The position numbers and the translations under genes are program-made. Shown one piece after another: positions 1 to 64,000 of a stretch of DNA of 64,000 nucleotides (the first letter of the stretch is position 1; every line of letters begins with the position of its first letter). Under the pieces are notes generated by a model. The model was not told where the DNA came from and ran no database searches. It saw only the letters and a program-made list of their open reading frames with translations. The stretch spans positions 4,507,539 through 4,571,538 of the forward strand of contig NC_009633.1 of the NCBI RefSeq assembly GCF_000016985.1. The letters run 5' to 3'. This stretch comes from Alkaliphilus metalliredigens QYMF (GTDB lineage Bacteria; Bacillota; Clostridia; Peptostreptococcales; Natronincolaceae).

Positions 1-623
1 ACCAAACCTACTGTGTCCTGGTCAAATATTGTTCTAAGAATCTCCATCTTTTTTTGTGTGTACTTTGTAACTAGCTTGTCAGCTTCGTCCACGATTAAGA
101 GGTACCCTCGATTCACTTCGAAAAATTCCTTAATTCCCTTGACTCTTTTCCAGATCGAACCGTAACCCTGAGGCAGCCCTATAGCTTCTTCAATAGCCTC
201 CACTAAGTCTCTACTTCCCATGGAATCATCACATTCCACATAACACACTCGGTCTAGCTTTGCATATTCCTTCAATGTTTCGGTCTTTCCAAAGCCTGAT
301 TTACCTACGATAACACCAAGCCCTTGATCTTCTTGGCACCCCTGGCATACTCCCATGATGTCCTCCACATCTCGCGTAATGAAAAGTTCATCTCTTAGTT
401 GTCGCACTACCTTCTCTTTTCCTGCCTGTTTTTCATCTAAAAACCTTCTGATTGCAAGTTCTAACTCGATTGATTCATAGTCACCTGATAAGTATCTAGA
501 TAATGCAGTTCTGCTGTACCCAATCTCCTTGCTTGCTTTTTCTTTACTCATGCCAGTTCTCTTTAAAAGCTCCTCCATCTCCTGTGCAAGCTCCGGTGCA
601 TTTCTATATAGTTGTACTGCCAT
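1..623 (-). CDS. MuB-like AAA+ transposition ATPase (3' end off the window)
   Basis: This is the target-DNA-binding ATPase that works with a MuA-type transposase. Read on the minus strand from ATG at 621-623, about 207 residues are visible. The N-terminal 60 residues look like a helix-turn-helix DNA-binding domain. A Walker A motif, GKSGFGKT, lies at residues 107-114, and a Walker B motif, LLIVDEAD, follows further on. That order (HTH then ATPase) is the MuB arrangement. The start is supported by AAAGGATG upstream. It begins 15 bases after the end of the transposase C-terminal reading frame, so it is in the same operon. The C-terminal third is outside the window. Confidence 0.85.
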   Translation of the reverse strand, partial: MAVQLYRNAPELAQEMEELLKRTGMSKEKASKEIGYSRTALSRYLSGDYESIELELAIRRFLDEKQAGKEKVVRQLRDELFITRDVEDIMGVCQGCQEDQGLGVIVGKSGFGKTETLKEYAKLDRVCYVECDDSMGSRDLVEAIEEAIGLPQGYGSIWKRVKGIKEFFEVNRGYLLIVDEADKLVTKYTQKKMEILRTIFDQDTVGL

Positions 624-638
624 TATTAATCATCCTTT

Positions 639-1121
639 CTATCCTAGTTTTTTTAGTGCAGCTAAGGCTTTCGCCGATTGACGTTCAAAATATTCATTCT
701 CATCACTTTTTTGCTTTGTCTTTTTGTGTTTGAGTTCATCTTTATATTGTTCGTCCTGGGGAATCGCCACAACTTTGTCATTCTTATTCGCCATTTCAGG
801 TGTGACAATCTTTTTATCAGCATTTTCAATAATATCTTTCTCATGCTGCTGTCTTTCCTCGTAAGTCATCTGGCGATATTTTACTTTATCAGTCTCATTT
901 CTTAAATGACGTTTTTGATCTTTATTGTGCTCTTCAAAGGCCTTTTGTGACAGTTTTGGTGCGATTCGTAACAGTTCATAAGATACAGCTTCACAAACTT
1001 TTTTACCTTCTTTGTTATAAACATAAATTCTTGTAATATCTTCTGGATGGTACCTGATATCAACTCTTTGTCCAATGTATTTTGATAAATCTTGATTTTG
1101 ATAGGTAAATTGCCTTCCCAT
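639..1121 (-). CDS. C-terminal part of MuA-like transposase, displaced by frameshift
   Basis: These 160 residues begin with the small beta-barrel that normally ends the catalytic core of Mu-type transposases (motif YIGQRVDIRYHPED...IYVY...CEA). A charged helical tail follows, possibly the part that contacts MuB. The reading frame overlaps the end of the 545-residue transposase frame by 62 bases. Removing one G from the GGG run at 1117-1119 would join the two frames as ...TRDGRQFTYQ. An ATG sits exactly at the shift (1119-1121), but no ribosome binding site precedes it. A mutational or sequencing frameshift is more likely than an independent gene. A reinitiation product or slippage cannot be excluded. 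Confidence 0.7.
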   Translation of the reverse strand: MGRQFTYQNQDLSKYIGQRVDIRYHPEDITRIYVYNKEGKKVCEAVSYELLRIAPKLSQKAFEEHNKDQKRHLRNETDKVKYRQMTYEERQQHEKDIIENADKKIVTPEMANKNDKVVAIPQDEQYKDELKHKKTKQKSDENEYFERQSAKALAALKKLG

Positions 1122-2697
1122 CCCGTGTAATCTTGATTCCCATGTTGGTTACACTTCGCTCTTCACTTTCTAATAAGAGACTTAAAGCATATTCCAATGG
1201 TGGCGCTGCTTTATAATATCTTTCAGCGTGGTGAAATACATCGACTGGAACAGGGCTTTCTTCCCCTTGATCCTTTAATCCGCCATGGACCCTCGTATGA
1301 TACTTTTCTACCACCCATTTTTCAAATTTCTGTGCAAATTCTTCCATTGTCATTAACTCGCCATTTTCTAGCATCTTTGCAATATCTTTCTTCACCTTGG
1401 CGTCGGTCTTTGATCCCGTTAACGTGCCGGTGTAACTAATCGTTCTCTTTGTGAACTTCTCACATACAGTTCCAAAAAATCTCTCCACTTGCGCCTTGCT
1501 CCACGGTTGGAATGGAAGAGATCTCATATCATCTTCAATACCTATGCTACGGTAAAAACCTTTCACGTCTGCATCCAGTTGTACCCTGATTTTTCTAGAC
1601 CTTCCTGTTAGAGATTCCGCCGTATACTCTTTCCCATTGTCAATCAAGAGATATTTACAAACCCCGTAAGGTAGTAATGAATTTACTTTAGGATAAAAAG
1701 CATTTATCAAACTCTTCTTGATGATGAGTGCATCAGGATTCTCTGCAACAGCCCAACCCACTAAAGTTCTACTTCTCATATCCAACCAACCAACCAATGC
1801 AGGACGTATTGCTTGGAGCTTTCCATTGGATCTTCTCACAGACACCCAACAGTCAAATGAATGAACATCTCCTTGCAGCACTTCCAGTACTTGAAGACTT
1901 TCAACGTCTCTTTTCCGTTTCATCATAAAATCATTCTTCCACTGCCGTTTCCCTCTAGCCACTAATGCAGTTGCCCCTTCTCCGTCTTCCTTCTCTATAT
2001 GTCCAATGTATCTCCATACGGTGTCATAGCTAGGGAGAGGTAATCCTTTTTCAATTGTCCAATCCTCCAGGTCTTCGTATAGGTTTGTCAGCGGTTGATT
2101 GTTCTCTTGGAATACTTTGGAATAAAAGATATTTTCAATTTTCGTCTTCACCGGCTCCGTCAGAGACGGGAATTGGTTTTTCTCCCGTGGCTTTCGGCAT
2201 AAAGCAAGAACCATGAAATAGTCATAATTTTTCTTGCTAGCTTCTTCCATGGTATCTGCCCAGGCTTTAGCTTCTATATAATCTTTCACGCGACTTAGTA
2301 ACGTTCGACTGCTAACCTCTAACTTTTTTGCAATTTCCGTTGCGAATTTCGTTTTGTTTTTCCCTTCATAATTGAGATAGATTTCAATTTGCTTAGAAAT
2401 CTCCACCGCCTCATAAAAATATTTACTGTAGTTCTTTCTGTACCAAGATATGTCCACTTGGGTATACCAAGGAGCTTCCTCTTTATTATCAGGAACTTCA
2501 TGCTTTGCTTTATAAGTTCGTCGAGCTTTTTTAGTTAATGAGTCCAGGGCTACCATCACCCTATCCTTCCCACCGCTCTCCGACGGCTCAATTGTTGTTT
2601 CAAAGTCTTCTTTGTTACGCTGAATTTTTCTATAAAGCGTATAGTAGGCAACTCCTTCTAGCTTAGCCGCTTCCTCTATGCTAATGTATGCTTCCAA
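1060..2697 (-). CDS. MuA-like DDE transposase (frame ends early by frameshift)
   Basis: This is the recombinase that cuts and joins the phage ends. The 545-residue frame opens with an HTH segment (about residues 5-30). The RNase-H-like core carries the expected acids: Asp in LQGDVHSFD, Asp in LIDNGKEYT and Glu in KAQVERFFGT. The start is a TTG at 2695-2697, chosen because a GGGGGG ribosome binding site lies just upstream and no ATG fits. The normal C-terminal barrel is missing from this frame and is found in the next frame (639-1121), so the gene is split near 1113-1119. All catalytic residues are in this part. Whether full-length protein is made depends on whether the shift is real. Confidence 0.85.
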   Translation of the reverse strand: MEAYISIEEAAKLEGVAYYTLYRKIQRNKEDFETTIEPSESGGKDRVMVALDSLTKKARRTYKAKHEVPDNKEEAPWYTQVDISWYRKNYSKYFYEAVEISKQIEIYLNYEGKNKTKFATEIAKKLEVSSRTLLSRVKDYIEAKAWADTMEEASKKNYDYFMVLALCRKPREKNQFPSLTEPVKTKIENIFYSKVFQENNQPLTNLYEDLEDWTIEKGLPLPSYDTVWRYIGHIEKEDGEGATALVARGKRQWKNDFMMKRKRDVESLQVLEVLQGDVHSFDCWVSVRRSNGKLQAIRPALVGWLDMRSRTLVGWAVAENPDALIIKKSLINAFYPKVNSLLPYGVCKYLLIDNGKEYTAESLTGRSRKIRVQLDADVKGFYRSIGIEDDMRSLPFQPWSKAQVERFFGTVCEKFTKRTISYTGTLTGSKTDAKVKKDIAKMLENGELMTMEEFAQKFEKWVVEKYHTRVHGGLKDQGEESPVPVDVFHHAERYYKAAPPLEYALSLLLESEERSVTNMGIKITRDGKAIYLSKSRFIKIHWTKS

Positions 2698-2787
2698 GAT
2701 ATCCCCCCTTTACAGTTGGCATGGGGAGAGTGTATAATGAAGGGGATTAGAACTCGTACTGTCAGTTTCTAATTATCCTAGTTTTTC

Positions 2788-2824
2788 GAGGTGTCGCTCT
2801 GGTGCGATGCCTCTTTTCTTTTTT
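2788..2824 (+). terminator. hairpin with plus-strand T-tract upstream of the transposase
   Basis: GAGGTGTCGC and GCGATGCCTC form a ten-pair stem (two G-U pairs) with a 6-base loop, followed on the plus strand by a T-rich run. It would stop plus-strand (antisense) transcription coming through the transposase gene. In the early-operon direction it has no T-tract but could fold in the leader. Function is inferred from shape only. Confidence 0.4.
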
Positions 2825-2855
2825 GCTAAGATATTCCCCTTCATTGGTTCTCCTT

Positions 2856-3080
2856 TCATGCCGTTTTACTTTTTACCGCTATCTTTTTTGCCTGTTCACC
2901 TTCGATTACAGATCGAATTTTGTCACGGTAATCATAGCCAGGGCGCAGTCCATACAAAATCATAGAGAGAAACCTTTCATCTATGCCTATGCTTTCACTT
3001 AATTCTCGCTGAGTCATATCCAGCTCTAGAAGGCTTTGCTTGATCCATAGACCAAATTCTGTCATCTTGTTCTTCCTCAT
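2856..3080 (-). CDS. small HTH (XRE/Ner-like) phage regulator
   Basis: A protein of about 74 residues, almost entirely a Cro/C1-type helix-turn-helix. The segment MTQRELSESIGIDERFLSMI fits helices 2 and 3. In Mu the small gene directly before the transposase is ner, an early-transcription repressor, and this protein sits at the same place. The Ner-like role is inferred from position and fold. The ATG at 3080 was preferred because GGTGGTGAG precedes it at a workable distance. GTG codons at 3092 and 3089 are in frame and possible. It lies in the leftward early operon, 158 bases before the transposase. Confidence 0.7.
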   Translation of the reverse strand: MRKNKMTEFGLWIKQSLLELDMTQRELSESIGIDERFLSMILYGLRPGYDYRDKIRSVIEGEQAKKIAVKSKTA

Positions 3081-3104
3081 ATGTCTCACCACCTTCCTCT
3101 TACA

Positions 3105-3575
3105 CTAGTTGTTCCTAATGACAAATATCGTTGCAGGTCCTTCCTCTTTAATGCGAGAACCATTTCCCTTCACTTGATAAAATTGCCCCGGACTTACTTT
3201 AATCATCTTAGCTCCATGTCGATTGGCTAGTTCTTTAGCTAGCTCCTTCTCCTTGTAGTCCTTTAGCTTCTTTCCTAGTCCAAAGAACACATCATCGTCC
3301 CCCTTAACTTCTTCTTTCTTAGCAATCCCAAATGTTTCTTCGAAAGAAACACCCTCTTGCCTTGCTTCACAAATCCTACTCTTCTCATCATCGAACACCC
3401 AAAGCACATTTACTTCTAACAAAGGTTCTATTTCAAACGTCCTGCCTACGTACTTCTTCAGCACATTAGATGTATAATTTTTGTTTTTATACCTTATAGA
3501 TCCACCCTTGCCAACCTTTCTTTTCTCTATCACATAAACGCCCCCTTCTTTAGCTAGCAGTAGCCAGTATTTCAT
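3105..3575 (-). CDS. stand-alone MuA C-terminal-barrel-like protein
   Basis: Function is unknown. Residues of about 22-75 resemble the C-terminal barrel of the transposase in the same prophage. Here the order is GGSIRYKNKNY, KKYVGRTFEIE, VLWVFDD and ICEA. In the transposase it is DGRQFTYQNQDL, SKYIGQRVDIR, IYVYNKEG and VCEA. The rest is charged and helical, ending in a predicted beta strand. It overlaps the upstream 68-residue gene by 26 bases, so translation is probably coupled. The start may be the ATG at 3575 or a GTG at 3584. A DNA- or transposase-binding accessory role is inference from the shared domain. Confidence 0.6.
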   Translation of the reverse strand: MKYWLLLAKEGGVYVIEKRKVGKGGSIRYKNKNYTSNVLKKYVGRTFEIEPLLEVNVLWVFDDEKSRICEARQEGVSFEETFGIAKKEEVKGDDDVFFGLGKKLKDYKEKELAKELANRHGAKMIKVSPGQFYQVKGNGSRIKEEGPATIFVIRNN

Positions 3576-3756
3576 CTCTTTCACTTCGTAATGCTACAAT
3601 CTGTCTTTTTAGCTCCTGCTTTCTTAGCTCCACACCAGGTGTATTAAAAATGTCTATGTGCTCCTTCGCTAACCTGGTGTGTAATAATGTAATTTCTTTC
3701 AGCCTGTCCCATTGCTGCTCGTTTAAATTCCTGATATGCTGCAATGTTAGCTTCAT
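3550..3756 (-). CDS. small helical phage early protein, unknown function
   Basis: This 68-residue protein is rich in charged residues and predicted to be mostly alpha-helical (LKRQIVALRSERDEILATAS at the C-terminus suggests a short coil). I do not recognise the family. It has an excellent ribosome binding site (AGGAAAGGAGG, seven bases before ATG). It overlaps the start of the next early gene, which supports a real, translated member of the early operon. Confidence 0.6.
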   Translation of the reverse strand: MKLTLQHIRNLNEQQWDRLKEITLLHTRLAKEHIDIFNTPGVELRKQELKRQIVALRSERDEILATAS

Positions 3757-3856
3757 ATCTAAGCCTCCTTTCCTTTGTTTATATTTAATTGATACCTTTT
3801 AAAGGTTTGTCCCTCTTCTTTGTAGAATTTTGTGATATAGGAAGGGGGTGAACCTT

Positions 3857-4105
3857 ATGAAATACAAACAACATGATATTAATGGGAAAGGATTTTATGT
3901 CGATCCCGAGTTACTAGCTCACGACTTAGCTATCCTGAAAATATCTAAGTCCGAAAAGCTTAAAGAGTCAACAAATGAATTTCTGTATTACCAAGCCTAC
4001 ATTGAAGCGCTTCATGATTTTAGAACTATGGTAGATGGCAAAATTCGTTATGACAGTACTATCTCGGTTGATAATCGTGCTAAAACTGCTTTAAGTAACG
4101 ACTAA
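3857..4105 (+). CDS. small hypothetical protein on the strand opposite the early operon
   Basis: About 82 residues with no recognised domain. It is polar with predicted helices (PELLAHDLAILKISKSEKLK). The ATG at 3857 is preceded by GGAAGGGGG at good spacing. An in-frame GTG at 3848 lies inside that site and is less likely. It points against the flanking phage genes, and its stop codon overlaps the convergent small gene by four bases. A plus-strand gene inside a Mu-like early region could be a lysogenic or cargo (moron) gene, but nothing in its sequence shows what it does. Confidence 0.5.
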   Translation: MKYKQHDINGKGFYVDPELLAHDLAILKISKSEKLKESTNEFLYYQAYIEALHDFRTMVDGKIRYDSTISVDNRAKTALSND

Positions 4106-4281
4106 TCTCTTATACTCTTTCTTGCTGGGGTCATAAGGGCAGTTCCCTCTACTCTCCCTATTGCTTCTTTTAAAACTCCAATAGTGTATAGAGCGGTTAA
4201 ATTGCCCTTCCCCTCTTCTTCCATTTCATCAACTATCAATTTGATTATTTTATTAATAACTACATCTTTTTCAACCATCAT
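4102..4281 (-). CDS. first small gene after the early promoter, unknown function
   Basis: About 59 residues, acidic and helical, with no family recognised. AGAGGAGG lies five bases before the ATG at 4281, a strong site. GTG at 4287 and ATG at 4278 are alternatives. It is the first gene downstream of the leftward early promoter at 4489-4516, a position often held by small host-takeover or regulatory proteins in phages. No function can be assigned. Confidence 0.5.
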   Translation of the reverse strand: MMVEKDVVINKIIKLIVDEMEEEGKGNLTALYTIGVLKEAIGRVEGTALMTPARKSIRD

Positions 4282-4488
4282 TTTCACCTCCTCTCAACGT
4301 TGAATTTTCAAAGAAATATACTTATCTACATTAAATCCTTCTTTCTCCGGCACCATGCAGGGTGTGCCTTGCAGCTCTATACAGGTCTTTAAGATAAAAA
4401 CCCGTGAAAGGATGTACACAATACATATGTTTGGTTAATACTTCTTAAATATGGTAAAATGTTTGTAGGAAAGTTCTAACATAATTAA

Positions 4489-4516
4489 ATTATACCACAA
4501 ATGAGAACTAAGTCAA
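4489..4516 (-). promoter_or_regulatory. phage early promoter, leftward
   Basis: On the minus strand TTGACT (4511-4516) and TATAAT (4489-4494) are separated by 16 bases, close to the sigma-A consensus. It would drive the early operon toward the transposase genes and faces away from the repressor gene. Its -35 box lies inside the palindrome at 4501-4530. Confidence 0.75.
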
Positions 4517-4530
4517 TAATTAATTCTCAT
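4501..4530. promoter_or_regulatory. palindromic operator overlapping the early promoter
   Basis: ATGAGAA (4501-4507) and TTCTCAT (4524-4530) are exact inverted copies, and the -35 box of the early promoter lies between them. It is placed where the adjacent repressor would block early transcription. That the repressor or the Ner-like protein binds here is inference. Confidence 0.65.
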
Positions 4531-4588
4531 TATTTCAACATAGAAACACATTAATACAAATAAGGAGAACATTAAGGGGGAGTTTGTA

Positions 4589-5353
4589 ATGATTGAGAAC
4601 TTTTCTACAGTAGGGAAAAGAATAGAAAAATCACTTGAAGTGCTTGGAATTAAAGCTGTTGATGTATGCAGATCATCTGGAATATCTAAAAACGCTATGA
4701 GTAACTACATAAATGGCAATAGAGTGCCAAATGCCGAAATTCTCGTTAAGTTATCTGATGTTCTCAAAGTTTCAATTGATTGGTTGCTAACAGGCAAGGG
4801 CAAAGGTCCTGAAAAAGCAGCTAATTTTATTTTTCAAGAACCGGTAATAGAACAGGATCTAGTAGCAGAGTCAGAAGCTTCTTACTTCCATCAAGTGGAA
4901 GACATCGTTCGTTATAACATTGAAATAGGAAAAAATATTACTCACGTTAGAGAAGATGCCAAGATGGATGTTGAGCAGCTGGCAGCAGCTATAAATATTA
5001 AACCACAGGCTTTAAAGGATTATGAGTCAGGAAAAAAGGTTATCCCTTCCTATGTGATCCACCGGATATGCAAGGAACTTTCGGTGCTTCCACTTTTCTT
5101 GCTCGATCCAGAAGAAGTAATAGATAAGGAATACAAATCCGAAAACGCAGACTTCGGGCATTCCTTGACTCAATTTGAGCAAGATACACTTCACTTTTTC
5201 AGGGAATTATCCAGGAGTGACCAGGAAGAAATTGCACATATGATTACATTCAAGCATGAAAAAGGTAACAAAAAGGGACGCTCATCCAGATCCACGAATG
5301 GAGACAACAGAAACGATGAACAAGCAGCAGCCAGTGAAAAAAAGATGGCTTAA
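4589..5353 (+). CDS. phage repressor with two XRE helix-turn-helix domains
   Basis: This 254-residue protein has a Cro/C1 HTH at residues of about 6-70 (VCRSSGISKNAMSNYINGNR) and a second XRE-like domain at about 110-175 (VEQLAAAINIKPQALKDYES). A charged linker and tail follow. No LexA-type protease signature is visible, so induction by self-cleavage is not supported. It is divergent from the early operon and is separated from it by the promoter/operator, as Mu c is. It most likely maintains lysogeny. AAGGGGGAG precedes the ATG. A weaker plus-strand promoter (TTGGTT about 18 bases before TAAAAT, near 4433-4462) could serve it. Confidence 0.8.
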   Translation: MIENFSTVGKRIEKSLEVLGIKAVDVCRSSGISKNAMSNYINGNRVPNAEILVKLSDVLKVSIDWLLTGKGKGPEKAANFIFQEPVIEQDLVAESEASYFHQVEDIVRYNIEIGKNITHVREDAKMDVEQLAAAINIKPQALKDYESGKKVIPSYVIHRICKELSVLPLFLLDPEEVIDKEYKSENADFGHSLTQFEQDTLHFFRELSRSDQEEIAHMITFKHEKGNKKGRSSRSTNGDNRNDEQAAASEKKMA

Positions 5354-5378
5354 TTTTTATGTCTTTTGTTAGAGTTTT

Positions 5379-5692
5379 CTAACGTTATTTTTTGTCCCAT
5401 TTGTTGGAGTTTTCATACAAAATACACTGTTTTTTTGTTCAATTGCTTTTTGTCTTATTTTTATCGTATTGTAGCCTTCTACCTATTGCAAAAACTTCAA
5501 TTGAACAGGTTTTATCAAAAGACTCGATTTTGTTCAATTGCTTTTTGGCAATTTGCAGTGTATTTTTTACATATTATGGTTAAAAACCAACTTTGTTTTT
5601 TTATGATGAAACTCTAGTAACGGTTGATTTTACTCAATTCTTGAATTTTATTTTGTTAATTGTAACGTTCACTAACGTTTCGACTAACGGTT
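5379..5692. repeat. TAACG boxes, candidate transposase binding sites
   Basis: Copies of (C/G)TAACG(T/G)T occur at 5379-5386, 5617-5624, 5662-5669, 5672-5679 and 5684-5691. The last three are spaced 10 and 12 bases apart, about one helical turn. All lie in the gene-free end of the prophage. Binding by the transposase is inferred from position and periodicity. Confidence 0.5.
5436..5547. repeat. 17-bp direct repeat with an inverted third copy
   Basis: TGTTCAATTGCTTTTTG occurs at 5436-5452 and again at 5531-5547. The core CAATTGAACA occurs in opposite orientation at 5498-5507. This is a second box family in the element's end, possibly for the transposase, the repressor or a bending protein. Confidence 0.5.
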
Positions 5693-5736
5693 TTTGAGTT
5701 TTTCAAAAATGTCCCATTGCTTATTAAAATTCAAAA

Positions 5737-5792
5737 AACGTAAAAAAGCACTTAAACCCTTATATTACAAAGGTTTAAGTGCTTTTACGTTT
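5737..5792. terminator. long hairpin downstream of the repressor
   Basis: AAACGTAAAA...GCACTTAAACC (5737-5758) pairs with GGTTTAAGTGCTTTTACGTTT (5772-5792) in a stem of about 20 pairs with A and T tracts on both sides. It could stop transcription in either direction at the element's edge. Confidence 0.55.
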
Positions 5793-5964
5793 GATTTTAA
5801 ATTTAATTTGCATTTTAATTTGCAATTATCCCGCAGGCCTATCCCACTCCACACCGACTTCCCCCTAGGCTTCCCATGATAACTGGGTTTGTCGTGACTT
5901 AACTCGACCTATCCCGGTTCTAATTTTACCCTGTGTCTTATGCAGGTTATCTTACAAATCTACA

Positions 5965-6016
5965 TTCAGTGCTTCTAATCTAGGAAACAAAATATTATTC
6001 TCAAGATGGATGTGCT
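5965..6016. repeat. 52-bp copy of the 3' end of ric, left of the IS
   Basis: Identical to 8328-8379, inside and just beyond the ric stop codon. It directly abuts the left inverted end of the IS and is too short to encode anything. It is best read as the surviving part of a long target duplication made by the IS. Confidence 0.85.
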
Positions 6017-6042
6017 CCTGACTTCGGAACATCATTCATAAT

Positions 6043-6087
6043 AAAAAGTGCTGAAGCCATCTGTTTACAGAGGTTTCAGTACTTTTT
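6043..6087. terminator. terminator inside the left end of the IS
   Basis: AAAAAGTGCTGAAGCC (6043-6058) pairs with GGTTTCAGTACTTTTT (6072-6087), with three mismatches. It lies just downstream of the transposase stop and has A/T tracts on both sides, so it can end the transposase transcript and shield the IS from flanking transcription. Confidence 0.6.
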
Positions 6088-6105
6088 ATTTTTGTTTTGC
6101 ACTCA

Positions 6106-7965
6106 CTACATCTTTTTAATTATATTGGAGATTTCATTACTCAGTAGAACATTCTTTTCAATTTTAAATATGTCTTGGTTTATTTTGCTCTTAAATAATT
6201 TGTCTGAGATCATATATAATTTGTCTACTTTGTAATCAATCTCATCTATAACAAACCCTTCTAGACCATTGATTATTTCATGGGTAGATATTTCAACGTT
6301 TTTCTCTTCTAATTTATACTCTAATACTCTCTGGATGACTAAGGCCAAATAACAAATTAAAAAATGTGACCGGATTCTTCGTTCTTTAAAGTGATACACA
6401 GGTCTTGCTTTTAAATTTGTTTTTAATATTCTGAAGGACTCTTCAATTTTATACAGGGATTTATAAGCCACCATTATATCTGCTGGATTCATCTCTACTT
6501 TATTGGTAACGATGTAAAAATATCCGAAATTCTCTTGTTCTTGTTTAATTTTTTCTTCATCGATCTCAATGTTTATTTTCTCTTTAGGATTATCAACAGC
6601 TTTGTAATACTTGCTTTTAGATTTAGTTGTTGAATTAATTGTAAAATCTTTTATATTTTTTTTCGCTCTTTCAAGCATTTTATCTTGTTTAAACATCTCC
6701 CGTTCTTTGTAGACATCTGAATATTTTTTTATGATTAATTCATCATAGGTTTCATCATTGTGACTCACTTTTCTTTTACTGGTGATATAGCCGCTTTTAT
6801 ATTTAGCCTCGGCTTTAGAAGTGATGTTCCAAGATGAATTGAATTTCTTCTCTTTTAGATCTTTAGGCACTGCACTGCCCTTAGAACCTACAATGTAGTT
6901 AAGCCCTTTGCCACGGATCATTTCTAAGTTAGCCCTTGAATTTAAGCCTCTGTCAGCAACGATAATAATTTCTTTTATGGTGTAATTATTTAATATATCG
7001 TCAATGACCTCTTCCATGGTATGTAATTCATGTTTGTTGCCTTTGAAAAGCCTATAGGAAATAGGGATGCCATTTGTGTCTATTAATAAACCCATAACCA
7101 CTTGTGTTTCATTTCTTTTATTATCCTTACTCATGCCTCTTTCTCTAAAACCGTCTTCATCAAAAGACTCAAAGTAATAGGTTGTGCAGTCATAAAAGGC
7201 TAAAGATATATTTCTTTCTGGAACAATCTTTTCCATATGTTTATTGAGATGTTTGAAAAGTTTGTTTTCATTCATTTCAAAATTACTATCATAAGACGTT
7301 ATTAGTTCTTCTAATTCGTGAGAGGTATTGTTTATGTTAGTTTCTAATATTTTTTTAGCCTCTGAATCAACGGTATCTAAGAGAATCTCCATATCGTTTA
7401 TGACTTGAATGCCATCTTGTAACGCTTTAGATTTATGTTTATTAAATCCAGAAAAAACATCCAAAGAGGAATAAATATTATCGTTATTTACAAAATTAAA
7501 ATCATACAGGAAATCATCCTTTCTAGTAGCTACTTCAAGCTTACTAGAAGGATTGAATAATCTACCAAGTACTTGATAGAACATCATATCGCTAAAAGAA
7601 TAATCAAGTTTAGAGTCTTTGACCATCTTAGAAAAGAAACTTTGTAATTTCAATTGGTTAAAGATTTCTAAGTATGGTAGATAGCCAATATTTTTATGCT
7701 TAAGAGAAAGCTTATCTTTTGACATGGATACAATAAAATCTTCAAAGTTTTCAAATCCTCGAGAAGCTTCATCTAGTCTAATCATTTCTTTTAGCTCAGC
7801 TTCAGCTTGCACAAGAGCTTTCTTACCTGATTTAGAATCCAAATCATGAGTACCAAAACCTTTAATCTGAATTTTTTTTGATTTCTTAGTTTCAGGATCT
7901 CTAATCCCCTTAGCAATTGATATGAAATACTTACCATTTGGTCTTTTAGATTTACTAATATACAT
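6106..7965 (-). CDS. IS1634-family DDE transposase
   Basis: This protein of about 619 residues catalyses movement of the IS. Catalytic acids fit Asp in AFYDCTTYYF, Asp in VADRGLNSRANLE and Glu in YKIEESFRILKTNL, the YREK-like signature of IS4/IS1634 transposases. A stretch of about 200 residues lies between the first Asp and the N-terminal domain. The ATG at 7965 is preferred because GGAGGGA stands eight bases upstream. An earlier ATG at 7980 has no such site. It is the only gene of the IS and reads away from ric. It appears full length without frameshift, so the element may be active. Confidence 0.88.
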   Translation of the reverse strand: MYISKSKRPNGKYFISIAKGIRDPETKKSKKIQIKGFGTHDLDSKSGKKALVQAEAELKEMIRLDEASRGFENFEDFIVSMSKDKLSLKHKNIGYLPYLEIFNQLKLQSFFSKMVKDSKLDYSFSDMMFYQVLGRLFNPSSKLEVATRKDDFLYDFNFVNNDNIYSSLDVFSGFNKHKSKALQDGIQVINDMEILLDTVDSEAKKILETNINNTSHELEELITSYDSNFEMNENKLFKHLNKHMEKIVPERNISLAFYDCTTYYFESFDEDGFRERGMSKDNKRNETQVVMGLLIDTNGIPISYRLFKGNKHELHTMEEVIDDILNNYTIKEIIIVADRGLNSRANLEMIRGKGLNYIVGSKGSAVPKDLKEKKFNSSWNITSKAEAKYKSGYITSKRKVSHNDETYDELIIKKYSDVYKEREMFKQDKMLERAKKNIKDFTINSTTKSKSKYYKAVDNPKEKINIEIDEEKIKQEQENFGYFYIVTNKVEMNPADIMVAYKSLYKIEESFRILKTNLKARPVYHFKERRIRSHFLICYLALVIQRVLEYKLEEKNVEISTHEIINGLEGFVIDEIDYKVDKLYMISDKLFKSKINQDIFKIEKNVLLSNEISNIIKKM

Positions 7966-8195
7966 GCACAATCCCTCCATAAAATCCCTCTAACTACATT
8001 ATACATCATATTATTCACCACGACAAGTCGTGGGCGTAAATAAACAAAAAAATAATGAGAAATGTTCAAATTTAAACATTTACTCATCATTTGTTCTGAA
8101 TTTATGTTCTGAAGTCAGGTTATACTTGGACTGTTGGTTCCATCGTTATTCTGTTTTCTCTTCTTTAGTTTTTAAAATAATAGGGTTACTTTAAT

Positions 8196-8244
8196 AAAAA
8201 GAGTAAAGTCCTGCGACATAGAATCGCTGAACTTTACTCTTTTT
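8196..8244. terminator. terminator downstream of ric
   Basis: AAAAAGAGTAAAGT (8196-8209) pairs exactly with ACTTTACTCTTTTT (8231-8244), with T-tracts for both directions. It lies 75 bases after the ric stop and would end its transcript. Confidence 0.75.
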
Positions 8245-8320
8245 ATGTTATTGTAGTAAAGAATTATCTTTTCTATATTATGAAGATTTCCTCCGTATAA
8301 ACATACTAAAACTTGTTTAA

Positions 8321-9034
8321 TTACTTTTTCAGTGCTTCTAATCTAGGAAACAAAATATTATTCTCAAGATGGATGTGCTGGAACAGATCTGACTCTAACA
8401 TTTCCAATCCTTTAAAAGTTAACTCATAGGAATGGCATCCGCCACTTGGTACCTGATACTGATCCGTAATATGTCTAAGTTCCTTAAGAATATCTCCTGC
8501 CCCTTCATGTTCAGATTCTAATTCATCTATTACGTTAATTGCCTTGACTAGCAACTCATTAGATGGCTGTGCCTCATAGGCTTTTATCAACGGGAAAAGA
8601 ATCTCTTCCTCTTTAATTAGATGCTGATCTAGTTCCATTTTTAAGCTGTGAAATAACTTGTGTACCTTTGAAAGTACTTTGCCATGATCCACACCGTGCA
8701 CCCGATAAATCTTTGTGGTTAAATCACTTAGTTTTGGTAATTCCCTCACTAAATAAGTGTGATGTGTACTGATAACGTGGTCAATCAAATCACTAAATGG
8801 TGCCATCTGCCAGTCGATCCCTTTATCCTGTAGGCTCATTACTTTATTGTGTGCTTCAGTTAATGCACTTAATACTCTTTCTTCATTTAGGTTTTGTTCT
8901 TGTAACACAACCCTTAATGATCGATCTCCTCCACAGCAAAAATCAATTTGATACTTTTGAAAAACTTCACTTGCCTTGGGACATTTTGCTACGATTTCTC
9001 CAACCTTATCTTCACCTGAAAATATATTTTTCAT
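8321..9034 (-). CDS. ric: iron-sulfur cluster repair di-iron protein Ric (ScdA/YtfE)
   Basis: Ric repairs Fe-S clusters damaged by nitric oxide or oxidants, in the cytoplasm. The 237-residue protein has the N-terminal ScdA domain with its paired cysteines (IDFCCGG, about residues 30-36). A hemerythrin-like four-helix domain follows with spaced histidines (DHVISTHH, LIKEEEILFP, HIHLENNILFP) that bind the di-iron centre. Length is normal for the family. GGAGGG precedes the ATG at 9034. It seems to be a single-gene unit with a terminator downstream. The last 52 bases around its stop codon are duplicated beyond the neighbouring IS, but this copy is intact. Confidence 0.92.
   Translation of the reverse strand: MKNIFSGEDKVGEIVAKCPKASEVFQKYQIDFCCGGDRSLRVVLQEQNLNEERVLSALTEAHNKVMSLQDKGIDWQMAPFSDLIDHVISTHHTYLVRELPKLSDLTTKIYRVHGVDHGKVLSKVHKLFHSLKMELDQHLIKEEEILFPLIKAYEAQPSNELLVKAINVIDELESEHEGAGDILKELRHITDQYQVPSGGCHSYELTFKGLEMLESDLFQHIHLENNILFPRLEALKK
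8328..8379. repeat. source copy of the 52-bp duplication (ric 3' end)
   Basis: Identical to 5965-6016. It lies within ric and ends at the base corresponding to the outer edge of the IS left end. If it is the distal part of an IS target duplication, the full duplicated segment would be 8120-8379 (260 bp). Confidence 0.85.
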
Positions 9035-9123
9035 TTAAAACCCTCCATTTAAAATTGATTATTTTCTCTCTTTAATGAAAGAATACTATATTTCCGATGT
9101 CATGGCTTTGATTCAAATCACAA

Positions 9124-9462
9124 TTATGCTTCTTTTTTTCTAGTCCATCGGTTTGCATCTCGGGTATTAAATTTATCCATCATCCGATCAAAGGCATCCT
9201 CAAGGTCTATGTTTAAAGAGTTAGCGAAGCATGCCAGTATAAACATGCAGTCCGCTAGCTCCATGTCAATACTGTTTTCAGGTTCATCCTTTCGCTTTGG
9301 TTTTTCTCCATAATAGTGATTTACCTCTCTCGCCAGTTCCCCAGTCTCCTCCGTTAGCCTGGCCATCAGTGCCAATGGGCTGAAATATCCTTCTTCAAAT
9401 TGTGAAATGTATTTATCCACCTTTTCCTGCATCTCTTTAATTGTCAAATCCCTATCCATCAT
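9124..9462 (-). CDS. MazG-like nucleotide pyrophosphohydrolase
   Basis: This 112-residue all-alpha NTP pyrophosphatase probably hydrolyses non-canonical or excess (d)NTPs to monophosphates. The Mg-binding signature is visible as EETGE (about residues 40-44) and ELADCMFILA (about 67-77). Its length matches single-domain MazG proteins. The start overlaps the stop of the antiporter gene (ATGA), so the two are translationally coupled. Why a house-cleaning enzyme is paired with an antiporter is unclear. The exact substrate cannot be read from the sequence. Confidence 0.8.
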   Translation of the reverse strand: MMDRDLTIKEMQEKVDKYISQFEEGYFSPLALMARLTEETGELAREVNHYYGEKPKRKDEPENSIDMELADCMFILACFANSLNIDLEDAFDRMMDKFNTRDANRWTRKKEA

Positions 9463-10646
9463 GTTCCCTCCTCATCTAAAAATCGTTCTCCCGCAATTTT
9501 AATGCCGATTGCTCCTAGGGGTGCAGTCAAAATAATTGATAGCACCGCTAAAGCTAAAATCAATTCCCCATGCTCTACCCCTGCCGCCAATGGCACAGCA
9601 CCAATAGCCGCCTGAACAGTGGCCTTGGGAATATAGGCTATGATGCAGAATAATTTTTCTTTTAAATTAAAATTTGTTCCTATCAAAGAAGCATAGACCC
9701 CTAGACTCCTAGCCAATAAACCTACGGAAATAATGATTACACCTACAAAACCAGCATCCAAGGCTACATAGATATTTACCGCAGCCCCTACCAATACAAA
9801 TAACACTAATTCTGCCAGTACCCATATTTTATTGAGCTTACTAGATAATCGTTGGGCCACCGAGGGTGTTTTTTCTAATATGATAAATCCAATGGCCATG
9901 ACACCTAACAACCCCGCCATTGGAACGACTCCCTCTAATGCATTCTCTAATGTTGTCAGTGTAATGGCTGCCCCTAGCATGATTAACACTTTTTTTGTAT
10001 CCCTAAGATGATAATGACTAAATAAATAGATTAACCCCAGTGCCACAACCAATCCCATTAATATTCCCAGTATGATTGAAATGGGAATACTTAATATCTG
10101 TGTTGTTATGTTAATATTGGCACCACCATACATGCCTAAGAAGGCAGAAAAAATTGTAATGGCTACCACGTCATCAATAGATGCTCCGGCTAAAATCAAA
10201 GTTGGTATTCCCTTCTCTTGGCCCTTTCCTTGGTCAATAAAATCTAACATTTGAGGTACGATGACCGCCGGGGATACAGCGGCAATAATAAAGCCTAATA
10301 TCCCTGCTTCTATCAACGAAATATTTAATATGTAGCTCCCTAAAAACATAATGGCAAACCCTTCAAACAGTACAGGAATAAAGCTAAATTTAATGGCAGT
10401 AATCCCGATTTTAGTAATGGTTTTCCTTTTAATCCCTAATCCTGCCCGTAATAAAATAATAATCAATGCAATTTTCCTCAGATCTCCTGAAATAGTAAGC
10501 AAATCCTCATGAAGCCAATCCATCCCATAGGGTCCCAATAGAATCCCTAATACTAGCATGCCCAAAAGTCCTGGAAGCTTTACCTTTGTAAACAGTTTAC
10601 TAAACACTAATCCTAGTACCATAATCATTGCTAAACTAAAAGCCAT
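9459..10646 (-). CDS. cation:proton antiporter (NhaP/CPA family)
   Basis: A membrane antiporter of 395 residues with about 11-12 hydrophobic segments, exchanging Na+ or K+ for protons. A conserved acidic pair in a membrane helix (ASIDDVVAITIFSAF, about residues 150-165) is the ion-binding site of this superfamily. There is no C-terminal regulatory TrkA domain. It forms a two-gene operon with the MazG-like gene. In an alkaliphile-like bacterium it would contribute to pH and sodium balance. That, and the ion specificity, are inference. Confidence 0.85.
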   Translation of the reverse strand: MAFSLAMIMVLGLVFSKLFTKVKLPGLLGMLVLGILLGPYGMDWLHEDLLTISGDLRKIALIIILLRAGLGIKRKTITKIGITAIKFSFIPVLFEGFAIMFLGSYILNISLIEAGILGFIIAAVSPAVIVPQMLDFIDQGKGQEKGIPTLILAGASIDDVVAITIFSAFLGMYGGANINITTQILSIPISIILGILMGLVVALGLIYLFSHYHLRDTKKVLIMLGAAITLTTLENALEGVVPMAGLLGVMAIGFIILEKTPSVAQRLSSKLNKIWVLAELVLFVLVGAAVNIYVALDAGFVGVIIISVGLLARSLGVYASLIGTNFNLKEKLFCIIAYIPKATVQAAIGAVPLAAGVEHGELILALAVLSIILTAPLGAIGIKIAGERFLDEEGT

Positions 10647-10744
10647 ATCTACACCGCCTTCTCTTTTAATATTATTGCCCCTCTATTTCTTTTGATTCTA
10701 TTTTCTCATTCAGCTTAAATCCCCCAGATAGGAAACAAAAAACC

Positions 10745-10777
10745 CCTGCAAAACAAGGGTTCACCTTGTTTCGCAGG
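10745..10777 (-). terminator. terminator downstream of asnB
   Basis: CCTGCAAAACAAGG (10745-10758) pairs with CCTTGTTTCGCAGG (10764-10777), with one mismatch. On the minus strand it is followed by GGGGTTTTTTG. It lies about 100 bases after the asnB stop codon and before the antiporter promoter region. Confidence 0.8.
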
Positions 10778-10872
10778 AGTCATTAACTGTTATCCAGTGG
10801 TTAATGGCGAACTCCATCGCCTATGAGCATTTTTTCCATTATACTATGAAAATCATTGTTTCACAAGTGGAC

Positions 10873-12714
10873 TTATTCAATTGATACATTATAATGCTTC
10901 ATCCATAGATTCACTTGGATTAGGTATGCAATCAGCTGAGGCCCTGTCATCAATTGACCAAACCATGGTTTTCCAAAGGATTTCCCACCTGTTTCAACAA
11001 TTTCCTTGACCTTCTCTTGATTAATCACCTGTAAAATTGGTGAAGATGGATCCTGCATTATTTCTCCCATCCATTGCTGTACTGCCTTTAAGTAGGCCGG
11101 ATTATGGGTCTTGGGATAAGGACTCTTTTTCCTTGTCCTCACATCCTCTGGTAGAATGTCCTTCAGTGCACTCCTTAATAAACCCTTCTCCCTCTGCCCT
11201 AAATATTTCATTTCCCATGGAATGTTCCAGGCATACTCTACAATACGATGGTCTGCAAAGGGAACCCTCACTTCTAATCCATTGGCCATACTCATACGGT
11301 CCTTTCTATTTAGCAAGGTAATCATAAACCATTTCATGTTAAGATAAAAAATTTCACGCATGCGATGGGTTTCTAATGATTCCCCCTTCATCCTTGGAAC
11401 CTCTCTTAGTGTTTCTTCATATTTTGTTGCCACATACTCTTCTAATGGCAATTTCCTCAGATCTCCCGATAAAATATTCCGTCTTTCCGTTGTTGCCTTA
11501 GACCAAGGAAACGTATTGGCTTCAATGTCTTCCCTCCGTCTAAACCACGGATATCCTCCAAATATTTCATCGGCACATTCTCCCGATAGGGCTACTGTGT
11601 CATTTTGTTTTACATTTTTGCAAAACAAGTAAAGAGAAGAGTCCACGTCTGCCATTCCAGGAAGATCCGTCGATAATACAGCGGCTTCCAATGCTTCCGT
11701 TAATTGTGGCGTATCAATAATAATATCATGGTGCTTGGAGTCTATATGGCTGACCATCCGTCCAATCCATTCACTATCTGCATTAGGTTGAAATTCACTG
11801 GGTTTAAAATATTGATCATTATCTACATAGTCAATGGAGTAGGTGTGTAATTGTCCTCTACCATCTCTTTTAAAAGCATTTGCCGTCACAGAAGCAATTG
11901 CACTGGAATCCAATCCACCTGATAGAAATGTGCAGATAGGTACATCAGAAACCAACTGCCTTTCGATTGCGTCTATTAATAAGCCTCTTACATTTTCAAT
12001 GGTATCCCCTAAACTATCCTCATGGGGTTTGCTTTCAAGCTGCCAGTAGGACTTAATTTTAACCCCTTGTGGTGTATAGGTTAAACAATATCCAGGCTTT
12101 ATCTCATTGATGTCTTTAAAAACCCCATTACCCGGTGACCGTGCTGGTCCTAAACCAAACACCTCACATAACCCTTCCGTTGTCACAACGGGATCAATTT
12201 CTGGGTGTGCCAATAAAGCTTTAATTTCCGATGCAAAGAAGAGTCCACCATTTTTCAAGTTATAGAATAAGGGCTTTACACCCAAACGATCTCGAGCTAA
12301 GAACACGGTTTTTTCTACTTCATTCCAGATCCCAAAAGCGTAAATACCATTCAAATGCTGGACACAGTTCTCTCCCCATTCCATATAGGCTACTAGTAAT
12401 ACCTCTGTATCAGAGTAGGAATTGAAGGTATGACCTTTATCCTTTAATTCTTTTCGTAAGTCTTCAGTATTGTAGAGCTCCCCATTATAAACCATGGTGT
12501 ATGTCTTTTCACCTAGCCGCTTTGTCATAGGTTGAGCCCCACCAGACGGATCCACAACAATTAACCGTCTATGTCCCAATAAACCGTGCTTAGAAATGTA
12601 GCTGCTTTTGGTATCTGGTCCCCGATGACCCAAACTAGCTGTCATTCTTTCAATAATCGGATTTTCATCTCTTAAATCTCTTTGATAGTCAATCCAACCA
12701 GCAATCCCGCACAT
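10873..12714 (-). CDS. asnB: asparagine synthase (glutamine-hydrolysing)
   Basis: It makes asparagine from aspartate, glutamine and ATP in the cytoplasm. The start is set at ATG 12714 so that the protein begins MCGIAGW. The catalytic nucleophile of class II amidotransferases must be Cys2 after Met removal, and an ATG three codons upstream would bury it. The N-terminal glutaminase domain runs to about residue 200. The synthetase domain follows with the ATP pyrophosphatase loop FLSGGLDSSAIAS. At about 613 residues it is full length for AsnB. The gene stands alone between a CorC-type gene and a terminator. A dyad at 12752-12776 lies upstream but matches no known riboswitch I can recognise. Confidence 0.93.
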   Translation of the reverse strand: MCGIAGWIDYQRDLRDENPIIERMTASLGHRGPDTKSSYISKHGLLGHRRLIVVDPSGGAQPMTKRLGEKTYTMVYNGELYNTEDLRKELKDKGHTFNSYSDTEVLLVAYMEWGENCVQHLNGIYAFGIWNEVEKTVFLARDRLGVKPLFYNLKNGGLFFASEIKALLAHPEIDPVVTTEGLCEVFGLGPARSPGNGVFKDINEIKPGYCLTYTPQGVKIKSYWQLESKPHEDSLGDTIENVRGLLIDAIERQLVSDVPICTFLSGGLDSSAIASVTANAFKRDGRGQLHTYSIDYVDNDQYFKPSEFQPNADSEWIGRMVSHIDSKHHDIIIDTPQLTEALEAAVLSTDLPGMADVDSSLYLFCKNVKQNDTVALSGECADEIFGGYPWFRRREDIEANTFPWSKATTERRNILSGDLRKLPLEEYVATKYEETLREVPRMKGESLETHRMREIFYLNMKWFMITLLNRKDRMSMANGLEVRVPFADHRIVEYAWNIPWEMKYLGQREKGLLRSALKDILPEDVRTRKKSPYPKTHNPAYLKAVQQWMGEIMQDPSSPILQVINQEKVKEIVETGGKSFGKPWFGQLMTGPQLIAYLIQVNLWMKHYNVSIE

Positions 12715-12861
12715 GTAACTCATCTCCCCGATTAAATTTGTGATTTCCCATACATTTAACTTATGCAGTTAAATGTAAAAGGGATACTAGTTTAACCGAC
12801 AATAATTTGTGTATTCCATACAATTCACTGTCATTTTATCGGAATTGGAATCATACTTACT

Positions 12862-14112
12862 TTACGTAAATACTCTGATTTTTTGTATTCTATTTTTATA
12901 GATCTCTTCCACCACAAATTTCACATTATTTTTTGTAATAACTTCCCCTTGTTTTGGAAAACGCCTTAGTTCACCAATAATAAATCCACCAATGGAATCA
13001 AAGTCTTCTGATTCAATGTGGATTCCAAGCATCTCATTCACTAAGGTAATCTTAGCACTGCCATCTACAACAAACTCATCTTCCTTAATCACTTGAATTT
13101 CTTCGTAAATTTCATCATATTCATCTTCAATTTCCCCTACTATTTCTTCTATTAAATCCTCCATAGTCACAATACCTGCTGTCCCACCATATTCATCCAA
13201 TACAATATCCATATGAACACGACTATTTTTCATTTCCTTAAATAATTCACTGATTTTTTTAAATTCAAATGTATAATGAGGCTTTCTCATATAACGTCTA
13301 ACATCAAAGTCTTCCCTGAGTCCTTCTACTAGAAATAAATCTCGAACATTCAATATACCTACAATGTCATCTAGATGCTGATCATATACAGGATATCTTG
13401 AGAATTGCTCTTCCTTCATTAGATGGATCATTTCCTCATAGGTATCCTGCACATCTATGGCAATAACATCTGTTCGCTGAACCATGACATCTTTGATCTG
13501 TAAATCTCCAAATTCAAATACATTCTGAATCATTTGCTTTTCTTCTACCTCTAATACACCTTCCTCGTGGCTGACATTCACCATTGTCCTTAGCTCTTCC
13601 TCCGTAATAAATGGCTTATCATATGCTTTCTTCCCACCCAGCATCCGGATTAAAATGCTTGTGATACGATTTAATATAATGACAATGGGATTTAGTACTA
13701 CAACGACCCATCGAATGGGCTTCGCTACCTTTAAAGCCAATTTTTCTGAGTGTTGGGCTGCGATGGACTTCGGCGTAATTTCTGCAAAAATAAGCACTAA
13801 AATTGTCATAATCACCGTAGCAATTCCCACTGGATTATATCGAAATGCTTCTACTTGAAAGGCAATAGAAGTGGCCAATGCTGAAGCCCCAATATTAACA
13901 ATATTATTTCCGACTAAAATACTACTTAATAGTTGGCCAGGATTTTTAATCAAGCTATTAATAATGTCTGCACCCTCCACCTTTTTTTCCACCATATTAC
14001 GAATCCGAATCTTACTAAGAGCCATTAGTGATGTTTCTGATGCTGAAAAGAATGCAGACAGAGTAAGGAGTATTGCTAAAATGAATAATTGTCCAATTAC
14101 ATTAGGCACCAT
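12862..14112 (-). CDS. CNNM/CorC-type transporter with CBS pair
   Basis: A hemolysin-C/CorC family membrane protein of 416 residues. The DUF21 membrane domain with about four hydrophobic helices occupies residues 1-200. Two CBS domains follow (VQRTDVIAID... to ...VLDEYGGTAGIVTMEDLIEEIVGEIEDE), then the small CorC/HlyC domain (about 340-416). Relatives move Mg2+ or Na+, and CBS domains sense nucleotides. Substrate is not determined here. TATCATCTCC-like sequence upstream gives AGGAGAT before the ATG. It appears monocistronic. Confidence 0.85.
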   Translation of the reverse strand: MVPNVIGQLFILAILLTLSAFFSASETSLMALSKIRIRNMVEKKVEGADIINSLIKNPGQLLSSILVGNNIVNIGASALATSIAFQVEAFRYNPVGIATVIMTILVLIFAEITPKSIAAQHSEKLALKVAKPIRWVVVVLNPIVIILNRITSILIRMLGGKKAYDKPFITEEELRTMVNVSHEEGVLEVEEKQMIQNVFEFGDLQIKDVMVQRTDVIAIDVQDTYEEMIHLMKEEQFSRYPVYDQHLDDIVGILNVRDLFLVEGLREDFDVRRYMRKPHYTFEFKKISELFKEMKNSRVHMDIVLDEYGGTAGIVTMEDLIEEIVGEIEDEYDEIYEEIQVIKEDEFVVDGSAKITLVNEMLGIHIESEDFDSIGGFIIGELRRFPKQGEVITKNNVKFVVEEIYKNRIQKIRVFT

Positions 14113-14186
14113 ATCATCTCCTTAATCATTTGGTGATATTATCATTATTCCTTAAAATTATATACTTTATGACTATTGATACTGGT

Positions 14187-16559
14187 TTAATTCAATGCAT
14201 AAATATCAGAAAATTCAATACTAATTTGTTCTATATAGGATTTTTGCTTATTATTTATCTCTTGCACTTCACCCTTCATTGTTTCTACTACTCTAATTGG
14301 AAAAGTCACTGTAAATTCGCTACCTCTCCCATACTCACTTGTTACACTGATAGTTCCACCTTGTAGCTCTATAAGGGATTTCGCCAGGGACAATCCAATA
14401 CCACTCCCTTCATTTCTTCGGGTTAAAAGATCGTCTGCCTGTCTAAAGCGTTGGAAAATCATATCTAGTTTCTCTGTTTCGATACCTATACCCGTATCTT
14501 TAATTGAAATAACAACATTTCCTTCTATTTCCTCAATATAAACAGTAATTTGCCCGCCATAATTTGTGAACTTCACAGAATTTGAAAGAAGGTTTAATAT
14601 AATTCTTTCTATTTTATCCGGATCACAGGCAATCATTCGTTCCTCTACCTCTGTATCGAATAGTAAGGTTATTTGACGATTTTCAATAAATGCTGCCACA
14701 GACAGCGTGATCTCCTCTACAATGCTTACAATATTATGATTCTGTAGCTGCATTTCACAGAACCCTGAATCAATTTTAGTCATATCAATTAAATTATTAA
14801 CCAGCCTTAAAAGACGATAGCTATTTTGCCTCATGATGCCTACATGCTTACTAAGATTATTGGGATATGTCATAGATGCTTCTTTATTTGTGTATAAATT
14901 CATTAACTGCAGCGATCCTAAAATAACATTCAGAGGTGTTCTAAGCTCATGTGAAATATTAGAGAAAAACTCTGTTTTCAAACGATCACACTCCTGCATC
15001 TCATGGATTAGCTGTTGTTTTTGTGCCATATGCTTCTCTAGTATCTCAGCTCGTTTTCTATCGCTAATATCACGACTTACTACTTGAACAGCCATTCTAC
15101 CGTTATATGAAAGTAGACTACAACCTACTTCTACATCTATCACCCTTCCATATATATCTACAATCTTCTCTTCTGTAAAGTAGCCTGGTTCTACTTTTCC
15201 TATCTTTATTTCTTCAGTTGCTTCTAATTTCTTTTCATAAGAACTTGAGTGGATAAAATCCATAACGCTCCTTCCAATTAATTGTTTTGGATCCTTCAAC
15301 CCCACTAGTTTTGCAGCAGCCCTATTAGCCAGTATAAACTTTTCATCATTATACACACTAATGGCATCAGGAGAGTTTTCGAATAGGCTTCGATAACGCT
15401 CTTCACTTTCATAAAGGTCCATCTCAACTTTTTTACGCTCACTAATATCTCGAGCACAAAAAATAAGACCACTTGCCCCATCATTGTCTCCGATTAACAC
15501 ATTCCCCATAATCTCTATCCATGCATAATGCCCCTGACGATGTTGACACCGAACCTCCACTTTACTCCATGTTAGGTCTTCCTTTAGTTTTTCCATTGTG
15601 ATCTTTACCTTATCAATATCATCAGGATGCATTTTTTCTAATATGGACTCCCCTATCATCTCCTCTACTTCATATCCCGTACTCACCTTATTGGAAGGGC
15701 TTGCATACCTGATTATTCCATCCATTGTAGTTTCAACTATCATATCGGATATATTGTCAGTAATTCGCCTCAACTTCATTTCACTCTCTTCTAAGGCATT
15801 CTTCATACGTTTTTCCTCCGTTATATCACGAATATATGCTAATAAATAACAGGGATTTCCATAATGGTCTCTAGCCACAGATTCATTTAAATCAACCCAT
15901 ATAATCTGTCCATCTTTCCTAATATATCTCTTATCCATTTTAATGGCAGTTTTTTCGCCTCGAATTAAAGAGTCTGTATTCTCTACTGATATCTGTAAAT
16001 CTTCACCATGAGTAATTTCTTTGTAGTTTTTATTTAGTAGTTCCGCCTCTGTATATCCCATTATCTTACAAAATCCAGGAGGAACCTTTGTGAACGTTCC
16101 TTCTAGATCAGTATAAACCACAATAACATTGGATGTTGCCTCTGCATGTTCTAAGTTTCTCTGTCTTTCTTCTAACTGTTTTATTTGTTTTTTGAGTTGT
16201 CCCCGAGTGCTTCCTCTATTAATTGCAATGGTAAATGAGATCACTTGAATCATCACCATCATCATTACGTCTATATTACGATATCCTCTGATAAAATAAG
16301 CCACATAGGAATACACAATATGAGCTACTGCAATAATTATACTAATATAAGGTGAATGTAGTTCTATTTTGGCGAATGAATACCCAAGAGTAAGAACGAT
16401 TAAAAATATCTTGAGTGAATTTACTGCCCCACCTGAATTCCCAATGTCGACTCCCATCAATATGATTAAAGACATAATAATAATTATATCTTTTATAGAT
16501 ACTCCCTTATAACTTCTTTTTAAAAAACCTACATACTTTTCCCTTTGAAGCCCTTGCAT
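14187..16559 (-). CDS. membrane sensor histidine kinase with three PAS domains
   Basis: An orphan kinase of 790 residues. About four hydrophobic helices (residues 30-125) precede a short coil and three PAS domains (about 140-255, 265-385 and 390-500). The dimerisation domain has the H-box SNISHELRTPLN (His near 535), and the HATPase domain has N (LNLLSNSVKF), G1 (DTGIGI) and G2 (GSGIGLSL) boxes. The protein then ends with a spacer and the tail IEQISIEFSDIYALN, shared with the two other kinases in this window. No response regulator gene is adjacent. Orphan kinases in Clostridia often feed Spo0A, but that is only a suggestion here. GGAGGAGGGG supports the start. Confidence 0.88.
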   Translation of the reverse strand: MQGLQREKYVGFLKRSYKGVSIKDIIIIMSLIILMGVDIGNSGGAVNSLKIFLIVLTLGYSFAKIELHSPYISIIIAVAHIVYSYVAYFIRGYRNIDVMMMVMIQVISFTIAINRGSTRGQLKKQIKQLEERQRNLEHAEATSNVIVVYTDLEGTFTKVPPGFCKIMGYTEAELLNKNYKEITHGEDLQISVENTDSLIRGEKTAIKMDKRYIRKDGQIIWVDLNESVARDHYGNPCYLLAYIRDITEEKRMKNALEESEMKLRRITDNISDMIVETTMDGIIRYASPSNKVSTGYEVEEMIGESILEKMHPDDIDKVKITMEKLKEDLTWSKVEVRCQHRQGHYAWIEIMGNVLIGDNDGASGLIFCARDISERKKVEMDLYESEERYRSLFENSPDAISVYNDEKFILANRAAAKLVGLKDPKQLIGRSVMDFIHSSSYEKKLEATEEIKIGKVEPGYFTEEKIVDIYGRVIDVEVGCSLLSYNGRMAVQVVSRDISDRKRAEILEKHMAQKQQLIHEMQECDRLKTEFFSNISHELRTPLNVILGSLQLMNLYTNKEASMTYPNNLSKHVGIMRQNSYRLLRLVNNLIDMTKIDSGFCEMQLQNHNIVSIVEEITLSVAAFIENRQITLLFDTEVEERMIACDPDKIERIILNLLSNSVKFTNYGGQITVYIEEIEGNVVISIKDTGIGIETEKLDMIFQRFRQADDLLTRRNEGSGIGLSLAKSLIELQGGTISVTSEYGRGSEFTVTFPIRVVETMKGEVQEINNKQKSYIEQISIEFSDIYALN

Positions 16560-16820
16560 TTCAATACCCCTCCTCCTATTATAATTAAACGCCGCTCTAA
16601 TTTTTGATGATTATGTTTATTACCATTTCTTATATTCTTTATTATTTTTCATTATCCTGCATTAAACTTAATTACGCCTTTATTTTTTATGATTTGCTCT
16701 TGTTTCCTCTGTTTTTATCGGTTTTTCGACATAATCAATCTCCCTTCGACAGCTTCAAAGGGAGATTGGATTTATTGCATCAATTTACTTTTTTGATTTA
16801 CGTATTCTATATTTCTGGTT

Positions 16821-17582
16821 TTACTCCATTAAAATAACCCCTAGAGCTTGAAAGGTTTGCCATTCAATAACAGCACTTTCAGGAAGGTTATGATCCTTTT
16901 GAAACTCATATAAGGCCCGTTCCATCATAGGACCATATTTGCCATCTAAATAATCTGTATTTAAGTAGCCTAAAGCCCGTAGCCTTGATTGTATTTCCAT
17001 TACATCTGCTCCAAAGTCCCCGGGCTTGATTGTTTGAAGCCCATATCCAAAAGGGCCAAAAACACCATTTTCGATTACCACCGGTGTTCCATTTTTAACG
17101 TATTGATATAAATCCTCAACATCCCTATTGTTCATCCGAATGCAACCAGCTGATGCGTTGTATCCGATTGAGTTAGGTTTGTCTGTGCCGTGTATTCCGT
17201 ATTTACCCCAGGGTACATTTATCCCCATCCATCGGGTGCCAAAAGCACCACCCCAGCGTGCCTTCTGTATTACCTCCCATGATCCCAGTGGAGATGGAGT
17301 ACTTGGTTTCCCACTAGCAATTGTATAGGTCTTTAGTAATTCGTTGCCATTTAATAAATATAATTTTTTAACGGAAATATCCACTAGAATCTTTACATTC
17401 TCATAGTTTGGATTCTCTTCTAGCATTTGATGTTCCCATAAAATGTACTCATTATATCCTCTCACATCTCCACCAGGTGTTGGTATACCTCCAAATAAGG
17501 AACCATTTTTTATGTATAACACACCTGCCGTACCGATTAATATAATTGCAAAAAATAATAATAATCTTCTAACCAATTCCAT
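16821..17582 (-). CDS. L,D-transpeptidase (YkuD) with peptidoglycan-binding domain
   Basis: It forms 3-3 cross-links in peptidoglycan or modifies wall peptides, outside the membrane. An N-terminal hydrophobic segment (LLLFFAIILIGTAGVLYI) serves as signal or anchor. The YkuD domain has the catalytic signature HGTDKPNSIG...ASAGCIRM, with the nucleophilic Cys. A PG_binding_1 domain follows (DVMEIQSRLRALGYL, about residues 185-250). The ATG at 17582 is preferred because the GTG at 17594 lies over the ribosome binding site GGGGGAGGAG. Such enzymes are common in sporulating Firmicutes. Specific role unknown. Confidence 0.88.
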   Translation of the reverse strand: MELVRRLLLFFAIILIGTAGVLYIKNGSLFGGIPTPGGDVRGYNEYILWEHQMLEENPNYENVKILVDISVKKLYLLNGNELLKTYTIASGKPSTPSPLGSWEVIQKARWGGAFGTRWMGINVPWGKYGIHGTDKPNSIGYNASAGCIRMNNRDVEDLYQYVKNGTPVVIENGVFGPFGYGLQTIKPGDFGADVMEIQSRLRALGYLNTDYLDGKYGPMMERALYEFQKDHNLPESAVIEWQTFQALGVILME

Positions 17583-17795
17583 CTCCTCCCCCACATATTC
17601 ATTATATGCAGAGGGACAAATCCCTCATTCCCTGATTCTAATCAATTAATCAAGTACATGCACTTTATTAGCAACGACTTTTACTTAATATAAAAAGTTT
17701 TTATATGTCACACTTAGAATGGATGATGTGACTTTAGCCTTAATTTAAACTCTTCGTATTTTATAAAAATTGCGAACTAATATATCCTTATTCTA

Positions 17796-18261
17796 CTATA
17801 ATAGTTTCTCTGTGATAATTGGATAAACATGATTTTTAGGAGATGGAGTAAATGATTCAATCTTTAACCCAGATTCACCACTAAAACTATAATCCCATCT
17901 AAATTCATCTACTGCAAATCTCCATGTTAACGGAAAATATGTGATATCTCTAAAAATAATAAGAGGATATGTTTCTTTAGACTTGACCGTACTTTCCATG
18001 GGCGAAAAAATCATAATTCCCATCAGTCCGATCATACCCCAACCACATATACCCATAATAACCACCATCCCTTTGAAAGAAACTCCACTCCTGATGGTTT
18101 AAATAGAAGCATTCTCTATGGATCGCCTTATTTTCCTTTGTTGAATTGTTTACCCACTCTTCCCCGGTAATTAAATGATTTATAAAATTCTTTCCAAAGT
18201 CTATTAGTTTCAAGGGGTAGGGAGTTACCCCCAAGGGTGTTCTTGTTGGCATGTAACCCAC
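17796..18261 (-). pseudogene. frameshifted remnant of a copper-amine-oxidase-type stalk protein
   Basis: Two overlapping frames, 17977-18261 and 17796-18068, together read as one protein segment. The first ends ...FFAHGKYGQV and the second continues VKSKETYPLIIFRDITYFPLTWRF. One base shift near 17985-18005 joins them. The ITYFPLTWRFAVDEF stretch resembles the second half of proteins with copper-amine-oxidase-like N-terminal (stalk) domains, as I recall them, so the assignment is tentative. The 5' part (around 18182-18228) is a repeat also found at 21602-21649, so the beginning of the gene appears replaced. There is no ribosome binding site at the apparent GTG start. Confidence 0.5.
18182..18228. 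repeat. dispersed repeat, copy A (GTAACTCCCTACCC type)
   Basis: On the minus strand it contains GTAACTCCCTACCC followed by a diverged AT-rich part ending AAGAATTTTATAAAT. It closely resembles 21602-21649. Here it is read through as GVTPYPLKLIDFGKNFIN within the broken stalk gene, while the other copy has stop codons. Confidence 0.6.
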
Positions 18262-18665
18262 TCTAATTTCGCAACATATTTCTATATTTTTCTACTTAAT
18301 CTGATTTTATTTCCTTGGAAATTGTTGCTTGGTGTTTTATTATGTACTTCTATTATTGGCTACTTCTATCCATCTTATTTCACTTTTCATTGAATAAGAT
18401 TTTATGCATTTTATGTACTAGAAGGGTGAATATTATAATAAAGCTTTTTTGTTTTATTACATGACTATGGATGGACTATCTGGTGGTCACTGGCTTGGCT
18501 TTCTATGATGTTTCCTATGTTCGTATTACACCATAGAAAACCTTTACTTACATATGTTATATCAATAATGGTGATAATTATAATGTTGGTACTTTTTCCA
18601 GTTAACTTTACTTATACGCATTAAAGATATTAGCAAAAATGTTACAAGGAGGAAATACATCGACT
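18262..18665. other. intergenic stretch with a possible gene fragment
   Basis: These 404 bases are AT-rich. The first 180 show nothing I can name. On the plus strand 18442-18624 is a 60-codon open stretch without a usable start, described separately. The ribosome binding site of the following membrane protein gene (AAGGAGG) is at 18646-18652. Confidence 0.4.
18442..18624 (+). pseudogene. possible remnant of a small membrane protein gene
   Basis: An open stretch of 60 codons, stop to stop, contains a Trp-rich segment (YGWTIWWSLAWLSMMFPM) and a hydrophobic helix (VISIMVIIIMLVLFPV) before the stop. It lacks an early start codon and ribosome binding site. The composition looks like real membrane protein sequence and the next gene also encodes a membrane protein, so this may be the 3' end of a decayed neighbour. 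It could also be chance. Confidence 0.25.
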
Positions 18666-19160
18666 ATGAGTAAAGAAGTAATTATATTAATAGTTGCATG
18701 GTTTATAACAATAAATATGCTTGTTTTACTTGTGCCAAAAAATAAAATCAGAGAGGCACAAGTCATTTTCCTTTTCAAGCAATTACTATCTTGGTTATTG
18801 GGTCTTATAGTTGCACAATATAAACTTATAGAATATCCCGTTAGGTTATTTAGCTATGCAAATAAAGCTAGCTTCACCTTTGAATTCTTTATTTTTCCTG
18901 CATTGTGCGTTGTTTTTGTCTTGTATTATCCAGAAAGGAAAAGCCACACAAGGCAATTCATGTACTACCTTTATTTCTGCACAGCAATAACAACTCTCGA
19001 AATATTTTTAGAAAAGTATACAAATGTAATAGGATACATTCATTGGGCTTGGTATCTAACATGGATTACTCTTTTCTTAACTTTTTATGCTTCAAGAAAG
19101 TATTATGTTTGGTTTTTTAGATTAAAACCTAAAGAAAAAGTAGCAGACTTAGAAAAATAG
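18666..19160 (+). CDS. CBO0543-family integral membrane protein
   Basis: About 164 residues with five predicted membrane helices and a charged C-terminus (RLKPKEKVADLEK). Features such as PERKSHTRQF and EKYTNVIGYIHWAWYLTW match the CBO0543 family of small clostridial/bacillar membrane proteins as I know it. The family has no assigned function. ATG 18666 is in frame, 13 bases after AGGAGG, which is long. An upstream ATG at 18639 would have its site inside the gene, so 18666 is preferred. It is the only rightward gene between two leftward transcription units, so it is probably monocistronic. Confidence 0.7.
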   Translation: MSKEVIILIVAWFITINMLVLLVPKNKIREAQVIFLFKQLLSWLLGLIVAQYKLIEYPVRLFSYANKASFTFEFFIFPALCVVFVLYYPERKSHTRQFMYYLYFCTAITTLEIFLEKYTNVIGYIHWAWYLTWITLFLTFYASRKYYVWFFRLKPKEKVADLEK

Positions 19161-19409
19161 GGACTTATAATTAGACATGGATTTTTTATACTGTCTTAAT
19201 ATTTTCCATTTCTCTGCTTATTGATTTTTCTTTCCACTACACCTCTTTCATGATGAGTATTTTAATATAATCACAATAGAGGTGTACATGTCCCCTTCTT
19301 AAAATACTTTTCTATAATTGTTTTTTGCTTTCCTCTCATAAAGGCTTAATTATGTGAATACAATTAAGCTTTTAATATAGGGCTTTTCACTTTCAAATAC
19401 CATTAAATT

Positions 19410-21293
19410 CTATGATGTATTATCTTGTAGCATACTTGAGTTCACATAGATATCAGAAAACTCTATTTTAATTCTTTCAACATTTAAAAAATCGTTTCCA
19501 TTGGAGACAATATATTCATTATCTGTGAGCTTAACAGGAAGCTCTATAATAAATTCACTTCCCTCACCAAATTTACTTACAACAGAAATCTTTCCATCAT
19601 GTAACTCAACTAAATATTTAACTAATGCAAGACCAATACCTGAACCTTCAAATTCTCTACTTAAAGTGCTATCCACTTGTGCGAATCGGTCGAAAATGAT
19701 TTCTGTTTTATCTTCTGGAATTCCAATACCATTATCTTTGATAGATATAGCAATGATTTCTTTTCTATCGTAAATCGTTACCTGAATTTCTCCACCTTCC
19801 CCTGTAAACTTAATGGCATTGGATAAAATATTAAGCATAATTCTTTCTATCAGGTCTTCATCAAAAGACATTATTTTTTCTTCTACCTCTGTATCAAATA
19901 CAACATTAATGTTTTTTAAGTCAGCATAGCCTACTATGGACATAGTGATGTCCTCTACAGTTTTTGTAATATCTCTGTTAATAGGATGTGCTCGTAAATG
20001 ATGGTTTTCTGCTTTAGTCACATCAATAAGGTTATTTATAAGTCTAAGCAAACGGTAGCAGTTTTGTTTTTGCATCTTTAGATATTTTTTTATATTCACA
20101 TTCCAGGATTCCATGTTGTTATGGTCAAGCTGTTCCATCAATTGATTCGAGCCTAAAATAATATTTAGTGGCGTTTTTAACTCATGGGATACAGTTGAAA
20201 GAAATTGGTCTTTTAATTCATTGTACTCTTCTATCTCTTTTATCCTTTGGTTCAGTTCCTCTGTCATTTGGTCAAAAGTTTGTCCTACTATTGCCAGCGG
20301 GTTCTCACTAGTAAAATTCGTTTTCGCATTGAGATTGCCCTGCATTATGTCCTTAGAAGTTTGTACTAGTTTATTCATAGAAGAAACTAATCCATAACTG
20401 AGTCTTATAACCAGTATTAATAAAAGGAAGAACACACCAAAAAACATCAGTAACTCATCCTGCACACTTTTATTTTTCATAGCTAACAATTCATCAGTAG
20501 ACATAGTCACAAAGTTTGCCCATCCCATAGATTCGATAGGATAATCCACTCCCGTTCGCAGGTCATTGTCAATATTTGATTTAAACGCCTCCGTTCTTAC
20601 AATTTCACCATCTAAAGCTCTCCATGCAGGTGAATCTTCAGATATTTTTCTATTTTCAAAAGAAATTTCTGGACTACCCTTTCGAAAAACAATATACCCA
20701 TTTTTATCAACAATACCATAGGAGCTTGTGGTAGCACGCCGCTCAGTTGTAAAGAAAGATTCGATTTTTTCCACATCTAAATAAGCGATCATAATGCCTT
20801 TCAGTTCATTATTCGCCCTGATTGATTGTGCTATAGATATAACTGGTCTGTCATCATTTTCCTTTAAATTTGAAACTACCATTTCACTACCATAGATAAT
20901 CTCTTGAATATACTCTTCATGTACATAATCGCTGTTCTGTGATATAGCCCCTGTACTTGCCAACACCTCCCCCTTTGGAGATAACCATGCATAGCCAGTA
21001 ATCCTAGAGTCCTTTGGACGTAATTTTTCTAAATAATCTTCAATATCTTCTTGATTCCAACTACTGTTAGAAAGTATAGTTGTTCCTACTACATTTTGAG
21101 TTCTACCAATCCCTCTGATATAACAGCTAAAGGTACTGGCAATTACACTTGCAGACTCTTCACTGGAATTTAATTCAGATTCCATACTTAAATTGTAGCG
21201 TTCTTGTATTCCATGAATTTTTATTAAGGATATAGGAATCAATATTAAAAGGATGAGGGCCAAAATTCTTATTCTTATATTCCTTAAACTCAT
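19410..21293 (-). CDS. membrane sensor histidine kinase with extracellular Cache-type sensor and HAMP
   Basis: A 627-residue kinase. A signal-anchor helix (ILALILLILIPISLIKI) and a second membrane helix (residues of about 280-300) bracket an extracellular region of about 245 residues that resembles a double Cache sensor. Then come HAMP, a short coil, HisKA (STVSHELKTPLN) and HATPase (LNILSNAIKF, DNGIGIP, GSGIGLAL). The protein ends VERIKIEFSDIYVNSS..., the tail shared with two other kinases here. No response regulator is adjacent. Cache sensors bind small ligands such as amino or organic acids. The ligand is unknown. AGGAGGAG supports the start. Confidence 0.87.
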   Translation of the reverse strand: MSLRNIRIRILALILLILIPISLIKIHGIQERYNLSMESELNSSEESASVIASTFSCYIRGIGRTQNVVGTTILSNSSWNQEDIEDYLEKLRPKDSRITGYAWLSPKGEVLASTGAISQNSDYVHEEYIQEIIYGSEMVVSNLKENDDRPVISIAQSIRANNELKGIMIAYLDVEKIESFFTTERRATTSSYGIVDKNGYIVFRKGSPEISFENRKISEDSPAWRALDGEIVRTEAFKSNIDNDLRTGVDYPIESMGWANFVTMSTDELLAMKNKSVQDELLMFFGVFFLLLILVIRLSYGLVSSMNKLVQTSKDIMQGNLNAKTNFTSENPLAIVGQTFDQMTEELNQRIKEIEEYNELKDQFLSTVSHELKTPLNIILGSNQLMEQLDHNNMESWNVNIKKYLKMQKQNCYRLLRLINNLIDVTKAENHHLRAHPINRDITKTVEDITMSIVGYADLKNINVVFDTEVEEKIMSFDEDLIERIMLNILSNAIKFTGEGGEIQVTIYDRKEIIAISIKDNGIGIPEDKTEIIFDRFAQVDSTLSREFEGSGIGLALVKYLVELHDGKISVVSKFGEGSEFIIELPVKLTDNEYIVSNGNDFLNVERIKIEFSDIYVNSSMLQDNTS

Positions 21294-21533
21294 TCTATAC
21301 TCCTCCTTGAGATTGATTCCACTAAATGATTTATCCTCAATGGAAAAGTCACCCGCTTAATCTCATTATATTCTCTCAAATAATGAGATTTTCTAACTGA
21401 TTTTTGAATTTTATGGAAATTCATATAATTATATCATTCGACTGATTTCTACCTACTCCTTTAAAAATCTCTCGACATACCTCGACAACTATGATTAGAT
21501 AAAGCACATAGGTTAACCCATATGCTTTTTCCA

Positions 21534-21610
21534 ATAATAAAAAAGATGAACTAGTCATCTTTTTGGTTTCTATCGGCAGATAGCGTTATTCTATTGTTAT
21601 TTATATAAAT
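21534..21610. repeat. GATGAACTAGTCATC repeat, copy 1
   Basis: The palindromic core AAAAAGATGAACTAGTCATC continues as CTTTTT, TTTCTATCGGCAGATAG and then AT-rich sequence. Copy 2 at 24101-24178 matches over nearly the whole length. The core is also a small terminator-like hairpin. Confidence 0.7.
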
Positions 21611-21649
21611 TCTTCCTTAAGTCTTTTAATTTTAAGGGTAGGGAGTTAC
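21602..21649. repeat. dispersed repeat, copy B (GTAACTCCCTACCC type)
   Basis: On the minus strand it reads GTAACTCCCTACCC followed by TTAAAATTAAAAGACTT and AAGAATTTATATAAAT. It is clearly related to 18182-18228. Three in-frame stops show that it does not encode the peptide read from copy A. Confidence 0.6.
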
Positions 21650-21890
21650 TGCACGATTGGAAGGCGATACAATCTTTCCTATCCTTCCCCTAACCCTGTA
21701 TTTCTCCTGCGCAAAGCAAATACATTAGGTAGTTAACTCTCATGCAACCTACAATTCGATTACTCAAAATGCAGTTTCGAGCGGGGATGCGTTTAGCAAC
21801 TAACACAGTTTCCTTTGAAACACTACTATCTAGCGACTTCTTGTCGCACCGCCTTAAAAAAAGAAGACGAAACAAATATCATATATTGTA

Positions 21891-22400
21891 TTAGCCCTCA
21901 AAACTCCACACTGGTATTACTCCAATTTCTTCTAATAATGGATTACCATTCTCATCATCATATTTCAATTCAATCACAATATTATGGTTAATGTATTCCA
22001 TCATTTCTCGGTGATATGTAACACCTGCTCTTCCTCCCTGAAAGTTCTTTAGTTCTTCAGAGTTATAGGTATATCCTGTTACATTTTTCTCTTCTTCACC
22101 TGTATTTTTATCTTTAAAGCTTATAGTAATAGATATATTCTCTGACACATAATCTTCCTGTCCCATATAGTCAATTGATTCTATACGGAGGTGCACATGG
22201 TTAGATGTATTAACCAAAACTCCATCGCTGATTTTCCAATTATTACTTTCACCTTCCAACCTAAATACAGATGTTAGCAAATCTGCCCTTTCTTGACTCA
22301 ATTGATTGTTTAAATTCTTGTTATTATTCAGCGATGCGATACAGGTAATTAATAAAATAGAACATATTATCATTAATAGTTTGTTATTTTTCATATTCAT
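21891..22400 (-). CDS. secreted or membrane-anchored hypothetical protein
   Basis: About 169 residues. An N-terminal basic region and hydrophobic helix (KLLMIICSILLITCIASL) form a signal peptide or anchor. The Cys in it is not in a clear lipobox. The remainder looks like a beta-rich exported domain (HVHLRIESIDYMG, ISITISFKDKNTG, IVIELKYDDENG). I do not recognise the family. ATG 22400 is used, but a TTG at 22412 and ATG at 22394 are in frame. The upstream site is AGAGG. It stands alone, downstream of a decayed amidohydrolase gene. Confidence 0.6.
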   Translation of the reverse strand: MNMKNNKLLMIICSILLITCIASLNNNKNLNNQLSQERADLLTSVFRLEGESNNWKISDGVLVNTSNHVHLRIESIDYMGQEDYVSENISITISFKDKNTGEEEKNVTGYTYNSEELKNFQGGRAGVTYHREMMEYINHNIVIELKYDDENGNPLLEEIGVIPVWSFEG

Positions 22401-22485
22401 TTCTTTGCTCAACCTCTTCCAGCTTATATTTTTATTGGTTATACCACTGCTTTTATTTCCATTATAGTAAAACTACCTGCACATT

Positions 22486-23274
22486 TTACGTCAAGTACAG
22501 ATTAAATAGTTCTACTGCATTTTTATAGAATATATCCTCTTTACACGCATCATCAATATTTAGACTGTTAATCAATTCTATATGTTTCCCAATATCACAC
22601 ATGCCATAATCAGTTCCAAATAAAACCTTTTTCGGATTGTCTTTGATTGTTTTTTCTAAAATATATTTTATTTTTTATTTTCCAGTCTCCGCCTCAACCT
22701 CTTCATCCGCAAGACCAGATGTATCAAAATAAATATTTTCATATCCCTTCGTAATGTCATAGCAATATTCTACCCTTGGCCAAAAGTAGTGTGCGATAAT
22801 AATTTTTAAATCCTTGTATTGATTTGCTACCTCTACAATATACTTTGGATCATTGTAGTTTGCAACATCAGGATCTCCGCTGTTCCATCCCGTATGTATG
22901 ACAAGGGGAGCGTTGTGTTTAATACATAACTCAAATGCTTTTTTCAATCTCAAATCGTTTGGATAATGGGGATCATGTCCTGGGAATATTTTAATCGCCT
23001 TAATTACTTTTTCTTTGAATAGCATATCTAATTTATCGTGAATAAATTGGTCGCCCTTTAATATATTCAACGTACCCATCAAGAATATATTAGGTTGATT
23101 CTAAAATAATTCAATACATTCATCTAAATCACCTATGCTAGAACCTTTAATGTGGTCTGGGATCACAATAGCATAATCAACTTTATTCTTTTTTAATTCT
23201 TTCATTAAAGCACATTTCTTTTCTTCAAGGGAACATAGTCCTTCAAAAGTGGGAAGATGTAAGTGACAATCCAT
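22486..23274 (-). pseudogene. amidohydrolase-family gene, broken
   Basis: The frame starts at ATG 23274 after GGAGGG and reads MDCHLHLPTFEG, the HxH metal motif of the superfamily. It meets an in-frame TAG at 23101-23103 within ...CIELF*NQPNIFLMG, then continues through residues like VIHTGWNSGDPD and IIAHYFWPRVEY. A frameshift near 22665-22680 follows. The last segment, in another frame, gives VLFGTDYGMCDIGKH and ends at 22486. The protein would be about 260 residues, the size of small Amidohydro_2 hydrolases. With two separate lesions it is almost certainly non-functional. The substrate was never clear. Confidence 0.8.
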
Positions 23275-23523
23275 TTTCAATTAACTCCCTCCAGTGCAAT
23301 TTAAATGATTTCAACTATTTTTATTACGCATACCTTTGGTAATTGTCCCTGAATAGATCTCAGAATAGATAGTTAATTAATACTATAAGTTTCTTTCCAC
23401 GCTAACATCATACCATCTATTGGCATAATATTACACATATATACAGTCTATGTCATCATTATATTTAAATAATTCTTTCTTATTTGTGCTATGTATTAAA
23501 TCATTACTTAAATTTGGATAATG

Positions 23524-23543
23524 AAAAAGATGAACTAGTCAAT
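23524..23543. repeat. GATGAACTAGTC repeat, copy 3 (interrupted)
   Basis: AAAAAGATGAACTAGTC matches copies 1 and 2. Here the second arm, CATCTTT, occurs only about 50 bases later (23591-23597), as if sequence had been inserted in the palindrome. Confidence 0.5.
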
Positions 23544-23685
23544 AGGTTAGTGCCTATATACTTTCTAAAACAAGAAAAAAATAAATTGCTCATCTTTATT
23601 GATAGTTAAATTCTACAGGCACAGCTCATTGAATAAGTCCTTCCGTATACTAAACATTTTCAACCCCATGGGGAACCAAGATATA

Positions 23686-23726
23686 AAAAGCACCCCACAA
23701 GTTCTAATTGTCCGTGGGATGCTTTT
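23686..23726. terminator. terminator hairpin after the stalk-domain fragment
   Basis: AAAAGCACCCCAC (23686-23698) pairs with GTGGGATGCTTTT (23714-23726), with one mismatch and T-tracts in both directions. It lies 30 bases beyond the stop codon of the 73-residue frame at 23756-23977. Confidence 0.7.
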
Positions 23727-23755
23727 ACAAAGGCATTAAGCTACATTTTTAAATT

Positions 23756-23977
23756 TTATGCATCTTCGTCTTTATCGTCTGTATTCTGTAACTCAGATAT
23801 CATTTCTTCAATCTCTTCTTGATATTCATTTATCAAAACCTTCATATCCTCAATTAGCTCAATCGTTTCAGTTTCTTGGTCCCATTCTCCCTTTATTCCT
23901 AAGGTCTCTGCAATAAATCTTAAGGGCACATTACTTGGCGCTTTCCATTTATTGAACCCGAAAAAGATGATGAACAC
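23756..23977 (-). pseudogene. fragment of a copper-amine-oxidase-like N-terminal domain protein
   Basis: The 73-residue frame contains VPLRFIAETLGIKGEWDQ and then TETIEL, the typical end of a copper-amine-oxidase-like N-terminal (stalk) domain. An acidic coil follows (INEYQEEIEEMISELQNTDD). The first half of the domain and any signal peptide are missing, and there is no ribosome binding site before the GTG at the apparent start. It is most likely the 3' remnant of a larger exported protein. Its own terminator survives downstream. Confidence 0.6.
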
Positions 23978-24100
23978 TGCTACTTAATAATATATCCTGA
24001 AATCACCTCATGTGAAACCATCATATCATATTATGGAATAATTTTACATTACACAATAGTAACAAAGTACACATCAGTTGACCCCTACCCATGTTTTGTA

Positions 24101-24178
24101 ATAATAAAAAAAGATGAACTAGTCATCTTTTTAGCTTCTATCGACAGATAGCTCTATTCACTTATGATTAATATAAAT
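24101..24178. repeat. GATGAACTAGTCATC repeat, copy 2
   Basis: It matches copy 1 (21534-21610) through the palindrome, the TTCTATCGACAGATAG segment and into the AT-rich end. The hairpin core at 24109-24133 lies about 105 bases after the trkH stop and could end the trk transcript. Confidence 0.7.
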
Positions 24179-24237
24179 ACCACTTTAATCCTGTATACTC
24201 TTATTCATTATAGGGTTACCTCTGAAATAATAACACA

Positions 24238-25680
24238 CTATCTATCTCTCCAAAAAGTCGGCATTAAAAGAATGAAAACCGTAAAAAGTTCTAGCCTGCC
24301 AAATAGCATCAATAATGAAAAAAGTAGTTTGCTTGGTACACTAAACTGACTATAGGTTTGTGCAGGTCCAACTAATTCAAACCCCGGTCCAATATTTCCG
24401 AGAGTTGCCGCCACAGAACTGGCCGCACTAATTAACCCTATTCCTTCTAATGAAATGAGCAGTGTCCCTGCTACAAATATAAGCATATATAAAAAGAAGA
24501 AGCTTGCCACACTTGCAGTCACATCTGGGGAAATTGACTTGTTATTTATCTTCACAGGAATAAATGCTCTGGGATGCAAAATCTTTGATATCTCTCTTCG
24601 AACTAGTTTGAATAAAACCAATAGACGAATAACCTTAATTGATCCTCCTGTTGATCCTGCACACCCACCAACAAACATAAGCATAAATAAAATTCCTTTA
24701 CTAAAAGTAGGCCATTGATCAAAGTCGGCCGTCCCATAACCAGTCGTTGTAATAATAGAGCTGACTTGAAATAAAGCATATCTAAAAGTTTCATTTAAAG
24801 AAGTATATATTCTCCCATTTAAATTAATCGTAATTAAAATAATAGCTACTACTATAATAGAAAGATACAACTTTAACTCCGAGTTTTTCACGACTTCTTT
24901 CCAGCGCCCTTTATATAAATCATAGTATAGAGAGAAATTGATTCCTGAGGCAATCATGAAAATAGCGATGATTATCTGAATATATGAATTGAAAGCGCCA
25001 ATACTACTGTTTCGTGTAGAAAACCCTCCGGTTCCAAGGGTCCCAAATGTATGTACCAAAGCTTCATATAAAGACATTCCCCCAACATAAAGCAAAACAG
25101 TTTGTAGTATTGTGATTCCTAGATACACCGTATAAAGTATCTTTGCCGTATCCTTCATTTTAGGAACTAATTTATCCGATACAGGCCCTGGACTTTCTGC
25201 TTTAAAAATCTGGAACCCACCTACGCCAATAACGGGAAGGATCGCCAGTGTTAACACCAGAATACCCATCCCCCCCAACCAATGAGTAAGAGATCTCCAA
25301 AACAATATCCCTCTAGGTAATACTTCAATGTCATCAATAATTGTGGCACCTGTGGTGGTCAATCCAGACACCGTTTCGAAAAAGGCATCAATGAATGAAG
25401 GGATGCTCCCGGATAAAACAAAGGGTAAAGACCCAAAAAAAGAAACCAAAACCCAACCACCAACTACAATGGTTAAGGCTTCTTTGGCTTTAATTCTTCT
25501 AGACGAATGAGAGAACTTCACCATAGGCACTCCCACTCCCAACAAAGCGATGATTGAATACACAAATGCTAGGGTATCTGACTCTCTATAGTACATAGAA
25601 ATACCTAAAGGAAATAACAAAAATCCAGCTTCAAATAGAAGTAGACTTCCTAGCACCTTTAATACTATCCCATAGTTCAT
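24238..25680 (-). CDS. trkH: TrkH-type potassium uptake membrane subunit
   Basis: This is the ion-conducting subunit of the Trk/Ktr K+ system, about 480 residues with ten or more membrane segments. Filter-loop glycines are visible in SGLTTTGATI, GTGGFSTRN, TTTGYGTAD and AATLGNIGPG. The start is ATG 25680, with GGGGGG upstream and a protein beginning MNYGIVLKVLG. A longer in-frame extension would add 36 residues unlike the family. Its first 50 bases overlap the 3' end of trkA in another frame, so the two genes are tightly coupled. It works with TrkA, the cytoplasmic gating ring. Confidence 0.92.
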   Translation of the reverse strand: MNYGIVLKVLGSLLLFEAGFLLFPLGISMYYRESDTLAFVYSIIALLGVGVPMVKFSHSSRRIKAKEALTIVVGGWVLVSFFGSLPFVLSGSIPSFIDAFFETVSGLTTTGATIIDDIEVLPRGILFWRSLTHWLGGMGILVLTLAILPVIGVGGFQIFKAESPGPVSDKLVPKMKDTAKILYTVYLGITILQTVLLYVGGMSLYEALVHTFGTLGTGGFSTRNSSIGAFNSYIQIIIAIFMIASGINFSLYYDLYKGRWKEVVKNSELKLYLSIIVVAIILITINLNGRIYTSLNETFRYALFQVSSIITTTGYGTADFDQWPTFSKGILFMLMFVGGCAGSTGGSIKVIRLLVLFKLVRREISKILHPRAFIPVKINNKSISPDVTASVASFFFLYMLIFVAGTLLISLEGIGLISAASSVAATLGNIGPGFELVGPAQTYSQFSVPSKLLFSLLMLFGRLELFTVFILLMPTFWRDR

Positions 25681-27040
25681 CAAGTAACCCCCCTTTACCT
25701 TTGTGAAAAAACTTATACAGTGATGACTCTTCTGATTGCAAGCAAAAGACAACAACACGATCTCCTGGATTAATGATGGAATCACCATTAGGAATGATTA
25801 ACTTTCCCTTATGAACAATAGATCCAATAATGATCCCTCTGGGTAAGTCCTGTTCAGCCAATCGTTTCCCTACTATTTTTGAATCTCCTTCGGCAATAAT
25901 TTCGATTACTTCCGCTTTCCCACCTAATAATAGTGAAATAGATACAACCCTTCCCCCTTGAATAAACCTCAAAATTTCACTGGCTGTGATCAATACTGGG
26001 TTTACAGCTAGGTCTATCCCTAGTTTTTCAATAATGGGAACATAATTGGGTCTACTTACCTTTGCAATTACCTTGTCTACGCCATGCTGTTTACCTAGAA
26101 GAGCCAATAATAAATTCTCTTCGTCATAACCAGTGACAGAAATTAAAGCATCCATTTCAGAAATGTTTTCATCAGTCAAAATGTTGACATCGGTTCCATC
26201 TCCATGAATGACTAAAACTCCCGTTAGCTCATCCGCAAGGTACTTACATCGCTCCTTATTTCGTTCGATAAGCTTTACACTCACCCCATGTTGGCAAAGT
26301 TTTTTAGCAAGATGATACCCAGCCTTTCCACCGCCTAAGATTAAAACCGTTTTCACTGTCTTTCTTTTAATCGGTGCACCACAGGCCGCAGAAAACTTGT
26401 TGATACTTTCTTTTTTCCCCATAACATATATAATATCCGATGATTGAATCTCTGTGTCTCCATAAGGAATAATGACTTGTCCACTTCTTGAAATCGCTAC
26501 AATCAACATTGATTCAGGTATCTCTAAGTCCTTAATTTTTTCACCTGCAATACCTTCTAAACTTTCAACACGAAAATCCACCATACTTACTTTCCCCATT
26601 GCAAAATCTTCCATGTGTACGGCATGGCCCTTTAATAGGTATTTTGCAATTTCCTTAGCTGTTGACAGTTCTGGATTAACAATATAATCTATTCCCATCT
26701 CTTTTTTTATAAATCCTAACTGGTTTTCATATTCAGGATTCCGAATGCGAGCTACTGCTTTTTCACATCCCAATTTTTTCCCTATGGAACCAATTAGCAT
26801 ATTGGTTTCATCGCTACTTGTGACAGCGAGGATCAAATCAGTACTTTTAATGTTTAATTGTCTTAATGCATCCAATTGTACGCCATTGGCCTTGATTGTT
26901 AATACATCTAACGTATCATTGATGCGATCAAGAGCCTGCTGTACGATATCAATCACAATTACATCACGATTTCCTTGAGCAAAGGATTCCGCTAATTTAT
27001 AGCCTAACTTACCTGCCCCAATTATAATAACCCTCATCAT
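25631..27040 (-). CDS. trkA: TrkA potassium uptake regulatory subunit, double RCK
   Basis: The cytoplasmic gating subunit, 469 residues, has two TrkA_N nucleotide-binding (GxGxxG) folds (GAGKLGYKLAES at about residue 7 and GGGKAGYHLAKK at about 235). Each is followed by a TrkA_C domain (about 140-215 and 370-450). It binds NAD(H) or ATP/ADP and controls TrkH. The double-length form is typical of Trk rather than Ktr systems. Order trkA-trkH with a 50-base overlap. AGAGAGG precedes the ATG by six bases. The gene at 27058 lies 17 bases upstream in the same direction. Confidence 0.92.
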   Translation of the reverse strand: MMRVIIIGAGKLGYKLAESFAQGNRDVIVIDIVQQALDRINDTLDVLTIKANGVQLDALRQLNIKSTDLILAVTSSDETNMLIGSIGKKLGCEKAVARIRNPEYENQLGFIKKEMGIDYIVNPELSTAKEIAKYLLKGHAVHMEDFAMGKVSMVDFRVESLEGIAGEKIKDLEIPESMLIVAISRSGQVIIPYGDTEIQSSDIIYVMGKKESINKFSAACGAPIKRKTVKTVLILGGGKAGYHLAKKLCQHGVSVKLIERNKERCKYLADELTGVLVIHGDGTDVNILTDENISEMDALISVTGYDEENLLLALLGKQHGVDKVIAKVSRPNYVPIIEKLGIDLAVNPVLITASEILRFIQGGRVVSISLLLGGKAEVIEIIAEGDSKIVGKRLAEQDLPRGIIIGSIVHKGKLIIPNGDSIINPGDRVVVFCLQSEESSLYKFFHKGKGGLLDELWDSIKGARKSTSI

Positions 27041-27057
27041 TTCATTCCTCTCTACAA

Positions 27058-27504
27058 TTATAACTTTAAGCGGAAACCACCATTCCAGCTATTCAAAAAT
27101 ATAGCTTTCAATTGATCACATGCTTCTTGATCTGCTTCTTCAGTGAATCCTATAGCTTGTTCGTTAAAAGTATGCAAGTTGTCTTTACTATTTCCTGACA
27201 CAAAAATAAACATATTGTCTATCACAATAAATTGACTATAGCACTTAGGGTTGGATCTTATTTCATAGTGGTTATGGATCTCCTTATACTCTTGAAACCA
27301 ATTGATGAGCCTGAAATCCTTTAGCCTTGGAATAATAACCTTAAAGGCAATGTCTCTTTCAATATTAGAAGTAACAGCTACCGTAGAGTAAAGAATTTCT
27401 TTGTCCATAATGCCGTGAAACAGAATTTCTTGCGTATCAGGATGAGTATTTAAATAATTCCTTATTGCACTGATCAAATAAGATCTTCCTATCAAAAACC
27501 CCAT
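27058..27504 (-). CDS. hypothetical protein at the head of the trk operon
   Basis: This 148-residue soluble protein has no family I can name with confidence. The pattern, with a central ECYSQFIVID-like strand (NPKCYSQFIVIDNMFIFVSG) after a region of alternating strands and helices, recalls the phospholipase-D-like fold without an HKD motif. It lies 17 bases before trkA on the same strand, so it is likely co-transcribed and could be linked to K+ transport control. That is inference from position. Confidence 0.6.
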   Translation of the reverse strand: MGFLIGRSYLISAIRNYLNTHPDTQEILFHGIMDKEILYSTVAVTSNIERDIAFKVIIPRLKDFRLINWFQEYKEIHNHYEIRSNPKCYSQFIVIDNMFIFVSGNSKDNLHTFNEQAIGFTEEADQEACDQLKAIFLNSWNGGFRLKL

Positions 27505-27631
27505 GGCAATCCCCCTAAAATAGAATAACGGTTTATTTTATACTATCACATGTCTCTCTTATTTTGTATAGTTGTTTTAGTAAGTGAAATACTAAGATAA
27601 AATAAACCTATATGACAAGGAGGATAACATT

Positions 27632-28630
27632 ATGCAAGACAAAGCCAAGATAGGTCTCGTTGCATCAGAAGTAGCAGGACTTTGGGATTCTTATGTAAAC
27701 GACAGCCTGGTGATCTGTACGCTTAGCTATTTTATAGACAAAACTGAAGATGAAGAAGTTCTTCAAATACTTCAACATGCCCTTGACGTATCAAATGGCC
27801 ACATTCAAGTAATAACAGATATATTCAACCAAGAAGGACTTCCAATTCCTAAGGGTTTCACAAAAGACGATGTCAACATAAATGCTCCTCGGCTATACGA
27901 TGATCCTTTTTACTTGTTTTATCTAACTAATGTATCACAAGTTGCAATGGGCGCTTATACATTAATATTAAACCATGTAGCCCGCTCTGATGTACGTAAT
28001 TTTTTTTCAGATTGTATATCCGAATCAGTTGAGCTTTACAATAAGGTCTCTGATGTGTTATTATCTCAAGGCATTTTTATAAGAGCTCCAAAGGTAGAGT
28101 TTTCAAAAAATGTCAGTTTTGTTGAGGAGCAAAATTTCTTTTCCGGTGGGTTGCTTGGTCAGAAAAGAAACTTAGTAGCAAGAGAAATGACTTCAATTTT
28201 TGCTAGCTTGCGACTCAATATAATAGGAGGCGCACTCATTACAGGTTTCGCTCAAGTTGCTGAATCTACGAAGGTCAGTGAATATTTATTCAGGGGTAGC
28301 GACCTTGCAAATAAGAAGGTTAAAACCCTAATTCCATTGCTTCTTGATGAAAATATTCCCATTCCTTCTACCTCAAATTCATTTGTAACAGACTCCATTG
28401 TTTCACCTTTTTCAGATAAACTGATGGTGTACCATGTCACCCTATTAAATGGTGGAGCAATTGCACAGGATGGTATGGCTTTATCAACTGTTTTAAGATT
28501 TGACTTGCAATTGCATTATACCCGCTCTATGTTAGATACAGCAAAGTACTCTGAAGATGGTTTGGATATTATGCTTAAAAACCGGTGGTTGGAACAACCC
28601 CCTCAAGCAATAGACCATAAAAAACTGTAA
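27632..28630 (+). CDS. DUF3231 family protein (two ferritin-like helical repeats)
   Basis: A 332-residue protein of the DUF3231 family, found mainly in spore-forming Firmicutes. The family has two similar four-helix units. Here VASEVAGLWDSYVNDSLVICTLSYF (about residues 10-35) is echoed by a second unit from about residue 180 (REMTSIFASLRLNIIGGALI). Function is unproven. Relatives have been linked to spores. AGGAGG lies upstream of the ATG. The gene is the only rightward gene here, divergent from the trk operon and convergent with the cyclase-family gene, ten bases away. Confidence 0.82.
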   Translation: MQDKAKIGLVASEVAGLWDSYVNDSLVICTLSYFIDKTEDEEVLQILQHALDVSNGHIQVITDIFNQEGLPIPKGFTKDDVNINAPRLYDDPFYLFYLTNVSQVAMGAYTLILNHVARSDVRNFFSDCISESVELYNKVSDVLLSQGIFIRAPKVEFSKNVSFVEEQNFFSGGLLGQKRNLVAREMTSIFASLRLNIIGGALITGFAQVAESTKVSEYLFRGSDLANKKVKTLIPLLLDENIPIPSTSNSFVTDSIVSPFSDKLMVYHVTLLNGGAIAQDGMALSTVLRFDLQLHYTRSMLDTAKYSEDGLDIMLKNRWLEQPPQAIDHKKL

Positions 28631-28639
28631 AATATAACA

Positions 28640-29272
28640 TTATTTGGGGTTAATGTAAACCCTTGCTACAACCCTAGTCATAGAAGCTTCAGCCTTAATT
28701 TTCAAAGGAAATGCCATGACTTCAAAATGATTTACAGCTACTAGTTTTGATAGATTTGTTATGTTTTCAATTATAAGTATATTATGATTCAAGAGCATTT
28801 TGTGTATCCTAAATGGATGTTCATCTGGTGATGGCAAATCCATTCCTAGTATTTTTATCTTCTTTTCAATAAAGAAGTTTGCTAATTCTTCATCAATTAC
28901 TGGATGATTTGTGAAATATTCATTTGTTCCATATTGATCGCTATGATTTGTGAACAATAGGACAATATCATTTTCATTTACGATGTTTGAATACTTCTCT
29001 TTGTATTTAATTACCTGCTCGCCTCTAACGTCTAACAGACAGCCTCTGCCGGTAAATGAATCTAAAGAGATTTCATTTATAAATTTTTCACTTTTTGTTA
29101 AATGCATGGGTATGTCAATATGTGTACCTGAATGCATACCCATTTCTAATTTAAAGTTATTATATCCATCTACATTTAAAAATTTATCTTGATATAGGTT
29201 AACAGGATCGTCATATGGATGAACAGGCATATGATGCTCAATATCATGACTTAAATCGATCAATTTAATCAT
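28640..29272 (-). CDS. cyclase-family metal hydrolase (kynurenine formamidase-like)
   Basis: About 210 residues with the family signature HSGTHIDIPMH, in which the His and Asp residues bind Zn or Mn. Members hydrolyse amides or lactones, for example N-formylkynurenine. Nothing here fixes the substrate. ATG 29272 gives MIKLIDLSHDI, the usual beginning. A longer ATG at 29293 lacks a ribosome binding site. The start overlaps the end of the diguanylate cyclase gene by eight bases, so the two are probably co-translated. No tryptophan-degradation gene is near. Confidence 0.82.
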   Translation of the reverse strand: MIKLIDLSHDIEHHMPVHPYDDPVNLYQDKFLNVDGYNNFKLEMGMHSGTHIDIPMHLTKSEKFINEISLDSFTGRGCLLDVRGEQVIKYKEKYSNIVNENDIVLLFTNHSDQYGTNEYFTNHPVIDEELANFFIEKKIKILGMDLPSPDEHPFRIHKMLLNHNILIIENITNLSKLVAVNHFEVMAFPLKIKAEASMTRVVARVYINPK

Positions 29273-31217
29273 TACTATTTTCACTCCTATCATATTGGAT
29301 GAATTGCGCCTGGTTTTTCCCCCGATCCTTGGCTAAATACAAAGCTTTATCTGCTGCTAATATTAACTCTTCCGGTGAAGAATTAGTAGCGGGAATCATG
29401 GTTGTCACACCTAAGCTCACTGTAAGAAACGTACTGACGAGGGATTTTTCATGGAGAATTTCAAGCCCCTCGATGGTTATCCGAAGAGATTCCGCCATAT
29501 ACATGGCCTTATCTTCTTCAATGTTCGGTAGAATAACGACAAATTCTTCTCCTCCATAACGGGCCACGAAATCCCCTGAACGATGAATCGAATGCTTTAA
29601 TGCCTGGGCCACGTTTTTTAAGGCTCTATCTCCCTCCTGATGTCCATACTGATCATTAAAGGCCTTAAAAGAATCAATGTCTATGAAAATCAAAGCAACT
29701 GGTGTTTTCAGACGTAGCCCCCGCCTCCATTCCAGCTTCAATGCTTCATCAAAATGTCTACGATTCCATATATCAGTTAGGGCATCTTTTGAAGAAAGTA
29801 GTTCCAATGCTTTATTGGCCTTTTCTAATTCGGATTTTTGCCGTTGAATTTTTTGATTGGACTTCTCCAATGCACTTGTTCGATCTGTTATTGCTATTTC
29901 TAGTCTTTCATTCAATTTTCTTTGATAGTTAGTTATTTCTTCTTCCTTTGTTAATACATTTGAAAATCGTTTAGCTAATGCTAATGAATGTGTAAATACA
30001 AAGACTAATTGACCAAAAGAAGATAAATTTCCACTTCCAATAACCCATTTAGCAAGATGATAGTTAGAATCGCTCATCCAAACACTTAGAAATATAATAT
30101 CATTAATGGTTGTAATGAGTAAAATCAAAGCACCCACTCCAATAAACCTTGCTCCTATTTCTTTCTTGTATATTATTTTAACTAACACATATATCAGATA
30201 CATAATGCTTGCTAAAGTAAATATTTGAAATGAAGCGTTGAATCGAGTGAAAACCTTAGCTGGCGTTAATAAAACTAACAATCCAAAGGCAAGTCCAACA
30301 CCTTGGTTTATTCTAAGTATTTTATTAGTTACTTCTTTTGGATAAATAGACTTAAGAAACATAACAAATATAGGTACACCTAGATAAAATGTTAGTGTTT
30401 GTACTTTATGGGCAATTTCCCAGTTAAAATTAGGAAATAGATAGATGAAAAATATTTCTCCAACTAGCAATGTTCTTATTGCAACAAAAATGCAAAACAG
30501 ACCAAAATAAAGAGGAGAATGTTCTTTTTTTCTAAAAGCAAACAAGACAAGATGATATAACCCCATTATAAGTAGGCTTCCAAATAGAAAGAGTTCGTAG
30601 GCTATATTCATGTGTCGGAGATGAAGAACTTGCCTTGCATCACCAAAGGATAAGCTCTCTAAAATTCCCCCACTACGATGCCTGTAGTTTGACACTTGTA
30701 TTACGATTTCAATTTCGTCCTCTTGGGGTTCAAACAAAGCAATTTGTGTCAAGTATTGTGGTGTCATATTGTCTTTATCTCCACCCACCTGCCCAGCAAA
30801 GGCAAAGGGTTCTTCATTAATCCACATTTTATATGATGTTAATATACGCGGTATTTTTAATCCTAATAATTCATTATGATTCTCTGTTTTAATCCTTAGT
30901 CTATAGGTAGCATGTCCATCTCCTGATAATGTTTTACCATTAACTTCGTATCCATTCCATGCCCTGGGGATATCCATCAGTTGAAGACCCTTTATCTTGG
31001 CGTTTTTAAAATCCTGTGGTTCAAGTAGCTGCTCCCAGTAAAACTCCCACTGTCCATCCAAAGCTATCAAGTCTCCTTCGACTTTCCAGTTGGTCAAGTC
31101 TAGAATCCCTTCCTTAGCCTCCGGTGCTTCATTAATCGGATTTCCATAAGCACACCCGTTCAAAGTGAATATAACAGCAATGTATATTATCATAAATTTC
31201 AGAACCTTTTTATACAT
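29265..31217 (-). CDS. diguanylate cyclase with 7TMR-DISM sensor
   Basis: It makes c-di-GMP from two GTP. The start at ATG 31217 (AAGGGGA upstream) gives a lipoprotein-like signal, IYIAVIFTLNGCAYG. An extracellular 7TMR-DISMED2 jelly-roll-like domain follows (about residues 40-175), then seven membrane helices (about 185-385), a coil, and a C-terminal GGDEF domain with active site RYGGEEF and the inhibitory I-site RSGD just before it. So it should be active and product-inhibited. About 650 residues in all. It overlaps the cyclase-family gene downstream. The extracellular domain probably binds a carbohydrate-like ligand, which is family inference. Confidence 0.87.
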   Translation of the reverse strand: MYKKVLKFMIIYIAVIFTLNGCAYGNPINEAPEAKEGILDLTNWKVEGDLIALDGQWEFYWEQLLEPQDFKNAKIKGLQLMDIPRAWNGYEVNGKTLSGDGHATYRLRIKTENHNELLGLKIPRILTSYKMWINEEPFAFAGQVGGDKDNMTPQYLTQIALFEPQEDEIEIVIQVSNYRHRSGGILESLSFGDARQVLHLRHMNIAYELFLFGSLLIMGLYHLVLFAFRKKEHSPLYFGLFCIFVAIRTLLVGEIFFIYLFPNFNWEIAHKVQTLTFYLGVPIFVMFLKSIYPKEVTNKILRINQGVGLAFGLLVLLTPAKVFTRFNASFQIFTLASIMYLIYVLVKIIYKKEIGARFIGVGALILLITTINDIIFLSVWMSDSNYHLAKWVIGSGNLSSFGQLVFVFTHSLALAKRFSNVLTKEEEITNYQRKLNERLEIAITDRTSALEKSNQKIQRQKSELEKANKALELLSSKDALTDIWNRRHFDEALKLEWRRGLRLKTPVALIFIDIDSFKAFNDQYGHQEGDRALKNVAQALKHSIHRSGDFVARYGGEEFVVILPNIEEDKAMYMAESLRITIEGLEILHEKSLVSTFLTVSLGVTTMIPATNSSPEELILAADKALYLAKDRGKNQAQFIQYDRSENSND

Positions 31218-31576
31218 ATGATATCCCCTTTGCAATAGAAATTTCTTTGAAAATCTGTCCAATGGTTTACAAATAAATATTCTACTTTTTTCCACATTTT
31301 CCTTTATATTTTTCGAATATAGCGCTTAGCTTGCACTTATCTAATTCCCTTGACATCACGGCCTCAGTTCTATCTAGCAAATTCAATTCGGTAGAAAATC
31401 ATCTCCTATGTGATAATATCTATTTCTATTTCTATTTCTACTTTTATCTATGCCGTAAATCATATGATTTCAAGGGCTTTTAAGCATATAAATAGCGGAA
31501 TGGATCTCCCATTCCGCTACTCTTTACTCTTTTATTTAGCCTTACCTTTACCTTCGATGTATGGGTACGTCACATT
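31218..31576. other. intergenic stretch between diguanylate cyclase and encapsulin genes
   Basis: These 359 bases hold the diguanylate cyclase promoter region, a short run of TTTCTA hexamers (about 31420-31445) and the hairpin at 31493-31519. I see no gene. Confidence 0.4.
31493..31519 (-). terminator. hairpin downstream of the encapsulin gene
   Basis: TAGCGGAATGG (31493-31503) and CCATTCCGCTA (31509-31519) are exact inverted copies with a 5-base loop. It lies about 60 bases after the encapsulin stop codon. The T-tract is weak, so termination is likely but not certain. Confidence 0.55.
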
Positions 31577-32371
31577 CTATATATTGTACACCACAATAAT
31601 ATCTGGATTTAACGCCCTAAATGTGAGTGACTCTGTAATAAAGAGTTGCACCGTCTTGGCATCGTGGTATTCATATCCAATGGAGAAATCTCGACCAATG
31701 GTCAATTCTAAATCTTCATGATCATATGGAAGCAACAAAGCCCCTTCTACCACAGGACTATAGATCACTTTAGACCCTGTCAGTTCTTGAATCCTATTGA
31801 TTAAGGGATGACCCTGCATCTCCCGATTAATACGCTTCCACGCATCTATGCCTACTACCAAGGTCACCGGTTGGTCTACATAGGCTTCCTTTAGTAAGAT
31901 CATTCCTTGGGCAAGGTTTTCCATGATTTCTTCTCCGTTATTTCCAAATTGAGATAGCTTGTGGGAAGAAGCTTCTATTAATCCCTCAATATCACCTGGT
32001 TTGTACCCATTATAAAGCATATTTTCTTCAAAAATAGCCATCTTTTCCGCTGCTTCTTCCAGGGCATCTAATTTGATGTCCTTAGCACCTCTAATTAAAT
32101 TATCCATTTCCCAACGATCTAATTTAAAACTAATTCTTGCCTCCACCAAGGGTTTTACTTGATACATTCCAGTGCATACATTCCCAGGATTGTCTTCAAT
32201 TTTCTTAAGTCTTCCCTCAGGAACAACTGTATAATCCCAACCCTTAGGTCCCACTATATTAACGACACGCCGAGCCGATAAATGGGTTTTCAATACCTCT
32301 GCTGCCCGTTGGTCGATTTCTTCCCATACTGATTCTGTTAATGGTGCCATGTCTCTTTTTAATATATCCAT
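31577..32371 (-). CDS. encapsulin shell protein (family 1)
   Basis: This protein self-assembles into a hollow protein nanocompartment with the HK97 phage-capsid fold. The 264-residue length and motifs (MDILKRDMAPLTESVWEEID, RRVVNIVGPKGWDYTVVPEG, ALEEAAEKMAIFEENMLYNG) match the linocin/Thermotoga-type shell. It lies 13 bases downstream of the gene for its probable cargo, a ferritin-like protein, so both are made together. The assembled shell would store iron or protect from peroxide. AGGAGGAAG stands upstream of the ATG. It is an intact, classical family 1 encapsulin. Confidence 0.93.
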   Translation of the reverse strand: MDILKRDMAPLTESVWEEIDQRAAEVLKTHLSARRVVNIVGPKGWDYTVVPEGRLKKIEDNPGNVCTGMYQVKPLVEARISFKLDRWEMDNLIRGAKDIKLDALEEAAEKMAIFEENMLYNGYKPGDIEGLIEASSHKLSQFGNNGEEIMENLAQGMILLKEAYVDQPVTLVVGIDAWKRINREMQGHPLINRIQELTGSKVIYSPVVEGALLLPYDHEDLELTIGRDFSIGYEYHDAKTVQLFITESLTFRALNPDIIVVYNI

Positions 32372-32384
32372 GAAACTTCCTCCT

Positions 32385-32747
32385 CTATTTTTTCAAATTT
32401 CCAATATTTAGTCCTTTTTCTTGGACAACTGTTTCCGTTTCTGTGCCTGTTTCTGCACCCATCTCTGCCTCAAGTATCGATCCTGTTGTGAATAAGTAAG
32501 TTTTAAGCTCTTGGTCCCAACCATCCATATTCCGTCGAAGCCACTCCAGTGTCATGCAGGCATGTTCAATCTCTTCATCCCTGTTATGTGCCATGATTTG
32601 TTTCAATTCCTCATCATTGCTTGCAGCAACTCGCTGGTTATACCAATCTACTGCTTCAATTTCTTCTTTTAGGCTGTTTATAGCCCTCGTAATATTTTTT
32701 GTTTTTTCGTCTAAATTTTCTACTGGTTCATGATAATCCATTGCCAT
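32385..32747 (-). CDS. encapsulated ferritin-like cargo protein (EncFtn)
   Basis: A 120-residue protein made of two long helices with the ferroxidase residues expected for encapsulated ferritin: Glu in LKEEIEAVDWY, and Glu and His in HNRDEEIEHACM. It forms ring-shaped multimers that oxidise Fe2+. The C-terminus is a flexible, Glu/Thr-rich linker ending EKGLNIGNLKK, which fits the encapsulin cargo-loading peptide pattern (LxxGxL followed by basic residues). The gene precedes the shell gene in the same operon. AGGAGG precedes the ATG. Role: iron uptake into the shell. Confidence 0.92.
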   Translation of the reverse strand: MAMDYHEPVENLDEKTKNITRAINSLKEEIEAVDWYNQRVAASNDEELKQIMAHNRDEEIEHACMTLEWLRRNMDGWDQELKTYLFTTGSILEAEMGAETGTETETVVQEKGLNIGNLKK

Positions 32748-32959
32748 TCATAATACCTCCTCTTAGTATTTCTTATTTATAGTCTCTATATATTTTCTAC
32801 CCCAAAAAGTGGATAAAAAACAAAAAAGTAGATTTTAATATTGTCTATTGTTTTTATATTATTACCTTCTGGTATTATTATCTTTTCATATTATTATTAT
32901 TATTTTGCAGGATGATTTTTAATTCTCTCTCTATCATTATCCTAAAATAGATCAAAAAA

Positions 32960-32982
32960 AGAGAATGATCAAATCATTCTCT
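32960..32982 (-). terminator. terminator downstream of the MerR regulator
   Basis: AGAGAATGAT (32960-32969) and ATCATTCTCT (32973-32982) form a perfect stem with a 3-base loop. On the minus strand a run of seven T follows. It begins ten bases after the regulator's stop codon. Confidence 0.85.
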
Positions 32983-32992
32983 ATCTCTTTAA

Positions 32993-33814
32993 TTATACTC
33001 TATTCAATTTAATCGGAATTTGAATTTCTGATATATATTCTTCTTCAGAGTCAGAAAAACCGTAGTCCACTATATTTTTTTCAATAGCATCCCCGGCTAT
33101 CTCATAGTTATTTTCTTCAATCCACTGAATTAACATACTATAGTATGCTTCAATTTTATTATAGGAACCACAAAACACTAAACAAGCATACTCATACTCT
33201 GGCAAGACCTTCACCTGGGTACTGACATTTTCCTCTCTAGATGAGATCTCAATAAAGTAATTGAATCGATGAAAGCGTCTTCCCAATATGTCTTCCTTTG
33301 TGATAGAAGTATAAATTTGACCTTCCGTAAGCCATGAGGATATTTTTAAATGGGCTTCATGCTCCTTGAAGGATCTTTTTACCTCGTAAGCATCCTCAAT
33401 ATCCTTAATATCCATAAAAACACCCCATCTTTCAGGGAGTCTTTCCACTCTTATTTGATTAATGTATTTGTCTGCACCTTCAATTAATTCAATCTTACTT
33501 TTGATTTTTCCCTTGAGATTAATTAATCGATTAATTTTATGATCAATTTGTGCCTCTTCACTTTTGAGCAACGCCAGTAGGTGATCTGTATTCTGATTAT
33601 TAAAGTACTGCTTGATATCTTCAAGGGAGATATCAAGGCTTTTCAAAAACAAAATCCTACTTAATGCAAAGAATTTCTCCACACTATAATATCGGTAACC
33701 ATTCACTTGATCATAATCAGGCTTTAATAATCCAATTCGATCATAGTGTCTTAGGGTATCCGAGCTGATATTAAAAATTTTAGATAGCTCTCCGATTAAA
33801 AATTTTTCCTTCAT
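32993..33814 (-). CDS. MerR-family regulator with GyrI-like effector domain
   Basis: 273 residues. An N-terminal winged HTH (FLIGELSKIFNISSDTLRHYDRIGLLKP) and dimerisation coil (to about residue 115) precede a GyrI-like/AraC effector-binding domain (about 120-270). This is the architecture of BmrR/BltR-type activators that sense bulky hydrophobic compounds. No efflux gene is adjacent, so the target is unknown. The encapsulin operon downstream is separated by a terminator. It stands alone. No cysteines typical of metal-sensing MerR proteins are seen at the C-terminus. Confidence 0.83.
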   Translation of the reverse strand: MKEKFLIGELSKIFNISSDTLRHYDRIGLLKPDYDQVNGYRYYSVEKFFALSRILFLKSLDISLEDIKQYFNNQNTDHLLALLKSEEAQIDHKINRLINLKGKIKSKIELIEGADKYINQIRVERLPERWGVFMDIKDIEDAYEVKRSFKEHEAHLKISSWLTEGQIYTSITKEDILGRRFHRFNYFIEISSREENVSTQVKVLPEYEYACLVFCGSYNKIEAYYSMLIQWIEENNYEIAGDAIEKNIVDYGFSDSEEEYISEIQIPIKLNRV

Positions 33815-33949
33815 AAAGTATCAATTCACCCTTCAATTTTAATGATCACTTTTTATGATCTGCTCTCCTTGTTCAAAACAGTTGATAACAAAGGATTATT
33901 ATCATTATATTCGAAATTTGTGATAATTGAAAGGGACCTGAATACTGAT

Positions 33950-34846
33950 CTACATATGTTTAAATGTCCAATCTAAAAGATCAATTGCCAGATCCGCTGT
34001 GATATCATTTTTATCTAATAGCACATTTAGTTCAACAAAGTCCATGGACTTAATTAATTTGGATTCTGCAAGTGTTTTTAGCGCTTTTTTCGTATCATCT
34101 ACATTAATTCCAACAGATACTGGTGTCCCTGTTCCCGGTACAAATTCAGCATCAATAAAATCAAGATCAAAGCTCAAATGAATGGCTTCAACATGATTGA
34201 CTTTTAGTTTATTCATCACCGCTTGCATCACTTCATTAATTCCTTTTTCAATAATCTCATCTGCAGAATAGACATTAAGCTTCATTTTATCAATTAATGC
34301 AATCTCACCAAGGTCTAGATCCCTTGCGCCTATAATAAAGACATTTTCTGGCTTAACCTTCTGCCCTTGAAAATATACATTCGTTAACCCTTCATGGCCT
34401 ACATTCATTAGCTTTGCTAGAGGCATGCCATGGATGTTACCACTTCCACTTGTGTCCTGGGTGTTGATGTCTCCGTGGGCATCCATCCAAACAACTGCGA
34501 AGTTCTTGTGGGCACGACTCACACCGGAGATACTCCCCAGTGCAATGGAATGATCCCCTCCAATGACTAATGGAAAGCTCTCTGACATTAATGATGAATA
34601 TACAGTATGTGCAAGGTTTTTATTAACCTCCATAATCGCATCCAAGTATTTTAGGTTTGCATGGGAAAAAAACTTATCGTAATCCTTTACATCAGGCACA
34701 TGAATATCTCCCATGTCATACACCTTATTATTATACTTACTGAGAACACTTGCCACCTTTTTTTCTCTCAGCTTTTCTGGCCCATACTCTGGCCCCCTCT
34801 TGTCCGCACCGTAATATATAGGAACACCAATAATATTAATATCCAT
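33950..34846 (-). CDS. rocF: arginase/agmatinase-family ureohydrolase
   Basis: It probably hydrolyses L-arginine to ornithine and urea. The 298-residue protein has the Mn-binding motifs in order: GGDHSIALG (about residues 95-103), VVWMDAHGDINT and SFDLDFIDAEFVPGTGTP. The spacing and N-terminus (IIGVPIYYGADKRGPEYGP) are those of bacterial arginases. Agmatinase or formiminoglutamase cannot be fully excluded. It is a single gene without rocD or urease neighbours, and a hexapeptide-rich intergenic region separates it from lipA. Confidence 0.85.
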   Translation of the reverse strand: MDINIIGVPIYYGADKRGPEYGPEKLREKKVASVLSKYNNKVYDMGDIHVPDVKDYDKFFSHANLKYLDAIMEVNKNLAHTVYSSLMSESFPLVIGGDHSIALGSISGVSRAHKNFAVVWMDAHGDINTQDTSGSGNIHGMPLAKLMNVGHEGLTNVYFQGQKVKPENVFIIGARDLDLGEIALIDKMKLNVYSADEIIEKGINEVMQAVMNKLKVNHVEAIHLSFDLDFIDAEFVPGTGTPVSVGINVDDTKKALKTLAESKLIKSMDFVELNVLLDKNDITADLAIDLLDWTFKHM

Positions 34847-35013
34847 AGTTTGTACCCCCTTGTACCTTTTCCTAATTTTTATTAAGTAATAAATATTTCA
34901 ATATCTTTAAGTATAAAGGTTGGAGTAGCTCAAAGGTCAATAGCTATGGATAATAAAAAAAAGAGATGAATGATCACCCCTTTACTGTAAATCCATCATT
35001 TATGACTGGTTAT

Positions 35014-35886
35014 TTAGCTTTTCATTTCTTCATGTTTTTCTAGTGCTTCTGCTGCATTATAGGAGCTTCTTACTAATGGACTTGAAGCCACAAAGCTAAA
35101 TCCGATCTTCAATGCTTCTTCTTTATATCGTTCAAACACCTCAGGCGATATATAGGCTTTTAAGGGATAATGTTTCGTACTAGGAGGTAAGTATTGTCCC
35201 ACCGTTAAAAAGTCGCAACCAGACCCTCTTAAATCCTTAAACACCTCAATCAATTCTTCTTCACCTTCTCCAAGTCCTACCATGACCCCTGACTTCGTTA
35301 ATATTTCTGGATCCATCTCTTTAACGTTTTTTAATAATTCCAATGACTGTACATATTCAGCCTTTGGTCGAATCTCAGGATATAATCTAGGGATGGTTTC
35401 CATATTATGATTAATGATATCAGGCTTTGACTGTACCACCTTTTGCAAAGCTTCTTTGTTTCCTTGAAAATCAGGGATCAGTACCTCGATCATTGTTTCT
35501 TTATTCTTACTCTTTATTTGATTTACCACGTCAGCAAAATGCTGGGCACCCCCATCGGCTAAATCATCCCTGGTGACAGAAGTAATGACAACATGTTTCA
35601 ACCCTAGTTCAGCCACAGCATTGGCTACATTTTCTGGCTCATTTGGGTCGATTGGTTGAAGAGCGCCATGGGAAACATTGCAGAAACCGCAGCTCCGGGA
35701 ACAGTCACTCCCTAGGATCATAAATGTTGCTGTTTTTTTGCTAAAGCACTCTATTTGATTGGGACAGTTAGCCTCTTCACATACTGTATTAAGCGAGAAT
35801 TTTTTCAGTAGTCCTTTAACATAGTTTAGGTTACGTCCTTCACCTAGCTTGATTCGTAACCACTCTGGTTTTCTTTTTATATTCAT
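35014..35886 (-). CDS. lipA: lipoyl synthase
   Basis: This radical-SAM enzyme inserts two sulfurs into protein-bound octanoate to make the lipoyl group. The 290-residue protein has the auxiliary cluster motif [12 protein letters not shown] (about residues 36-47) and the SAM-cluster motif CSRSCGFC (about 62-69). It follows lipB by 45 bases, giving a lipB-lipA operon and a complete octanoylation/thiolation route. Likely acceptors (H protein of glycine cleavage, or dehydrogenase E2) are not in the window. GGGGG lies upstream of the ATG. Confidence 0.94.
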
Positions 35887-35931
35887 AAAATCCCCCTTAG
35901 CTTTACTTGTCCATTTTGTCTTATTCTATCT

Positions 35932-36588
35932 CTACTCTACTGTCTCTATGATATCATAATTAAAAACTTCGCTGAAATACGCTAATACATGCTGATTGGC
36001 TACATGAAAGTCAACTGGATACCCTAAAATCTCTTCAATAGAAGTTACCCCTCTATCTGCAATACCACAGGGAACCAGAAACTTAAAATGCGCTAAATTA
36101 GTACTGACATTTAAGGCAAACCCATGCATGCTCACGCCACGCTTCACTGCCAAGCCAATTGCAGCAATTTTATTAGCACCTACCCAAACCCCTGGATTTA
36201 CAGAAGATCTTGTAGCAGTAATGTGATACTTTTCATCTAATAATCGAATTAACACTTCTTCGAGGTTCTCTACAAACTTTTTGACCCCAATCTTAGATTT
36301 TCTAATATTGACAATCGGGTATCCAACAATTTGTCCCGGCCCATGATAGGTAACATCACCACCTCGATCCGTATTAAATAACTGGATTCCATGATTTATT
36401 AAAGATGCTTCAGATCCAATAATATTGGTTTCATCTGCATGTCTTCCCTTGGTAATCACCGGTGGATGCTCCACTAAAATCAAAGTATCCTCAATTTCTC
36501 CCCGCTGTCTTTTTTCAAGCAACTCTATTTGGACTTGTAACGCCTTTTCATATTCACATCTACCTAGGTTCACTACATTTAGATGCAT
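35932..36588 (-). CDS. lipB: octanoyl-[ACP]:protein octanoyltransferase
   Basis: It transfers octanoate from acyl carrier protein to a lipoyl-domain lysine, the first step before LipA. Starting at ATG 36588 (GGAGGGGG seven bases upstream) the protein has 218 residues and begins MHLNVVNLGRCEYEKAL. The open frame extends 79 codons upstream but that part is unlike the family. Catalytic features are visible: GGDVTYHGPGQIVGYP, and the Cys/Lys pair in VGANKIAAIGLAVKRG with LVPCGI. Same operon as lipA. Confidence 0.92.
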   Translation of the reverse strand: MHLNVVNLGRCEYEKALQVQIELLEKRQRGEIEDTLILVEHPPVITKGRHADETNIIGSEASLINHGIQLFNTDRGGDVTYHGPGQIVGYPIVNIRKSKIGVKKFVENLEEVLIRLLDEKYHITATRSSVNPGVWVGANKIAAIGLAVKRGVSMHGFALNVSTNLAHFKFLVPCGIADRGVTSIEEILGYPVDFHVANQHVLAYFSEVFNYDIIETVE

Positions 36589-36756
36589 CTCGTTACCCCC
36601 CTCCAGTTGATTTATGGAGATTTCATCCCCAAGGTATAAGACCCCACCCCTAAGATTCATACACCCATTATATTGTAATATTCTGAATCCATCAATGATT
36701 GATAAACATTTAACGATTTCAACATTGTGCAATATGATCTCCCAGACATTAAAAAC

Positions 36757-36790
36757 CGCCCAACAAGAGAGCAGACTCTTTTGTTGGGCG
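36757..36790 (-). terminator. terminator of the oxoacid oxidoreductase operon
   Basis: CGCCCAACAA (36757-36766) and TTGTTGGGCG (36781-36790) pair exactly. On the minus strand GTTTTT follows. It lies 13 bases after the last gene of the operon and separates it from lipB. Confidence 0.85.
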
Positions 36791-36802
36791 ACTATTTTAC
36801 AT

Positions 36803-37342
36803 CTATTGACCTTGTATAAATTCAATTCCTTTATTTACTGCATCTACGTTAACCGCTAATAATTGTGGCCTTTTCTTTGTTAAAGAATCCATTGCCTTTT
36901 TCACTTTATCTAGGTCTACTAGATTTAAGTATGGTAGCAATGCACCTAGGCATACCATATTAGCAATGCTTGAATTACCCATTTCATTTGCAATATCCGT
37001 AGCAGGAATCTGGATTATTTTAATGTCATCTCTCATATCTTCTAGTTCAGCAAGGGATGAGTTCACCACTAATATGCCCCCTGGCTTAATACGAGGTGCA
37101 AATTTATCATAAGCTGGCTTATTGAGCACAATTGCACCATCAGCAAAATCGATTACAGGAGAGTATATTTCTTCATCTGATAGGATTACCGAACAGTTGG
37201 CAGTCCCTCCACGCATTTCGGGTCCATAGGATGGAATCCAGCAAAGCTCTAGATCTGAACCCATACCTGCATAGGCTAAAACTTTACCTAGAAACATGAC
37301 CCCTTGACCACCAAATCCGGCAAGTATTACTTTATCCATCAT
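36803..37342 (-). CDS. 2-oxoacid:ferredoxin oxidoreductase, gamma subunit
   Basis: This is the small catalytic-domain subunit of a four-part oxidoreductase, 179 residues, with GFGGQGVMFLGKVLA at the N-terminus and SYGPEMRGGTANC. It binds CoA-side elements of the complex and helps join the TPP subunit to the pyrimidine-binding subunit. The start overlaps the stop of the beta-subunit gene by four bases. The complex converts branched-chain 2-oxoacids plus CoA to acyl-CoA, CO2 and reduced ferredoxin. Substrate preference rests on the similarity of the alpha subunit to VorB and on the butyrate kinase neighbour. Confidence 0.88.
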   Translation of the reverse strand: MMDKVILAGFGGQGVMFLGKVLAYAGMGSDLELCWIPSYGPEMRGGTANCSVILSDEEIYSPVIDFADGAIVLNKPAYDKFAPRIKPGGILVVNSSLAELEDMRDDIKIIQIPATDIANEMGNSSIANMVCLGALLPYLNLVDLDKVKKAMDSLTKKRPQLLAVNVDAVNKGIEFIQGQ

Positions 37343-38091
37343 AAGCTCTTTACCTCCTCGGTCATCTTTAATTCTCCCATTTCATAAATAGGCATCATAT
37401 TATCTCGTAACCATTGTAAGCTTTCCACAGGTGTCATTCCCCAGTTAGTTGGACAGGTTGATAGTACACTGACTAATGCAAAGCCTAACCCAGCCTGTTG
37501 AACCTTGAATGCCTTTTTAATAGCTGCTTTAGCTTGTTTAATGTTCTTTGGTGAATCTACTGAAACAGAAGCCACATATACAGCCCCTTCTAGTGCAGCA
37601 ATAACCTTTGGGAAATCCATAGGTGCACCAGTCAAAATTGTATCTCTTCCATAAGGACTGGTAGATGTCTTCATTCCTTCTAGGGTAGTGGGTGCCATCT
37701 GTCCTCCAGTCATTCCATAAATCGCATTGTTGACCATGATAGAAGTGATCTTTTCACCTCTAGCTGCAGCATGGATGGCATGCTGTGTTCCGATGGCAGC
37801 CATATCTCCATCTCCTTGATAAGTGAATACCGTTCTATCTGGCATTGCTCTTTTAACCCCGATGCCCACCGCTTGAGCTCTACCATGGGGAGCGCCTACA
37901 AAGTCACAGGTAAAAAAATCTTGACAAAAACCTGCACATCCTACAGGAGAAATTCCGATTGTATCCTCAATAATATCTAATTCTTCAAGTATTTCTGCAA
38001 TTAATCTCATAATGATTCCGTGAGTACATCCTGGACAAAATGAAAATGGAACATCTGATAATCCTTTACTTCTAGAAAACACTTTTTCCAT
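37339..38091 (-). CDS. 2-oxoacid:ferredoxin oxidoreductase, beta (TPP-binding) subunit
   Basis: 250 residues. It binds thiamine diphosphate through GDGDMAAIGTQH followed by NNAIYGMTGGQ, the GDG-(N)N motif. FCPGCTHGIIMRLIAE near the N-terminus and FVGAPHGRAQA are family hallmarks. A 4Fe-4S cluster is not encoded in this subunit, as the ferredoxin-like subunit is separate. Three bases separate it from the alpha gene, and it overlaps the gamma gene by four. Confidence 0.9.
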   Translation of the reverse strand: MEKVFSRSKGLSDVPFSFCPGCTHGIIMRLIAEILEELDIIEDTIGISPVGCAGFCQDFFTCDFVGAPHGRAQAVGIGVKRAMPDRTVFTYQGDGDMAAIGTQHAIHAAARGEKITSIMVNNAIYGMTGGQMAPTTLEGMKTSTSPYGRDTILTGAPMDFPKVIAALEGAVYVASVSVDSPKNIKQAKAAIKKAFKVQQAGLGFALVSVLSTCPTNWGMTPVESLQWLRDNMMPIYEMGELKMTEEVKSL

Positions 38092-38094
38092 GAC

Positions 38095-39165
38095 TTACAC
38101 CTCCTCTACTGCAGTTAAATTAAATGTATCTTCAACATAATCTAATATTTCATGCTCCGTTGGTAGCATACCACCCTGTCTTCTGTAAAGATGTACAGGC
38201 ATTTTACACTCCACTGAAAGCTTCACATCTTCGATCATTTGTCCTGTATTTAACTCCACAGTCACAATTCCCTTCACCTTATCCTTATAAGGTGCAAAGG
38301 CTTTTTCTGGGTATGGCCATAGGGTAATGGGACGGATTAACCCTAGTTTAATTCCTTTTTTCCTAGCATTTAAAACAGTACTCTTGCATATCCTACCGGT
38401 GGTTCCATAGCTGACTAGCAGGTATTCTGCATCTTCAGTATGAAATTCTTCCCATTGCTGTTCTTTTTCTTGAATATTTTTATATTTTGCTTCCCAACGC
38501 AGATTATTGGCCTCACCAATTTCATTGGTTAGAGAGTAGCTAGCTAATATACGTTTTTTTCTTCCTTTAGCACCATCAATGATCCAGTCTCTATCAACCT
38601 TAGGTGCTTCTGGTCTATCCTTTAAAACAACAGGTTCCATTGTTTGACCTAAAAATCCATCGGATAAAATCATCACTGGGTTACGGTATTGATCCGCTAA
38701 ATCAAATCCTTGCATTGTGAAGTCATAAAGTTCCTGAGCTGTGGAAGGTGCTAAGACGATTAATCGATAATCACCGTGTCCACCACCCTTAACTGATTGG
38801 AAATAATCTGATTGAGCTGGACCTAATCCACCTAATCCTGGACCACATCGGTTAACGTTAACAATTACCATTGGTAGTTCAGCAGCTGCACTGTATGAAA
38901 TTCCTTCTTGCTTTAAGCTGACTCCAGGGCTTGATGATGCTGTCAGAACTCTAGATCCTGTAGCGGCAGCACCATAACACATATTAATCGCTGCGATTTC
39001 ATCTTCTGCCTGTAATACCGTTCCACCTACTGGTGGTAAATGCTTAGATAAATATTCTACCACCTCTGTTGATGGTGTGATTGGATATCCGAAAAACAAC
39101 TTACATCCTGAACGGATGGCTGCTTCACCAATTATTTCATTACCTTTCAACAATACCTTTTCCAT
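38095..39165 (-). CDS. vorB: 2-oxoacid:ferredoxin oxidoreductase, alpha subunit (VorB-like)
   Basis: 356 residues. It is the pyrimidine-binding subunit, with FFGYPITPSTEVVEYLS, a QAEDEIAAINM activator site and the ASSSPGVSLKQEGISYS segment. The sequence resembles the 3-methyl-2-oxobutanoate oxidoreductase subunit VorB of Clostridia and Thermotogae. With the delta ferredoxin, beta and gamma subunits it makes isobutyryl-CoA and related acyl-CoAs from valine, isoleucine or leucine oxoacids. The operon order is buk, ferredoxin, alpha, beta, gamma. Confidence 0.9.
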   Translation of the reverse strand: MEKVLLKGNEIIGEAAIRSGCKLFFGYPITPSTEVVEYLSKHLPPVGGTVLQAEDEIAAINMCYGAAATGSRVLTASSSPGVSLKQEGISYSAAAELPMVIVNVNRCGPGLGGLGPAQSDYFQSVKGGGHGDYRLIVLAPSTAQELYDFTMQGFDLADQYRNPVMILSDGFLGQTMEPVVLKDRPEAPKVDRDWIIDGAKGRKKRILASYSLTNEIGEANNLRWEAKYKNIQEKEQQWEEFHTEDAEYLLVSYGTTGRICKSTVLNARKKGIKLGLIRPITLWPYPEKAFAPYKDKVKGIVTVELNTGQMIEDVKLSVECKMPVHLYRRQGGMLPTEHEILDYVEDTFNLTAVEEV

Positions 39166-39192
39166 CTGATACTTCAGCTCCTTTCGTTACTT

Positions 39193-39396
39193 TTATTTGT
39201 AAACGTCTATTGCCACATCTGGACAAACCGTTGCACATAGCGTACATCCAATACACTTATCTTGATCAGTGCAAACTGCTGTGAAATATCCTTTTTGGTT
39301 CGATTTGTCTCCAATCTTTAGAATCTTCTTAGGACAAATATCAACACAAAGACTACAGCTTTTACAATACTTACTTATTATGTCAACCTTTGGCAC
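39193..39396 (-). CDS. 2 x 4Fe-4S ferredoxin-type delta subunit
   Basis: 67 residues with two CxxCxxCxxxCP motifs (CKSCSLCVDICP and CIGCTLCATVCP) for two 4Fe-4S clusters. It passes electrons from the TPP active site to free ferredoxin. It is the electron-transfer (delta) subunit of the oxidoreductase encoded just downstream. Its separate gene is typical of Vor/Kor complexes. Confidence 0.9.
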   Translation of the reverse strand: MPKVDIISKYCKSCSLCVDICPKKILKIGDKSNQKGYFTAVCTDQDKCIGCTLCATVCPDVAIDVYK

Positions 39397-39421
39397 GACA
39401 ATCCCTCCTTCGCTTGTTTTT

Positions 39422-40498
39422 TTAACTATATATTGCTGCTTCTTCTTCTCCTCGGATCACTCTTAATGCGCCAAGGGCTAAGGATTCAAGTTCTTCCTCT
39501 CCCGGTACCACTTCTATAGGAGCAATAAATTTAACACGTTTTGCAATATCAGCAACAATCCTCTTAGAGTATGCGATTCCACCTGTTAAGATGATTTTGT
39601 CTACATCACCCTCTAATACGGCTGCCATGGCACCTATTTCCTTTGCTACTTGATAGGCCAGGGCCTCTAATACAATATTGGCTTTCTCATTTCCTGCTGC
39701 AGCCATGGCTTCTACCTCACGGGCATCAGTTGTTCCGAAGTAAGAATAAAAACCGCCCTTACTACTTACCTTCTCTTTTAATTCATCATAGGTGTACTTT
39801 CCAGAAAAACAGAGTTTAACTAGTTGATCTGCTGGTAATCCACCACATCTATCCGGAGAAAAAGGACCCTCTGCCTTAGCATTATTAACGTCAATCATTT
39901 TACCTCTTTTATGGGGTGTCACCGAAACCCCAGTACCAAGGTGAACCACAACAAAATTAACATCTTCATATGCTTTATCCATTTCTTGTGCTACTTTACG
40001 GGCAACCGCTTTCATGTTTAACGCATGGGATAAACTAATTCGTTCTATATCAGCTAGTCCAGATATCCTGGCCACAGGCTCCATTTCATCTACTGAAACT
40101 GGATCTACGATAAATGCAGGTACATTTAATTGACCGGCTAAATCCGAAGCCATAACCGCACCTAAGTTAGAAGCATGCTCACCTCGTTCAGCCTTTTTTA
40201 AATCCTCAATCATCTTTTCGTTGACTTTATACGTTCCGCCAGGTAAGGATTTTAGTAATCCCCCACGTCCTACGATCGACGCCAATGTTTTGATTTCAAT
40301 ATTTTCTTCTTTAAGTACTTGTAATGCTAAGTCTAAACGATATTGATATTGATCAACTACCTTTGCAAATTCCTGCAAATCTTGTACAGAGTGATCCACA
40401 GTTCTTTTAAAAAGAAGTGCTTCGTCTTCAAATACACCCATTTTAGTTGATGTGGCTCCTGGATTAATTACGAGTATTCTATTTTTAGAAAGTGCCAT
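39422..40498 (-). CDS. buk: butyrate kinase (branched-chain fatty acid kinase)
   Basis: It converts acyl phosphate plus ADP to fatty acid plus ATP. 358 residues, ASKHA-fold, with ILVINPGATSTKMGVFEDE, VVHLGTGVSV and ILTGGIAYSKRI, and of normal length. It is the first gene of the operon with the branched-chain oxoacid oxidoreductase, giving a route oxoacid, acyl-CoA, acyl phosphate, acid plus ATP. The acyltransferase (ptb) needed between them is not in the operon and must be elsewhere. GGGAGG precedes the ATG. The LysR gene is divergent, 234 bases away. Confidence 0.92.
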   Translation of the reverse strand: MALSKNRILVINPGATSTKMGVFEDEALLFKRTVDHSVQDLQEFAKVVDQYQYRLDLALQVLKEENIEIKTLASIVGRGGLLKSLPGGTYKVNEKMIEDLKKAERGEHASNLGAVMASDLAGQLNVPAFIVDPVSVDEMEPVARISGLADIERISLSHALNMKAVARKVAQEMDKAYEDVNFVVVHLGTGVSVTPHKRGKMIDVNNAKAEGPFSPDRCGGLPADQLVKLCFSGKYTYDELKEKVSSKGGFYSYFGTTDAREVEAMAAAGNEKANIVLEALAYQVAKEIGAMAAVLEGDVDKIILTGGIAYSKRIVADIAKRVKFIAPIEVVPGEEELESLALGALRVIRGEEEAAIYS

Positions 40499-40597
40499 AT
40501 TTAATCCTCCCTTGTTCTAAGTCCATTCATTAAAAAATATTATCTGTTTCTTAAAAAATTAGAAGCGATAAAATTTATTCTTAATACTAGAATACAG

Positions 40598-40622
40598 AAT
40601 ATTTGCCTCATTGTGAAATATT
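40598..40622. promoter_or_regulatory. dyad between buk operon and LysR gene
   Basis: AATATTT (40598-40604) and AAATATT (40616-40622) form an inverted repeat in the shared 234-base control region. Size and place fit a LysR-type binding site. No effector data. Confidence 0.4.
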
Positions 40623-40732
40623 ATAATACTATGTCAGTAATAAGTAAAAGTGATTTCTATTGATAAATACAGAGTTAAATGTTATTATTAATCTATATAA
40701 TTGACTGGTACCCAAGGATAGGAGGGCTTTGT

Positions 40733-41650
40733 ATGGACATTCGACAATTGCGCTATTTCATTGCCGTTGCGGAACATTTAAATTTTACCGAAGCGGCTAA
40801 GCATTTATTCGTTGCACAATCAGCAGTCAGTCAACAGATCGCTGATTTAGAAAATAAAATTGAGGTCAAGCTCTTTGATAGAAATAAACGTTCAGTCAAA
40901 TTAACCCATGCAGGTGGCGTACTTTTAAAAGAAGCCATTGATATTGTCAGCAGGGCCGAAGAGGCTGTCATCAAAACCCAAGAAGCTGAATTAGGAATTA
41001 TAGGAAGCTTGAAAATAGGATTTTTAGGTTATACTGAGAAGAATTTTTTGCCTTTTTTAATCAGAGGATTTCGCCGTAACTATCAAAATATTGATTTACA
41101 ATTAGATCAGTATAATCATGGAATACTAATCGATTCATTGAGCACCGGTGAATTGGACATTGGCTTTACACTTTCCTTTGGACTAGATAATATTGGGGGA
41201 CTTGAGAAACGCAGTCTATTTACTGAGCCGATTTCAATTGTGATGCATTGTGATCACCCTCTTGCTCATCAATCCAGCATCAACCTAGGAGACTTGGCCC
41301 AGGAGCGCTTCATCGCCCTGAATAGACATGAGTCCCCCCAGGGATTCAATCAAACATTGCTTATCTGCGCTAATAAAGGTTTTTCTCCAAATATCGTTAG
41401 TGGCCCCAAGCTGCTTCATACGGTGCTACTGTTAGTCGATGCAGAAATGGGAATTGCCATCCTTCCCAAAAGTCTAGAGCATCATGCTAGTCCCAGCCTT
41501 AGATTTATTGATATCGAAGGTGAGGCAGTACAACACGAGCTTGTTGTTGCATGGAAGACAAGTAATCAAAACCCATCTATCCCTTTATTTTTGAAGGAGC
41601 TTGACGCTATGAATATGAAGGGCCAAGATGATTTTCTGAAAATCACGTAA
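40733..41650 (+). CDS. LysR-family transcriptional regulator
   Basis: 305 residues from ATG 40733, preceded by AGGAGGG. The classic start is MDIRQLRYFIAVAEHLNFTE. Upstream in-frame codons are not family-like. An N-terminal winged HTH (AAKHLFVAQSAVSQQIADLE) is followed by a periplasmic-binding-like effector domain (about 90-300). It is divergent from the buk operon and so is likely to control it in response to an acyl or oxoacid metabolite, which is inference. It is followed by a bidirectional terminator shared with the kinase gene. Confidence 0.88.
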   Translation: MDIRQLRYFIAVAEHLNFTEAAKHLFVAQSAVSQQIADLENKIEVKLFDRNKRSVKLTHAGGVLLKEAIDIVSRAEEAVIKTQEAELGIIGSLKIGFLGYTEKNFLPFLIRGFRRNYQNIDLQLDQYNHGILIDSLSTGELDIGFTLSFGLDNIGGLEKRSLFTEPISIVMHCDHPLAHQSSINLGDLAQERFIALNRHESPQGFNQTLLICANKGFSPNIVSGPKLLHTVLLLVDAEMGIAILPKSLEHHASPSLRFIDIEGEAVQHELVVAWKTSNQNPSIPLFLKELDAMNMKGQDDFLKIT

Positions 41651-41673
41651 TCATCTTGGTTCTTTATTAGCAA

Positions 41674-41710
41674 AAATAAAAGAAGACCGTTCGACAGCCT
41701 TCTTTTATTT
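41674..41710. terminator. bidirectional terminator between LysR and kinase genes
   Basis: AAATAAAAGAAG (41674-41685) pairs exactly with CTTCTTTTATTT (41699-41710). T-tracts on both strands serve both convergent genes. Confidence 0.8.
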
Positions 41711-41751
41711 CACATTATTTTATTCTTTCTTAAAATACACTACTGCGGGCC

Positions 41752-44106
41752 TTAGGTATATATATCAGAAAACTCAATTTTTACTTTTTCTACTTTATTT
41801 TGTCTAGATTTCTCCTGTTGTGTATATTCTGTGCTTTCATTACTTAACAAGCCTATGGGTAACGCTATGATAAATTCACTTCCTTGCCCTATCTTGCTTT
41901 TAACAGTAATTTGACCTCCCTGTAGTTCAACTAAAGATTTAACAAGGGACAGTCCAATTCCACTCCCCTCATGACTTCGTGTCAGTGATCTATCTACTTG
42001 ACTAAAACGCTCAAATATCACATTAATCCGATCCTCTGGAATCCCAATCCCCGTGTCTTGGATGGATATCATCATGTTTTCCTCTTTTTCATACATATTC
42101 ACTTTTATTTGGCCCCCTGATTCAGTAAACTTGATTGCATTGGCCAATAAATTCAACATAATCCTCTCCATTTTATCTGGGTCACATGCAATCAGTTTGC
42201 TCTCCACCTGGGTATCAAACTGTAGATTAATGCCTCTTATTTCCATATATTCCGATACGGACATTGTAATATTTTCTACTACATTAACTATATCTACATT
42301 TTGGAGCTCTAACTGATAATACCCCGACTCAATCTTAGTAATATCGATGATGTTATTAACTAGTCTTAAGAGTCTATAACAATTTTGCTTCATACTCTTA
42401 ATACGTTTGTCCACTCCTAGCAATGCTTCCTTCTTCTCTATTTCATCTTGCTTAAAGTCTAATTCCAAGAGCTGTAGAGCCCCAAATATAACATTCAGGG
42501 GCGTTCGAAGCTCATGGGCTATATTGACAAAAAATTCTGTTTTCAACTTATCATATTTAATGGTTTCCTCTAGCAACTTTTTCGCTTCTTTTTGTTCTGT
42601 TATATCTCGTATGATCATCATTGTACTTTCCTGATCATTGAAGGATACCTTAGTTTCAACTATATTCCCATATGCGATACTACCATCTTTCTTAATAAAT
42701 CTGATTTCTACTAGGGGCTTAGAATTTTTATTCCTCTGTATCTTGTTGATCCATTCAACCATATCATCATAATCTTCCCAGTATATAAAATCCAATAGGG
42801 GTCTGTTAATCATGTCATTAAAGGTATCAAACCCTAAAAATTTAGTTGCCGTTGCATTTGAAAATAAGATAATCTCTTTGTCTATAATTAACACAGACTC
42901 TGGTAAAAAGTCCATTAGTTTACGATACTTTTCCTTACTCTTTATTAATGATACTTCAATTTGCTTGCGTTCAGTGATGTCTCTCACAATAGAGAGCTCT
43001 ACTTGTGTTTCAAATAATTTAAAGGTATGTAAGTTAACCTCGACTGGGATTTCATATCCCCGTTTAGATATCAGTGTTGTCTCAAAGGTGGCGCACCCAT
43101 TTTTGTATATTTCCTTTCGGTACCCAGCTAACTCACCTTCAGCTTTATCAACAGTTATATGTGAGGGTGTCTTTTCCAACAATTCCTCTCTAGTATATCC
43201 AAGTCTCTTGCAAGCAGCCTCATTTACCTCAATAAATTGACCTGAACTACTGGGGTCTTCAGCATGATTTAAAAAAATCAAGTCATTGGCATTATTAAAT
43301 AATGTCTTAAACTTTTTCTCACTCTCTTTAAGAGCTTCTAAGGCTTTATTTTTCTCTGTCACATCATGTATAATGGAATAGACAAGTTCTCTTCCATTCT
43401 TATTGATAGATCCACTATATGCTTCTACATCTTTTATTTCGCCACTGGCCAGTTGATCCTTGAAATAATAGTGTTTACCTTTATTGCACTTAACATCTTC
43501 TATTCGATTAAACACTTCATGATGAGAACCGATGCTAAGATCAGTTACATTCATTGTGATGAATTGTTCTTTATCATATCCATAAAAAGCGCAAGCAGCT
43601 GGGTTGGCATCAACAATCTCCCCTGTATCACCGTCAGCTAAAAGCATATTTGCATGGTTCTTTTCAAACATATCCTGGTAAATGTCTTCATTTGTCTTTA
43701 AAAGGATACGGGCTTTTATTTTTTCAGTTATGTCCCTTAGGGAGACATTAATAACTTTTTTGCCGTTGATTGGTATCACGACCATTACAATTTCCACATA
43801 AAAAAGTGTTCCACATCTACGGCTGTGGGTCCACTCAAACTTACTTACCTCATTTTCCTCTGCCTGTCTAACCAATTCCTTAGCTTTCTTAATAGACAAG
43901 CTGCCATCAAGTTGTCTTTTAGGAAATAAACCATAAACTTTCTTGCCAATAAGTTGGTCTTTTGATAAGAGTTCAAACATCTCCACTGCAGCGTCATTAC
44001 ACCTAATAATTCTGTCCCCTTCAATGATCAGACTAGCATCTGGTGATTTTTCAAATAGTATCTTATAATCTAAATCTTGTTCTTTTACTAAGTACCCGTT
44101 ATTCAT
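41752..44106 (-). CDS. cytoplasmic sensor histidine kinase with four PAS domains
   Basis: 784 residues without membrane segments. Four PAS domains (about 10-130, 135-255, 260-385 and 390-510, each closing with a DITE/DVTEK-type signature) precede HisKA (VNIAHELRTPLN, with His about 540) and HATPase (LNLLANAIKF, DTGIGIP, GSGIGLSL). The C-terminus is VEKVKIEFSDIYT, the tail shared with the kinases at 14187 and 19410. No response regulator is adjacent. It is a soluble orphan kinase sensing redox or a small ligand. Spo0A phosphorylation is possible but not shown. Confidence 0.88.
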   Translation of the reverse strand: MNNGYLVKEQDLDYKILFEKSPDASLIIEGDRIIRCNDAAVEMFELLSKDQLIGKKVYGLFPKRQLDGSLSIKKAKELVRQAEENEVSKFEWTHSRRCGTLFYVEIVMVVIPINGKKVINVSLRDITEKIKARILLKTNEDIYQDMFEKNHANMLLADGDTGEIVDANPAACAFYGYDKEQFITMNVTDLSIGSHHEVFNRIEDVKCNKGKHYYFKDQLASGEIKDVEAYSGSINKNGRELVYSIIHDVTEKNKALEALKESEKKFKTLFNNANDLIFLNHAEDPSSSGQFIEVNEAACKRLGYTREELLEKTPSHITVDKAEGELAGYRKEIYKNGCATFETTLISKRGYEIPVEVNLHTFKLFETQVELSIVRDITERKQIEVSLIKSKEKYRKLMDFLPESVLIIDKEIILFSNATATKFLGFDTFNDMINRPLLDFIYWEDYDDMVEWINKIQRNKNSKPLVEIRFIKKDGSIAYGNIVETKVSFNDQESTMMIIRDITEQKEAKKLLEETIKYDKLKTEFFVNIAHELRTPLNVIFGALQLLELDFKQDEIEKKEALLGVDKRIKSMKQNCYRLLRLVNNIIDITKIESGYYQLELQNVDIVNVVENITMSVSEYMEIRGINLQFDTQVESKLIACDPDKMERIMLNLLANAIKFTESGGQIKVNMYEKEENMMISIQDTGIGIPEDRINVIFERFSQVDRSLTRSHEGSGIGLSLVKSLVELQGGQITVKSKIGQGSEFIIALPIGLLSNESTEYTQQEKSRQNKVEKVKIEFSDIYT

Positions 44107-44449
44107 CCCTTTTCCCCCATTGACTTCCCCATTTAAAATAATATTAAATTGAAATCTTGTCTACTCTATTATTCTACTTTTTTCCTAATACTCCTACAAC
44201 GTACGATAAGTTTTCTGTTTTTTTATATAAATAAAACAGCCTGTATCGTATTAACTCAAAGCACAGGCTGTTTTACTTGGTTCTATTAAAATTTTATCTT
44301 CGTGGTATAACACTCCTATGGATCACCGTAGATGGGATTATAAATCTATCATGACCAATTTCTATTGATTCTGTTCCCTTTACACAACCAACAATTTAAA
44401 TGATTAAATCTTTCATGCTGACTTAAGCTCTTTGCAAATTTCCCGTTTG
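44107..44449. other. intergenic stretch with a terminator
   Basis: These 343 bases hold the kinase promoter region and the terminator at 44233-44274. A 35-codon minus-strand open stretch (about 44299-44406) lacks a start codon and a recognisable domain, so it is not called a gene. Confidence 0.4.
44233..44274. terminator. terminator downstream of the Gln-rich protein gene
   Basis: AAAACAGCCTGT (44233-44244) pairs exactly with ACAGGCTGTTTT (44263-44274). It lies about 175 bases beyond the stop codon of the gene at 44450 and can act in both directions. Confidence 0.7.
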
Positions 44450-45046
44450 CTAGTTTCCCTGCTGACCCTGTTGTCCGCCCATCTGCTGGCCACTCATTAA
44501 ATTTCCTTGTTGCCCACCCATTTGACTTCCTTGTTGCCCACTCATCTGATTTCCTTGCTGTCCACTCATCTGATTTCCTTGCTGGCCCTGTTGGCCTTGC
44601 TGGCCACTCATTTGATTCCCTTGTTGGCCCTGTTGGCCTTGTTGGCTATTCATTTGCATTAATTGTTGTTGTGCTTGATCGATCAATTGATTCATTTGTG
44701 TAAGCACTTGGTTTGCTTGAACATATTCATTTGCCTGATTTAGAACCTGCATTGTTTGCTGGATTGATTGTTGTAGTTGTTGTACTGTTTGTTGTTGTTG
44801 TTGCTGTGCTTGGTTTCTAAACTGCTGCATTTGTTGGAACAGCTGTCCAGCTGACTGACCACTCTGTTGTGACTGGTTTTGCTGTGACTGATTTTGTTGT
44901 CCACCAGAACCTTGTTGCAATTGTCCCATTGTTTGTCTCATTTGATCTAATTGGCTTTTTAAAGTGACTACTTCTTCAGCTAGTTCTTCATCCACTTTAC
45001 CTCTAGTGATTGCTTCTCTTTTTAAGTCCATTGATCCTGTTTCCAT
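44450..45046 (-). CDS. Gln-rich low-complexity protein with GQQGNQMS repeats
   Basis: 198 residues, function unknown. An acidic N-terminal coil (DEELAEEVVTLKSQLDQM) leads into a Gln/Ser tract. A helical middle follows (IQQTMQVLNQANEYVQANQV), and the C-terminal 70 residues are repeats of QQGNQMSG and QQGQQGN. It has no signal peptide or membrane segment. Codon use and a strong ribosome binding site (GGAGGAG) support translation. It is a single gene with its own terminator. Such Gln/Met/Gly-rich proteins are sometimes structural (spore coat or matrix), but that is only a guess. Confidence 0.75.
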   Translation of the reverse strand: METGSMDLKREAITRGKVDEELAEEVVTLKSQLDQMRQTMGQLQQGSGGQQNQSQQNQSQQSGQSAGQLFQQMQQFRNQAQQQQQQTVQQLQQSIQQTMQVLNQANEYVQANQVLTQMNQLIDQAQQQLMQMNSQQGQQGQQGNQMSGQQGQQGQQGNQMSGQQGNQMSGQQGSQMGGQQGNLMSGQQMGGQQGQQGN

Positions 45047-45228
45047 TTACATTCTCCTCCGATTCAAATTTATTTAGTGATTAACACCTATTTTATCTTT
45101 TCACTTTGCTACACCTTATATACAGAATACCATCACCAATTTTTTTATTTCATAATGAAATTTATGCCAAAATAAAAAGACCCCCTAGAAACAAAGGAAT
45201 CTTTAAATAATCTTGAATACAACATATT

Positions 45229-45729
45229 TTATCTATTGTTTATATTTTCTGGGTTCATATCATGCCATTGTATTCTTTTTTCAGCCATTGTTTCCCATTT
45301 GGTTCCTTTTTTACCATGATTGCAATAAGGGTCAATTGAAATACCTCCCCTTGGCGTGAACTTCCCCCATACCTCTATATACTTAGGGTCCATAAGTCTA
45401 ATTAAATCCTTCATGATGATGTTAATGCAATCCTCATGAAAATCACCTTGATTTCTGAAGCTAAATAAATACAGCTTTAAAGACTTGCTTTCAACTAACA
45501 GTTTATCTGGCACATAGGATATATATATAGCTGCAAAGTCAGGTTGTCCTGTCTTAGGACATAGACTAGTGAACTCCGGAAAATTTAATTTCACAAAATA
45601 GTCATTTTCAGGGTGCTTGTTCCCAAAACTTTCTAGTATGTCTGGGTTATATTGGTATTGGTACTTAACACTTTGATTACCAAGCAAAGTAACACCCTTT
45701 AGTTCTTCATCTGTTCTCCCACTCATCAT
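45229..45729 (-). CDS. queF: NADPH-dependent 7-cyano-7-deazaguanine reductase
   Basis: It reduces preQ0 to preQ1 in queuosine synthesis. The 166-residue single-domain type has the catalytic Cys in [14 protein letters not shown] and the nitrile-reductase motif [28 protein letters not shown] precedes the ATG. It follows the preQ-type transporter gene queT, and both lie downstream of a preQ1-I riboswitch at 46640-46679. The earlier queC, queD and queE genes are not in the window. Confidence 0.93.
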
Positions 45730-45840
45730 AGGTCCTCCTTCAGTTTATCTTTTTTATCTTCGAAGCGTTTCTAAATACTCTCTCGGAATTAAATCTCATT
45801 TTCTTTTTGATATACTCCTAAGACTCTAGCTGAACTAGCC

Positions 45841-46353
45841 TTATTTTATTTTGTCTCTTAATTGCTTTACTAATACAACGCCAACAACTCCAGGAATGAT
45901 TTGTCCTATGGTAATACTAAATGCTAATAATGTATAAGGTACATTAATTAAATAGGTTAACCATATTGGTACGATTAGACCCGGTCCCAAAATAATGGGT
46001 AGTGCCATGAACCAATCATTGAATCGGTACTTTTTAATCAGATAGATTAGACTAGTAGTGATGATCCCCACCATAAATCCACCAACTATATCCGGTAGAC
46101 CCAAACCTCCCATTATCATATTACTCAAAAGATTACTCAGTCCTAAGGGTACAATTAAAAAAGGATAGATGGCACTTAAAGCATAGAGCGAAGTGGCAAT
46201 CCTAATTTGGAACTGTCCAAATGCAAAACCTTGGGTGAAAAACATCAACACTACATATAAAGCCATTGTAATCCCAGATATTGTAAGCTTCTGTGTTGAA
46301 GAAATCTCTTTCCCACTAAAAATTTGTTGCCTTGATTTCGAGTATTTATTCAT
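45841..46353 (-). CDS. queT: QueT-family queuosine-precursor transporter
   Basis: About 170 residues, five to six membrane helices. It belongs to the QueT (COG4708-type) substrate-binding subunits of ECF-like transporters that take up queuosine precursors. The start is ATG 46353 (GGGAGG eight bases upstream). An in-frame codon at 46398 would add 15 residues unlike the family. It is regulated by the upstream preQ1-I riboswitch with a leader terminator, which strongly supports the assignment. The ATPases EcfA1/A2 and EcfT encoded at 52316-54793 may energise it. Confidence 0.88.
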   Translation of the reverse strand: MNKYSKSRQQIFSGKEISSTQKLTISGITMALYVVLMFFTQGFAFGQFQIRIATSLYALSAIYPFLIVPLGLSNLLSNMIMGGLGLPDIVGGFMVGIITTSLIYLIKKYRFNDWFMALPIILGPGLIVPIWLTYLINVPYTLLAFSITIGQIIPGVVGVVLVKQLRDKIK

Positions 46354-46591
46354 TGTATTAACCTCCCTGATCCCATCAGTATAGACGTTATTCGTCATTC
46401 ATCCATTCCTCTATCAGTCTACAAGGAGTTCTTTTATCATATACAAAAGAACGAGACCTATGGTCCCTCAACTTTTCTCTTTAAAATATCGATACAAATT
46501 CTTACTATATGCATTTACCACAATACCTCTATGACTGTGGTTTCAGTTCCTTTATGGGATAAGAGATTATTATTTCTTTTTCCATAAAAAA

Positions 46592-46608
46592 AAAGGCCTT
46601 ACGGCCCT
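46592..46608 (-). terminator. riboswitch-controlled terminator before queT
   Basis: On the minus strand AGGGCC, loop GTAA, GGCCTT forms a six-pair stem followed by a run of nine T (46586-46594). It lies 32 bases after the preQ1 aptamer, so it is its expression platform: ligand binding would favour termination. It also lies beyond the rubrerythrin gene and could incidentally stop its transcript. Confidence 0.7.
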
Positions 46609-46639
46609 AAATATATAGATTTATCAATACTTTATTAGC

Positions 46640-46679
46640 CCTAGTTTTGTTTTGAGACAGGATGGTTACGAACTGTCTT
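46640..46679 (-). promoter_or_regulatory. preQ1-I riboswitch aptamer
   Basis: On the minus strand GACAG (46673-46677) pairs with CTGTC (46656-46660). The loop between them contains GTTCGTAACCATC, and the 3' tail reads CAAAACAAAACTAGG. This order (short stem, C-rich loop with GTAACC, A-rich tail folding back as a pseudoknot) is that of preQ1 class I. A promoter lies just upstream and a terminator downstream, followed by the preQ transporter and reductase genes. Confidence 0.85.
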
Positions 46680-46696
46680 ATTGAATTGTCAGGAAT

Positions 46697-46725
46697 ATTA
46701 TATCATAGCTTTATCACTGGAACAA
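46697..46725 (-). promoter_or_regulatory. promoter for the riboswitch-queT-queF transcript
   Basis: On the minus strand TTGTTC (46720-46725) and TATAAT (46697-46702) are 17 bases apart. The aptamer begins about 18 bases after the -10 box. Confidence 0.75.
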
Positions 46726-46806
46726 TCTTTATATTCAGCTCACTTACTTCTTCAATTTTCCCGAAATAAACCTATTATTTCCCCGGAAATATAGATTTTC
46801 GACATT

Positions 46807-47367
46807 TTATTTTTTGAATGCTTTGTACAATTCCTCTTTGGCTCCACAAATTGGACACCGATCAGGTCGTTCATTGGTTGCAGTATGTCCACAAATCTCA
46901 CATACATAGATTCCACCTATATCATAGTCCTTTCCTTGCTTAGCTGCTTCTTGAGCTTCTTTGAAAAGCTTAGCGTGAATCTTCTCCGCTTCTAATGCAT
47001 AGTGAAAGGCTCTTTCTGCTCCTTTTTCCTTTTGGAATCGTGCTGTTTCCAAATAAACAGGATACATTTGTTCTATTTCATGAAGTTCTCCATCAATTCC
47101 GCCTTGAAGATTTTCTACGGTTTTACCTACTCCAAATACAGCCCCAGCAGGTACCGTATAATCACCTTTTTGATCACCAAGCTCTCTAAAATGATTATCA
47201 GCATGGGCATACTCAGCATAACCAATGGCTCTAAACAACCTTCCCGTATTAGGAAAACCCTCTTTATCTGCCACCTCTCCCCAAATTAAGTATCTCATAT
47301 GAGCCATACTTTCTCCTCCATATGCCGAACGTAAAAAATCAGCAGTCATTGCATTGTTAACCGACAT
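46807..47367 (-). CDS. rbr: rubrerythrin
   Basis: Peroxide-reducing di-iron protein of anaerobes. From ATG 47367 (GAGGAGGAG upstream) it has 186 residues: a four-helix ferritin-like domain with Glu/His ligands (GGESMAHMRY, AEYAHADNHF, ALEAEKIHAKL) and a C-terminal rubredoxin-like zinc/iron knuckle with two CxxC pairs (CEICGH and CPICGA). It detoxifies hydrogen peroxide using NADH via rubredoxin-type donors. It stands alone, upstream of the preQ1 leader region. Confidence 0.93.
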   Translation of the reverse strand: MSVNNAMTADFLRSAYGGESMAHMRYLIWGEVADKEGFPNTGRLFRAIGYAEYAHADNHFRELGDQKGDYTVPAGAVFGVGKTVENLQGGIDGELHEIEQMYPVYLETARFQKEKGAERAFHYALEAEKIHAKLFKEAQEAAKQGKDYDIGGIYVCEICGHTATNERPDRCPICGAKEELYKAFKK

Positions 47368-47426
47368 GTACACTCCTCCTCGTTAATTAAAATCGTTTTT
47401 TGAATTATAGACAAGCTTATTGCCTT

Positions 47427-47579
47427 TTATACTGCTAGGCTTTCATTAGCTCTAATCCAAAGTAAAACGCCTGTATCGTTACAGAGGTTAAGTTGAATAT
47501 TTTTTTCCTCCGGAACAATACAAGCTGATGTCCTACATTCTCCATCCTTATTATAAGCGCATCCATGGCATTTACTCAT
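47427..47579 (-). CDS. small cysteine-rich protein (DUF1540-like)
   Basis: A 50-residue gene, easily missed because of its size. AGGAGG stands about seven bases before the ATG (GGAGGAATACAAATG). The protein starts MSKCHGCAYNKDGECRTSAC, a four-cysteine pattern resembling DUF1540 metal-binding proteins common in Clostridia. It ends TGVLLWIRANESLAV. No function is known. A zinc or metal site is likely from the cysteine spacing. Confidence 0.7.
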   Translation of the reverse strand: MSKCHGCAYNKDGECRTSACIVPEEKNIQLNLCNDTGVLLWIRANESLAV

Positions 47580-47685
47580 TTGTATTCCTCCAATCCATTA
47601 ATTCATCTTATGTTTACTTAGATTATACCCCTAGTTAAACGATGACTGACATCACATTGGCTTTGCTTTATTGTCCTATCATTGC

Positions 47686-48552
47686 CTATTGTCTGGGTTT
47701 ATTTAGTAATTTGGAAGCTGGCATAATCTCGATTCCTTTTTCTTGTAAGTAAGGGAGCATCTGCTTGATAGCCTCGGCTGTTATTCTCCCTCCCTCAGGT
47801 CCTACATGACCAATTGCCACAGCACTTCCACTCTCTAATGCCACAACAGCTAATTTTTCAATCTGTCTCTTAATTGCCTCTACATTTTTCTCATTATCTA
47901 AAAATATAGCTCTTTCTAAAACCGGAACATTATATTGATCTGCAACTTCTTTGACTATGGATGTCTGACTTGTCTTGCTGTCAATCATATACATATCATT
48001 GGCCTTTAACACTTGCATGACTGCTTCCATAATCCTCTTGTCCTCTGTTATTTTTGACCCCATATGATTGTTTGCTCCTACGGCATACTGAACATCCTCT
48101 ATGGCTTCTAAGACAATGCTATGTACCTCCTCTGAAGTTAGATTCGATGTAATGCCCCTGTCTCCTAACCACTTTGGATTTCCTTTTTTAGGTTCCATAG
48201 GAATATGTACAATCACTTCATGTCCAGCCTTATTAGCTCTTTTAGCTTCTTCTTGTGAGTATGGTAAAAAGGGAATGACTGCGAAGGTAAGGGGTTGGAT
48301 AATGTTCATCATTTCATCAGTGCCGCTACCATTATTGCCAAAATCATCAATGACAATCGCGACGATCCCCTTTGTCTCTGCTACAGTCTCCTCAATTACA
48401 CTTGCCTCTCTACTCATCCACAAGGGATTTTGCTCATTTCTTTGAATCCTCATTCCCCCAGTAAAAAAACCTAGCACAAGACAGGTTACAAGTATAAAAT
48501 TTAAATTTTGTTTTGAAATGTAAAAAATATAGCCTTTTTTCTTCATTTCCAC
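47686..48552 (-). CDS. divergent polysaccharide deacetylase family protein (YibQ-like)
   Basis: 288 residues. A signal-anchor helix (about 15-35) precedes a divergent polysaccharide deacetylase fold: VIDDFGNNG, FAVIPFLPYS, HEVIVHIPMEP and NNHMGSKITEDKRIM carry the Asp and His residues in positions of the deacetylase metal site. It is probably extracellular, acting on an unknown glycan or peptidoglycan. Single gene, convergent with cwlD-side genes across the holin-like gene. AAAGAGGTG upstream of the ATG. Confidence 0.83.
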   Translation of the reverse strand: MEMKKKGYIFYISKQNLNFILVTCLVLGFFTGGMRIQRNEQNPLWMSREASVIEETVAETKGIVAIVIDDFGNNGSGTDEMMNIIQPLTFAVIPFLPYSQEEAKRANKAGHEVIVHIPMEPKKGNPKWLGDRGITSNLTSEEVHSIVLEAIEDVQYAVGANNHMGSKITEDKRIMEAVMQVLKANDMYMIDSKTSQTSIVKEVADQYNVPVLERAIFLDNEKNVEAIKRQIEKLAVVALESGSAVAIGHVGPEGGRITAEAIKQMLPYLQEKGIEIMPASKLLNKPRQ

Positions 48553-48660
48553 ACCTCTTTCATTTTATAGATACTTTTCCAGTTTATTGAAGCATAAAAT
48601 CACTTTAGATAAGGAATGCTACTACTGAAACTAAATTTTGCAAATGAAAGGAGTCTTTAT

Positions 48661-49044
48661 ATGTCTGAAGATAGAAATAATGATAGAAATCAAAACCGTA
48701 CACAAGCATCTCATAGCTGGGTAGGGATTATATTAAGATTTGTAGTCTCTGCTATCGTCATTGCAGTTGCCGCCTTTTTAACACCAGGATTTAGAATAGA
48801 GGGTGTATGGGGGATTGTAGTAGCTGCTGCGGTTATTTCGATTGTCGACTACTTAATACAACGAGTTGTTGGATTTGATGCTTCGCCATTTGGTAAAGGC
48901 ATCACAGGGTTTATTGTGGCCGCTATTGTGCTCTATGGCGCCCAGTTTATTGTTCCAGCCATGCGTGTTACATTCCTTGGAGCTATTCTAGGTGCAATTG
49001 TCATTGGTATTTTAGATATGATTATACCTGGTAAAACAATGTAA
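48661..49044 (+). CDS. phage-holin-4-like (PF04020-type) membrane protein
   Basis: 127 residues from ATG 48661 (GAAAGGAG upstream), with a polar, Asn-rich N-terminus and four hydrophobic helices (IILRFVVSAIVIAVAAFL; WGIVVAAAVISIVDYLI; GFIVAAIVLYGAQFIV; GAILGAIVIGILDMI). The family name derives from phage holins, but bacterial members are usually plain membrane proteins not tied to prophages, as here. It is a single rightward gene with a strong terminator. Confidence 0.8.
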   Translation: MSEDRNNDRNQNRTQASHSWVGIILRFVVSAIVIAVAAFLTPGFRIEGVWGIVVAAAVISIVDYLIQRVVGFDASPFGKGITGFIVAAIVLYGAQFIVPAMRVTFLGAILGAIVIGILDMIIPGKTM

Positions 49045-49052
49045 TAGAAGCT

Positions 49053-49090
49053 AAAAGTATATCAACAGTTGCCTGTTGATATACTTTTTC
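49053..49090 (+). terminator. terminator of the holin-like gene
   Basis: AAAAGTATATCAACAG (49053-49068) pairs with CTGTTGATATACTTTTT (49073-49089) with a four-base loop and a T-tract. It begins eight bases after the stop codon. Confidence 0.85.
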
Positions 49091-49230
49091 TTATACACAT
49101 TCAAGATCTTTTTTATCCACAATGCATTACCTGTTTTTCTTTATGATTTTTGGCTAATTCCTCAATTTAGGCAGTAAACCTGTATTTAACCAGAGTGTTA
49201 TCCACATTGTCCACATATTTTATCCACAAC

Positions 49231-49965
49231 CTAATGTGTCTCTTGAAAATACCTCTGGATTCCTATATACAGTGCCCATGCAACCCTTTGCTGGTATTGG
49301 GAATCATTAAGCAATTTTTCTTCCTTTGGATTAGATAAAAATCCACATTCTACTAACACTGTGGGTATCTCTAAATCTCTAATTAAGTAAATCCCCTCTT
49401 TTTCTAGTGCCACCCTTTTGTTGTTAGGATCTAGTACGTTTACTAATTCTTCCTGTAGAATTCCTGCTAACCTTTTTCCCATAGGGTTATTTTTTGGATA
49501 AAAAGTTTGTGCTCCAGAATATTGACTCTGGGTAAAGCTATTCACGTGAATCGTAATAAAGATGTCCGCTTGGCTTTCTTTTACAATCTTTTTCCGATTT
49601 TGTAAATCTTCATTTTTTTTCTTCCTCACCGTTCCACCCTCTGTGTATAAGCCTACGTCACTATCTCGCGTCATCAAAACAACGCTACCGCTTTGCTCTA
49701 AATACTCCCTTAAGTAACGTGCAATAGACAAATTAATATCTTTTTCGTTATTTCCCATACTACCAACCTTACCTGGGTCTATTCCACCATGTCCAGCATC
49801 TATGATCACGCCCTTTGCAGTACTAGGAATCACATTGGTTTCAATTACCTTGTCTCCTAAGTAAATCAACAACACAATTAAGGCCAGTATCCCGATTCCA
49901 CCCCATATTAACCATTTTTTTTTGATAATCAACAGTCTCAAGCTCCGATTCCTCCATCCTTTCAT
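49231..49965 (-). CDS. cwlD: N-acetylmuramoyl-L-alanine amidase CwlD
   Basis: Removes peptide side chains from muramic acid to allow muramic-delta-lactam formation in the spore cortex. 244 residues: an N-terminal membrane helix (WGGIGILALIVLLIYLG) followed by an Amidase_3 catalytic domain with zinc ligands in IIDAGHGGIDPG, NEKDINL and ITIHVNSF, and the final VECGFLSN Glu. Length and single-domain layout match CwlD rather than larger lytic amidases. It indicates sporulation ability. It is a single gene. Confidence 0.88.
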   Translation of the reverse strand: MKGWRNRSLRLLIIKKKWLIWGGIGILALIVLLIYLGDKVIETNVIPSTAKGVIIDAGHGGIDPGKVGSMGNNEKDINLSIARYLREYLEQSGSVVLMTRDSDVGLYTEGGTVRKKKNEDLQNRKKIVKESQADIFITIHVNSFTQSQYSGAQTFYPKNNPMGKRLAGILQEELVNVLDPNNKRVALEKEGIYLIRDLEIPTVLVECGFLSNPKEEKLLNDSQYQQRVAWALYIGIQRYFQETH

Positions 49966-50267
49966 TTATGATTATTCTTTTAAGGTATAGAGCCCCCTCT
50001 AATGTTAGGTGACATTTTCGAAATAAATTCCGCTACAATTTAGAGGGCGTGTATATTCTCTCTAAATTAAGTCTCATTTTATATATATGATCTTTTCTTT
50101 TCGTCCTATCACTTTTATCGTGATTTTATTTTGCTCAATGTAAAAACTTACTAAACGAAATCCACCACAGTTCATAAATATATAGTGGATTTTAAAATAA
50201 TTGTATTTCTTACATGATCAAAGATAAACTAATGGAGAAAACAGAACATATGAGAGGAAGGTTAATA
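49966..50267. other. intergenic stretch between divergent genes
   Basis: About 300 AT-rich bases upstream of both cwlD and the coiled-coil gene. One dyad (CCCTCTAA near 49994 and TTAGAGGG near 50039) has no T-tract. Nothing else is recognised. Confidence 0.4.
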
Positions 50268-50489
50268 ATGGAAAACAGAAAGGACAAGCAGAATATTTCA
50301 AACGAATTGGAACTGTTGAAGAAAGATAATGAGGAAATGCGTCTAAGATTATCTGCCATCGAATTATTGCTGGTGGATGAGAACAATGGAAGGTCTAAGG
50401 ATCCTGACTTATCTAATGCAGTCCAAGGACTATCCACTCAGATTTCTTCACTGATACAAGATATCGACTCATTAAATGATTCCTTGTAG
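50268..50489 (+). CDS. small coiled-coil protein, unknown function
   Basis: 73 residues from ATG 50268 (AGGAAGG upstream). The first half is a heptad-type coil (ISNELELLKKDNEEMRLRLS), and the end is a second short helix (LSTQISSLIQDIDSLNDSL). No domain name fits. A strong terminator follows directly. The same frame extends to ATG 50214 but without a ribosome binding site. Possibly a structural or regulatory adaptor. Confidence 0.55.
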   Translation: MENRKDKQNISNELELLKKDNEEMRLRLSAIELLLVDENNGRSKDPDLSNAVQGLSTQISSLIQDIDSLNDSL

Positions 50490-50520
50490 TCACCATTACT
50501 CTAGCTATTTTGAGTATAAA

Positions 50521-50549
50521 AAAAAGACTGTCTGTGACAGTCTTTTTTG
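50521..50549. terminator. terminator between the coiled-coil gene and rpsI
   Basis: AAAAAAGACTGTC (50521-50533) and GACAGTCTTTTTT (50537-50549) pair exactly. It serves the coiled-coil gene (plus) and the ribosomal rplM-rpsI unit (minus). Confidence 0.85.
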
Positions 50550-50561
50550 AAAGTAAAATAA

Positions 50562-50954
50562 TTATCTCTTTGAGAACTGAGGAGCTCTTCTTGCACCCTT
50601 AAGTCCATATTTCTTTCTTTCCTTCATTCTTGAATCTCTTGTCAAGTATCCGGCCTTCTTTAAAGCTGGTCTTAATTCATCATCAGCTTTAAGTAGTGCT
50701 CTAGCGATACCATGTCTTAATGCACCAGCTTGTCCGGTGTATCCTCCACCATTAACTGTTGCAAGCACATCAAATTGACTTAAAGTCTCTGTTAGTTCTA
50801 AGGGAAGTCTTACATCTCTTCTTAAAGTTTCATAATTGAAGTATTCTTCAATATTTCTTTTATTGATTGTAATATTTCCTTCACCTGGAACTAGTCTGAC
50901 TCTAGCAATTGCGTTTTTTCGTCTTCCAGTTCCGTAGTAAGTTACTCTTGCCAT
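50562..50954 (-). CDS. rpsI: 30S ribosomal protein S9
   Basis: 130 residues, complete, with [16 protein letters not shown] at the start and the basic C-terminal tail ending QFSKR that reaches the tRNA in the P site. It is downstream of rplM in the usual rplM-rpsI pair, 32 bases apart. AAAGGAGGA precedes the ATG. Confidence 0.96.
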
Positions 50955-50986
50955 GGATAATTCCTCCTTTCAACTGTGATCCTCGA

Positions 50987-51415
50987 TTATAATTCTAAAG
51001 CTTGTGGTTGCTGTGCTTCGTGATCGTGATTCTCTCCTGCGTAAACCTTTAGCTTCTTAAGCATTTGTCTTCCTAATCTTGTCTTAGGAATCATCCCTTT
51101 TACAGCATGGTAAGTTAATAATTCTGGTTTTTCAGCAAGCATTCTTCTAAAAGAAATTTGCTTTAACCCACCTGGATGACCTGTATGATAAGTATAAGAT
51201 TCTTGATCTAATTTCTTACCTGTTAGTACTACTTTTTCAGCATTTACAACAATTACAAAATCACCAGTGTCTACATGAGGTGTATATTCAGGCTTGTTCT
51301 TTCCAGTTAGGATTTTAGCGATTTCTGAAGAAAGTCTACCTAATGTCTTTCCTTCAGCATCGACTATAAACCATTTTCTTTCTACTTCATTTGTTTTCGC
51401 CATGTATGACTTCAT
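50987..51415 (-). CDS. rplM: 50S ribosomal protein L13
   Basis: 142 residues, complete ([20 protein letters not shown]...HTGHPGGLK...[13 protein letters not shown]). It assembles early in the large subunit. AAGGAGGG precedes the ATG. It has its own promoter inside the end of truA and a structured leader, probably the L13 autoregulatory leader. Confidence 0.96.
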
Positions 51416-51489
51416 CGTTTTCCCTCCTTATCAATTCTTAAAAAATAAATTTTATTTGTATTTATATTCTAGTGTCGTCAAGTTCTATA

Positions 51490-51529
51490 TGTGTCGAGAC
51501 CCGGGGCTTAGTGGATCTCTTTTTACACA
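51490..51529 (-). promoter_or_regulatory. structured rplM leader (L13 leader candidate)
   Basis: On the minus strand the rplM leader holds nested complementary segments: TGTGT with ACACA (outer) and GAGATCC with GGTCTC (inner). The position, 75-115 bases before rplM and after its promoter, is that of the L13 leader RNA of Firmicutes, where L13 represses its own mRNA. Identity with that family is inferred. Confidence 0.6.
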
Positions 51530-51534
51530 CTCCA

Positions 51535-52302
51535 TCAAATTATAATACAATGTCCCTGGTGTGTCAAGGGGTAAAACACCTTTTGTAAATATAATCCTTG
51601 TGCCGGTGCTGTTTTCACTGCAACTCTTCGATTTTGTGTTTCTAGTATATTTTGTAAAGCTTCTTCCTTTATTTTACCTGTTCCGATTCCCACTAATGAT
51701 CCAACAATAATCCGAACCATTTTATATAAAAAGCCATTTCCTTGCATGGTAATCCAAATTTGGCTACCTTGGGTGTCAAAGTTAATTTCATCAATCCTTC
51801 TTACTGTGGACTTCACCTGACTGCCACTGGCCATGAATCCTTTAAAGTCATGGGTTCCTAACAACGTTTCAGATGCCTGCTTCATTTTTTGTAGATCCAG
51901 TTTATAGGGAACATGATAGCAATAGTTTCGTAATAAAGCGCTCCCATGGGTATTATTCATAATGCAATACCCATATCGCTTCCCAATGGCGCTATATCGA
52001 GCGTGAAAGTCTTCTGGCATTTCCTTGGCCTCCAAAATTGTAATGTCCCTTGGCAATTTACCATTTAAAGCAAAGGAGATCCGCTCAGCAGGAATCTTAG
52101 AGTGTAGTTGAAAGCTGGCCACTTGACCTTGGGCATGAACCCCTGCATCGGTTCTTCCAGACCCATGGGTAGTGATCTCCTCACCAGTAACTTTTTTTAG
52201 TGCCTTGGCTATTTCCTCTTGAATACTAGGTGCATTCTGTTGAATCTGCCATCCACTATAATTTGTCCCATCATATTCGATTTCAATCATTATATTTCTC
52301 AT
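51535..52302 (-). CDS. truA: tRNA pseudouridine(38-40) synthase
   Basis: It makes pseudouridine at positions 38-40 of tRNA anticodon stems. About 255 residues, with the catalytic Asp in GSGRTDAGVHAQGQ and the family start MIEIEYDGTNYSGWQ. ATG 52302 is used (a GTG at 52314 and ATG at 52290 are in frame). It directly follows ecfT, sharing the ECF operon. The rplM promoter lies within its last 30 bases. Confidence 0.92.
   Translation of the reverse strand: MRNIMIEIEYDGTNYSGWQIQQNAPSIQEEIAKALKKVTGEEITTHGSGRTDAGVHAQGQVASFQLHSKIPAERISFALNGKLPRDITILEAKEMPEDFHARYSAIGKRYGYCIMNNTHGSALLRNYCYHVPYKLDLQKMKQASETLLGTHDFKGFMASGSQVKSTVRRIDEINFDTQGSQIWITMQGNGFLYKMVRIIVGSLVGIGTGKIKEEALQNILETQNRRVAVKTAPAQGLYLQKVFYPLTHQGHCIII
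51539..51567 (-). promoter_or_regulatory. rplM-rpsI promoter
   Basis: On the minus strand a perfect TTGACA (51562-51567) and TATAAT (51539-51544) are 17 bases apart. It overlaps the end of truA and starts the rplM leader. Confidence 0.85.
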
Positions 52303-52315
52303 TTGACACTTCACC

Positions 52316-53113
52316 CTATATCATTCGCGTATAAATTAATGTTAATAGTAATAATCCTGTTGTGACAAAGCCTAGTACATCTCCTTTGTCCATCTTTAAT
52401 TGCTTCATTCGCGTACGACTTTCGCCTCCACGATAGCATCTTGCTTCCATGGCCATAGCCAATTCGTCTGCTCTTCTAAAGGCACTAATAAACAATGGTA
52501 CCAGTAAAGGTACTAGGCTTTTAGCCCGCTTGATAATATTGCCACTCTCAAAATCAGCGCCCCTGGCCATCTGTGCCTTCATGATCTTATCCGTTTCTTC
52601 TAATAGAGTAGGAATAAATCGCAGTGCGATTGTCATCATCATGGCTAATTCATGAGCAGGTAAACCAATTCTTTTAAAGGGATTTAATAGATGCTCAATC
52701 CCATCGGTCAATGCAATGGGCGATGTTGTTAAGGTTAATAGCGATGTTCCCATGACCAGTAAAACTAATCTCAAGGCCATAAACAGTGCCTGATGAAGTC
52801 CCTCACTAGTGGCTACCAATGGTCCTAGCATGATGATTGGCTCTCCTCTAGTCATGAAAATATTGATAATAAAGGTAATCAAAATGATCACCCTCAAGGG
52901 TTTCAATCCCTTAAGCATATATTTTATGGGAATTTTAGAAATGACAATAGCACTGGCAACAAAGGCAACGATAAATGTATAGGCTATAAATTTATCAATA
53001 ATAAAGAGCCCTACAATTAAGGCAAAGGTAATGAGTATTTTGGTTCTAGGGTCAAGCTTATGAATAAAAGATCCCGTTGGATAATGTTGTCCAATTGTAA
53101 TATCTTTAAGCAT
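52316..53113 (-). CDS. ecfT: ECF transporter transmembrane subunit EcfT
   Basis: 265 residues, five or so membrane helices and a cytoplasmic coupling domain with the two Ala-Arg-Gly-type motifs (QMARGADF and MEARCYRGG) that contact the ATPases. It is the shared energy-coupling subunit that pairs with vitamin- or metal-specific S proteins. It overlaps ecfA2 by eight bases. This is the usual group II ECF cassette next to the ribosomal operon. Confidence 0.93.
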
Positions 53114-53969
53114 CGTTTTGACTCCTTATCCATTTCAATATTTCCTCTTTAGCCTCTTCAACAGTTAAAATATCATCCCTCAAATGAACTCCTTGGTTCT
53201 TTAGGTTCTTCATGAGATATGTGATCTGGGGGACTCCTAATCCGATGGATTCTAATTTTTCTACTTCCTTAAAGACATCCCTTGGTCCACCACTTAAAAC
53301 CACTTTGCCTTGATGCATTACAATAATGCGCTCCACTAGCTTTGCAACATCTTCCATACTGTGAGAGACTAAAATTACAGTATTCTGATATTGCTGATGA
53401 AGTAACTGAACCTGTTCAAGTATTTCATCCCGTGCCCTAGGGTCCAGCCCAGCTGTAGGCTCATCTAATATAAGTACCTCCGGCTTCATGGCTAATACAC
53501 CAGCAATAGCAACTCTTCGTCGTTGTCCTCCACTTATTTCAAAGGGAGAGCGTTCCTTCAAGTCTTCATATGAAAGTTTAACTAAAGCCATTGACTCTTT
53601 TACACGATCCTCAATCTCACCATCTGAAAGCCCTAAGTTTATAGGACCAAATGCAATATCCTTGTATACTGTTTCTTCAAACAGTTGATGCTCCGGATAT
53701 TGAAATACCAGTCCCACACGTTTTCTAACATCCTGAAGTTTTACACCTTTTTCGGTAATATCAAAGCCATTTATGATAATTTTACCTGAGCTAGGCTTTA
53801 ATAAACCATTCAAGTGCTGAATTAAGGTGGATTTTCCTGAACCAGTATGACCGATCAAACCAATGAACTCTCCATCTTTAACTTCAAGTTCAATATTATC
53901 TAATGCTTTGGTTTCAAAAGGACTTCCTGGATTATATATATGGGTTAATCCTTGGATTTTAATTGACAT
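53106..53969 (-). CDS. ecfA2: ECF transporter ATP-binding protein EcfA2
   Basis: 287 residues. Walker [10 protein letters not shown], signature [11 protein letters not shown] and Walker [14 protein letters not shown] are complete. The C-terminal extension is typical of EcfA2. It overlaps the end of ecfA1 by 25 bases and ecfT by eight. It forms the heterodimeric ATPase with EcfA1. Confidence 0.93.
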
Positions 53970-54793
53970 AAATGCATCACCATCTCATCTACTGTTAATA
54001 TATCCTTTGGAATTTGAATTCCCTCTTGAATTAATTCGTGTGCTAATTCACTTACCTGGGGAACATCTAATCCTAAAGACTTCAAGGTACTTACCTGAGA
54101 GAAAACTTCCTTCGGGGTTCCTTGTATGACTATTTTGCCAGCCTCCATTACGATCACACGATGGGCTCCTACTGCTTCTTCCATAAAGTGTGTAATGTGA
54201 ACAATTGTAATATTCTCTTCTTGATTCAACTTATGAATTGTATTAATGACCTCTTTTCTACCAGAAGGGTCTAGCATAGCAGTAGGTTCATCAAATATGA
54301 TACAATCAGGACGCATGGCAATCACACCTGCAATGGCAATACGCTGTTTTTGTCCTCCCGATAGTAGGTGGGGTCCTTTGTCTCTGAAGGCTGTCATATC
54401 GACAATTTTTAAAGCCTCATCCACTCTTCTGCAAATCTCTTCACGTTCTATTCCTAAGTTTTCAGGGCCAAATGCCACATCCTCTTCTACTATGGTTGCC
54501 ACAATTTGATTATCGGGATTTTGGAAAACCATACCCGCACTCTGTCTAATGTTCCAAAGATTTTCTTCTTCCTTAGTGTTCATACCCTTTACCCTAACAT
54601 CTCCCGCTGTGGGAAATAGTAGGGCATTCATATGTTTAGCTAAAGTTGACTTTCCGGAACCATTGTGTCCAATGACAACGACAAACTCACCTTGCTTAAT
54701 ATCTAGGTTCATCCCATTAATAGCAGAAACTTCTTCTTCTTCATTGTTTCTATATTTATATATCAAATCTTGTACTTCCACCATCTTACTCAT
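53945..54793 (-). CDS. ecfA1: ECF transporter ATP-binding protein EcfA1
   Basis: About 282 residues. Walker [10 protein letters not shown], signature [11 protein letters not shown] and Walker [13 protein letters not shown] are complete. ATG 54793 (GGAG six bases upstream) is preferred over 54805, where the ribosome binding site is too close. It is the first gene of ecfA1-ecfA2-ecfT-truA. A terminator separates it from rplQ, so it needs a promoter in 54794-54919. Confidence 0.92.
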
Positions 54794-54919
54794 GACTTGC
54801 TCCATCTCCTCTAAGCAAACAACATTAATTCAACTCACAGTATATTATAACTTATTTCACATGGTTTTACTATGAGTTTATAGCCAAAATGTCGCATTCT
54901 GTTGAGTGATAAAAAAACA

Positions 54920-54945
54920 GGGACTAAGCTTTAAAACTTAATCCC
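54920..54945 (-). terminator. terminator of the ribosomal operon after rplQ
   Basis: GGGACTAAG (54920-54928) and CTTAATCCC (54937-54945) pair with one mismatch. On the minus strand a T-tract of seven follows (54911-54917). It lies 18 bases after the rplQ stop codon. Confidence 0.85.
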
Positions 54946-54962
54946 TCCCGTCTATATTTAGA

Positions 54963-55304
54963 TTATACTAATTCAAGAATACAAACTTCAGCAGCATCGC
55001 CTTGTCTTGGTCCAAGTTTCATGATACGGGTGTATCCACCATTTCTATCTTGATATTTAGGTGCAATTTCCTCAAACAGGTTTGTAACAACTGTTTCTTC
55101 TGTCATATAAGCTAGTGCTTGTCTTCTAGCATGCAGATCTCCTCTTTTAGCAAGGGTGATCATTTTTTCAGCTGCTCTTCTTGTTTCTTTTGCCTTTGGT
55201 TCAGTTGTTTGGATTCGTCCGCTTTTAAACAAACTTGTTACTAAGTTTCTTAGCATTAAGTTTCTATGAGCGCTGTCACGTCCCAATTTACGATTTTGTG
55301 GCAT
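54963..55304 (-). CDS. rplQ: 50S ribosomal protein L17
   Basis: 113 residues, complete: [20 protein letters not shown] to a C-terminus with ILELV. It is the last gene of the alpha operon, 22 bases after rpoA, and is followed by a terminator. Confidence 0.96.
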
Positions 55305-55326
55305 GTCTATTCCTCCTTACTACTTC

Positions 55327-56274
55327 TTATTCATCACTGGGTCTTAGTCCAAGTCCTAGCTCTTCTAGCTTCTTATCCACTTCTTCAAGCGACTTCTTGC
55401 CTAAGTTTCTTACCTTCATCATATCTTCCTCTGACTTTAAGCTTAATTCCTCAACTGTATTGATGCCTGCCCGCTTCAGACAGTTATATGATCTAACAGA
55501 AAGGTCTAATTCTTCTATGGTCATTTCTAGAACCTTTTCCTTCTTGTCTTCTTCTTTTTGCACCATGATTTCAACGTCACTCACATCTTCTTTTAAAGTA
55601 ATGAATAAATTTAAATGTTCACTCATTACCTTAGCAGCCAGTGAGATAGCTTCATCAGGTTTAATGCTTCCATCAGTAAAGACTTCAATTTCTAACTTAT
55701 CATAGTCAGTTACCTGACCAACCCTTGTGTTACCTACAAAGTAGCTAACCTTTCTAACGGGAGTAAAAATTGAATCTACTGGAATCACACCTATTGGCAT
55801 TCCAGCAGTCTTATTGTTTTCAGCTGAAACATATCCTCTACCCTTTGCAATATTAATTTCCATGTTAAGTTTGGAATTATCGTCTAAAGTAGCGATGTAC
55901 ATATCTGGATTTAAGACCTCCACATCAGCATCAGCAATGATATCCCCTGCTGTCACTGTACCAGGCCCTTCCATTTCAATACGAAGGGTTTTAGGCTCAT
56001 TTCCGTCAATTCCGATGGATAGATCCTTTAAGTTTAAGATAATTTCTGTTACATCTTCTTTAACTCCTGGAATCGTTGAAAATTCGTGTAAAATCCCTTC
56101 AATCTTAACGGAAGTAACAGCAGCTCCAGGTAAAGATGACAACATAATCCTTCTCAATGAGTTTCCTAGGGTCGTTCCGTATCCTCTTTCTAAAGGTTCT
56201 ACAACAAACTTCCCATAGGTACTATCATCACTGATTTCAAACACTTCTACTTTTGGCTTTTCCATTTCTATCAT
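55327..56274 (-). CDS. rpoA: RNA polymerase alpha subunit
   Basis: 315 residues. The N-terminal assembly domain ([16 protein letters not shown]) and the C-terminal domain binding UP elements and activators ([16 protein letters not shown]...[11 protein letters not shown], about 245-310) are both present. GGGAGGG precedes the ATG. Alpha operon order rpsM-rpsK-rpsD-rpoA-rplQ is intact. Confidence 0.97.
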
Positions 56275-56338
56275 TGATTTGAACCCTCCCTTAAGATCTT
56301 CTCTATTATATCGAGGGCAACTGATTCTAATTTGATGA

Positions 56339-56962
56339 TTACTTAGAGTATAGTTCTACAATAAGATTTTCTGAGATCGGTAAGTCGATGTCTTCTCTTG
56401 AAGGCATTGCAGCCACTTTTCCCTCTAGCTTTTCAGAATCAACTGTTAACCATGTTGGTACAGTTCCTTTGAAGTTTTCTTTCAATTCCTTGAACTTAGG
56501 TGAATTAGTAGACTTCTCCGATACTGCAACTGCATCTCCAGCCTTTACAAGGTAAGAAGGAATATCTACTTTCCCACCATTAACTGTAAAGTGACCATGT
56601 ACAACCAATTGTCTTGCTTCTGCCCTAGAGGAAGCAAGTCCTAATCGATAAACAAGGTTATCTAAACGAGTCTCTAAGATTCTCAGTAAGTTTTCGCCAG
56701 TATTTCCAGCTTGCTTATCAGCCATGTCAAAATACTTTCTAAATTGAGATTCTAATACACCATAGAATCGCTTGGCTTTTTGCTTTTCTCTCAACTGAAC
56801 CCCATAGTTTGAAAGCTTTTTCCTGCTTGTTCCATGTTGTCCAGGAGCAAAGTTTCTTTTTGTAATCGCACATTTATCTGTATAACATCTTTCGCCCTTT
56901 AGGTATAATTTCAAACCTTCTCGGCGACATAATCTACATACCGCATCTGTATATCTTGCCAT
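56339..56962 (-). CDS. rpsD: 30S ribosomal protein S4, zinc form
   Basis: 207 residues. Four cysteines (C9, C12, C26 and C31) form the zinc-binding variant, followed by the S4 RNA-binding domain ([21 protein letters not shown]). In Bacillus rpsD is a separate gene, whereas here it lies inside the alpha operon, as is usual in Clostridia. S4 is an assembly initiator and, in many bacteria, an autoregulator of its operon. Confidence 0.96.
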
Positions 56963-56984
56963 TACTTACACCTCCTAATCTTCA

Positions 56985-57383
56985 TTAAACTCTTCTACGT
57001 TTCGGTGGTCTACAACCGTTATGAGGAATTGGAGTTACGTCTTTAATTAAACTAACTTCCAAACCAGCTGCCTGCAAAGCACGAATAGCCGCTTCTCTAC
57101 CTGCTCCTGGACCTTTAACGAATACTTCAATAGTTTTCAACCCATGCTCCATTGCACTTTTTGCAGCAGCTTCTGCGCACATTTGTGCAGCAAATGGAGT
57201 TGATTTTCTTGATCCTTTAAATCCTAATTGTCCCGCACAAGACCAACCAATTGTATTTCCTTGCATATCAGTTAGCGTAACAATAGAGTTGTTAAAGGTT
57301 GACTGAATGTGAGCTTGACCACGTTCTATATTTTTACGATCTTTTTTTCTACGAACGGTTTTTTTTCTTACTACTTTTGCCAT
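56985..57383 (-). CDS. rpsK: 30S ribosomal protein S11
   Basis: 132 residues, complete, with the very basic N-terminus and the conserved C-terminal [10 protein letters not shown]. It lies between rpsM and rpsD in the alpha operon. Confidence 0.97.
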
Positions 57384-57405
57384 CCTGTTCGTCCCTCCTT
57401 ACTTC

Positions 57406-57777
57406 CTATTTTTTCTTTTTACGCCCAACAGTTCTCTTAGGACCTTTTCTCGTTCTTGCATTTGTTTTGGTCTTTTGACCTCTTACAGGTAATCCTTTAG
57501 TGTGACGAATTCCTCTATAGCATCTAATTTCTTTAAGACGCTTAATGTTTAAGGAAACCTCTCTTCTTAAGTCTCCCTCTACTTGATAATCTGCATCAAT
57601 CAGCTTTCTTAGCTCATTTACTTCTTCTTCTGTTAAATCTTTAATTCTTGTGTCTACATTAATTCCTGTAGCAGCTAATATTTTGTTAGAAGTCTGTCTT
57701 CCGATACCAAATATATAAGTTAATCCAACTTCTACTCTTTTTTCTCTTGGTAAGTCAACACCTGCTATTCTTGCCAT
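57406..57777 (-). CDS. rpsM: 30S ribosomal protein S13
   Basis: 123 residues, complete: [39 protein letters not shown] and a basic tail. It contacts tRNA and the 50S subunit. TAGGAGGTG precedes the ATG. It is preceded by a 208-base gap with a promoter and hairpin. Confidence 0.97.
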
Positions 57778-57878
57778 GTGGGTCTACACCTCCTAATTCT
57801 ATCGTTTACCATCCATTATTTTACCCTAATCGTTCCCTAAAGTGAGCAACACATTTACATGATTACATCTATATGCTC

Positions 57879-57925
57879 AGTTCGATCGGAATTAAATCAT
57901 ACTGACTCAGCCGCCCCATCGAACT
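57879..57925 (-). promoter_or_regulatory. leader hairpin and promoter before the alpha operon
   Basis: The gap 57778-57985 between rpmJ and rpsM holds AGTTCGAT (57879-57886) complementary to ATCGAACT (57918-57925). On the minus strand a -10 box TATAAT lies at 57943-57948. Its -35 (TGGTAA, 17 bases before) is weak. This looks like a transcribed leader that could bind a ribosomal protein such as S4, which is inference. Confidence 0.5.
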
Positions 57926-57985
57926 CATTGCCACAATATTGTATTATACTATAAAACAAGACAAATTACCAGTATTTTTTACTAG

Positions 57986-58111
<126 letters not shown>

Positions 58112-58122
58112 TCAACGACTTC

Positions 58123-58341
58123 CTACTTCTTACGCCATGTAATTCTACCACGAGTTAAGTCATAGGGAGACAATTCCACCGTTACTTTATCTCCTGGCAG
58201 GATTCTAATAAAGTGCATTCTTAATTTTCCTGAAAGATGAGCTAAAACAACATGACCGTTCTCTAGCTCTACTTGAAACGTGGCATTAGGTAATGCCTCT
58301 TTAATTACGCCTTCTACTTCAATTACATCTTCTTTTGACAT
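58123..58341 (-). CDS. infA: translation initiation factor IF-1
   Basis: 72 residues, OB-fold, complete ([50 protein letters not shown]). It binds the A site of the 30S subunit. Usual place between map/KOW and rpmJ. Confidence 0.97.
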
Positions 58342-58370
58342 TAAGCAATCAAACCTCCTCTTACATAACC

Positions 58371-58655
58371 CTAGGACTTTATTTTTACTCCTAGTCTTTC
58401 AAGCTCTCTTCTTATAAAGGCATTATTTATCTTTTTATTGTTTTCAACTCGTTCTTTTACTTCTTCAGATATAATGTTAAACTTAGCCACGTGTTTTTTC
58501 TTTTTCTTCTTCGGCCGATCAAGTCTTCTCAAGTCTCCATCAACCACAAGCACATGATCTTCATCAAGATGACCAATTACAATAAAAGGTTTCCCTTGAT
58601 CTCGACCACTTAAAGATCTAACCACCTGACCAATGCCTATATCACTAAGTTCCAC
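58371..58655 (-). CDS. KOW-domain RNA-binding protein (L14e-like)
   Basis: 94 residues with a KOW-like barrel at the N-terminus ([21 protein letters not shown]) and a Lys-rich segment ([13 protein letters not shown]). It belongs to the small RNA-binding protein family regularly encoded between map and infA in Firmicutes, resembling eukaryotic/archaeal L14e. Its role in translation is not established. Confidence 0.85.
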
Positions 58656-58677
58656 AGTGTCACCTCATTTACCTGAA

Positions 58678-59424
58678 TTATATTATAGTGAGAATCTCAG
58701 GTTCTCCGTCCGTAATGGCTATGGTATGCTCATAATGGGCTGAGTATTCTCCATCTAATGTTACAACTGTCCAATCGTCTGAAAGCACCTTAACTTCGTA
58801 GGTCCCAATGTTAATCATTGGTTCTATCGCCAATACCATTCCGGCTTGTAACCTTGGTCCCTTACCTGGTGGTCCATAGTTTGGGATTTGCGGTTCTTCG
58901 TGCATCTTACTGCCGATGCCGTGTCCCACATAGTTTCGTACTACAGAAAATCCGTAGGACTCCACATAGCTTTGTATGGCATGAGATATATCTGAGAGCC
59001 GATAGCCCTCTTTAGCAAATTGAATTCCCTCATAAAAACTATGACGGGTTACGTCTATCAGTTTCTGGGGTTTTTCACTAAGATTTCCTACTCCGTGGGT
59101 TTTAGCAGCATCGCCGCAATAACCTTGATAGAATGCTCCGATATCTATACTAATAATATCACCATCTTCAAGTCGTTTTAATCCAGGGATTCCATGCACT
59201 ACTTCGTGATTAACTGATGCACATATACTAGCCGGAAAACCACCATAACCCTTAAAGGCAGGTGTTGCCCCTCTGCTTATAATATGAGCCTCAGCAATTT
59301 CATCAAGCTCTTTTGTTGTTATGCCTGGCTTAATTGCTTCTTTTAGCAGTTCATGGGTTTCAGCAACAATTCTGCCAGCTTCACGCATGATTTCTATTTC
59401 TTGTCGAGACTTAAGATAGATCAT
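58678..59424 (-). CDS. map: type I methionine aminopeptidase
   Basis: 248 residues. It removes the initiator methionine. The five metal ligands are visible in [19 protein letters not shown] (two Asp), [13 protein letters not shown] (His), AIEPMINIG (Glu) and YEHTIAIT (Glu). It is two bases from adk in the spc-alpha superoperon. Confidence 0.95.
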
Positions 59425-59426
59425 AA

Positions 59427-60074
59427 TTAATCTCTCCCTAAAGCTTCAACGATGTCTATAAAGACTTTTCCAATTTCTTGTTGCCCTTCAATTGTCACTA
59501 GCTGACCTTGCTTTAAATAATATTCAATTAAAGGCTCTGTTTCATCCAAATAAACTGAAATTCGTTTAGTAACAGTTTTCTCAGTGTCATCATCTCTCTG
59601 ATACAGCTGTCCACCGCATTTATCACATTGATCCGCTTTAGTTGGCGGGTTAAATAATATATGGTAGGTAGCGCCACACTCTTTACACATTCTTCGTCCA
59701 ACAGCTCGTTCCACTAAGGTTCCCTTAGGGACTTCGATGCTCACAACTTTGTCTAGGGTGACTCCCATTTTGTCCAGTACATCATCTAATGCTTTTGCTT
59801 GAACGACAGTTCTTGGAAAACCATCTAACAGAAAACCTTCTTGGCAGTCATCTTGCTGCAATCGATCTTCAACAATTGCAACAACAAGTTCATCTGGGAC
59901 AAGCAATCCTTGGTCCATATATTCCTTTGCCTTATTCCCTAAGGCTGTACCCTGCTTAATATTAGATCTTAGCATATCACCGGTTGAAATATGTGGAATA
60001 TGATACTTGTTTACAATCCCCGAAGCTTGAGTACCTTTGCCGGCACTCGGTGGTCCAAGTAAAAGCAATCTCAT
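59427..60074 (-). CDS. adk: adenylate kinase, zinc-containing long form
   Basis: 215 residues. P-loop [10 protein letters not shown]. The LID domain has a four-cysteine zinc site (CKECGATYH...CDKCGG). It converts ATP plus AMP to two ADP. It follows secY with a 55-base gap containing a GGGGGTTAACCCCC dyad at 60107-60120 that has no T-tract. Confidence 0.96.
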
Positions 60075-60129
60075 TTTACCATCTCCCGGTATAAAATTAG
60101 ATTCAGGGGGTTAACCCCCCTTGATTCCT

Positions 60130-61401
60130 TTATTTTAAAAATCCTTGATAATGTCTCATTAACATTTGTGCTTCAACTTGCTTCATTGTTTCTAATGCAA
60201 CCCCAACAACAATCAATAGTGCGGTACCACCAAATGCTGTTTGCATGCCAATTAATTGACTCAATGCGATTGGTAAGACTGCAATTGTCGCTAGGAAGCA
60301 AGCACCGGCTAATGTGATTCTTGTTAACACACGGTTTAGATAATCAGATGTTGGCTTTCCAGGTCTGATCCCAGGAATAAAACCTCCATTTTTCTTCATA
60401 TTCGTTGCTACTTCAGCAGGATTAAATGTAACCGCTGTATAGAAATACGTGAAGAAAATAATTAATACTGCTTGCATCATGACATAAATAAATGTACCCA
60501 TTCCTGTAGATGGTGTTAGGAAACGATTTACAAATCCTTCAAATCCACTTCCAGGAAAAAAGGAACCAACGATTTGTGGGAAGGATAATAGTGACATTGC
60601 AAAGATAACCGGAATTACCCCTGCTTGGTTCACTTTCAATGGAATATGTGAACTTTGTCCACCATACATTTTTCTTCCAACAACGCGCTTTGCATATTGT
60701 ACTGGTATTTTTCTAACGCCTTCAGTAATCAATACAACAGCTGCGATAACAAGTACTGCAATCGCAAGAAATGCAATAATAGAAATGATTGAAATCTCAC
60801 CCTGCTGTGCTAAAACGTAGGTTCTATACACACTGTCAGGAACACGAGAAACGATTCCTGCAAAGATGAGCAATGAAATTCCATTACCAATTCCTTTTTC
60901 TGTGATTTGCTCCCCTAACCACATTAGGAACGCGGTTCCTGCAGTCAAGGTTAAAATAACAACAATTATACTAAAAGCATCTGTTTGAATCAGTGCTTGT
61001 CTGAAAAGGCCAATACTAATTCCAGTTGCTTGGATTAGTGCTAACACCACCGTACCGTATCTTTGGTATTGAGCGATCTTCTTCCGTCCTTCTTCTCCTT
61101 CTTTTGACAATTCCTCTAAAGCTGGGATTGCAATCGTAAGAAGCTGCATAATAATTGAAGCAGTAATATAAGGTGTGATACTCAATGCAAAGATAGTCAT
61201 GTTACCAAAAGCACCACCGGAAAATAAATCTAACAAAGAAAATAACTGTGCATTACCAACAATATTTCTTACTACCTCAATATCAATTCCTGGTACAGGA
61301 ATCACTGAGCCAAGACGGAAAATGACTAGCATCATCATGGTGTAAAGAATCTTCCCTCTTAAATCTGGAATTTTCCAAGCATTTCTTAGGGTTGTTATCA
61401 C
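60130..61401 (-). CDS. secY: preprotein translocase subunit SecY
   Basis: 423 residues, ten membrane helices, channel of the Sec system. Conserved segments include GGAFGNMTIFALSITPYITASIIMQLL broken across the loop and NPAEVATNMKKNGGFIPGIRPG. Directly follows rplO (one base apart), the usual Firmicute order. Confidence 0.96.
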   Translation of the reverse strand: MITTLRNAWKIPDLRGKILYTMMMLVIFRLGSVIPVPGIDIEVVRNIVGNAQLFSLLDLFSGGAFGNMTIFALSITPYITASIIMQLLTIAIPALEELSKEGEEGRKKIAQYQRYGTVVLALIQATGISIGLFRQALIQTDAFSIIVVILTLTAGTAFLMWLGEQITEKGIGNGISLLIFAGIVSRVPDSVYRTYVLAQQGEISIISIIAFLAIAVLVIAAVVLITEGVRKIPVQYAKRVVGRKMYGGQSSHIPLKVNQAGVIPVIFAMSLLSFPQIVGSFFPGSGFEGFVNRFLTPSTGMGTFIYVMMQAVLIIFFTYFYTAVTFNPAEVATNMKKNGGFIPGIRPGKPTSDYLNRVLTRITLAGACFLATIAVLPIALSQLIGMQTAFGGTALLIVVGVALETMKQVEAQMLMRHYQGFLK

Positions 61402-61402
61402 C

Positions 61403-61852
61403 TTAAATCACCTCTGCCTTTCCTCCAGCAGCTTCAATTTTTTCAGCAGCTGACTTAGTGAACTTTTGGGCCTTAATTGTTAAGTTCTTCTCTAAGTTGC
61501 CATTGCCAAGGATCTTTACGCCATTCTTTTCTATTTGCTTGATTACGCCCATTTCCTTAAGGAATTCTGGGGTAATTGTTGTTCCGTCTTCGAACTTATT
61601 TAATACATCAACATTGACTTCATTGTACACTTTTGCAAATATATTTGTGAAACCTCGCTTAGGTAGTCTTCTAGCTAGAGGCATTTGTCCACCTTCGAAA
61701 CCGATTCGTACGCCACCGCCACTTCTGGAATTTTGTCCGTTATGACCTCTACCAGCAGTTTTGCCATTACCAGTTGCACGACCTCTACCTTTTCTTTTTA
61801 CTTCTTTTACTGCACCCTTAGCAGGTTTAAGCTCATGTAATTTCATGTCCAC
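61403..61852 (-). CDS. rplO: 50S ribosomal protein L15
   Basis: 149 residues, complete, with the Gly/Arg-rich N-terminal arm ([20 protein letters not shown]) and [18 protein letters not shown]. Located between rpmD and secY. Confidence 0.96.
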
Positions 61853-61865
61853 ACCTCCTCAGTTC

Positions 61866-62045
61866 TTATTCAATCACTTGTACTAAGTGACTTACTTTAT
61901 CGATCATTCCTCTTATCTGAGGATTATCTTTTTGTTCAACAACTTGCCCAATCTTTTTCAATCCTAAAGCTTCGAGATTTTGTCTCTGCTTCGGAAGTGT
62001 TCCTATTTTACTTTTAACTAATTTGATTTTAATTGTCTCTGCCAT
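61866..62045 (-). CDS. rpmD: 50S ribosomal protein L30
   Basis: 59 residues: [33 protein letters not shown] and [18 protein letters not shown]. It is complete. Lies in the normal rpsE-rpmD-rplO order, with 13 bases to each neighbour. Confidence 0.96.
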
Positions 62046-62058
62046 GGTTTCAACCCTC

Positions 62059-62568
62059 CTAACCTAAGAGTTCTTCCACTGATTTTCCTCTTAGCTTTGC
62101 TACATCTTCAGCTCTTTTAAGTTGTCTTAATCCGTCCATTGTAGCACTTACCATATTTCTAGAGTTGTTTGTTCCTAAAGACTTCGCTCTTACGTCTTTA
62201 ATGCCTGCTAACTCTAAGACAGCACGAACAGGTCCACCAGCAATGATACCAGTACCTTCTTTCGCAGGCATAATCAATACATTTCCAGCTCCAAAATGAC
62301 CAATTACTTCATGCGGAACTGTTGTGCCTACAGTTGGGACTAGAAGCAAGTTTTTCTTAGCAGCTTGGATTCCTTTGCGGATCGCATCTGGAATTTCCAT
62401 TGCTTTACCTGTTCCAACTCCAACATGTCCGTTCTCGTCACCAACAACGACTAAAGCTGCGAATCTAAAGTTTCTACCACCTTTAACAACTTTAGTAACA
62501 CGTCTTATATCAACCACTTGTTCTTTCATGTCAAGTTGATTTGCATCAATTCTTTTATTAAATTGCAT
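62059..62568 (-). CDS. rpsE: 30S ribosomal protein S5
   Basis: 169 residues with the double-stranded RNA-binding-like N-terminal domain ([38 protein letters not shown]) and the C-terminal S5 domain. Complete. AAGGAGGG precedes the ATG. Confidence 0.97.
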
Positions 62569-62595
62569 TGATTTCCCTCCTTCTTTTTAGACTGT

Positions 62596-62964
62596 TTAGA
62601 ACTTCAAGCCAGCTTCTCTAGCACCATCTGCTAAAGCCTTCACTCTACCGTGATAAATGTATCCTCCACGATCAAAAGTTACAGTACTAACTCCTTTTTC
62701 TAATGCTCTCTTACCAACTAATTCACCAACTAGCTTTGCAGCATCTTGATTGCCACTTGCTTCAACTTGTGACTTGATTGCTTCATCTAATGTTGAAGCA
62801 GCCACTAAAGTGATTCCAGCAACGTCATCGATGACTTGAGCATAGATATGATTTAAACTTCTATATACGTTCAATCTCGGACGCTGAGAGGTTCCAGTAA
62901 TTTTATTACGGACTCTTTGATGACGACCTTGTCTATTTGTGTTTTTACTCACTTTCTTTAACAC
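62596..62964 (-). CDS. rplR: 50S ribosomal protein L18
   Basis: 122 residues, complete; 5S rRNA-binding protein ([40 protein letters not shown]). Usual place between rplF and rpsE. Confidence 0.97.
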
Positions 62965-62983
62965 CTAAGCTCACTCCCTTCTA

Positions 62984-63523
62984 TTACTTACCTGTCTTAC
63001 CTTCCTTACGTCTAACGACTTCGCCCGCATAACGGACTCCTTTTCCCTTGTAAGGCTCAGGCTTTCTGTATTCTCTAATCTTAGCTGCAAAGTTTCCTAC
63101 TTGTTGCTTATCGATTCCCTTTACGGTAACTTGGGTTTGAGAAGGTACTTCAATTGTTAATCCTTCTGGTTGATCAATCTCTACCGGATGTGAAAATCCT
63201 AAACTTAATACAAGCTTCTTTCCTTGCATTGTCGCTCTATATCCAACACCGACTAATTCTAGCTTTTTTTCATAACCCTTTGTTACGCCTTCAACCATGT
63301 TCGCAACAAGTGTTCTTGATAGTCCGTGTAATGACTTGTGTTTTTTATTCTCAGTTGGTCTAACAACATTAATCACATTTGCTTCTGTTTCAACTGTGAT
63401 ATCTCTGTGAATTTTCTCACTCAATTGACCATTAGGTCCCTTGACAGTCACGATGTTTTTTTCATCAACTGTTATTTCTACTCCCTGTGGAACTTCAATT
63501 GGTTTTAAACCTATTCTTGACAT
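62984..63523 (-). CDS. rplF: 50S ribosomal protein L6
   Basis: 179 residues, complete, two homologous L6 domains. C-terminal motif [20 protein letters not shown]. Follows rpsH by 29 bases. Confidence 0.97.
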
Positions 63524-63552
63524 ACTTGCACCTCCTTGTACGTGAATTGCGA

Positions 63553-63951
63553 TTACCAGATGTATGCAATTACTTCTCCACCAACGCCTTCTTTTCTAGC
63601 AACTTTGTCAGTTGTGATTCCTTTTGATGTAGAGATAATCGCAATTCCTAGTCCACCTAATACTCTTGGGATTTCATCCCTTTTCGCATATACCTTTAAT
63701 CCAGGCTTAGAAATTCTCTTAATGCCTGTAATTACACGTTCTTTACTTTGACCATATTTTAATTGTAATCTTAAGATTCCTTGTTTCCCATCTTCGATTA
63801 CATCAAATCCCTTGATAAATCCTTCATTTAAAAGGATGTTCGCAATATCCTTCTTCATATTTGAAGCAGGTACATCTACCGTGTCATGCTTTACAGCACT
63901 TGCATTTCTAATACGTGTTAACATATCTGCAATTGGATCTGTCATCGTCAT
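63553..63951 (-). CDS. rpsH: 30S ribosomal protein S8
   Basis: 132 residues, complete: [14 protein letters not shown] at the start and [20 protein letters not shown] near the C-terminus, with the final GGEVIAYIW. It binds 16S rRNA helix 21 and in many bacteria regulates the spc operon. Confidence 0.97.
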
Positions 63952-63974
63952 ACTAAAACCCTCCTTCCTAATTC

Positions 63975-64000
63975 CTACCAGCTTGCTTTTCTGACACCTG
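63975..64000 (-). CDS. rpsN: 30S ribosomal protein S14 type Z, 3' end only
   Basis: The last eight codons, counting the stop at 63975-63977, read GVRKASW. This is the invariant C-terminus of the short zinc form of S14, and rpsN precedes rpsH in the usual order. The rest lies outside the window. Confidence 0.8.

Follow-up and report, generated by a model that had tools for sequence, protein, structure and literature searches.

The window analysed here is the whole stretch of 64,000 nucleotides, corresponding to positions 4507539-4571538 of the genome that was searched (4,929,566 bp, single contig). At its left border lies the repressor/transposase end of a Mu-like prophage (1-5964), terminating in CA at 5963-5964, with the remainder left of the window. 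This end carries a Mu-type transposase A gene (1060-2697, minus strand; PF02914, E 5.8e-9) and, reading toward the prophage end, a gene for a phage repressor-like protein with HTH_3 and Phage_CI_repr domains (4589-5353, plus strand). An exact 20-bp direct repeat (5433-5452 and 5528-5547, 95 bp start to start) is located just inside the prophage end and possibly represents transposase or repressor binding sites. The prophage is followed by a 52-bp segment (5965-6016), an IS1634-family insertion sequence of 2103 bp (6017-8119, minus strand) and a 260-bp segment (8120-8379) that includes the last 49 bp of uppP (8120-8168, plus strand), a terminator-like hairpin (8194-8246, an inverted repeat with 91% complementarity) and the 3' end of ric. 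The latter gene, encoding an iron-sulfur cluster repair di-iron protein, is intact (8321-9034, minus strand; TIGR03652, 259 bits against a cut-off of 204.7).

The insertion sequence, whose ends are set by exact duplications, encodes a 624-aa DDE transposase (6106-7980, minus strand) that contains a PF01609 domain and matches NF033559, the NCBIfam IS1634 model, with 321.2 bits (cut-off 100). Its 16-bp terminal inverted repeats (6017-6032 and 8104-8119) were found to be CCTGACTTCRGAACAT, one end showing CCTGACTTCGGAACAT and the opposite end the complement of CCTGACTTCAGAACAT, and CCTGACTT at both ends fits the terminal-repeat consensus of the family, C-----YT (PMC2266710). Twelve full copies, the window copy included, are present in the genome at 99.9-100% identity. 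The other eleven are flanked by exact duplications of 88, 94, 96, 98, 106, 113, 117, 197, 216, 222 and 318 bp, giving twelve different lengths for twelve copies, the trait known from IS1634 and IS1549. Since the other copies duplicate 88-318 bp, a duplication of 260 bp is normal for this element; the sequence-only reading had considered a duplication of this length by an IS1634-family member at this site. With regard to replication, no trend in orientation was seen by eye among the twelve copies (four minus and three plus in one genome half, two minus and three plus in the other, the halves assuming that the record begins at the origin).

Members of the IS1634 family typically generate AT-rich duplications of 5-6 bp, as summarized in a 2008 review (PMC2266710), and none of the twelve copies, all with 88-318 bp, shows one. 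The same review describes direct repeats that are long and vary in length (8-514 bp) for IS1549 and IS1634, for which no model was proposed; because both are named there as the same exception, long duplications do not exclude membership of the family. By its transposase and terminal repeats, the window element is assigned to the IS1634 family, where it joins the known long-duplication kind. It shares family and long, variable direct repeats with IS1634 of Mycoplasma mycoides and IS1549 of Mycobacterium smegmatis, but is a different element in a different host, every copy has a long repeat, its relatives reach 853-1825 bp, and its two ends differ in site preference. ISPfe2, Acidiphilium IS1634-1 and ISGka5 possess the same transposase family, for which AT-rich targets are reported, yet make duplications of 6 bp. 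A later model for the long duplications was not found in the part of the literature that could be searched.

The 52 bp between prophage and insertion sequence reveal how the two insertions are layered. As had been noted from the letters alone, 5965-6016 equals 8328-8379; the identity is exact over all 52 bp, and an exact 52-mer within 64 kb is far beyond chance. Searching the whole genome with 8120-8379 gave three informative matches, namely the segment itself, genome 4477109-4477323 (query bases 1-215, 100% identity) and genome 4513503-4513554 (query bases 209-260, 100% identity). The apparent 7-bp overlap of the two split matches consists of TTCAG, the 5-bp phage target duplication, plus a chance TG. 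Thus 213 bp at genome 4477109-4477321, outside the window and at the far end of the prophage, are identical to window positions 8120-8332, precisely where the sequence-only reading predicted the missing part, and the predicted 5-bp duplication is likewise present, with TTCAG at both borders (5965-5969 and genome 4477317-4477321). At the far junction the target ends in TTTTTCAG and continues into TGTAGTTTCGC; at the near junction AATCTACA is followed by TTCAGTGC. Judged from these exact matches, the left target copy is complete yet split, into a far part and the 52-bp near part, and the right copy (8120-8379) is whole.

As the phage interrupts one target copy and the other is whole, the insertion sequence came first and the phage second, in line with the proposed order, and the stacked insertions make the order of events unambiguous. 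The junctions show a history of IS insertion with a 260-bp duplication, followed by entry of a Mu-like phage into the left duplicate. In detail, an IS1634-family element entered between convergent uppP and ric, duplicating 260 bp of target; later a Mu-like, Mushu-type phage transposed into the left of the two duplicates, itself making an ordinary 5-bp duplication, and moved the two parts of this duplicate 36 kb apart. An independent duplication or a simple deletion at the left flank is ruled out by the exact far-end match. The reverse order, in which the phage occupied the uppP-ric site before the insertion sequence arrived, is next to impossible and found no evidence in its favour: the target duplicated by the insertion sequence would then have included all 36 kb of phage, and both copies would bear phage, which the unbroken right copy refutes.

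The identity of the prophage is supported by several lines of evidence. It spans genome positions 4477322-4513502 (36,181 bp), beginning with TG and finishing with CA, and its last 308 bp recur twice elsewhere in the genome, beside unrelated DNA. These belong to two further copies of 36,178 and 36,179 bp, with duplications CAAAA and TTGAT, located at G000:C1:418931-455109 and 2018797-2054974. All three dispersed copies therefore have TG...CA ends and a 5-bp duplication, as is characteristic of Mu-like phages, and, together with the MuA-type transposase (PF02914, with matches to Mushu and Mu) and the repressor, they bear out the suspicion that the sequence left of 5965 is prophage-like. Over the two stretches compared, neither of the other copies differs from the window copy, from which recent phage activity follows. 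Among sequenced phages, the closest transposase is that of Faecalibacterium phage Mushu. Mushu and Mu are likewise transposable phages of 36-37 kb with a MuA-type transposase, but the prophage transposase is 44.6% (over 95%) and 24.6% identical to theirs, respectively.

The site into which the insertion sequence moved can also be reconstructed. The whole uppP gene (ORF L028 7331-8158) lies left of the far target piece and reads toward ric, with its final 49 bp inside the 260-bp segment; the insertion sequence landed within the 3' end of ric. Because uppP adjoins ric convergently in five relatives, with uppP 69-78% identical, the ancestral target was probably a convergent uppP-ric junction with a terminator-like hairpin between the two genes. 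Although the cuts fell inside the genes, uppP and ric are both whole, as each 3' end is included in the duplicated segment. The same effect extends to other copies: by simple reading-frame calls, nine of the ten reading frames cut by any of the twelve copies remain whole, because the duplication restores 3' ends as at uppP-ric. Long duplications thereby allow insertion in gene 3' ends without breakage.

Long duplications are common in the IS1634 family, as indicated by 48 that were measured across it, ranging from 32 to 1825 bp with a median of 110. In relatives of about 71-90% identity, lengths of 52, 88, 90, 90, 90, 167, 189, 252, 336, 858 and 1825 bp were found, one of the 90-bp cases (L076) being less certain because it lies in a repeated region. 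The 858-bp duplication has 3 mismatches and stems from a single-contig genome. The 1825-bp perfect direct repeat exactly flanks a related element in Clostridiaceae bacterium HSG29 (L037 2039-3863 and 5966-7790) and, although on draft contig NODE_9, is far above the maximum of 514 bp in the review (PMC2266710). More distant groups (about 35% identical) range from 32 to 1018 bp, with 853 and 1018 bp exact in a single-contig genome (G042), and copies in Mycoplasmopsis gallopavonis have long repeats of roughly 44-400 bp. Ordinary duplications were observed in two elements, with 6 and 7 bp in one (G179b) and 5 bp in the other (L164); among the relatives of about 71-90% identity, a single copy (L074) shows no more than a 6-bp match at its flanks, and for several family copies no duplication was present within the flanks examined. 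Genome G179 contains both kinds, with 6-7 bp at L162 and L163 versus 147-233 bp at L158-L160, which ties the trait to the element and not to the host and offers a natural pairing for transposase comparison. In a tree of 21 transposases, long-repeat elements mostly group together with one short-repeat element nested among them, and several short or unclear ones are on long branches. The duplication lengths gave no clear signal of helical periodicity at 10, 10.5 or 11 bp, and no transposase relatives were found among the viral contigs searched.

Empty sites were reconstructed and the sequence was read outward from each IS end, the ends being classed by which way the transposase gene runs rather than by flanking sequence, in a test of a pattern that had already been noticed. 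For the distant groups, A/T occupies the first five positions beyond the end downstream of the transposase in 100, 92, 96, 92 and 96% of sites, respectively, with T at +2 in 22 of 25. This amounts to 4.76 A/T of 5, compared with 3.2, near background, at the other end (P 9e-7), and under leave-one-out scoring the downstream end wins in 22/25. Read outward, the AT-rich end site is TTATA / ATTATA. In the clade of the window element the two terminal repeats are nearly identical, and either end may be the AT-rich one; a WTWWW sequence is found at one or both ends in 20 of 23 sites, the expectation for any single end being about 6%. When a matrix trained only on the distant groups was applied to the window clade, the better end stood far above random, with none of 2000 random draws scoring as well. 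The weaker end also scored somewhat above random, and the asymmetry is less clean in this clade, some sites being doubly AT-rich. Immediately beyond the duplicated segment on the side of the second end, the ancestral site carried a T in just 1 of 48 cases; among the distant groups it mostly carried G (16 of 25, P 2e-7), which is also the terminal base of the element. A primase start was considered as the source of AG at the second joints and rejected, as the preceding base is seldom the T or C needed for CTA/CTG initiation.

Altogether, the duplications are long, exact and element-specific, with unequal end preference. The two ends are not equivalent, one favouring an AT-rich site and the other having no AT preference, which is apparently new as far as the literature was searched. 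Such unequal preferences favour a decoupled transfer of the two ends. An ordered two-step joining with host copying between the joints is proposed, with roughly equal weight for and against. One end would join first by attacking the AT-rich site (TTATA / ATTATA outward); the other would later attack the opposite strand, in most cases 50-300 bp away and with no preference for AT; and host DNA synthesis would copy the segment between the joints, possibly guided by binding of the transposase to the beta clamp. LINE-type target-primed insertion works in a comparable manner, with a first cut that is AT-rich and sequence-specific and a second that is loosely specified, resulting in variable duplication length. 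The comparison concerns only the way of working: the window element has no RNA or reverse transcriptase, and the enzymes are unrelated. In favour of the proposal, an IS1634-family transposase from Acidiphilium, the one member for which this is shown, binds the beta clamp, stronger binding raising transposition (PMC4549789). Against it, the duplications of that member are 6 bp long, and clamp binding by itself is therefore not the cause of long ones; the reaction order is read from end products; and the above-random score of the weaker window-clade end and the copies with no duplication in the flanks examined also count against it.

The clamp interaction known in the family would also suit a concerted attack by both ends, in no set order, across a single melted or forked target such as a replication fork or transcription bubble, and in any single-duplex model the duplicated strands must separate at some stage. 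This alternative is nonetheless doubtful, since lengths of 853, 858, 1018 and 1825 bp are too long for a simple bubble and the fixed specificity of one end in the distant groups (22/25) suggests unequal roles. Much less probable is later recombination, in which two ordinary insertions at nearby sites on sister chromosomes would be joined by crossing-over within the element. Exact duplications of any length would result, with every border an ordinary AT-rich target; however, two nearby insertions would be required for nearly every copy, although all twelve are long and none has 5-6 bp, and AT-rich sites are predicted at both borders, yet the distant groups lack such a site at one of them. We are highly confident that the best explanation overall combines the IS-then-phage history with decoupled two-step joining, the mechanistic part being, taken by itself, a matter of even chances.

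Extended to the large branch of IS1634-family elements with long repeats, two-step joining would constitute a target-primed-like DDE transposition, in which one designated end takes an AT-rich site, the other has site rules of a different kind (at -1 often G, not T) and the intervening DNA is copied by the host; for the branch as a whole, we regard this as equally likely to hold or to fail. If it holds, duplications would extend from about 30 bp to more than 1 kb, often leaving neighbouring genes whole. The differing site rules at the two ends make the mechanism directly testable. Elsewhere in the family, two copies in genome G309 (L100 and L102, 498732-502184) lie nearly head to tail and share short repeats, an arrangement that perhaps reflects nested or tandem insertion.
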